Source: Nanobdellota archaeon
GTDB taxonomy: Archaea > Nanobdellota > Nanobdellia > Parvarchaeales > Parvarchaeaceae
Assembly (NCBI GenBank): GCA_021794235.1
Contig: JAJYRE010000006.1
Location: 1-35,060, forward strand
Length of the DNA stretch: 35,060 nucleotides
Direction of reading: 5' to 3'
Position 1 is the stretch's first letter, and every line of letters begins with the position of its first letter. The notes beneath the pieces are model-generated. The model did not search any database, was not told the origin of the DNA, and was given only the letters and a program-made list of their open reading frames with translations. The translations under genes and the position numbers were made by a program. Below are positions 1 to 35,060 of this stretch, in pieces.

Positions 1-1115
1 GTTCCCGCAAAATTCTGATAAAAGGTAGTGAATACATTCGCACCGTTATCATATTGCCCGTAGGTGGAAGACAGCTGCGGTGCTTCTCCTATCGTGTTCC
101 CGTTGAACAGATTGGTTGTTTTGTTTACAAATCCCATATATATTGTAGTAGAAGAGCCGGCTTGTACGCCGAATCCTAGTTTGAGCCAGTATACGGTGGA
201 TGTTGCCGAGTTCGAATTTCCAGATTCCAGCCAGGAAGGTATCACACTGCCGTTGGCGTAGAAGAATTCAACATTCTGAAGATTGGATGCCTCGAGATAA
301 GCATATTTTGCGGAGTCTACAGTGACCATCTGCTGGAAAGGTGCCTGTGTCGATGTATTCTGGGAGTTGGTTATTGTTACCGGCGCATAGGAATTGATAT
401 TTTTCGGTATAAGAGACTCGATCGATGGCGAAGAGCAGGAAGGATACACTATACCGAGGGTCGGCATATAGACTAGGATTAGTGCATTCGGGTTGTAAGT
501 TGGGACCGGTACGCTACCCGAATACTCTCCAGAAATCGCGGTTTCGTTCTGCTCTGCTATCACAGTATGGTCTGGAGTCATAACTATCATAGTAAAGTTT
601 ACATCCCCCACTGGTTGACCGCTCAGATCAAAAAATGACAGGTTATAGAATACACTCGAAGGTGTTATTAGATAGGAAGAATTGACGTACGAAACAGGTA
701 GATCCATACGTATGTCCGCCGCAGCTTGACCATACCGGTTTATCAGTTTTATGTATCCTGTATACGTTCCACCGTCGATAGGAAGCTCGCCATATGTTGG
801 CAATGAAAGGGAAGCTGACGCTACCTGATTCTGATAACTTAGGGATATATAGTTAGTACATAACGCTGACGATAGTGAAAGTCCAGGAGAAGTAAAAGTA
901 AACTTCTGAGTTGAGCCTATTCCCTGGGATATCAAGGAGTTGATTGTGCCGCTTATTGTAGTAACAGCCAACCCGAGCTGCTGCGAATACTGCTGCGCAC
1001 TATAGCTGGCCGTATAGTAGAAAGAATAGGAAAGGGCCGCGGCGAGTATGAAAAGCCCTACGCCTATTATTATCAGGTATTCCAAGGATGACTGGGTTTT
1101 TTTGATCAAAGCCAT
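1..1115 (-). CDS. Large surface/pilin-like protein with class III signal peptide, N-terminal part (runs off the left edge)
   Basis: Manual translation of the minus strand from ATG at 1115: MALIKKTQSSLEYLIIIGVGLFILAAALSYSFYYTASYSAQQYSQQ..., open to base 1 with no stop. N-terminus matches the class III (archaellin/pilin) pattern K-x-QSSLEYL + hydrophobic stretch. C-terminal visible part (...QQMVTVDSAKYAYLEASNLQNVEFFYANGSVIPSWLESG...STVYWLKLGFGVQAGSSTTIYMGFV...) resembles DUF2341-type surface domains. Absent from ORF track because truncated. Confidence 0.85.
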   Translation of the reverse strand, partial: MALIKKTQSSLEYLIIIGVGLFILAAALSYSFYYTASYSAQQYSQQLGLAVTTISGTINSLISQGIGSTQKFTFTSPGLSLSSALCTNYISLSYQNQVASASLSLPTYGELPIDGGTYTGYIKLINRYGQAAADIRMDLPVSYVNSSYLITPSSVFYNLSFFDLSGQPVGDVNFTMIVMTPDHTVIAEQNETAISGEYSGSVPVPTYNPNALILVYMPTLGIVYPSCSSPSIESLIPKNINSYAPVTITNSQNTSTQAPFQQMVTVDSAKYAYLEASNLQNVEFFYANGSVIPSWLESGNSNSATSTVYWLKLGFGVQAGSSTTIYMGFVNKTTNLFNGNTIGEAPQLSSTYGQYDNGANVFTTFYQNFAG

Positions 1116-1116
1116 G

Positions 1117-1713
1117 TTAATTCCTCAAAAATTTATCTACAATCGCATTTATCCTGCTGCTTACATTATCTATCGAATCTTCACCGTCCACGACTTTAAG
1201 GTGGAACTCTTTAGCGATGTGAAGGTACATCTGACGAACTTTCTGGATCTTTTCCAAGTTGTCAAAAAGCTGAAGGCTCTGTGGAGCCTCTGAAGTCCTT
1301 AGCATTGATGTTGTCGGTTTTATGTCAACAACTATACCTAGATCAGGTTTCCTAAAACTCAAGTTTATCGCTCTTAGCCACTTGTAGTTTATCTTTGATG
1401 CAAAACCGTAAGCGAGGGTAGAAAATATGTATCGGTCCGATATTACTATTTTTCCCTTTTCAAGCCTAGGCTCTATCTCCGTATCCAGGTGATGCGCCCT
1501 GTCGGCGCAGAACAGAAGTTGTAGTGCCCTGTCAGATAGAGACCACTCCCCATTAAGAGCTGCCTTGGATAAACCCCCGAGTATTCCCGCTGTGGGCTCC
1601 TTTGTTGTAAAAACCTTGAAGCCTTTGCTGTCGAGGTATTTTGCAAGTAGAACTGCTTGGGTTCTTATTCCCGCTCCGTCCAGCCCCTCCAGAACGATGA
1701 ATTTCCCGGACAT
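1117..1713 (-). CDS. Thymidylate kinase-like paralog with atypical P-loop
   Basis: FIVLEGLDGAGIRTQ... and SDRYIFSTLAYGF motifs typical of dTMP kinase; P-loop Lys replaced (GLDGAGIRT). Confidence 0.8.
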   Translation of the reverse strand: MSGKFIVLEGLDGAGIRTQAVLLAKYLDSKGFKVFTTKEPTAGILGGLSKAALNGEWSLSDRALQLLFCADRAHHLDTEIEPRLEKGKIVISDRYIFSTLAYGFASKINYKWLRAINLSFRKPDLGIVVDIKPTTSMLRTSEAPQSLQLFDNLEKIQKVRQMYLHIAKEFHLKVVDGEDSIDNVSSRINAIVDKFLRN

Positions 1714-1714
1714 A

Positions 1715-2338
1715 TCAAAACAGTTTTTCTACCTCTGCGAGTATCGGTTTGGAAACTTCTTCGACTGTCTTGCCGCTGTTTATTAGCACCCAGTCTCCGG
1801 CGTAGAATTTCTCTTTTAGAAGTATGTAGTAGACCTGCTTTACCTTCTGCAGGAAAGGAACATCCTTTTCGAACCTGTCTGTTCCGCCCTGGTCTTCTTT
1901 CTGCTTTGATTTTCGCTCACTAGAAACATCTATGTTCGCGTCTAACAATAGGACTATATCCGGTCTTGGCATGTCCAGTATCTGAACTATCTCCTTTGCC
2001 TTTTCGTAGTCGAATCCTCCGGAAGACTGATATGCTATAGTTGAAAAAAAGAATCTGTCTACGATTACAAATTTACCTGAATTTAAATTATCCTTCATAC
2101 TTTTCATCTCGTTGACCATATCGATTAGATACAGTAGAAAAAGCTCACCGACATCCAGGTTCTGCTCCCCGCGGAGAAACGAGCCTATTATCTTCCCGTA
2201 TTTTGATTCATAATTTGGATAGGCGTAATTTACAACGGTTTTGCCTTTCTTTTCAAGAGTTTCCTTTATTATCCTTGCCTGGGTAGCCTTTCCCGTTCCG
2301 TCCAGCCCCTCCAGAACGATAAGTTTTCCCTTTTCCAT
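1715..2338 (-). CDS. tmk: Thymidylate kinase (dTMP kinase)
   Basis: LIVLEGLDGTGKATQ Walker A; VDRFFFSTIAYQ. ATG at 2338 (MEKGKLIVLEG) preferred over the TTG at 2353 used in the ORF track. Confidence 0.85.
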   Translation of the reverse strand: MEKGKLIVLEGLDGTGKATQARIIKETLEKKGKTVVNYAYPNYESKYGKIIGSFLRGEQNLDVGELFLLYLIDMVNEMKSMKDNLNSGKFVIVDRFFFSTIAYQSSGGFDYEKAKEIVQILDMPRPDIVLLLDANIDVSSERKSKQKEDQGGTDRFEKDVPFLQKVKQVYYILLKEKFYAGDWVLINSGKTVEEVSKPILAEVEKLF

Positions 2339-2353
2339 CAGTAGACTAAGCAA

Positions 2354-3787
2354 TCAGGATTTAAGTCCTTTTTTGTAGACTTGTACCTCATCACCGAGAA
2401 AATCCAGTATTATGAAGCTTTTGTCCCTCAGATTCACTATAGGAACCTTTGCTATGTCAGGATCCATGCCGTATTTCTTCTGGTAGGCTGTTTGGTACTG
2501 CCAGCATGATGAGTTTATGAGTATGGTTCCTTTGTACTTTGATGCTAGCGTCTTGTGTATGTGCCCTGTGGCATATATGTCGGGTGTTTCGTCTATAACC
2601 AGATAATCCCTTGGCAGAGGGAGAACCTGCGTTGAGCCGTGTGTGGGGGCGAGATGCCTGGATTTCAGATGAATCTTCATTATAGCCTCTATATCCTCCG
2701 GGTTCATCTTGCTGTATTTTGTTATAGTGTCCGCATAGTAAGGTATACTGAATCCGTGATACGAAAGCAAACTAGTCTTGTTTCCGTTAACGACTAGGTT
2801 GACCATATAGGGGTTTGAGAGAAAAACAGCATTCGGCAGCTGATAAAGAGATGCGGCAAACTTGGGATTGAGCCTGGGCTGCGGCTCCGCTATGTGTGTT
2901 GCATCGTGATTTCCCTGGGAGAGGAGTATTTTTATCCGCTTCGGTATGCGTTCAATTACCCTGAAGAAGGCGTCGTACTGCTCTTCTAGGCTCTTTATAT
3001 CGAGTTCTTTCTCCTGGTCCGGATACACTCCGATGCCGTCGACTAAGTCTCCGCTTATAACTATGAATTTTATCTGCTTCGAGATGCTGGAGTATTCATC
3101 TATCTCGCCGTTCAGCCATTTTATGAAGCGCTCCATCGCGTCGTGTGCGAAAAGCTTTGAGCCGATGTGGACATCCGACATGAACAGCGCGTAGGTGTCG
3201 TCTATTTCCGCAGGTCTTTCACTCTTGATCTGTATGTCGGGGTAGATTACCTCCTTGACGAATATTGAATCCTTGTACTTCCTGCCCTTTATTATTACCA
3301 CTTGATCTGACAGGACCTCCTGATCGCTATTCGGTATTATTGCCCTGTAGCTCTCTGTATTATCCTCGATATCCATTACAGTATATTTTTTAATAGGGCT
3401 TATCGAAACGGATGAAATCATGGCTATGGTCTTGACATCTGTTCCGGACGGCGACTTCTTTACGTTTGCCAGCGATACGACTCCGGCACCGTCCTTGTTC
3501 ACCAGTATTGTCTTTAAGCGATTGAATCTGTCGTTGAAATATTCGACCCAGTCAAGCGACTTTGACTGCGATACTTCACCGTCGTAGTCCTTTAGGACCT
3601 CTACACCGTAGTTCTCGTATGTCGATGTACCGTACAGGTCATGCAGTTCATTTGTCCCGAGAAAAGTTATTCCGCGCTCCTTCAATCTTTTTATAAGATC
3701 GTCCAGATCCGTTATCTTCACGTCCTTTACGGATGAGTCTACAAGTATCCCGTTTGTGAATAGAATATTTAGTTGGGATTCATCCAT
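2354..3787 (-). CDS. polB: DNA polymerase D small subunit DP1 (exonuclease/phosphoesterase subunit)
   Basis: OB-fold region followed by calcineurin-like motifs LFMSDVHIGS, ISGDLVDGIG, LSQGNHDATH, YHGFSIPYYAD, YATGHIHKT; characteristic of archaeal DP1. Confidence 0.93.
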   Translation of the reverse strand: MDESQLNILFTNGILVDSSVKDVKITDLDDLIKRLKERGITFLGTNELHDLYGTSTYENYGVEVLKDYDGEVSQSKSLDWVEYFNDRFNRLKTILVNKDGAGVVSLANVKKSPSGTDVKTIAMISSVSISPIKKYTVMDIEDNTESYRAIIPNSDQEVLSDQVVIIKGRKYKDSIFVKEVIYPDIQIKSERPAEIDDTYALFMSDVHIGSKLFAHDAMERFIKWLNGEIDEYSSISKQIKFIVISGDLVDGIGVYPDQEKELDIKSLEEQYDAFFRVIERIPKRIKILLSQGNHDATHIAEPQPRLNPKFAASLYQLPNAVFLSNPYMVNLVVNGNKTSLLSYHGFSIPYYADTITKYSKMNPEDIEAIMKIHLKSRHLAPTHGSTQVLPLPRDYLVIDETPDIYATGHIHKTLASKYKGTILINSSCWQYQTAYQKKYGMDPDIAKVPIVNLRDKSFIILDFLGDEVQVYKKGLKS

Positions 3788-3828
3788 ATGCCTATATAGA
3801 TAAGCTACGAACTATAAATCATTTGCGC

Positions 3829-4131
3829 CTATGCGAACGAGGATTCTGAGAAACCGGACTCTATCAGCATCGCCTTGGCCTTGTCAACATGCTCTCCCTG
3901 GAGCTCTATAATACTATCTTTATAAGTTCCGCCGCATGCTATCTTAGTTTTTAGCTTCTTTGTAAGACCCTTTATGTCGGTAGTCTTCTGGTCTATCCCA
4001 GAGATTACAGTCACCATTTTCCTATAGGACACCTTTTTGGTATAAACCCTGATCTTTTGACCTTCCTGAGAAATGGTACCGCAAATACAAAGCGCTTTCG
4101 GCAAACCGCAAACTGGACAAACTTCTGTCAT
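3829..4131 (-). CDS. Translation initiation factor aIF1/SUI1 family protein
   Basis: N-terminal CPVCGLPKALCIC zinc motif plus SUI1 core (VTVISGID...LTKKLKTKIACGGTYKDSIIELQGEHVDKAKAML). Confidence 0.92.
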   Translation of the reverse strand: MTEVCPVCGLPKALCICGTISQEGQKIRVYTKKVSYRKMVTVISGIDQKTTDIKGLTKKLKTKIACGGTYKDSIIELQGEHVDKAKAMLIESGFSESSFA

Positions 4132-4204
4132 TTTCTGTCTTTAAACACCCACGTATAATTAATACCTAATATTGACTTAAGAGGTATATAAGCTTTTCCA
4201 AAGC

Positions 4205-5689
4205 TCATGCTTTCGCATCGACCTTGCCGAACAGATTCTCTCCTCTTTTAGGTGTACCGGTAAACCTGTCGAAATTCACACTATCTAGGCCCTGTGGCTC
4301 TATGCCCAGCTGGGAGAATATTTTATCGGCCGTATCAGGCATGAACGGCTGCAGCAGTATCGCTATCACCCTGATGGACTCCAGTGCATTGTACAGTGCA
4401 TTGTTGAGTTCCTCGCCCTTGAGTTCCCAGGGTTTCTTGTCATTGACGTATTTGTTTACCCGGCGTATGAATGCCCATAGCTCGTTTACCGCACCGTACA
4501 GATCAAATGTATCTATGTCCTCCTTTATCTTTTTTAGGTTTAGATGGGAGCTGAGTTCGTCTTTTCCGTCTATACCTGAGGGATCTACCTTTCCGGCTAT
4601 TGTCAATACCCTGGCAACGAGGTTTGAAAGATCCGCCATCAGCTCGCCGTTTATTCTCGCGACAAGCGATTTTTCTGAAAAATTGGTATCCTTCCAGGTC
4701 GGGTTCTCGGCTACAAGGAAATATCTCAGCGCATCCCTGGAGTATCTGTCTATCAATCCGATGGGGTCAACAACGTTGCCGAGTGACTTGCTCATTTTCT
4801 GCCCTTCCACAACAACATAATCGTGCACAAATATTTTCTCTGGCAGCTTTAATCCGGCTGATATCAGCATCGCCGGCCAGTAAACGGCGTGGAATCTTAT
4901 TATTCCCTTGCCTATTATATGGATATCCGCCGGCCACCATTTATCGAACTGTTCCTGGTCCCTTCCGAACCCTACCCCTGTCAGATAGACTCCGAGAGCA
5001 TCGAACCACACATATATTTTCTGCGAAGGGTCATTAGGCACCGGCACTCCCCAGTCCTTGGCTCTTGCAGATGATCGTGAAATACTGAAATCCTCCAGCC
5101 CCCTCCTCACGAACGAAAGCACCTCGTTCTTCCTGGATTCGGGATAGATGGCGAGTTCGTTGCTTTCTATCAGCTCCATAAGCTTTTGCTGGTACCTCGA
5201 AAGTGCGAAAAAGTAATTTTCCTCCTCGACCAACTCCGGTCTTGTCAGATGCTCCGGGCATTTGCCGTCGACTAATTCGTCTTCCGTGTAGAACGCCTCG
5301 CACCCCACACAGTAGAGTCCCTTATACTTTTTCTTGTATATGTCGCCGTTGGCTGCACACGCATTCCACAGCTTTTCTATCCCCGGCCAATGAAAATCCT
5401 TGTCGGATGAACGGACGAACTGTGAGAATGAAAGTCCTATTTTCTCCGCTAGCTGCTTGAACAGTTCGGAGTTCTGTCTGCAGAGATCCTCCGTGCTTAT
5501 TCCAAGCTTTTCTGCCGCCTGCACATTCTTAAGGCTGTTTTCATCCGCTCCGGTGGTAAGAAACACTTCCCTGCCGGAAATCCTCTTGTATCTAGCGATA
5601 ACATCGGCCTGTACAAACTCTAGAGTGTGGCCAAGGTGCGGTTTTGAATTCACGTATGGTATGGCTGTGGTTATGTAAAATTTTTCCAT
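4205..5689 (-). CDS. metG: Methionyl-tRNA synthetase, bacterial-like short form
   Basis: TAIPYVNSKPHLGHTLEF (HIGH), GQKMSKSLGNVVDP (KMSKS), CVGCEAFYTEDELVDGKCPEH knuckle and VEEENYFFALSRYQ. Confidence 0.95.
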   Translation of the reverse strand: MEKFYITTAIPYVNSKPHLGHTLEFVQADVIARYKRISGREVFLTTGADENSLKNVQAAEKLGISTEDLCRQNSELFKQLAEKIGLSFSQFVRSSDKDFHWPGIEKLWNACAANGDIYKKKYKGLYCVGCEAFYTEDELVDGKCPEHLTRPELVEEENYFFALSRYQQKLMELIESNELAIYPESRKNEVLSFVRRGLEDFSISRSSARAKDWGVPVPNDPSQKIYVWFDALGVYLTGVGFGRDQEQFDKWWPADIHIIGKGIIRFHAVYWPAMLISAGLKLPEKIFVHDYVVVEGQKMSKSLGNVVDPIGLIDRYSRDALRYFLVAENPTWKDTNFSEKSLVARINGELMADLSNLVARVLTIAGKVDPSGIDGKDELSSHLNLKKIKEDIDTFDLYGAVNELWAFIRRVNKYVNDKKPWELKGEELNNALYNALESIRVIAILLQPFMPDTADKIFSQLGIEPQGLDSVNFDRFTGTPKRGENLFGKVDAKA

Positions 5690-5696
5690 ATTATTT

Positions 5697-5772
5697 TAGC
5701 GGGGACGGGATTTGAACCACGTGACCTTTGGGTTATGAGCCCAACGAGCACTCCTGACTGCTCCACCCCGCT
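5697..5772 (-). tRNA. Initiator tRNA-Met (CAU)
   Basis: Minus strand AGCGGGGTGGAGCAGTCAGGAGTGCTCGTTGGGCTCATAACCCAAAGGTCACGTGGTTCAAATCCCGTCCCCGCTA: 7-bp acceptor with A1:T72, GGG/CCC anticodon stem (initiator hallmarks), anticodon CAT; no encoded CCA. T-stem contains an extra nucleotide. Confidence 0.92.
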
Positions 5773-5872
5773 ATTGCAGATTATTAATTTCTTAATACTA
5801 TATTGGCTTAAGTAGTTTTCCTTGAAAAAGGCTTAATCGCTTAAATAGTTTGAATTCTAACTTATTAGTGAT

Positions 5873-6508
5873 ATGAGCGTTGTCATCTCACTCGGCGGGT
5901 CTTTCATGTTTGACAGGCCTGCGGAAGTCAAGAAAATACGCACCATTCTATCCGGATTAAACGAGCGGGCGGTCGTCATAACCGGCGGCGGGAAGATTGC
6001 AAGAGATTACATAGCACTGGGAAAAATATTCGGACTGAAAGAGAGCGACCTTCACCAGATCGGGATATATTCGACCAGGATAAACGCATACATAATATCC
6101 AGGATACTCGGGGGGAACTTCTCAGAGGAGAACCCGCAGAAACTGGAGCCAAAATCAAAGATAACCCTGATGGGGGGGTACAAACCGGGGTGGACTACGG
6201 ACACGTGCACGGCTTACGCGGCGGTTTCCACAAAGGCAAAGGTGATATTCAACCTATCAAAAGAAAAAGGGGTTTATACGAAAGACCCTAAACTCCCTGG
6301 AGCAGAATTCATAAAAACGCTCGAGTTCCGGGACCTGTACAGCTTTACGAAGGGTGAGAGAAAGCCCGGTATGAATTTTATATTCGATCCGCAGGCCGCA
6401 AAGATATGCCAGAAGCACGGCATAGAAGTTGTTGTTACAAAGGACGTTGCAGATATAGGCAGGTACATCAGAGGAGTGGATATATCGGGAACTCTGATAA
6501 AGAACTAG
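5873..6508 (+). CDS. pyrH: UMP kinase (archaeal PyrH)
   Basis: MSVVISLGGSFMF..., VVITGGGKIARDYI, TLMGGYKPGWTTDT: amino-acid-kinase fold, archaeal UMPK type. Confidence 0.9.
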   Translation: MSVVISLGGSFMFDRPAEVKKIRTILSGLNERAVVITGGGKIARDYIALGKIFGLKESDLHQIGIYSTRINAYIISRILGGNFSEENPQKLEPKSKITLMGGYKPGWTTDTCTAYAAVSTKAKVIFNLSKEKGVYTKDPKLPGAEFIKTLEFRDLYSFTKGERKPGMNFIFDPQAAKICQKHGIEVVVTKDVADIGRYIRGVDISGTLIKN

Positions 6509-6537
6509 GCGTATAATTCTCGGCCCTAATAGAACAC

Positions 6538-6555
6538 TATACTATATATAGTATA
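6538..6555. promoter_or_regulatory. 18-bp perfect palindrome covering the probable TATA region of topA
   Basis: TATACTATATATAGTATA is self-complementary; centred about 25 bp upstream of the topA ATG at 6572. Confidence 0.55.
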
Positions 6556-6571
6556 AAATCAATTTCTATAA

Positions 6572-8653
6572 ATGCAGCTGATAATAGCAGAGAAGAGCAC
6601 AGCGGCAGAAACTATCGCTAAGAACCTGGGAGAATCAAGATTAAAGACCCAGGAGTTCGGACCTGTCAAAGTATGGTTCACTAAAATAAACGGCGAAGAG
6701 TCTGTAGTTGTCCCTCTTAAAGGTCACATAAAGGAAGTGGTCTACCCAGACACATTCAAGAAATGGAATGAAGAAACGCTTCTAAAAATGGTCGACTCAA
6801 AGCTGAATTATGTACCTCTGGCTCCTGAAAATATAGAAGTCATAAACAAATTCTCCGGAAAGGCGGATAAGGTGATAATAGCGACAGACTATGACACCGA
6901 AGGGGAGTCTATAGGCTTCGAAGCCATAGATGTGGTCAAGGAGAAAAACAAAAAGGCCAAGATATACAGAAGCGTCTTCTCATCATTAACACAAAAAGAG
7001 CTGATGGAGGCGTTCAAAAATCTGCAGAAGCCGAACAAGAACCTCTCGGACAGCGCGGATGCGAGAAGGGAGATAGACCTCATACTGGGTGCGGTTCTAA
7101 CCAGATTCATATCGTTGTCCGCAAAAAGACTCGGAAATTCCTTCCTGTCCATTGGGAGGGTCCAGACGCCAACGCTGACGCTGATAGTCGACAGAGACGC
7201 CGAGAGGAGGGCGTTCAAGCCGGAGAAGTACTCCAGGTTTCTTGCGACCCTCGAAAGCGCCGGTACCGCCTTCGTAGCTGAACACAGCGAAGGAAAGATA
7301 TTCGATTCTGACATCATAGACAGAGTAAGAAAACTGAAAAACACTACGAAAGGAACTGTAGATTCCGTAACTAAAAAAGTCAGACAGGTCACGCCGCCGA
7401 AGCCGTTCAATACTACGGACTTTTTGAGGAGCGCGGCCGCAATAGGATTCAGCGTACCTAACGCGATGAGGATAGTCCAGGGGCTTTACATGAAAGGTTA
7501 CGTTTCTTACCCGCGTACCGACAGCGAAGCATATCCTCCGACACTCAATCTTAAGGAGATACTGCAGGAGCTTTCAAAATCCAATTCGTACAAGAAACAC
7601 GTCGACGAGATAATAAAATCTGGAGAGCTCCACCCTACAAAGGGTAAAGAAGCGAAGGATCACCCACCCATCCATCCGGTAAAGGTACCCGACGTAAAGC
7701 TTTCCACACAGGAGGCTAGAATATTTGACCTGATAACCAGAAGATTCCTGGCTACGCTTTCAAAAGAGTCCAAGGAGGAAGTCATATCCGTAAAAATAAA
7801 CGTGAAGGGGGAGATTTTCGTGGCTAAGGGCTCGAAGGTAATAAACCCTGGCTGGAGAAGCGTCTACACATACTCAAAATACGAGGAAAACATCCTTCCC
7901 GAGATTACGGAGAAGGCTAAGCTAAACATAAAGTCGATAAACGAGATTGAGGACCAGACGAATCCCCCTCCACACTATTCCCAGGGAGGCATACTTAAGG
8001 CGATGGAGGATCTCAACCTGGGTACGAAGGCTACAAGACCCGAGATGCTGAAAAAACTGATGGAGAGAAGATACATATCCGCCAGCAAGACGCTTATACC
8101 GAGTGAGGTAGCGTTCGCGGTCATAGAGAACCTGAAGAAGATATCAAAGGATCTTACGGGCCCGGGTCTGACTGCGCTCCTTGAAGCAGAGATGAAAAGG
8201 ATAGAGGCGGGGGAAAAGAGCAAGGATGACGTTGTCAACGAATCGAGAGAGCTTGTTAAGGATATACTTAACGACCTTCTGAAGAAGAAGAGCACGATAA
8301 AAGAGCTGATGCACGAGGCTCTCCTGAAACAGTACGTTTTCGGCAAGTGCCCGAGAAGCGGAGGGGATCTTAAGATGATAATATCAAAGAAAACCCACAA
8401 GAGATTCGTAGGCTGCGCTGACTATCCAAAGTGCCATTTCGGAATGCCGTTGCCGCAGTCCGGTTACATGTTCATATCCCCACAGACTTGTCCGAAGTGC
8501 GGAATCCATATGGTGGAATGGAGGGGTAAGGAAAGCAAGAGAACCTACATATTCTGCGTCAATCCGAGCTGCCAGAAAGAAAAGAAAGAGGCAAAGGAAG
8601 CAAAAGAGGCGGCAGCCGGTAAAAAGAAGAAAACTGCTAAAAGCAAAGAATAG
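6572..8653 (+). CDS. topA: DNA topoisomerase I (type IA)
   Basis: Toprim start MQLIIAEKSTAAETIAKNLG, ATDYDTEGESIGFEA, RVQTPTLTLIVDRDAERRAF, GYVSYPRTDSEAYP active site, C-terminal zinc motifs (CPRSGG...CADYPKC, CPKCG...CVNPSC) and Lys-rich tail. Confidence 0.96.
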   Translation: MQLIIAEKSTAAETIAKNLGESRLKTQEFGPVKVWFTKINGEESVVVPLKGHIKEVVYPDTFKKWNEETLLKMVDSKLNYVPLAPENIEVINKFSGKADKVIIATDYDTEGESIGFEAIDVVKEKNKKAKIYRSVFSSLTQKELMEAFKNLQKPNKNLSDSADARREIDLILGAVLTRFISLSAKRLGNSFLSIGRVQTPTLTLIVDRDAERRAFKPEKYSRFLATLESAGTAFVAEHSEGKIFDSDIIDRVRKLKNTTKGTVDSVTKKVRQVTPPKPFNTTDFLRSAAAIGFSVPNAMRIVQGLYMKGYVSYPRTDSEAYPPTLNLKEILQELSKSNSYKKHVDEIIKSGELHPTKGKEAKDHPPIHPVKVPDVKLSTQEARIFDLITRRFLATLSKESKEEVISVKINVKGEIFVAKGSKVINPGWRSVYTYSKYEENILPEITEKAKLNIKSINEIEDQTNPPPHYSQGGILKAMEDLNLGTKATRPEMLKKLMERRYISASKTLIPSEVAFAVIENLKKISKDLTGPGLTALLEAEMKRIEAGEKSKDDVVNESRELVKDILNDLLKKKSTIKELMHEALLKQYVFGKCPRSGGDLKMIISKKTHKRFVGCADYPKCHFGMPLPQSGYMFISPQTCPKCGIHMVEWRGKESKRTYIFCVNPSCQKEKKEAKEAKEAAAGKKKKTAKSKE

Positions 8654-8666
8654 AAAAATAAAAACA

Positions 8667-8697
8667 GTGCGCTACGTAAAAATTACGTAAGCGACAC
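8667..8697. terminator. Stem-loop between convergent topA and EF-1A genes
   Basis: GTGCGCTACGTAA-AAA-TTACGTAAGCGACAC: arms pair with two 1-nt bulges, followed by a TTTT run on the + strand. Confidence 0.45.
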
Positions 8698-8711
8698 TTT
8701 TCTGTCTAAGT

Positions 8712-9983
8712 TTAAGTCTTAGCTACTAAGTCTATGCATCTTCCGGCCGCGATTGTAAGACCCATGTCCCTGATTGCAAATCCTGCAAGCTGGGGGATTG
8801 TGTCTGCCTTCTCTATCGAAAGCGGCTTAAGAGGCTCCAGCACGACTATAGCTGCGTCACCCTGCTTTATTGTTGCCGGGTTTTCTTCTGCTGTAGCACC
8901 TGTCTTAGGGTCAAGCCTTCTAAGTATTTTCTTGAACCTTACAGGCACCTGTGCCGTGTGTACGTGAAGTACCGGGCTGTATCCTGCGGATATTGCCGTA
9001 GGGTGGTTAAGTACTATTATCTGTGCTGTAAACTCAGTTACTACCGTAGGTGGCGCTGAAACAAGGCCTGCTACGTCTCCTCTCTTTATCTGCTCCTTTT
9101 CAACACCTCTTACGTTGAAGCCGATGTTGTCTCCAGGACCAGCCTGATCAAGAGTCTGGTAGTGCATCTGCACGGACTTTACTTCAGCCTGAACATGCGA
9201 AGGCTCGAAAGTTATCTTGTCTCCCGGCTTTATTATTCCGCTGACTACCTTTCCGACAGGCACTGTTCCTACTCCCTGAATGGAGTATACATCCTCTATC
9301 GGGATTCTAAGAGGTAAAGTTGTAGGTCTCTCTGGTAGAGGAAGTGCGTTAAGTGCTTCCAAAAGAGTAGGGCCTGTGTACCAAGGCATCTTTTCGCTCT
9401 TCTTAGCGAGGTTAAGTCCGTCCTTTGAGGAGATTGGTATGTAGTGAAGCTGCTCTGCGTTGGAATACGAAGCCTTTACAACCTTCATTACGTCCTCTTT
9501 GACCGCCTTGTATTTGGCCTCGTCGAAGTTAAGGAGGTCCATCTTGTTAAGTGCTATTATTACGTTCTTTATACCGAACACTCTCGAAAGGTATATGTGC
9601 TCCCTAGTCTGCTGCATTACACCCTCTTTTGCGTCTACTACAAGAACTGCCGCGTCGGCTTCCGATGCACCGGTAATCATATTCTTTATGAAGTCTACGT
9701 GTCCAGGTGCGTCGATTATTGTAAATTCGTACTTCTCTGTTGTGAACTTCTTGTGGCTAAGGTCGATTGTTACACCCTTCTTCCTTTCCTCACCGGAGGT
9801 ATCAAGGAAGTAAGCGAACTCAAATTCTACCTTTCCTAAAGTCTCAATTTCCTTCTGTATCTTTGCCTTATCCTGCTCGCTGAAGTTTCCGGTCTCGAAC
9901 AGCAATCTTCCGACTGTCGTTGACTTACCGGAGTCTACGTGCCCTATGAAGATAAGATTCATGTGTGGTTTTCCTTCTGTCAT
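8712..9983 (-). CDS. tuf: Translation elongation factor 1-alpha (EF-1A)
   Basis: MNLIFIGHVDSGKSTTVGRLL, DAPGHVDFIKNMITGASEADAAVLVVDA, NKMD; full-length 423 aa; AAAAAGGTGATT Shine-Dalgarno-like motif upstream. Confidence 0.98.
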   Translation of the reverse strand: MTEGKPHMNLIFIGHVDSGKSTTVGRLLFETGNFSEQDKAKIQKEIETLGKVEFEFAYFLDTSGEERKKGVTIDLSHKKFTTEKYEFTIIDAPGHVDFIKNMITGASEADAAVLVVDAKEGVMQQTREHIYLSRVFGIKNVIIALNKMDLLNFDEAKYKAVKEDVMKVVKASYSNAEQLHYIPISSKDGLNLAKKSEKMPWYTGPTLLEALNALPLPERPTTLPLRIPIEDVYSIQGVGTVPVGKVVSGIIKPGDKITFEPSHVQAEVKSVQMHYQTLDQAGPGDNIGFNVRGVEKEQIKRGDVAGLVSAPPTVVTEFTAQIIVLNHPTAISAGYSPVLHVHTAQVPVRFKKILRRLDPKTGATAEENPATIKQGDAAIVVLEPLKPLSIEKADTIPQLAGFAIRDMGLTIAAGRCIDLVAKT

Positions 9984-10007
9984 ATTCTAATCACCTTTTT
10001 AAAATAT

Positions 10008-10027
10008 TCGATTTTTATCGATTTTTA
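10008..10027. repeat. Tandem duplication 2 x TCGATTTTTA in the EF-1A upstream region
   Basis: TCGATTTTTATCGATTTTTA read directly. Confidence 0.6.
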
Positions 10028-10090
10028 ATATACTATAGAGAAACATTTATTATTTAAATCTTTTGTTTAGAAATTTTCGAGGTAAAACAA

Positions 10091-10195
10091 ATGAAACGAC
10101 GGGTTAAATACGGCGCGAATCAGGGTCGCACGTTTTTTATGGTACTAAACTGCCGTTTACTGCGGCCTATTATAATTAAGCTTGTTACTGCATAA
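10091..10195 (+). CDS. Candidate small ORF, 34-aa basic peptide
   Basis: ATG at 10091 to TAA at 10193: MKRRVKYGANQGRTFFMVLNCRLLRPIIIKLVTA; GAGGT Shine-Dalgarno-like motif about 7 nt upstream; locally GC-richer patch in an AT-rich intergenic gap. Confidence 0.3.
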   Translation: MKRRVKYGANQGRTFFMVLNCRLLRPIIIKLVTA

Positions 10196-10306
10196 AAGTC
10201 GATATAAGAAGCGGTTTCCTGTCATTATTATAATTCTAAAAAGAAATTCTATCAAAAGCATAATAAGCGTATATAAGTGAGAAATTTATTAAAATTAAAT
10301 AAAGAA

Positions 10307-10867
10307 ATGGAAAAGAAAGTAAACTACAACAAACGTTTCATATCGTTCATTCTGGCGATGCTGTCAGGCATCACCGCCATAGCCAGCGCTGTAGCCGCAC
10401 TTGTTATAAACTGGGGTATATTGGTGTCCAATACCGGCACGTTATCTAGCAACATCTACAATTCATTGCTCAACGTATACGGATATCTTAACGTGACGGT
10501 AAACACGTCCCAGGTCCTGCAATACGCCCAAAACCTTGCAACCGTAGAATCTTACCTGCAGCAGGGTCTTTTCGTGTTCATACCTCTTATGATAATAGCA
10601 GGAGCATTCATGATAGTGTCCGCAATGTTCATAAAATCGAAGAACAAGGAGAGGGAGAGGATGGGAACAATATATACCGTGATATTCTCCATTCTGACGC
10701 TGATAGGATTCATGGTATACCTAGTCTTAAACCCGACAGCGTTCATAGCACTGTTCAGCTACCTTGGCAGTGGGGGATCAACTGCGTATCTTGTATACGG
10801 CCTATTCATGAGCTACATAATACTCGGTGTATTATCGACTATAGTTAAACTTACAGACAAGGAATAG
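10307..10867 (+). CDS. Hypothetical multi-pass membrane protein
   Basis: Four hydrophobic segments. The track's GTG start (10277) lies in a TATATAAG promoter-like motif, so ATG 10307 (MEKKVNYNKRF) is preferred. Confidence 0.7.
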   Translation: MEKKVNYNKRFISFILAMLSGITAIASAVAALVINWGILVSNTGTLSSNIYNSLLNVYGYLNVTVNTSQVLQYAQNLATVESYLQQGLFVFIPLMIIAGAFMIVSAMFIKSKNKERERMGTIYTVIFSILTLIGFMVYLVLNPTAFIALFSYLGSGGSTAYLVYGLFMSYIILGVLSTIVKLTDKE

Positions 10868-10903
10868 GTAGATATTTATTTCTTAAATGCTAGGAGAATA
10901 TTC

Positions 10904-11992
10904 ATGAACGTTTCAAAGATAATGACAAGGAAGGTCCTTTGTGCTGATGCAAACCTGCCTATAGACAAAGTAATAGAGCTGATGGATTCCAAGAACGTAA
11001 AGGAACTCCCTGTACTGCAGAAAAAGAAGTACGTTGGACTGCTGACATACTATGATGTTATCTCCGTTGATGCTATGCGCGCCAAGAAGGCGATAGACCT
11101 TGCAAAGAAGGTTCCTGTCATATACCAGCGTGATTCCATAGACAAGACGATACAGCTGATGCAGAGCACGGGTGTAGGCGCACTGCCTGTGGTGGATGAG
11201 GACAAGAAGCTGATAGGTATAGTATCGGACTATGATGTCCTTAAACTGCTGATAAACAGCAGAGTATTCGATTCCATAAAGGTGGAGGACCTGGTTATAA
11301 AGAGATTTCCGATACTCAGAACTGAGGATACCATCGGAAGGGCACAGAACCTGGCAGCGATAAACAAGATAGACAGTCTGCCTATAATAGACAACTTCGG
11401 AAAACTCGTCGGGGAAGTTATGATAGCCGACATATTCAACTATATGTTCAATAAGAGGCTTACAAGCACAAACAAGGGCAAGAAGGATCCCGACAAGAAG
11501 GATTACTCCTACAATGAAGTTAATGTAATGGAAGTAGCCAGGAAGGAGCTCCCTAAGATATACCTGAATCTAAACCTCAGAAAGGCCCTGGAGATGATGC
11601 TAACAGCGAAGGTTAAGGGTACGACGGTCATAGACAACGATAACAGGCCCGTCGGTATACTGAGCAGGCTGAAGATACTAGACCTTCTTGCAGCCAAGAA
11701 TATAGGGGACAGTATAGATATAGAAGTTTCGGGAGATTACGACTGGGACTTCATAATAATGATAAGAACCCTGATAAACAGGAAGGAATCCATACTCTAC
11801 AACGCCGGCGGTATCAATAAGATAAAGATACACATCAAAAAGATACGAGACGTCACTGGCAAATACCAGATGAACATGACTGCGTTCGGAAAGAAAAGAT
11901 ACAATCTTAAGGTCGATGGAGTGATAAAGGAAGTGCTCTTCCAGGAGCTTATCGACAAGTTAGAGAACGGAATAGAACATCTTAGGGACTGA
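10904..11992 (+). CDS. Multi-CBS-domain protein
   Basis: Four repeats of CBS pattern (MNVSKIMTRKVLCADANLPIDKVIELM...KELPVL; VGALPVVDEDKKLIGIVSDYDVL; IDSLPIIDNFGKLVGEVMIADIF; GTTVIDNDNRPVGILSRLKIL). Confidence 0.88.
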   Translation: MNVSKIMTRKVLCADANLPIDKVIELMDSKNVKELPVLQKKKYVGLLTYYDVISVDAMRAKKAIDLAKKVPVIYQRDSIDKTIQLMQSTGVGALPVVDEDKKLIGIVSDYDVLKLLINSRVFDSIKVEDLVIKRFPILRTEDTIGRAQNLAAINKIDSLPIIDNFGKLVGEVMIADIFNYMFNKRLTSTNKGKKDPDKKDYSYNEVNVMEVARKELPKIYLNLNLRKALEMMLTAKVKGTTVIDNDNRPVGILSRLKILDLLAAKNIGDSIDIEVSGDYDWDFIIMIRTLINRKESILYNAGGINKIKIHIKKIRDVTGKYQMNMTAFGKKRYNLKVDGVIKEVLFQELIDKLENGIEHLRD

Positions 11993-14900
11993 TCAGAACG
12001 CAAGAAGAGAAGTCTGTTTTTCCTGCTGCTTTTCTCCAAATACGCTGTCCAGAGTTATCTTTATCAGCTCAAGTTCGTTCTTTAGGTACTTTGGTATATC
12101 GTAGTTGTTGGCTATCTCCAGAGAAACTTTGAGGTATTTTTTAACGTTGCCTTCACTGGATGTAAGGACCAGATTCCCGCCGCATTTCCTGCACTTGCCG
12201 AGAAGCGGGGCCCGCTTGTACCTCTCGTTGCATTTTACGCACCTGAACTCTTCCGTTCCGAACCTCCTGAGGTTTCCCTTAATGTCCTTTATAAAATGCT
12301 TCTCTATGATTATCCTTGCGGTGTCGGCTAGATCCACCGCCCTTATCATTTTCTGGAGCTTCATCTGGGATGTCACCTTGTCCATCATAGTCTCCAGCGT
12401 CTTGTATGATGAAACATTTACTCCATAGTTTATGTTTTCGGTGTCGTGGGTGAAGTAAATTGTCGCGTCCGGATCCTTGAGTATGGACTTAACCTGCTTG
12501 ATTTTAACGTCGGAAGGCTTTGGATAGTTGAGTGTAGCCTCATAGAATTCCTTTGGGTATTTGTCCACTATATCCAGATTGTAGGCCTCCGCATCTATGC
12601 TGTTGATGTCTAGTACCGTAGAGATAACAAGCGGGGAATCCATATACCTCGCTCCTCTGGTATCCGGCAGGAGTTCTCTATCAAAGTTCAGAAGCATGTC
12701 CGTAAGAAGTAGGAGTGCAGCTTCGTCTCCATCGCAGTTTCTTCTCATAGCCGCGTGGAAGAACGGATGCGCAAATAGCCCCTGTGTCTTTGAGAATCCG
12801 ATTATCCTCCCTACCGTACCGGAAGAGGTGTGCGGAGCGAGGCCGACGACAAGCTTTCCTATAAGATCCTGTTTGGAATTTACATTCATTATTTTTTCCC
12901 TCTTGTAGTATCTGACCATCAAATCGTCTATAAACTGAGAAACCCTGAAGAATACCTCGGATGCGTTCTCATTCTGGTCGCCGTAGGTAGGTAGTATTAT
13001 ATCCTGCGGCCTGAGCTGGAGTATCTGCTCATTGCTTGTTAACTCTTTTCCGTATACATCCTTATCGTAGCCGAGTTCTTTTAGCTTATCTATTCCGACT
13101 TCTATCTCCTTCGGTTTAAAATGCGTTATCGGCACTTCTATCGCATCAAAACGCACTGTACCGTCCTTGTTAACGTTTAGTTTGTACTGGGACCTGAGTA
13201 TCCCTTTTTCAAGCGGTTCTATGTCCCCTGAAGAATTGAATACTCCCTTGACTCCTTTTATCATTGCAGGCCTTTCCTTTATTCCCAGGTTCAGGAATGC
13301 CCTGTCAAGATACTCCTTAAGGTTTATCCTGACCTTTGATTTCTTAAGGGTCGGCTTCCCGTGATGCACTAGCTCGTTCGTCTTTGCCATACACACCCTG
13401 CAGTAGTACATGCGCCTTGTCGGATTTCCGCACACTTCGCACTTCTGGTATATGGAGTCCCTCTTGCAGTTATCGCAGACTAACATTCCGTAATCGGCCG
13501 TTATAAACACCTTATCCGCCGCATTTATTATATTCCTTGAAGGTCCGCCGCCGTCTGCTATAGGGAAGATAACATTCGGGTTTGTATCCATCTCACGCAT
13601 CTTCGCTTTTTCCGGCCTACCGAGCCTACCGCCGATAAAAGTCCCTGCGGAATCCATTATCCGGAGTCCGCTTAGCTCGCTGAGCACATCCAGGTTTGAT
13701 TTGCCTTCCTTAAACTTCAGGACTGCTTCATCAAAGTTCAGCTTGCCGTATCCCAGCGTATACAGTAAAGAATCCGCGTTATCCACAATTATATCCTCGA
13801 TAACGTAATGCTCTGCACCGAGTAGCTCTAAAGTCCTCTTCGCACCGCTGTCATACTTCAGTCTAAGAACTTTGTGCTCCTTGCCTGAAATAGATGTCTG
13901 AATCTCCACCTTTGCGTGGGTGTAGATATATTCTAAAAGATAGCGTAGCTGGCTCTGGGATACCTGGGACCAGAAGTACAGGAACCTCGGATGCAGTGGC
14001 ACAGAATATTTTGAAGAAATTTCGAGGTAATCCTCGAAGCTGATTGCGTTCTTAGAGGCAGAGACCGCATCGTCTCCGATACTCTCAACTATCCTGTCCC
14101 ACCACTCATCAACAAATGGGGATGGCATTAACAGATGCCCCTGTTCTGAGAAGTCGCCATAACTAAACAGCACGTCACCTAGGTATAGTATCTCGGATAT
14201 CTTATCAAGAACGAGGTTAGCCTCCTCCATCGTATTGATTTTCTTTACTCTTCCGTCCTTCAGCTTAACTGTTGGTCCGTCTACGGTTGAGCAGGGGGTT
14301 ACGGCGCACGCCTTACCTGGAAGCTCTACCCTGAGCTGTGAGCCCGTGGCTATAAAGTCCAATAGTATCTTGTTTGTTGCGGGATTGACAGATGCAGCGG
14401 CCAAGCCTGAAACCCTGCTCCTGCCGTATCTCAGCCTGAATCCGCCGCTGGTAAGCGGATAGGAAAATACGGGTCTGCCGGCTGCGAGCTCCTCCAGATA
14501 TCTGTAATTTGGAAGTACCTTCATTGTCTCATCGGTCTTCTGGCTGGATTCCGCATGAGCCAATTCCTTTATCTTAAGATATTCGTTTAGAAACTTAAAA
14601 TCGTCTGTTATCTTATAACCATCTGAGATATTTTTGAGAGTCTTGTTTACTTTTGCCGCTTTCTGGGAAAAACCCTCGCACATCACAAGACACACCCCTC
14701 CTCTGATCTTATTGGTTTTTATCCTTGGCAGGTTCTTATAGGCTGAAACTTCCCTATCAGAAGTAGGGTCTCCTTCTATCTCTATTGGTATATTGTGCAT
14801 AATGAAGTCCAGTTCAGGGCCGCTGGGCATATACTGGAGCCTTGCCTCATAGTCATTATAATCTGTTACTTCCACTTTTATCCTGCTTATCTCCTGTTCA

Positions 14901-15415
14901 TCGGGATCATATTTTCCAAGATCGAATGCGGCTCTGAGAGTATCGGCTATTACAACAACCGATGCCGCTGCCGTACCGCCCGCTCCTCTTATCGGCCCGC
15001 CAAAATAACAGGCAAGATAGTCATTACCGTCTCTTCTTTTCTTCAGCTCTAGTCCGACAAAACCCTCCAGCGGCGCTGACACGATTGCAGAAGTTATGTA
15101 AGCAAGACCTACTCTTATTCCCATCTCCAGGGCGTCGTGAAGGTTTTCAAACTGTATGAATTTTGATTGTGCGGTTGCTACGGCACTGTCAAGAGCAACT
15201 CTCCAGTCATTCGGCGAATACTTGCTCTCTGCCTGCCTTATGAAATCCGCTAGACCGCTGTTTAGAAGTTTCGGGTTCAGTACGGATAAAAGACCCTCTA
15301 TCCTGGAAGCTATGTCTGCCGCTATCGGAACCTTTACCTCCTTGAATTTTTCTACCAGTTCGTATTGATGTGAGACTTCTGCAGAAATACCTCTGGTATA
15401 AGAATTATCGACCAT
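11993..15415 (-). CDS. polC: DNA polymerase D large subunit DP2
   Basis: 1140 aa; GGPIRGAGGTAAA, LVGLAPHTSSGTVGRIIGFSKTQGLFAHPFFHAAMRRNCDGDEAALLLL, zinc motifs CDNCKRDSIYQKCEVCG and CVKCNERYKRAPLLGKCRKCGG. No intein. Confidence 0.97.
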   Translation of the reverse strand: MVDNSYTRGISAEVSHQYELVEKFKEVKVPIAADIASRIEGLLSVLNPKLLNSGLADFIRQAESKYSPNDWRVALDSAVATAQSKFIQFENLHDALEMGIRVGLAYITSAIVSAPLEGFVGLELKKRRDGNDYLACYFGGPIRGAGGTAAASVVVIADTLRAAFDLGKYDPDEQEISRIKVEVTDYNDYEARLQYMPSGPELDFIMHNIPIEIEGDPTSDREVSAYKNLPRIKTNKIRGGVCLVMCEGFSQKAAKVNKTLKNISDGYKITDDFKFLNEYLKIKELAHAESSQKTDETMKVLPNYRYLEELAAGRPVFSYPLTSGGFRLRYGRSRVSGLAAASVNPATNKILLDFIATGSQLRVELPGKACAVTPCSTVDGPTVKLKDGRVKKINTMEEANLVLDKISEILYLGDVLFSYGDFSEQGHLLMPSPFVDEWWDRIVESIGDDAVSASKNAISFEDYLEISSKYSVPLHPRFLYFWSQVSQSQLRYLLEYIYTHAKVEIQTSISGKEHKVLRLKYDSGAKRTLELLGAEHYVIEDIIVDNADSLLYTLGYGKLNFDEAVLKFKEGKSNLDVLSELSGLRIMDSAGTFIGGRLGRPEKAKMREMDTNPNVIFPIADGGGPSRNIINAADKVFITADYGMLVCDNCKRDSIYQKCEVCGNPTRRMYYCRVCMAKTNELVHHGKPTLKKSKVRINLKEYLDRAFLNLGIKERPAMIKGVKGVFNSSGDIEPLEKGILRSQYKLNVNKDGTVRFDAIEVPITHFKPKEIEVGIDKLKELGYDKDVYGKELTSNEQILQLRPQDIILPTYGDQNENASEVFFRVSQFIDDLMVRYYKREKIMNVNSKQDLIGKLVVGLAPHTSSGTVGRIIGFSKTQGLFAHPFFHAAMRRNCDGDEAALLLLTDMLLNFDRELLPDTRGARYMDSPLVISTVLDINSIDAEAYNLDIVDKYPKEFYEATLNYPKPSDVKIKQVKSILKDPDATIYFTHDTENINYGVNVSSYKTLETMMDKVTSQMKLQKMIRAVDLADTARIIIEKHFIKDIKGNLRRFGTEEFRCVKCNERYKRAPLLGKCRKCGGNLVLTSSEGNVKKYLKVSLEIANNYDIPKYLKNELELIKITLDSVFGEKQQEKQTSLLAF

Positions 15416-15495
15416 ACACTTCTAAACTCCCTATAAAATTTATAGGTTAGCTTAACTTCACGCAAATAAAAGTGTTTTTAAAGCGACTCGCAAAT

Positions 15496-16209
15496 CTACC
15501 TGTACGACGGTGAATTTTTCAGTATTATATCTGCGGCGTCCTTCAATGACGGCACAACGTACGCTTTTCCTTCGAGATTGCCCTCTTCGAACTTCCACGT
15601 CTCCTTCGGAACTAATATGCCGGTTATGCCCAGTTTTGTTGCGGGGTTTATATCAGAACTTGCGCTGTTACCTACAACCCACGTACGGGAAGGAGTCAGT
15701 TTGCTGTCGGATAAAACCTCCTGATACTCCTCAAGCCTCTTCTTAGGATATATATAGATCTTATCGAAGTATCCCGTGATTCCTAGGGTGTCCGTCTTCA
15801 TTCTCTGAATCTCCTGGTCTCCCTTAGTCAGGAGAAGGATCTTATATCCCGAGTCACGCAGCCTGTGAAGCGTTTCGAGCGAATCTTTAAACAGGATAGG
15901 CTTCTTGAATACTGAATATCCTATCTCCTGTATCTTGGATGCTAGCTCTTGCGAATACTGAATATTTTCGGATTTTGAGAGCTGCTCGTACAAAATAAGC
16001 ATTGAATTTGCAAATCTGTCCTTTGATATACCAAACTTCCGGGCCTGTTCGGTATCTAGGTCATCTAGCTTTTCTATTATATTATCCGTCTTGAATGCGG
16101 AGGATTTAAGCAGCGCATCAAATTCATTTTTGGCCCTTGAATAAAGCGACATCGTTTCCCATAGGGTATCATCGCCGTCGAATATGACTGCCTCCAATTT
16201 TGATTTCAT
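15496..16209 (-). CDS. HAD-superfamily hydrolase
   Basis: AVIFDGDDTLWETM motif I, ILLLTKGD motif II, WVVGNSASSDINPA motif IV. Confidence 0.88.
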   Translation of the reverse strand: MKSKLEAVIFDGDDTLWETMSLYSRAKNEFDALLKSSAFKTDNIIEKLDDLDTEQARKFGISKDRFANSMLILYEQLSKSENIQYSQELASKIQEIGYSVFKKPILFKDSLETLHRLRDSGYKILLLTKGDQEIQRMKTDTLGITGYFDKIYIYPKKRLEEYQEVLSDSKLTPSRTWVVGNSASSDINPATKLGITGILVPKETWKFEEGNLEGKAYVVPSLKDAADIILKNSPSYR

Positions 16210-16242
16210 AGAAGGTATATGATGATACTGGATATTTAAAGA

Positions 16243-16389
16243 TTAATCGCCGTTTAGGTAATTTATTCTAGCAAGATACCGTAGCGACAACAGCATCATT
16301 AGACCGTCCGCGGCAGTGATTATAGTTACGTATCCGGATGTCTCCGAATTGTTCAAAAATAGAAAGTAAAACTTTATTTTAGCACGCAT
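16243..16389 (-). CDS. Candidate small ORF, 48 aa, upstream of the HAD gene
   Basis: MRAKIKFYFLFLNNSETSGYVTIITAADGLMMLLSLRYLARINYLNGD; ATG at 16389 lies in the gap between divergent genes. The track's longer 115-aa version (16243..16590) overlaps the FAD gene antisense. Confidence 0.35.
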   Translation of the reverse strand: MRAKIKFYFLFLNNSETSGYVTIITAADGLMMLLSLRYLARINYLNGD

Positions 16390-16402
16390 GCTATAAGATA
16401 AC

Positions 16403-17764
16403 ATGCCAGAAGTATTTGATGTCATAATAGTCGGCGGCGGTATAACAGGTACCTCCCTGATGTATATGTTAAGCAGGTTTACCGGTGTAAAAAGCATTCT
16501 ACTCCTAGAAAAGTATGATAAGATCGCCCCGCTGAATTCCAACAGCAGAAGCAACAGCCAGACACTGCATTTTGGCGATATAGAAACCAACTACAGCCTG
16601 GAGAAAATCAGAAAAGTCAACAGGGTGTCTACACTCACCCTAAAATATTGCATGGCGCTGCCAGAGAGGTTCAGAAACTCGACTATACAGGAGTGTCAGA
16701 CTATGGTACTCGCAGTCGGAAAAGAAGAATCGGAACAGATTTCTAAAATATATGACTCTGGGATAAGGGAGATATTCCCGACAATGAGGCTTCTCAACAA
16801 AAACGAGATAAACGAACTGGAGCCGAATGTTGTCGCAGGCAGGGACCCGTCGGAACAGATAACGGGACTAACCAGCGGTCACGGGTATATGGTCGATTTT
16901 GGCAAGCTCTCGGAAACGTTCGTAGAAGACGCAACAAAAAACGATAAAGTAGAAATAAAGGTAGTATTCAATCACAAAGTCATCGATACAAAAAAGACCG
17001 ACGATTATTATACCGTACGGACCGATAAGGGTGAGGAATTTAAGGGGAGGTTTATCGATTTTTCTACCGGAACTTACAGCCTCTACTTTGCAAAAAAGAT
17101 GGGGCTGGAGCAGAATCTATCAATATTGAACATAGGAGGGGGATTCTACAACTCCAGAAGGGTCCTTAAGGGTAAGGTCTATAGGTTCCAGCACAGCGGA
17201 ATACCGTTTGCAGCCATACACGCCGACCCTGACATAAACGACCCCAACGTTACCAGATTCGGCCCGACTGTAAAGGTTCCCCTTTCTTTGGAGAAGGGGA
17301 AGAGAGGGACGTTTATGGACTATGTCAAATCATTTGATTTTGATCTAGATACGTTAAAGAGCCTGAAAAATATATTTTTCGAGAAGAACATCAGGAAGAT
17401 AATAAGACAGAACTTTGTATATGATATCCCGGGTGTGGGTAAGAGAAGCTTCATGAAACATGAAGTCAACAAAATAATACCGACTCTTCGCATAAACGAA
17501 TTAAAGTTTGCGCCAGAGATGGGCGGGATAAGGCCGCAAATAATAGATGAACGGACAAAGAAATTCGCAGTTGGCGATGATAAGATAAAGGGAGAAGGAC
17601 TAACCTTCAACATAACGCCGTCGCCGGGAGCGAGTGCTTGTCTCGGAAATGCGCTTGTGGACGCGATGGACATATCAAAATACCTAAACTTAGATTTCGG
17701 GTCCGAAGGATTCACTAGAAGCTTTGGCATAGAGCCGGAGAAGATATATTCCAGCTACGACTAA
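16403..17764 (+). CDS. FAD-dependent oxidoreductase, malate:quinone oxidoreductase-like
   Basis: FDVIIVGGGITGTSLMYMLSRF dinucleotide-binding motif; LNSNSRSNSQTLHFGDIETNYS resembles the Mqo N-terminal region; FNITPSPGASACLGNALVDA. Confidence 0.75.
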   Translation: MPEVFDVIIVGGGITGTSLMYMLSRFTGVKSILLLEKYDKIAPLNSNSRSNSQTLHFGDIETNYSLEKIRKVNRVSTLTLKYCMALPERFRNSTIQECQTMVLAVGKEESEQISKIYDSGIREIFPTMRLLNKNEINELEPNVVAGRDPSEQITGLTSGHGYMVDFGKLSETFVEDATKNDKVEIKVVFNHKVIDTKKTDDYYTVRTDKGEEFKGRFIDFSTGTYSLYFAKKMGLEQNLSILNIGGGFYNSRRVLKGKVYRFQHSGIPFAAIHADPDINDPNVTRFGPTVKVPLSLEKGKRGTFMDYVKSFDFDLDTLKSLKNIFFEKNIRKIIRQNFVYDIPGVGKRSFMKHEVNKIIPTLRINELKFAPEMGGIRPQIIDERTKKFAVGDDKIKGEGLTFNITPSPGASACLGNALVDAMDISKYLNLDFGSEGFTRSFGIEPEKIYSSYD

Positions 17765-17768
17765 GTTA

Positions 17769-18254
17769 TTACGGATCACTCAATATATTGAGCCCGCCGT
17801 ATTCGTAGCGTTCATATCCACCCTTCCTCAGCTTAGCCTCGGCGTGTATCAAAACCTTTTCGATAACAGTTTCCTTTTCGCTTTCAATTTTATTATACAA
17901 AGCGGTATACTGGTCATGTTTAGCACTGTCGATATGTCTCTTATCCAGTAAGAAATCAAATGCGATACGTCCTTGCTTATCCTGCAACTTCCCATAAGCC
18001 ATGGCGATATCAAGATAAAGGCTGCCGAGCATAACGTTTCCTGATTCTTCAACTGTTGTATAAAATCTTTCAAACCTTTTACTGCCCACATCGCCATAAA
18101 ATCTTTTCAGGTTCCTTTTAACAGAGTTTTTCTTAAATACGCTGGTAGGATCCACTCCTGCTATTATTTTGGCGGTTCTATAAGACTGATTAGAGAGGCC
18201 ACCGCATATTTTATCTGACATTTCCAGCAACAATTCTTCTATTTTTCTTGCCAT
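17769..18254 (-). CDS. Hypothetical protein, divergently transcribed from the TrmB-like regulator
   Basis: 161-aa ORF, soluble, helical-looking; no family recognised. Confidence 0.7.
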   Translation of the reverse strand: MARKIEELLLEMSDKICGGLSNQSYRTAKIIAGVDPTSVFKKNSVKRNLKRFYGDVGSKRFERFYTTVEESGNVMLGSLYLDIAMAYGKLQDKQGRIAFDFLLDKRHIDSAKHDQYTALYNKIESEKETVIEKVLIHAEAKLRKGGYERYEYGGLNILSDP

Positions 18255-18287
18255 AACACAAAAAGCTTATCAACGTATTAATAATAG

Positions 18288-18307
18288 ATTCTCCTAAATA
18301 GGAGAAT
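18288..18307. promoter_or_regulatory. Perfect inverted repeat overlapping the start codon of the TrmB-like regulator
   Basis: ATTCTCCTA-AA-TAGGAGAAT: 9-bp arms, 2-bp spacer; the ATG at 18306 begins inside the right arm. Confidence 0.6.
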
Positions 18308-19043
18308 GATAGAAGACGCACTAAAAGAGGCCGGGTTCACAAATGCGCAGGCAAAAACTTACCTGTCTCTTATAAGATTGGGGGGAGCTACTATAGGTTC
18401 AATAATAAGGGACTCCGGCCTGCACAACTCTGTCGTATACAATTCTCTGCAGGGATTGATTGAGAAGGGATTTGTATCATATTCAAAAACTGGGAAGATA
18501 AAATTTTTCTCTGCTGCGGATCCAGCGGTAATACTGGAGGAATTCAAATCCAGAGAAGAAAAACTGAAATCCGCCGTTGAAGAGTTATCAAAAAAACGGA
18601 ACGAAAGCGGCAAAAAACATAACGTGGAGATTTACGAGGGGCTAAACGGGCTAAAATCCGCATTCAACAGCATACTCTCCCAAAGCTCAAAAGGTGATTA
18701 TATAGTGTTCGGTTTATCTGATAGTGATACCGGACTTGGTGATAAGTTTCTAAAAGGATGGGATGAAAAGCGCATAAAGAAGAGAATAAAGAAAAGGGTT
18801 ATACTGGTGCGCAGATCGTCGGGATGGAAGGACTACTACAGAAACAGACCGTATACGGATACGAGAGTGATAGATACGGATCCTGCTTCTGGGTTTAATA
18901 TGACTGTAAACGTCCACGGCAAAAGAACCATGCTTATACTGTGGAGTAAATACCCCATATCGATAATTTTTGATAGCGCGGACATATCCGAGAACTTCAG
19001 GAACTATTTTGAACTGCTATGGAAAAAATCAAGAAAAGCTTAA
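18306..19043 (+). CDS. TrmB-family transcriptional regulator
   Basis: N-terminal wHTH (LKEAGFTNAQAKTYLSLIRLGGATIGSIIRDSGLHNSVVYNSLQGLIEKGFVSY) plus C-terminal TrmB-like domain (VEIYEGLNGLKSAFNSIL...). Confidence 0.85.
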   Translation: MIEDALKEAGFTNAQAKTYLSLIRLGGATIGSIIRDSGLHNSVVYNSLQGLIEKGFVSYSKTGKIKFFSAADPAVILEEFKSREEKLKSAVEELSKKRNESGKKHNVEIYEGLNGLKSAFNSILSQSSKGDYIVFGLSDSDTGLGDKFLKGWDEKRIKKRIKKRVILVRRSSGWKDYYRNRPYTDTRVIDTDPASGFNMTVNVHGKRTMLILWSKYPISIIFDSADISENFRNYFELLWKKSRKA

Positions 19044-19681
19044 GCTCGCTTCGGTTCCTTGACTCCTTCATCTTCCCATAGATAAATCGAGGCTATCGAG
19101 TTATACGGAGCCCACCTGGCTGCGAAGGTTTTCATCCTAGCCTTATCTGGAAGCTCCCTAAGATGATAGACTCTTTTTATGGATTTTCTTATGCCATAGT
19201 CATCGAATGGAAGTACGTCAACCCTGCCCAGACTGAACATCAGGAACATCTCTGCAGTCCACCTGCCTATCCCACGTATCGAATCCAGTTCGTTTATTAT
19301 CGTTTCGTTCGGAAGCTTATAAAACTTTTTCAGCTCAACCTCGCCGTTTACAATTTTCTTTGACAGATCGTATATGTATGAAAATTTCTGGGGGGATATT
19401 CCGGCTGCTCTTATCACACTTTTTCTAGTAGCAAGAAATTCTTCCGGTGTAGGAGGGTTACCGCCGTAGACTCCGTGCAGTCTTTTGACAATCGATGCTG
19501 CGGCAGCTCCTGATATCTGCTGGTAGATTATCGACCTGAGCAGCGCTTCGTAGTAATTTTTATGAAGGGAGATCTTAACGTAACCTTTTTTCTTTACGAG
19601 CTTTGACATCGTACGGTCCTTAGTTGAAAGGTACCGCATGGCCGCCGACCATGTCTTCCTGCTGTTCAATGAATCTGACAT
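19040..19681 (-). CDS. DNA-3-methyladenine glycosylase, AlkA-like (HhH-GPD)
   Basis: LLRSIIYQQISGAAAASIVKRL, LDSIRGIGRWTAEMFLMFSLGRVDVLPFDDYGIRKSI. Confidence 0.88.
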   Translation of the reverse strand: MSDSLNSRKTWSAAMRYLSTKDRTMSKLVKKKGYVKISLHKNYYEALLRSIIYQQISGAAAASIVKRLHGVYGGNPPTPEEFLATRKSVIRAAGISPQKFSYIYDLSKKIVNGEVELKKFYKLPNETIINELDSIRGIGRWTAEMFLMFSLGRVDVLPFDDYGIRKSIKRVYHLRELPDKARMKTFAARWAPYNSIASIYLWEDEGVKEPKRA

Positions 19682-19733
19682 AACGTATAGCTGTAGGATT
19701 CATTATTATATCTTTTGCGGGTCTTGGCACTCT

Positions 19734-21176
19734 TTATCGCTTCTTATACCCGGTTGTACTGTCCCTGCCACGCACGGCCGATAGGATTCCGGCTATCACC
19801 AGGACAGCCAGTGACACGTAAAGAGCGGCGTATATCCCGGTCATAAACTCGTGTGATATATTCCCTATCAAGACGGTCGTACCTACGAATATCTCAAAGG
19901 CTGCCGCTTTCGGTATTGCGTGAGCCGCTATAGATATGACCGTCACGAAACTGAACATTATTCCCAGAGAACTCATGGTTCTTAGGAGCCCGTTCGTGGC
20001 ACCGTAGGAACCGGGCTGGGCGTTGGCCATAACCGCACGGTTGTTTGAAGGGAAAAACATGGATGAGCCTACGCCTGAAACTATCGATGCCGCTATTATT
20101 ATCCATACATAGTACGAGACCGTCGCAGTAAGCATGAGATAGATGAAAATAGCCGCACACATCAGGGCTATCCCTATTGTCGCTATTTCTCTCGATCCGT
20201 ATTTGTCAGACAGCTTGCCCATGAATGGCGCCAGTGAACTAGCGACTACGTAGCCGGGAATAAGAAGAAGAGAGGCATCGAAGGGTGACAGGCCGCGGAC
20301 GCCCTGCATATACATTATTATAAGAAACACTATAGCCAGGTATCCTAGACTCTGAAAGAATGCGGATAAGATGCTTGAACGCAGAACCTTATTTTTAAAC
20401 TGCTTCAGATCAAGCATAGGTTCGGCTGTTCTAAGCTCCAGAACAACGAATCCTATGAGAGTGATTATGCCCGCACAGATGAGAGCCAGATGCAGGTACG
20501 AGAATACTCCTGCTATAGAGTCGATAGCGCCGTATGATATCGCAGATATCGCACCGCCGAACAACAGCATGCCGGGAATATCTAACTTGCTCTTAACCCT
20601 GGGATTGCTCTTTATGTACCTTACTCCGAGTATGAAAGCTACCGCTCCTATAGGAACGTTTATGAAAAATATGTACCTCCATCCTATGAAAGTTGTTATT
20701 ATACCCCCCAAGACTATACCCAGAGTGGCTCCCAAAGTCCAGCCGAGGGATGTAAATCCAAAAGCCCTTCCCCTATGCTGCGGCTCGAATGTGTCGGCTA
20801 TTATAGCACCGCTGTTTGCTGCCATCATGGCACCGCCCATAGCTTGGGCTCCTCTGGATGCTATAAGGAAGATATCCGTCGGCGCTATCCCGCAAAGGAA
20901 TGAGCTCACTGCAAATATTAGGAAACCAGCATTAAATATCCTCGCCCTGCCGAATATGTCTCCAACGCGCCCCAGCTGCGTGGTGAATACTGTCAGGACA
21001 AGAAGGTATACAAGTATTATCCAGATAATTGTAAGAAAATTGGAATGAAGGCCGCTGACTATCGTAGGGAACGCCAGAAGAACGATAGTGGTGTCTATGG
21101 AAGCCATCATGGTTCCGACCACCAGAATCGCCAGAATTATGTTCTTGTTTATAGATTTCTTTACCAGATGCAGCAC
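19734..21176 (-). CDS. MFS transporter, DHA2/EmrB-like drug efflux type
   Basis: MASIDTTIVLLAFPTI, LGRVGDIFGRARIFNAGFLIFAVSSFLCG, GAQAMGGAMMAANSGAIIADTFEPQHRGRAFGF, GWRYIFFINVPIGAVAFIL. Confidence 0.9.
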   Translation of the reverse strand: MLHLVKKSINKNIILAILVVGTMMASIDTTIVLLAFPTIVSGLHSNFLTIIWIILVYLLVLTVFTTQLGRVGDIFGRARIFNAGFLIFAVSSFLCGIAPTDIFLIASRGAQAMGGAMMAANSGAIIADTFEPQHRGRAFGFTSLGWTLGATLGIVLGGIITTFIGWRYIFFINVPIGAVAFILGVRYIKSNPRVKSKLDIPGMLLFGGAISAISYGAIDSIAGVFSYLHLALICAGIITLIGFVVLELRTAEPMLDLKQFKNKVLRSSILSAFFQSLGYLAIVFLIIMYMQGVRGLSPFDASLLLIPGYVVASSLAPFMGKLSDKYGSREIATIGIALMCAAIFIYLMLTATVSYYVWIIIAASIVSGVGSSMFFPSNNRAVMANAQPGSYGATNGLLRTMSSLGIMFSFVTVISIAAHAIPKAAAFEIFVGTTVLIGNISHEFMTGIYAALYVSLAVLVIAGILSAVRGRDSTTGYKKR

Positions 21177-21237
21177 CTACCAATAATAAATAAATTCAGC
21201 ATAAAAAACCTTTAGCTATGCGAATTTTGAAATCAAA

Positions 21238-21310
21238 TGGGTCCAGGGAGATTTGAACTCCCGGCCTTCTGCACGTCAAGCAGACGTCATAACCACTAGA
21301 CCATGGGCCC
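21238..21310 (-). tRNA. tRNA-Val (GAC)
   Basis: Minus strand GGGCCCATGGTCTAGTGGTTATGACGTCTGCTTGACGTGCAGAAGGCCGGGAGTTCAAATCTCCCTGGACCCA; anticodon loop TTGACGT, perfect T-arm; C4-A69 acceptor mismatch; no CCA encoded. Confidence 0.93.
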
Positions 21311-21363
21311 ACTAATTGATTAGACAATTAAACGCTTAAATATATTTTCGGTAAAGATTAGAT

Positions 21364-22659
21364 ATGGTTTATGACCTCAACTATATCAAGGAGAATAAGG
21401 ATGCGCTTGAATCCTCGATAAAAAGGAGGTTTCTTACAAAAATAATAGATGACCCTGTCGGCAGACTCATAGATCTGAACCAGAACATAAAGACGCTGCA
21501 GAAGGACATAGACTCGCTCAGACACGAAAGAAATGTAATAACGGAAAAGTTCTCCAAGGGGGCGAAGCAAGGAAGCGAAGAATCCAAAGATGAGGATAGG
21601 AAGAGAGTAAGAACCCTCATGGATGATATAAAATCAAAAGAATCCGAGATTGACCGGATGAACGAGGAGGCTAAAGGACTTTTCTTATGGCTTCCGAATG
21701 TCATCGCCGAGGGAGTAACGGACGGAAGGGATGACACGGAGAATATACCCTCCAAAAAAGTAGGTGAAGTAAAAACGGGATTCAAGGCAAAGAGCTACAT
21801 GGAGATATGCGAGCAGAAAAACCTTATAGACCTTGAAAACGCAGCGAGAGTGACCGGAAGCAGATTTTTCTATCTAAAGGGCAAGCTTGTGCAGCTTGCG
21901 CTGGCACTGGAGTCGTATTCTATAGCAAAGCTGGCATCAAAGGGCTACACGCCAATAATACCGCCGTTCATGCTGAAAAAAGACGTCTACAGTGGAATAG
22001 CTCACATGGCAACGTTTGAAGACGCGCTCTATAAAGTTACAGGAATAGAAGACACCGGTGAGGAAGACAGATTTCTTATATCAACGACAGAGCATCCGAT
22101 GATAGCGATGTACTCCGATAGTGTCATACCGGAAGATAAGCTGCCGCTTAAGTTTGTCGGTATAAGCCCGGCCTTCAGAAAAGAGGCGGGGGCCCACGGA
22201 AAGGACGAAAAGGGGATATTCAGAGTCCACCAGTTCAGCCAAACCGAGCAGATAGTTTTCTGCAAGCCGGAGGAGACTGACAAATTCCACAAAGAAATCC
22301 TAGAGAACGCAGAGGAGATGTGGAAGGAGCTAGGGATATCATATCAAGTTGTAGACATATGCACAGGGGACATGGGTGTGAGAGACGTAAAGCAATACGA
22401 CATCGAAGCCTATCTATATTCACAGGGAAAATACAGGGAGGTAGGGTCGTTTGACAACACTACAGACTGGATAGCAAGGCGTCTGAACATAAAATATACA
22501 GACGGCAGCGGAATCAAGCAGTATGTGAGCACACTGGACGGAACAGGGCTCCCAATCCAGAGGGCACTGATAGCTATACTGGAGACCCATCAGAGGGAGG
22601 ACGGAAGCGTCGAAATTCCTGAAGTCCTTAGGAAATACACTGGATTTTCCGAGTTGTGA
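21364..22659 (+). CDS. serS: Seryl-tRNA synthetase
   Basis: N-terminal coiled-coil arm; STTEHPMIAMYSD, GISPAFRKEAGAHGKDEKGIFRVHQFSQTEQ, class II motif 3 region STLDGTGLPIQRALIAILE. Confidence 0.95.
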   Translation: MVYDLNYIKENKDALESSIKRRFLTKIIDDPVGRLIDLNQNIKTLQKDIDSLRHERNVITEKFSKGAKQGSEESKDEDRKRVRTLMDDIKSKESEIDRMNEEAKGLFLWLPNVIAEGVTDGRDDTENIPSKKVGEVKTGFKAKSYMEICEQKNLIDLENAARVTGSRFFYLKGKLVQLALALESYSIAKLASKGYTPIIPPFMLKKDVYSGIAHMATFEDALYKVTGIEDTGEEDRFLISTTEHPMIAMYSDSVIPEDKLPLKFVGISPAFRKEAGAHGKDEKGIFRVHQFSQTEQIVFCKPEETDKFHKEILENAEEMWKELGISYQVVDICTGDMGVRDVKQYDIEAYLYSQGKYREVGSFDNTTDWIARRLNIKYTDGSGIKQYVSTLDGTGLPIQRALIAILETHQREDGSVEIPEVLRKYTGFSEL

Positions 22660-22681
22660 AGTAATACCATAGTAATACCAT
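22660..22681. repeat. Perfect 2 x 11-bp tandem repeat directly after the serS stop codon
   Basis: AGTAATACCATAGTAATACCAT. Confidence 0.75.
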
Positions 22682-22755
22682 ATCTGGTTTAAAAAGTAAA
22701 AAGAAGTAGTAATAGATGTGATTGAATTTTCACATTTATCATAGGGGGTGGATTT

Positions 22756-24984
22756 ATGGGAAACAAGCTTGACGAAGTTCTAGAAGAGAAAACAAATTCT
22801 GTTGCATCTGAAATTCAGACTGATGCATCTGGACAAAATAAGTCCGGAAGACCTAAACTGAGATTATACCTGCTTTCTGAATTGGAGCTGGGAACTAAAT
22901 TGAGCGACCCCGAAGTACTTGCTAATGTAGGCGAGCTGATAAAGAATGATACTAAGCACATAGACGGAGTAGTCATAAACGGACTTATGGCGTACGTACC
23001 GGACAGATACAGCAGATGGAGGGGCGAGAGGCTCGACCTTATGGAAGACCACCTTCTCGAGAGATACGGACAGACTATATATGACCAGGTGAAGAGGGGA
23101 AAGAACGAGAGCAATTCCGTTGACGATCTTGTGGAGGCTACAAGATTAGGAAGGATAATGATGAGCCCGATAGTACAGCAGGCAAAGAAGAAGAACATAG
23201 ATATACACTGCATCGCGGGAAACACGGATTATAGAAATGTAAGAATGCTTATAGAGAGCCTTGAAAAACTTAACAAACGCAACATCTACAATGAAAACAA
23301 CAAGAACAATTCGAAAAAGAGGGGAAAGAATCTTAACACCTCTACGGATGAAGTAGAGAGGGTCCTATCATTCATACCGGACGGATATAAGTTCAAGGCG
23401 TCCAAATGGAAGAGCTCGGACAAAGATGGTATAAAGAACAAGGCAAACGAGATCTACCACAACATAATCGAAAACATTTTCAGGAACCAGAATGTACACG
23501 TATACAAGAGGTTCGAGAACTACGCTGGAGAAGACACCGGCGTAAAGCCGGAGGAGATAACGATAAACGGGCTGAAGGTCAAGGTATTCAATTCCATAAA
23601 CGGCCTTACCGTCGGACTCAATGAGGGTAAACCTAGCGACAGGATCCTTAAGATGGCGATCGAATACGCAAATATGGACGCCATGAGAGGCAGGCTAGGC
23701 GATGTTTACTTAACAGGAAACGGATCGGCAACGGAGTTTACAGCAGTGAATTACCAGAGCAGGGAAGACCCTGTTTTCATGTTTAATCAGGGTCCTCTGC
23801 TAGACATAGACAAACAGCTGAGGCTCAGGGCGAGCTTCAACAAGACGAGCGTCGCAAAGAGGCTGTCGCAGATCCAGGACAGCGGAGTTTCCATACTAAC
23901 TATAAACGAGGACGGCAGCCTAGAGATAGAGCACCTTGACATAACTGCACTCAGAAAGAAAATAAATCCGAGCAAACTGGAGAAGACTCTGTCAAAGGGT
24001 TCCATGTATGAGATGACACAGATATCCGACTGGCATGTAGGAAACGCAAAGGGCGACTACGAAGCAATGGAGAAGGTGCCTGACATTATGACGGGAAGCA
24101 TCGTACCGAGAAATTACAGATCACTTTTCGACGGCGGTGACATGCTTGACGGAGGAAACGACAAGGCACAGAGGACTGATATGTCCCTGCCGATAACTCC
24201 GACACCTGAAGAGATAAACTCAGAGCTGGAAAAGCTAAAGGATGAAAAGGACTACGTAACTCGCATAGAGAAATTCAAGGGTATAATGTCAAAGGCGCTA
24301 TACGGATACTCTGACATAGACTTGGGAAGACAGATGGACAGACTGGGAACTTACCTAAAGCCAATAGCAAAACAGGTTTCAAAGGTCTATGCGGTGGAGG
24401 GCAACCACGTCAAGAAGGCTACCGGAAACGGCAGCGAGAGCAGGCTAAAGAAATCGCTTTATCTTGACAACGGAGTGGAAGAAGTAATACTTCCGGATGA
24501 ACTCGAGGATGTAGAACAGAACCCTATGCTCGGCAGCTACAGCATGCTTATGTATCACAGCCCTGGATACAGGGGCGGTATAGATGCGAGAACCGCGCTG
24601 ATGTACATCGCTAGGGACACCGGACAGGACAACGTTGATGTTATAATGGCGGGCGACTGCCACGAGCCCGGAATAAATTACGGATTGAAATGGCATGGCT
24701 TCGGCGGTGATTACGTTAACGGCGAAGACAAGAAGGGAGAATGGAGGACAAGGATGGCTATGACAATCTCATCGCTGGAGAAGCGCACAAAGTTCGAAAA
24801 GAGCATAATCCACAAGATAGATTATACGAAGGGGATAAGCCAGCTTTACCTTCCTACAGATGACAGCATAGGCACGTCGTACAGCAGGTACAAATTTATA
24901 CCCGCACAGACGATACACGGCGAGATAAACGCCGCGGGCGGTTCCAGACTGCACAGGGCTTTGGATAGCATACTTTACAAGTGA
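22756..24984 (+). CDS. Uncharacterised 742-aa protein: putative tandem calcineurin-like metallophosphoesterase (degenerate N module, largely intact C module)
   Basis: C module: MTQISDWHVGN, LFDGGDMLDGGN, VYAVEGNHVKK, LMYHSPGY, DVIMAGDCHEPG. N module at equivalent places: LYLLSELELG, GVVINGLMAYV, IHCIAGNTDYRN, DVYLTGNGSATEF. Strong AGGGGGTGG Shine-Dalgarno-like motif before ATG. Confidence 0.8.
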   Translation: MGNKLDEVLEEKTNSVASEIQTDASGQNKSGRPKLRLYLLSELELGTKLSDPEVLANVGELIKNDTKHIDGVVINGLMAYVPDRYSRWRGERLDLMEDHLLERYGQTIYDQVKRGKNESNSVDDLVEATRLGRIMMSPIVQQAKKKNIDIHCIAGNTDYRNVRMLIESLEKLNKRNIYNENNKNNSKKRGKNLNTSTDEVERVLSFIPDGYKFKASKWKSSDKDGIKNKANEIYHNIIENIFRNQNVHVYKRFENYAGEDTGVKPEEITINGLKVKVFNSINGLTVGLNEGKPSDRILKMAIEYANMDAMRGRLGDVYLTGNGSATEFTAVNYQSREDPVFMFNQGPLLDIDKQLRLRASFNKTSVAKRLSQIQDSGVSILTINEDGSLEIEHLDITALRKKINPSKLEKTLSKGSMYEMTQISDWHVGNAKGDYEAMEKVPDIMTGSIVPRNYRSLFDGGDMLDGGNDKAQRTDMSLPITPTPEEINSELEKLKDEKDYVTRIEKFKGIMSKALYGYSDIDLGRQMDRLGTYLKPIAKQVSKVYAVEGNHVKKATGNGSESRLKKSLYLDNGVEEVILPDELEDVEQNPMLGSYSMLMYHSPGYRGGIDARTALMYIARDTGQDNVDVIMAGDCHEPGINYGLKWHGFGGDYVNGEDKKGEWRTRMAMTISSLEKRTKFEKSIIHKIDYTKGISQLYLPTDDSIGTSYSRYKFIPAQTIHGEINAAGGSRLHRALDSILYK

Positions 24985-25029
24985 ACGGCGATGCCAAATA
25001 TATATAGGATGCAGTAAATCTGTTCTGTT

Positions 25030-26088
25030 ATGAACGAAGAAGAAGCCGTGGATAGGATTATAGATTTCGCACGGAAGAACGACAACTTCACAGTCTTATA
25101 CCACCTGGATACGGACGGCATAGTCAGCGCAGCACTTCTCACTAAGGCCCTTGAAAAGCTTGGAAAGAAAGTTGTTGCTTACCGGCCGAGCAACTACGAG
25201 GATTTCGATACTATGGACCTGTCGGAGTATACAGATGATATATTCATATGCGATATGCAGCTCAGGGAGAAGTATTTCGGAATGTTTGGCGGGAAGAGGC
25301 TGTGCCTGATAGACCACCACGAACTTATTGACCCGGACGGCTTTGTCTACATAAATCCAAAGATGTGGGGCGACACTACATATACGCCTGCTTCTTTTCT
25401 TGTATACAGGATATTCAGGATGTTCATAGAAAAGTATGATTGGCTTTCCGCGGTCGGCTTGGTCGGGGACTCGGGAGGAAAGGAAAATTCTGAATTTGTT
25501 AAAAAGACAGCGGAACGCTACGACGTAAAACTCGGAAAGGACGAATACATGTATGATAACTCGTTCGGGGATGCCGCCAGCATGGTGGGGGCTATGACGA
25601 ACGTTTACGGAAGAAGCGGCGCTGAAGAAGCGCTTGGTATAGCGATAATGTGCGAATCGCTCGCAAGCCTGCTATCGAATAATACTCTGGTAACGGTAAA
25701 CAACATAGTCAATGATGAGTTGAGAAAGCTAAACGAAGAGTTCGAGGCTAAGAAGGAGAAGTACGGAATAATATACTTCTTCGAGATGGATCCGAAGTAC
25801 AAAAGGTACGGTTCTACGTTGGTGACGACTCTGAGCTTCAGGCCCGACTACTACGGGAACATACTCGTCTTTATGACGAAGATAAACCACAAGCTCATGA
25901 GGCTAAATATAAGGGCGAACGGGGTCGAAATAAGACTGCCGGACGTCCTAAGGGAGATATTCAAGAAAATAAAGGGGGAAGGAGGGGGTCACAACAAGGC
26001 ATCCGGAGGGTCTATAAACCTCAAAGACAGGGAAGAATTCAAAAAGCTCTTTATACTTGAAGTAAACAAACAGCTGGAGTCCTCTTAG
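25030..26088 (+). CDS. DHH-family phosphoesterase (RecJ-like)
   Basis: YHLDTDGIVSAAL, IFICDMQL, CLIDHHEL and C-terminal DHHA1 signature GEGGGHNKASGGSI. Confidence 0.9.
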   Translation: MNEEEAVDRIIDFARKNDNFTVLYHLDTDGIVSAALLTKALEKLGKKVVAYRPSNYEDFDTMDLSEYTDDIFICDMQLREKYFGMFGGKRLCLIDHHELIDPDGFVYINPKMWGDTTYTPASFLVYRIFRMFIEKYDWLSAVGLVGDSGGKENSEFVKKTAERYDVKLGKDEYMYDNSFGDAASMVGAMTNVYGRSGAEEALGIAIMCESLASLLSNNTLVTVNNIVNDELRKLNEEFEAKKEKYGIIYFFEMDPKYKRYGSTLVTTLSFRPDYYGNILVFMTKINHKLMRLNIRANGVEIRLPDVLREIFKKIKGEGGGHNKASGGSINLKDREEFKKLFILEVNKQLESS

Positions 26089-26354
26089 AAATCGGCAGCC
26101 CTTGTCAGTTCTATTATGTCAAGGCTTGCGTCCTTGAACTCAGAAAAGCCTTCCTCTAGCTTCGTGGTTCCCGCGTCCTCTTCAACTATAAGTGTTATCA
26201 TGATTACCGTCAATCCGAATGCTAGAGGCTGGGATTCCGTCTTGTAGACCTCGCCGTATTTTGCAAGGAATTCCTTTATCTTTCCGGTAAGCTCCTCTAT
26301 ATTCTGCGAAGTATCCTTCGGTAGCGCCTTTATCTTCAAAACGACCTTTGCCAT
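26085..26354 (-). CDS. Translation elongation factor aEF-1beta
   Basis: MAKVVLKIKALPKDTSQNIEELTGKIKEFL...QPLAFGLTVIMITLIVEEDAG; internal ATG at 26354 preferred to the track start at 26423. Confidence 0.88.
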   Translation of the reverse strand: MAKVVLKIKALPKDTSQNIEELTGKIKEFLAKYGEVYKTESQPLAFGLTVIMITLIVEEDAGTTKLEEGFSEFKDASLDIIELTRAADF

Positions 26355-26356
26355 GT

Positions 26357-26545
26357 TCACGGACCCAGGAAACCGCAGACTCTGCAGGCGTATTGTACTC
26401 CCCTGCTTCTGCACTTCCCGCACCTTGCTATCTGTGATGAGCAGTTAGGGCACTTGAAAGTTACGGAGTTCTCAACCGCAACTATGTTCCTACCGCATGA
26501 ATTGCAAAAATTACCGACTGTTTCTGTCGATTCAGTTTCTGTCAT
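26357..26545 (-). CDS. Small zinc-finger protein (four CxxC-type knuckles), adjacent to aEF-1beta
   Basis: FCNSCG..FKCPNCS..RCGKCRSRG..YACRVCGF. Confidence 0.85.
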   Translation of the reverse strand: MTETESTETVGNFCNSCGRNIVAVENSVTFKCPNCSSQIARCGKCRSRGVQYACRVCGFLGP

Positions 26546-26598
26546 TTGTTAATGTTGTATAGAGTCCTATTTATATGTTTCTACGATATATCAATATT

Positions 26599-26967
26599 AT
26601 GAAAATATCCGGACGAAAAATAAAGCAGGTGCTCATAGTCAGGAAGGACCTGGATATGGGTGCGGGGAAGATGATTGCACAGGCTTCGCACGCGAGCCTT
26701 ATGAGTTTTCTCGCCGTTTCGTCCAAGTATCCTGAAGTAGCCAAGAGCTGGCTGGATGCCGGTGAGACAAAAATAGTCCTAAAAACAAGGACGGAAGAAG
26801 AGTTCGAAGACATAAAAAAGAAATTGAAGGTCAGCGGCGTGCCGTTCAAGGTTGTCAGGGACGCCGGACAGACCCAGGTGCCGCCGAATACGGAGACTGC
26901 AATAGGTATAGGCCCGTACTATGAAAGCGAACTTGACAGGGTAACAGGAAAGCTGAAACTCCTATGA
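26599..26967 (+). CDS. pth2: Peptidyl-tRNA hydrolase, Pth2 type
   Basis: KQVLIVRKDLDMGAGKMIAQASHASL, VRDAGQTQVPPNTETAIGIGP. Confidence 0.95.
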   Translation: MKISGRKIKQVLIVRKDLDMGAGKMIAQASHASLMSFLAVSSKYPEVAKSWLDAGETKIVLKTRTEEEFEDIKKKLKVSGVPFKVVRDAGQTQVPPNTETAIGIGPYYESELDRVTGKLKLL

Positions 26968-27296
26968 CAAACATAATCTCGGTTATACTCAGCATAATGT
27001 ACGTCAACGATCCTCTGATGTTCTACCTTTTCCTGGCTTTCATAATCATAGGAATAGTCCTGACATACCTCTACAGGCTTGAGGTCGGGCTCGGTGTAAC
27101 CGCTATAATATCCGCACTTTTCTACTACGGCGATATTTTCATGCCGTGGATATACATGCCACTTGTAGGCTCCATAGTCCTTTTAGTGCTCAGCATAATC
27201 GGGGTGAAGGAAGTGACCAGATACATGAAAAACTTCGTGAACTGGTTCTACCTGAGAAGGCTCAGCAGGAAGCCGGCAAGCACAAAGAAAACATAA
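26964..27296 (+). CDS. Hypothetical membrane protein
   Basis: Three hydrophobic segments, basic C-terminus; ATGA 4-nt overlap with pth2. Confidence 0.7.
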   Translation: MTNIISVILSIMYVNDPLMFYLFLAFIIIGIVLTYLYRLEVGLGVTAIISALFYYGDIFMPWIYMPLVGSIVLLVLSIIGVKEVTRYMKNFVNWFYLRRLSRKPASTKKT

Positions 27297-27300
27297 AGAC

Positions 27301-27384
27301 TGCATCGATCGGGATTCGGACCCGAGTTTCCACCGATCTGCTTTTGATTGGCAGGGTGGTGTCTTACCACTGGACTATCGATGC
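27301..27384 (-). tRNA. tRNA-Gly (GCC) with a 13-nt intron at position 37/38
   Basis: Minus strand GCATCGATAGTCCAGTGGTAAGACACCACCCTGCCAATCAAAAGCAGATCGGTGGAAACTCGGGTCCGAATCCCGATCGATGCA. Acceptor GCATCGA/TCGATGC, anticodon stem CCACC/GGTGG, T-stem TCGGG/CCCGA. The 20 nt between anticodon-stem strands resolve to loop CTGCCAC after removal of ATCAAAAGCAGAT (27336..27348). CTGC/GCAG forms the 4-bp central helix of a BHB-like motif. Confidence 0.88.
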
Positions 27385-27399
27385 ATATTACTTCTAAAC

Positions 27400-27422
27400 A
27401 AAGTCATTGTTTAAATGACTTT
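27400..27422. promoter_or_regulatory. 9-bp inverted repeat whose loop region carries the probable tRNA-Gly TATA box
   Basis: AAAGTCATT-GTTTA-AATGACTTT; minus-strand ATTTAAAC lies about 25-32 bp upstream of the tRNA 5' end (27384). Confidence 0.45.
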
Positions 27423-27461
27423 TTTATTTATTATAATAATCTGTACGTTTAATATAAAAAT

Positions 27462-27890
27462 ATGCAGGATGGACAGGACTGGAGGGATTTCGAGAACGCG
27501 GTCGGGGACATATTCGACGAATTCGGGTATAGGACTGAAAGGAACGTAAATTTCAAGACAGCCAGAAGGTTCCAGATAGACCTTATCGCCTACGACAGGA
27601 TGAGGGCGTTCTTTGTCGACTGCAAGGACCATTTTTACATCAGCCCATCAAAGGAGGAGGAGTTTATAATACAGCAGAATGCCAGGATGCTAAACTACGT
27701 GAAGCAGAACGGGGAATTCGCAGGGAAAAGGAATATATCCCTGCTGGTTACCAGATACAGGACAAATTCGCTCATGGAGCACACAGAGGGAATCGGGAAG
27801 ATACTTGCGGTGGATATAAACAGCCTGCCGGAGCTTCTTAGCAACCTGCACCTGTACGAGAGCGAACTCCTGTCTATGAAGGATATCTGA
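27462..27890 (+). CDS. Putative PD-(D/E)XK-fold nuclease (restriction-endonuclease-like)
   Basis: GYRTERNVNFKTARRFQIDLIAYDRMRAFFVDCKDH: D...(V)DCK arrangement typical of the PD-(D/E)XK core, with an N-terminal helix WRDFENAVGDIFDEFGY. Confidence 0.65.
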   Translation: MQDGQDWRDFENAVGDIFDEFGYRTERNVNFKTARRFQIDLIAYDRMRAFFVDCKDHFYISPSKEEEFIIQQNARMLNYVKQNGEFAGKRNISLLVTRYRTNSLMEHTEGIGKILAVDINSLPELLSNLHLYESELLSMKDI

Positions 27891-28634
27891 TTACTCCAGT
27901 CTGTTTGCCAGTATAAACGACAGAACCGCATCCTTGTTTATCAGTTCGTATTCCACTTTAAGCGGATAGTTGTTTGACAGCATTACCTTTATAGGCCTGT
28001 CCGGATCGGCGACGTTGAGGAACTTTGAAAGGTATTCTATCGAGTATTTCGCCCTCGTCATTCCCTCGGACTTTACGTTAAGGAGCTCCTTGTTCTCATT
28101 CATCGATATCTCCTGCGAGAATTCCTTCTCCTCGCTCCTCGAACTTAGCATAAGGCGCATTCCGTCCACTGTAAAGTAAATAGAATCGTCCACGAGGCTG
28201 GCCGCCTTTATGGATTCCTTCAGAGCAGAACTCACCAGCATGGCTTCGGCTGTGAAATTCAGCTGCGGCACCTTCTGTGCGGTGTAATTCTCATCTATCA
28301 GGGGGATCGTGAAATGGAGCCTGGATTTTCCCCTTATGTCTATCTCCAATCTGTTCTTTGAATCCTTGAATTTGGCCTTGTCCTCCTTCTTCATCATCTT
28401 TAGTATGCTGTTAAGGTCGTCTAGCGAAACCGACAGTTTTATCTCCTTGTCGACGTTGAAAGTGGAGAATATGTTCTTGTTTCCCTCGAAAAGGACCATA
28501 GCTATGTTTGCAGGGTCCATCGCCTTTATCGTGAATCCGTCCTGGTTAAAGTCGAGCGATACGTCGGACATCAGGCTACCTATCGTGTCCATCATTCTCT
28601 TAAAAAACTCGATATCCTTGAACTCAACTTCCAT
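27891..28634 (-). CDS. pcn: DNA polymerase sliding clamp (PCNA)
   Basis: VSLDFNQDGFTIKAMDPANIAMVLFEG, YSIEYLSKFLNVAD, PLKVEYELINKDAVLSFILANRLE. Confidence 0.95.
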   Translation of the reverse strand: MEVEFKDIEFFKRMMDTIGSLMSDVSLDFNQDGFTIKAMDPANIAMVLFEGNKNIFSTFNVDKEIKLSVSLDDLNSILKMMKKEDKAKFKDSKNRLEIDIRGKSRLHFTIPLIDENYTAQKVPQLNFTAEAMLVSSALKESIKAASLVDDSIYFTVDGMRLMLSSRSEEKEFSQEISMNENKELLNVKSEGMTRAKYSIEYLSKFLNVADPDRPIKVMLSNNYPLKVEYELINKDAVLSFILANRLE

Positions 28635-28959
28635 AATTTAATAGTTCGCTCCTAATCTTTAAATACTTGTTGTAATTATTGTAGTCTTCGGAGCTTATAG
28701 TCTGCACAGAATCGGTTCTTATCTCAAAATCCTCCTTTGTGTCTCCCGGCGCAACCTTACCGGTCACCACTACAATGTCGCCTGTCTTTACCCGCGGCGC
28801 TCCGGAGGCAGGTGGGAGGCATTTTACCTTTTTGTCCCCGTCTACTACGTCAAACATCCCTATCTCGTCCATTCCTATTATCTTTCCGACGAATCGTACC
28901 CTGACGTCTTCTGATGTTATTGAAGCCAGTGATTTATCTGATATTACTGCGTTTTCCAT
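28624..28959 (-). CDS. OB-fold (RPA-like) protein, overlapping the PCNA start
   Basis: VRVRFVGKIIGMDEIGMFDVVDGDKKVKCLPP...VKTGDIVVVTGKV: OB-fold strand pattern; 11-nt overlap with pcn. Confidence 0.65.
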   Translation of the reverse strand: MENAVISDKSLASITSEDVRVRFVGKIIGMDEIGMFDVVDGDKKVKCLPPASGAPRVKTGDIVVVTGKVAPGDTKEDFEIRTDSVQTISSEDYNNYNKYLKIRSELLNYGS

Positions 28960-29436
28960 CTAAGCCGATGAGTTTGTTGAATTGTTTACTACGTTTATGT
29001 CTATTCTGAATGTTTTTGACAGTATCGGGCATGAACCGTACTTTGCAGTTACGTTGGCCACCACAGGGTACGTGCCGGCCTTTGTCGGCGAGTATACCCC
29101 GAATGAGGTATAGTTGAACTGACCTGGGCTCTGCGGTATAGGATTTGCACTCCGTATTGTGAAAGGCGCACTGGAATTAACAGGCACTACATTAAGGCCA
29201 AGGGTATATGTGACGTTGCCGGTGTTTGTAGCGTGCACGCTCATGAATGGGACGTTGCTGGAGCCCAGTGGAACTGTCAAGCTGGTGCCAGTAGAGGCGG
29301 AAAAGTTGAGGTTTATTGCACCGCAGTTTATGGATTGAGGCTGTGAAACGGAAGTTGATAGGGTCCCGGACAATACGAACAGCATGCACAAAAGTGCTGC
29401 TGACCCGACCATGATATATATCTGGCTATTTTTCAT
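28960..29436 (-). CDS. Secreted/membrane-anchored beta-rich hypothetical protein
   Basis: N-terminal hydrophobic anchor (IYIMVGSAALLCMLFVLSGTL) then Thr/Ser/Asn-rich beta-like sequence. Confidence 0.75.
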   Translation of the reverse strand: MKNSQIYIMVGSAALLCMLFVLSGTLSTSVSQPQSINCGAINLNFSASTGTSLTVPLGSSNVPFMSVHATNTGNVTYTLGLNVVPVNSSAPFTIRSANPIPQSPGQFNYTSFGVYSPTKAGTYPVVANVTAKYGSCPILSKTFRIDINVVNNSTNSSA

Positions 29437-29544
29437 ACATCATATTAAGATTCGAATATTAATAAGCGTTGCCAAAAAGATGCCTTGCTCGGTACAACGA
29501 GATAAGCGATTAATCTATAAATAAAACAAATGAATTTTTAAGTA

Positions 29545-30717
29545 ATGGAGATAAAAGACATCAAGGCGATAAAGATTCTAAACGCCAATTCAAATTTCAC
29601 GGCCGAAGTCGAAGTGGAGACTGAGAACGGCAGGTTCAGGGGCTCTTCTCCGGCGGGAGAAAGCAATAGCATGTATGAGGTTAACCAGTTCGGCGGCGAT
29701 ATAGACAAGGAACTGCAGCAGTTCAACGGCTTCCTATCCGGTTTAAAGGGCAAGAGGCTGGAAACCCTCAATGAAATATACGGTGTGGAGGGTACGATAC
29801 CCAAAGAGTTTATAGGAGGACCATCGCTGTCACTTTCATACGCACTCGTCTACGCGCTCAGCAGTTATCTTAAAAAGTCTCCGTTCCAGCTATTTCCAAA
29901 AAAAGAGACTGTGCTACCCGTATGCAAGATGATAGGCGGCGGGCTTCATGCGTCAGGCCTCGGGATGGACATACAGGAGATACTGGTTACGACAGTCGCT
30001 GACAGCAGCACCGCCAGCATAGACAGCACCCTAAAGGTCTATAAGGAGGTTAAAAGGCTCCTTGAGAAGACTACATCGAGTTTTGTGGGCGGAGTGGACC
30101 CTGAAGGGGGGTTTGTAAGCGCCCTTGACAACTATGAGTCCCTGAAGACGGTAAGAAAAGCAGTTGAGAACGTGATAGGTGAGACCGGGGCGGATATAAG
30201 GATGGGGGCGGATTTTGCAGCCTCCACTTTCTACAAGGACGGAAAATACGAGTACAGACGCCCGATATACGGCAAAAAGGCTCTCAACAGAGGAGAGCAG
30301 ATAGATCTCGCGGTAAACCTTGCCAAGGAATTTGATATGTACTACATAGAGGATCCGGTTGACCAGACGCTCGGGGAGGATTACGGCGAGATAATGAGAA
30401 AGGTGGACGGCCTGATTGTAGGAGACGACCTTACGGCTACGATCCCAGACAGGCTTGAAAAAGTGCACCAGTTCATAAATTCCACACTTATAAAACCGAA
30501 CCAGGTGGCGCTCCTGAACCAGGTGCACATATACTCGGACCTTGCGGATAAGTACAATATAACTAAAGTTGTATCGCACAGGTCGGAAGAAACCGCCCTA
30601 TCCATTATATCTGACTTGGCCATAGGGTTAGGCGCAAAGTATTTAAAAGTAGGAATCAATAGAGGAGAAAGAGTAGAAAAACTAAACAGACTAATAGAAG
30701 TAGATTATGGTATTTAA
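29545..30717 (+). CDS. eno: Enolase (divergent archaeal type)
   Basis: MIGGGLHASGLGMDIQEILV, YYIEDPVDQ, VGDDLTAT, LIKPNQVALL, VVSHRSEETALSIISDLAIGLGAKYLKVG. Confidence 0.88.
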   Translation: MEIKDIKAIKILNANSNFTAEVEVETENGRFRGSSPAGESNSMYEVNQFGGDIDKELQQFNGFLSGLKGKRLETLNEIYGVEGTIPKEFIGGPSLSLSYALVYALSSYLKKSPFQLFPKKETVLPVCKMIGGGLHASGLGMDIQEILVTTVADSSTASIDSTLKVYKEVKRLLEKTTSSFVGGVDPEGGFVSALDNYESLKTVRKAVENVIGETGADIRMGADFAASTFYKDGKYEYRRPIYGKKALNRGEQIDLAVNLAKEFDMYYIEDPVDQTLGEDYGEIMRKVDGLIVGDDLTATIPDRLEKVHQFINSTLIKPNQVALLNQVHIYSDLADKYNITKVVSHRSEETALSIISDLAIGLGAKYLKVGINRGERVEKLNRLIEVDYGI

Positions 30718-31303
30718 GAAGATAGATAAATTGGAAGCGTACAAAACGTACGGTACGAGGATAGGAGCAAAGGCGAACAATAAGACGTTCGACAGGTTCG
30801 TATTCAAGAGAATAGCTAACAAATTCACAATTCTGAATATCAAGGTCATAGACGAGAGAATAAAGATGGCTGCAAAGATGCTTAGCGATTATTCCAGGAA
30901 GGACATACTGCTGGTATGCACCCTGGACAGCGCATACTACGGCGTCTACAACTTTTCAAAACTGATGAACATAAGCGTAAACTTCGGAAGGTACCTGGCG
31001 GGATCGCTGACAAACATAAGCTACAGGAACTTCTTCGAACCCAAGATAGTGCTTGTCACTGACCCAAGATCGGACAGGAGGGCCGTAAACGACGCGAAGA
31101 AGATAAATGTACCGATAATAGGCATTGCCAATACAGACAACAGCACCGCTTTCCTTGACTTGATTATACCCGGCAACAACAAGAGCGGAAACAGCATAGG
31201 GCTAGTTCTCTACCTGCTGGCGCTGAATATGGCAAATAAAGAGGAGAAAGAGAAGCTGGAAAGCATAAGTATAGAAGACTTTCTTACAAAAGAGATCCAG
31301 TAA
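30707..31303 (+). CDS. rpsB: 30S ribosomal protein S2
   Basis: GTRIGAKANNKTFDRFVFKR, FGRYLAGSLTNISYRNFFEPKIVLVTDPRSDRRAVNDAKKINVPIIGIANTDN. Confidence 0.93.
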   Translation: MVFKKIDKLEAYKTYGTRIGAKANNKTFDRFVFKRIANKFTILNIKVIDERIKMAAKMLSDYSRKDILLVCTLDSAYYGVYNFSKLMNISVNFGRYLAGSLTNISYRNFFEPKIVLVTDPRSDRRAVNDAKKINVPIIGIANTDNSTAFLDLIIPGNNKSGNSIGLVLYLLALNMANKEEKEKLESISIEDFLTKEIQ

Positions 31304-31310
31304 TTAATAT

Positions 31311-31652
31311 ATGAAGGTTTGCGACGTCAGTATAGACAACAAAGTAATTGCCAAGGGGGTAAAGTATTGCGATACATTTTCCAAAAAACTTCTTGGATTG
31401 ATGTTTACAGCGGCGCCAGGAGCCGGAGCATTCCTGCCGGATGTAAAAGACATACACATGAACTTTGTCAGGTTCGAATTGAAGGTTATATGGCTGGACA
31501 GCAAGTTCAGAGTCGTGCACCAGGTTCGCGCAAAGAGGTGGAGGCTGTATTACGGCCCTAAAGATGCGAAGCATGTGCTTGAACTGCCGGTTTATAATAC
31601 TGCTACCATAAATATAGGAGATGAATTAAGATTAAAGAGCTATGAGCGCTAG
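31311..31652 (+). CDS. DUF192 family protein
   Basis: AKGVKYCDTFSKKLLGLMFTAAPGAGAFLPDVKDIHMNFVRFELKVIWLDSKFRVVHQ. Confidence 0.85.
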   Translation: MKVCDVSIDNKVIAKGVKYCDTFSKKLLGLMFTAAPGAGAFLPDVKDIHMNFVRFELKVIWLDSKFRVVHQVRAKRWRLYYGPKDAKHVLELPVYNTATINIGDELRLKSYER

Positions 31653-32559
31653 AAAAGTAAAAACGATAGAGACAGACGCATTAAATTCTACATCAGAATC
31701 AATCGATCTCGGCGGGATGAAACTCATTCTGCCGGGTTCGTCAAAAATCGAGCTTGGTGACTCTGTAGTCATAAGAGCAATTAGCAGGAAGATTAGTTCC
31801 GGAAATAAGGGCCTTAAGGGGCTGCTATACGAGAGCGTGAAACGGATAAAACCAGACGCGGTGCTCGTATCTGGCGGCATAGACTCCTCCGTTCTGGCGG
31901 CCATCGCGGTTTCGCTTGACAAAGGGGTTGACCTTATGGTCGCAGGATACAAGGACAGCGAGGATGTCCATAACGCTGGGATCCTCGCTGAATCTCTCGG
32001 CAAAGAGCTTAAGATTTCGGAGATAACTGACGAGGATATGCTTGCTTACATCAAGCATCTTAAAAATCTCGGCTTGGGGACGTACAACATAATAATGGGC
32101 GTAGTCGAATACGCGGCCATAAAGAAGCTTGTAGCGTCCGGAGACAGAAAAATAATAAGCGGGATAGGGAGCGATGAGCTTTTCTTCGGCTTTTACAGGC
32201 ACAAGACGATGCCAAAGGATGAACTTAGGGCGTTCAGGGACAAAAGACTGTCCTACATGAATGCGACGGATCTCTTGAGGCTCGACAGAATAGGTAAAGT
32301 TTTAAATGCAAAACTGTATTATCCATATTTAGAGGATAGTGTAATAGATTACGCACTGAAACTTGACCTGGACGAACTAACGAAAGATTATGATAAGAGT
32401 TTACTTCGCACCATCGGTAAAGAGATGGGACTTGGTGAGCTTATAGTAAAAAGAAAGAAAAAAGCCATGCAATACGGAAGTAGCGTGGTTAAAAAATTGA
32501 AGATCCTCTCAAAAAGAGAGGGTTACAAAACAGTAGGTGAGTTAATAGAAAAAATATGA
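31642..32559 (+). CDS. Asparagine-synthetase-like ATP-pyrophosphatase lacking a glutaminase domain
   Basis: VLVSGGIDSSVLAAIAV PP-loop, IISGIGSDELFFGFYRH; no N-terminal GATase. Confidence 0.8.
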   Translation: MSARKVKTIETDALNSTSESIDLGGMKLILPGSSKIELGDSVVIRAISRKISSGNKGLKGLLYESVKRIKPDAVLVSGGIDSSVLAAIAVSLDKGVDLMVAGYKDSEDVHNAGILAESLGKELKISEITDEDMLAYIKHLKNLGLGTYNIIMGVVEYAAIKKLVASGDRKIISGIGSDELFFGFYRHKTMPKDELRAFRDKRLSYMNATDLLRLDRIGKVLNAKLYYPYLEDSVIDYALKLDLDELTKDYDKSLLRTIGKEMGLGELIVKRKKKAMQYGSSVVKKLKILSKREGYKTVGELIEKI

Positions 32560-33887
32560 TAAAAATAAGAGCATTTGGAGGATACAACAAAATCGGAAAA
32601 AGCATGACCGCGATAGAAGCGGACGGCGAAATAATAATAACCGACATGGGTGCGGACATAGAGAGGTTGGTCAATTTTGAAGGGGATAAAAACTATATCT
32701 CGATAAATGACCAGACCGCGCTTGTCGAGAACGGGGTCATACCCGACGACAGGGACTTCTTTGAAAAGGAGGGCAAGAACGTAAAAGCCATAGTCCTTAC
32801 GCACGGACACTTGGACCACGTATGGGCGGTCCCGTTCCTAAGCCAGAAATACAGGTGTCCCGTGATAGCTACGCCTTTCACGATAAAAGTGATTGAGCAC
32901 CTTATGAGGAACATGAAGGTCAGGTCGGCTAGAATGCTGAGCCTCAACACGGGAACCAAATACAAGGTGTCGGACAACCTTACCATAGAACTGGTAAACA
33001 TGACGCACTCGATACCAAACAGTTCGATGGTTGCGATCCACACTAAATACGGCGTGGTCGCATACGCAAACGACTGGAAGCTGGATGACAATCCCACGCT
33101 CGGTAAGAGACCGGACTATGAAAGGATAGAGCAGCTGAACAAGGAGGGCGTTAAAGCCGTGATACTTGACTCTACAAACGCCGATCAGGAGGGTTACACA
33201 TTCTCGGAAAGCGTTGTCAGAACGATGCTGGAGGACGTGATAAAGAGGACTCTGAGCAACAAGACGATATTTATAACGACTTTCTCGTCCCACATAGCAA
33301 GGATAAAGAATATAGTGGAGATAAGCAGAAAGGTCAACAGGAACGTAATGGTGTTCGGCAGAAGCATGGACATGTACATAAAAGCCGCTGTCAGCAACAA
33401 TATCATCGACAAGAGCCTGATACCGGAAGTCGCTATAAGAAAAGAACAGATAAACGGCCTCTTGAAATACGTGAGGGACAGACCCGGAAAGTACGTTATA
33501 CTGTGTACAGGTCACCAGGGTGAGAAGGGTGCATTCCTTGACAAGCTAGTCACAGGACAATACGCATACAAACTATCCGAGGACGACGCGGTTATCTTCT
33601 CCTCCAGGACGATACCAACGCCGCTTAACATTGCTAACAGAAGCATGCTACAGAGTGCACTGGAGAGCTGCAATGTCAACATAGCGGACAACGTACACGT
33701 TTCAGGACACGGTTCCAGGAACGACATCAAGACATTCCTTAAGATGTTAAAACCTCAGCACCTCATACCGTCACACGGTGGAATGGAGAAGCTGAGCAGC
33801 ATGATAGACATCGGAAAGGAGCTCGGCTACGAATTGAATAAGACTTCGCACCTCCTATTGGACGGCCAGGAGATAACGCTGCAGTAG
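32556..33887 (+). CDS. Ribonuclease J-like metallo-beta-lactamase/beta-CASP nuclease
   Basis: MIKIRAFGGYNKIGKSMTAIE, VLTHGHLDHVWAVPFL, TTFSSHIARI, VHVSGHGSRNDIKTFLKMLKPQHLIPSHGG. Confidence 0.93.
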   Translation: MIKIRAFGGYNKIGKSMTAIEADGEIIITDMGADIERLVNFEGDKNYISINDQTALVENGVIPDDRDFFEKEGKNVKAIVLTHGHLDHVWAVPFLSQKYRCPVIATPFTIKVIEHLMRNMKVRSARMLSLNTGTKYKVSDNLTIELVNMTHSIPNSSMVAIHTKYGVVAYANDWKLDDNPTLGKRPDYERIEQLNKEGVKAVILDSTNADQEGYTFSESVVRTMLEDVIKRTLSNKTIFITTFSSHIARIKNIVEISRKVNRNVMVFGRSMDMYIKAAVSNNIIDKSLIPEVAIRKEQINGLLKYVRDRPGKYVILCTGHQGEKGAFLDKLVTGQYAYKLSEDDAVIFSSRTIPTPLNIANRSMLQSALESCNVNIADNVHVSGHGSRNDIKTFLKMLKPQHLIPSHGGMEKLSSMIDIGKELGYELNKTSHLLLDGQEITLQ

Positions 33888-33931
33888 GCGGCACCTGTTA
33901 GAAATAAAAAGTCTGCAGACCTTATCATAGA

Positions 33932-35060
33932 ATGGCTGAAATAATAGACAGGAGCGTTTTCGAAAACAAGATTTGGACGCGGGAGATAGAAAAGAGCGTA
34001 TCGGACCATTTCGAAAAACTCAACATCGGAAAGTTCGAGATAGACACGGATAAGGAGATATTCGGGATTGATACCCCTCCGCCGTACCCGTCCGGACGCC
34101 CCTGGCACCTCGGCGCAGTAGCCCACTATTCTAAGATAGACATGATAGCCAGGGCCAACAGGATGCTGGGCAAAGAAGTCCTGTTCCCGATAGGCATGGA
34201 CAGGAATGGCCTGCCGGTCGAGAAGTACACCGAAAAGAAGCACGGGATAATCATGAGGGATACTCCTAGGAAAAAATTCCTCGAACTCTGCAGGGAATCC
34301 CTGGATGAACTGGAGAAGGAGATGATAGAGATATTAAAGACCGTAGGATATTCAGCGGATTTTGACAATATTTACAGGACAGACTCCCCTGTGTACAGGG
34401 CCCTCACCCAGTCCACATTCATAGAACACTGGAAAAACGGCAGAGTGTACAAGGGGTACAGGCCCAGTAATTACTGTGTGGACTGCGGAACTACGATAGC
34501 CGACGCCGAGATAGAATACAAGGAATTGAAAACTAGGCTGGTCTATATAAAGTTCAGAGTCGAAGACAGCAATGAGCATATGATAATCGCCACCACCAGA
34601 CCCGAGCTTCTTGGGGCGTGTGAAACAGTCATAGTAAACGCTGAGGATAAAAGATACGAATCGGTGATCGGTAAACACATCGTTACTCCGATATACGGGA
34701 AAAAGGTCAAGGTCATCACACACCCGTCCGCTAAGCCGGAGTTCGGAAGCGGTGCGGTCATGGTCTGCTCGTACGGGGATTATAACGATGCCATGCTGTT
34801 CAAAGAGCTCGGATTGACCGAGAACATACTTATAGATACAAACGGGAAGATGAACGCGAACGCGGGAAAAGACCTTGAAGGGCTCACGGTTGAGGATGCC
34901 AGAAAGAAGATGATAGGCATGCTAAAGGAAGGCGGCTTTGTGGACAAGAGCGAGAACATAGCGCACAGGACACCGCTATGCGACCGAAGCAAGACTCCTA
35001 TCGAGATCATACCGATGGAGGAGTATTATCTTAAGATAGTCGACCTGAAAGAAGACCTTG
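33932..35060 (+). CDS. valS: Valyl-tRNA synthetase, N-terminal part (runs off the right edge)
   Basis: Manual translation from ATG 33932: MAEIIDRSVFENKIWTREIEKSVSDHFEKLNIGKFEIDTDKEIFGIDTPPPYPSGRPWHLGAVAHYSKIDMIARANRMLGKEVLFPIGMDRNGLPVEKYTEK..., typical archaeal ValRS; not in the + strand ORF track because truncated. Confidence 0.93.
   Translation, partial: MAEIIDRSVFENKIWTREIEKSVSDHFEKLNIGKFEIDTDKEIFGIDTPPPYPSGRPWHLGAVAHYSKIDMIARANRMLGKEVLFPIGMDRNGLPVEKYTEKKHGIIMRDTPRKKFLELCRESLDELEKEMIEILKTVGYSADFDNIYRTDSPVYRALTQSTFIEHWKNGRVYKGYRPSNYCVDCGTTIADAEIEYKELKTRLVYIKFRVEDSNEHMIIATTRPELLGACETVIVNAEDKRYESVIGKHIVTPIYGKKVKVITHPSAKPEFGSGAVMVCSYGDYNDAMLFKELGLTENILIDTNGKMNANAGKDLEGLTVEDARKKMIGMLKEGGFVDKSENIAHRTPLCDRSKTPIEIIPMEEYYLKIVDLKEDL

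Follow-up and report, generated by a model that had tools for sequence, protein, structure and literature searches.

A tandem metallophosphoesterase of Parvarchaeota with a ligand-depleted and a ligand-complete module: a predicted dead/live enzyme pair with a DP1-like C module

Introduction

The metallophosphoesterase (MPE) fold is the fold of Mre11 and of the proofreading and scaffold subunits of polymerases. Mre11 (SbcD) functions as a pair of MPE domains. In DP1, the proofreading subunit of the archaeal polymerase PolD, the metal ligands and the proton donor are provided by D360, H362, D404, N450, H451, H497, H560, and H562 (PMC10721889). The B-subunits of eukaryotic polymerases are DP1-related, dead MPEs, which serve as scaffolds (PMC4996933, PMC10721889).

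Here, we describe a tandem MPE, TMPE, encoded by a tiny acid-mine archaeon, in which two modules of MPE fold follow each other in one chain. The N-terminal module has lost its ligands, the C-terminal module is DP1-like and has retained them, and this dead/live order is conserved among the homologues. By its anatomy TMPE resembles a phosphodiesterase of the DP1/Mre11 class, and it is a member of neither family. It apparently represents a conserved family of dead/live tandem MPEs that is so far undescribed.

The gene and its start site

The window, i.e., the whole stretch of DNA analyzed here (35,060 nucleotides), is the 35 kb contig carrying TMPE from a genome of 0.71 Mb that is 78% complete. 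The features at the locus are:

22744..22752, plus strand: Shine-Dalgarno-like, G-rich leader GGGGGTGGA, immediately 5' of the ATG; similar leaders in almost all relatives
22756..24984, plus strand: TMPE, 742 aa, open frame; homologues in 29 of 55 relatives
25030..26088, plus strand: DHH/DHHA1 (RecJ-type) gene, directly downstream of TMPE, candidate functional partner

The 742 codons form a genuine open frame, no long competing frame was found on the reverse strand of 22756-24984, and every motif that the earlier note had quoted from the two successive sets was recovered from the translation. The same note had drawn attention to a strong Shine-Dalgarno-like motif, which is indeed present, and as a G-rich leader is kept before the start of almost all family members, the start site of TMPE is supported. 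The GC and GC3 contents of TMPE equal those of the adjacent genes, and viral relatives were found neither in IMG/VR (two queries) nor among 50,697 phage records; on these grounds a phage or mobile origin was rejected. The contig also carries genes for PolD DP1 and DP2, a topoisomerase, EF-1 alpha, and a PCNA-like protein (2354-15415, 27462-28634), with a small NERD/Mrr-like nuclease candidate at 27462-27890 adjoining PCNA.

Predicted fold of both halves

An AlphaFold2 model of full-length TMPE, run with an alignment of 22 rows, reached a pLDDT of 78 and a pTM of 0.84 and displays the MPE order of elements twice. The strands of the N-terminal half (35-41, 71-75, 149-153, 273-278, 317-320, 326-331, 340-344, 377-383, and 389-395) have their counterparts in the C-terminal half (417-423, 455-459, 543-546, 595-600, 629-632, 639-647, 662-670, 693-700, and 709-716), and the matching succession of strands and helices bears out the claim that the frame of the fold persists in the N-terminal module. 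Modelled separately, the N-terminal half reached a pTM of 0.77, and the best 28 matches of this half in a Foldseek search against the PDB were all of MPE fold. They are led by YydB, DP1, and the Pol delta/zeta subunits and followed by LpxH, SMPDL3, Mre11, and Rv0805, with moderate TM-scores to single entries (0.2-0.56). A fold other than MPE had been named as the outcome that would speak against the two-module view; the separate model and its matches predict an MPE fold for the N-terminal half. The whole model finds PolD DP1 first and furthermore SMPDL3, acid sphingomyelinase, the Pol delta holoenzyme, and Mre11, a ranking that among MPEs does not separate nucleases from other phosphodiesterases.

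The N-terminal module has lost its metal site

The features of the N-terminal module, with the motifs placed by the family alignment of 19 sequences, are:

22846..23967, plus strand: N module, residues 31-404, predicted MPE fold without metal site (AlphaFold alone, Foldseek)
22876..22893, plus strand: motif I, SELELG; Asp replaced by E42, His by E44
22975..22992, plus strand: motif II, INGLMA region, residues 74-79; G76 in place of the bridging Asp, in 19/19
23218..23238, plus strand: motif III, GNTDYRN; neither the Asn nor the catalytic His conserved in the family, DY nearly invariant
23281..23331, plus strand: Asn/Lys-rich insert NIYNENNKNNSKKRGKN, residues 176-192, low pLDDT
23587..23604, plus strand: motif IV region; N279 in TMPE, His in 13/19 relatives
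23701..23733, plus strand: motif V, DVYLTGNGSAT; S324 where the second His would stand

The positions equivalent to the ligands are thus occupied by E42, E44, G76, N156, T157, N279, N322, and S324, and with E42, E44, G76, the non-conserved residues 156/157, and S324 the module lacks the metal-ligand motifs. G76 is invariant, and the remaining ligand-equivalent positions are variable or hold residues that are no ligands. As the ligands are missing, the N module is probably unable to form a binuclear center in the way known MPEs do. The proposal that each of the metal-binding motifs is lost applies to the bridging Asp and to nearly all other positions, but not throughout to motif IV, given the His in 13 of the 19 relatives; likewise, the Asn of GNTD, which had been read as a lost GNH, is kept, albeit just in TMPE and two relatives. 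The basic Asn/Lys-rich insert is real, although modelled with low confidence. No Pfam or NCBIfam model matched the N module.

The C-terminal module keeps the complete ligand set

For the C-terminal module, the corresponding features are:

23968..24981, plus strand: C module, residues 405-742, MPE with full ligands, DP1-like (19-sequence alignment, hhalign)
24025..24042, plus strand: motif I, SDWHVG (D425, H427), both 19/19
24133..24156, plus strand: motif II, GGDMLDGG (D462), Asp in all 19 family members, mostly Glu in distant homologues
24400..24408, plus strand: motif III, GNH (N550, H551), 19/19
24556..24558, plus strand: motif IV, H601, 19/19
24652..24663, plus strand: motif V, GDCH (D634, H636), GDxH for GHxH, 19/19; GHxH in some distant homologues

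The eight residues are identical in all 19 homologues, which reach down to about 24% identity, so that the expectation of a module keeping most calcineurin-like ligands, with GDCH for GHxH, holds at every position. The module has the five motifs of the superfamily (DxH, GD, GNH, H, and [GH/GD]xH in this order), the first His of motif V being replaced by Asp, and its ligands map in order onto those of DP1, D634 being an Asp where DP1 has H560. As to the PF00149/PF12850 superfamily, TMPE itself scores below the curated cut-off of PF00149 (E 0.011), whereas eight relatives exceed it over the C module.

Internal duplication or fusion

A profile-profile alignment pairs the two halves at motifs I (SELELG/SDWHVG), II (NGLMA/GDMLDGG), and V (GDVYLTGNGSATEF/VDVIMAGDCHEPG), in agreement with the pairing made independently by eye. 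With profiles of the wider family, the four N-C pairings score 26.8-34.9, which is weak but colinear from end to end, and in each of the four the score exceeds all 100 of 100 block-shuffled controls (best shuffles 22.6-25.1). Profiles built from the 19 family sequences alone gave no significant N-C match; the sequence evidence therefore needs the wider family, and it is backed by structure prediction.

The earlier note had concluded that an internal duplication turned one module into a pseudo-enzyme. The second part is borne out by the dead/live state of 19 members and about 20 distant homologues; for the first part, duplication is favored by the profile comparisons and a fusion of distinct MPE domains is its rival. 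Such a fusion of two already diverged domains would be consistent with the weakness of the N-C similarity (best 18%, P 0.001) and with insertions that differ between the halves. However, the N module is closer to its own C module (32-35) than to DP1 (26-28), Mre11 (19-25), or the short MPE (14-19), which is why an internal duplication is favored, and the predicted order of elements matches throughout both halves. We regard a fusion origin as rather unlikely.

Distribution of the family

Almost every genome of the genus encodes a homologue of TMPE, as a rule in a single copy; the two matches in genome G003 are fragments at contig ends. The homologue of genome G018 (L010/L037), near L037:8490, is split by a single in-frame TAG, reflecting either a sequencing error or a pseudogene. 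A search of the genome contigs with the TMPE sequence alone returned no match, whereas the profile of the family alignment did find homologues, which are scattered over roughly twelve further families of the class. The two-module architecture is thus present beyond Parvarchaeota: the distant homologues, mostly of 830-1143 aa and one of 706 aa, correspond to the Parvarchaeota family in both modules (N-N and C-C each 99.5% by hhalign, E about 1e-22), and the dead/live order is retained in them (706-1143 aa, about 20 compared). In most of them the N module reads GE(L/M)GxGTK, GG, and GEED..N-like, with the ligands lost throughout, and, apart from a few exceptions, the C modules retain DxH, GNH, H, and either DxH or HxH. 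In the C modules of loci L103-L124, the bridging Asp of motif II is mostly replaced by Glu while the other ligands are kept, an unusual metal site for an MPE.

Distant homologues hold 147-256 residues between N motifs III and IV as compared to about 106 in TMPE, at the site matching the insert of residues 176-192. This long insert gives weak SMC-type matches and may resemble a coiled coil, and an N-terminal extension present in many distant homologues may, judged by weak matches, resemble a winged helix.

In line with the initial impression that no named family has this architecture, no model in Pfam or NCBIfam describes it, the distant homologues scanned gave no above-threshold match, and PHROGs returned nothing beyond weak matches to TMPE. 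A Pfam match to PF15447 (PfEMP1 segment) and a PDB match to dishevelled were taken as chance.

Gene neighborhood

The RecJ-type DHH gene downstream of TMPE has intact DHH and GGGH motifs and follows on the same strand with a gap of 19-74 nt in 24 of the 25 loci that hold both genes. The position of TMPE beside serS and the DHH gene, which had been remarked upon in this window, recurs across Parvarchaeota, in nearly all of which the DHH gene comes next after TMPE, amid replication, translation, and nuclease genes. As the block from serS via TMPE and DHH to PCNA is conserved as a whole, the adjacency of TMPE and DHH argues only weakly for a joint function, and we rejected it as a strong functional proof. 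At L027:4646-6928, minus strand, TMPE alone is inverted between serS and DHH, both of which keep their orientation; a promoter shared with DHH is thus not essential there. Among distant homologues with enough flanking sequence, no DHH neighbor was found. The TMPE homologue of another family adjoins a LigD 3'-phosphoesterase gene in six genomes. In family f5, a stand-alone LigD 3'-phosphoesterase flanks the long homologue on one side (L098:6765-7130, minus strand; L101:3720-4100, minus strand; also L109, L110, L114, L116, and L117), and a ribosomal protein S2-like gene lies near.

Relation to DP1, B-subunits, and Mre11

Compared at matched depth by hhalign, the family C module resembles DP1 (96.7%, E 3e-10, score 80; best shuffled control 40) far more closely than Mre11 (8%) or the short MPE (20%), the profiles of the C module and DP1, like those of the Mre11 and short-MPE controls, being drawn mostly from one genus. 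The wide-family C profile alone gave no significant match to DP1. The likeness comprises the MPE fold with the same order of motifs, the best profile match among the MPEs compared, the top Foldseek match of the whole TMPE model, and a Q..T element after motif V common to both. However, TMPE differs from DP1 in that no OB domain was found and a dead MPE module stands in its place, in front of the live one, and in that motif V reads GDxH instead of GHxH. PF04042 (DNA_pol_E_B) does not match TMPE, and its sole match in the genome is a separate, normal DP1 at 2354-3787 on the minus strand. For these reasons TMPE is not DP1 proper.

With the B-subunits TMPE shares an inactivated MPE fold, retained there as a scaffold, and B-subunits are among the structural matches of the N module; they consist, however, of a single MPE and an OB domain, while in TMPE a dead and a live MPE are joined within a single chain. 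The likeness to Mre11 lies in the MPE nuclease fold and in the pairing of MPE domains, which in TMPE is covalent and asymmetric. The weak profile match and a genuine Mre11-Rad50 gene pair elsewhere in the genus led us to reject TMPE as Mre11. The pair was seen in G016, the one genome inspected; the Rad50 of this pair carries a CxxC hook that falls under the Pfam threshold, so that a negative zinc-hook scan was a false negative; a role of TMPE as a stand-in for a missing Mre11-Rad50 was likewise discarded. NurA had no match in 27 genomes of the genus, in which the controls did match.

Proposed function and alternative explanations

We give about even credence to the reading that TMPE is a divalent-metal-dependent, DP1-related phosphodiesterase, likely a DNA/RNA 3'-end nuclease, and that it forms a predicted live/dead pair within one molecule. 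The C module would hold a two-metal center and would cleave phosphodiesters by a two-metal mechanism, while the N module would be a fixed structural platform that docks the substrate or a partner and replaces the second protomer or the scaffold, a role for which the eukaryotic B-subunit offers a precedent (PMC4996933). A basic loop in TMPE, or the long helical insert in other lineages, would project from this platform and may grip nucleic acid or the partner. We infer the enzymatic activity, the platform role, and a possible cooperation with the RecJ-type nuclease from these features; a nucleic acid is the best guess for the substrate, a guess in which the DHH and LigD neighbors are set against the synteny of the block, the inversion at L027, and the distant loci without DHH. 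The Glu at C motif II of most distant homologues counts against the nuclease reading and may temper it.

MPEs of this type act on a wide range of substrates, and with SMPDL3A/B, acid sphingomyelinase, LpxH, and Rv0805 among the structural matches, TMPE could alternatively be a phosphodiesterase or phosphatase other than a nuclease, acting on cyclic nucleotides, dinucleotide second messengers, nucleotides, or lipid head groups through the same two-metal site of the C module; the dead module would then be a lid that confers specificity. We consider this unlikely, since the closest profile match is DP1 and the adjacent genes serve replication, translation, and nuclease functions; the charged insert, moreover, would be more in keeping with a polyanion than with a small molecule.

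The nuclease reading can be extended to the proposal that TMPE is a lineage-specific derivative of the proofreading subunit of PolD, whose catalytic domain was duplicated and inactivated in one copy within the chain, an independent DPANN parallel to the inactivation of the B-subunits, and that it works as a replication/repair nuclease together with the RecJ/Cdc45-type DHH protein; in this full form we regard it as distinctly improbable. That both modules are mainly structural and form a replication/repair scaffold with a weakly active C site is very unlikely: the B-subunits are dead, DP1-related MPEs used in this way (PMC4996933, PMC10721889) and Glu is frequent at C motif II of distant homologues, but within the Parvarchaeota family none of the C ligands varies, a constancy that a pure scaffold would not require.

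Significance

Asymmetric pairs of a dead and a live enzyme in a single chain are natural experiments on the support that an active enzyme receives from its pseudo-enzyme twin. The arrangement found in TMPE occurs in many families of the class and has been kept in almost every Parvarchaeota genome examined, although these genomes are smaller than 1 Mb. The most informative new fact is the affinity of the C module for DP1. If it is true, it would provide a name for a conserved gene that is now unannotated in the libraries, and TMPE would represent a third fate of a DP1-type domain, besides proofreading in archaea and the inactive scaffold in eukaryotes.
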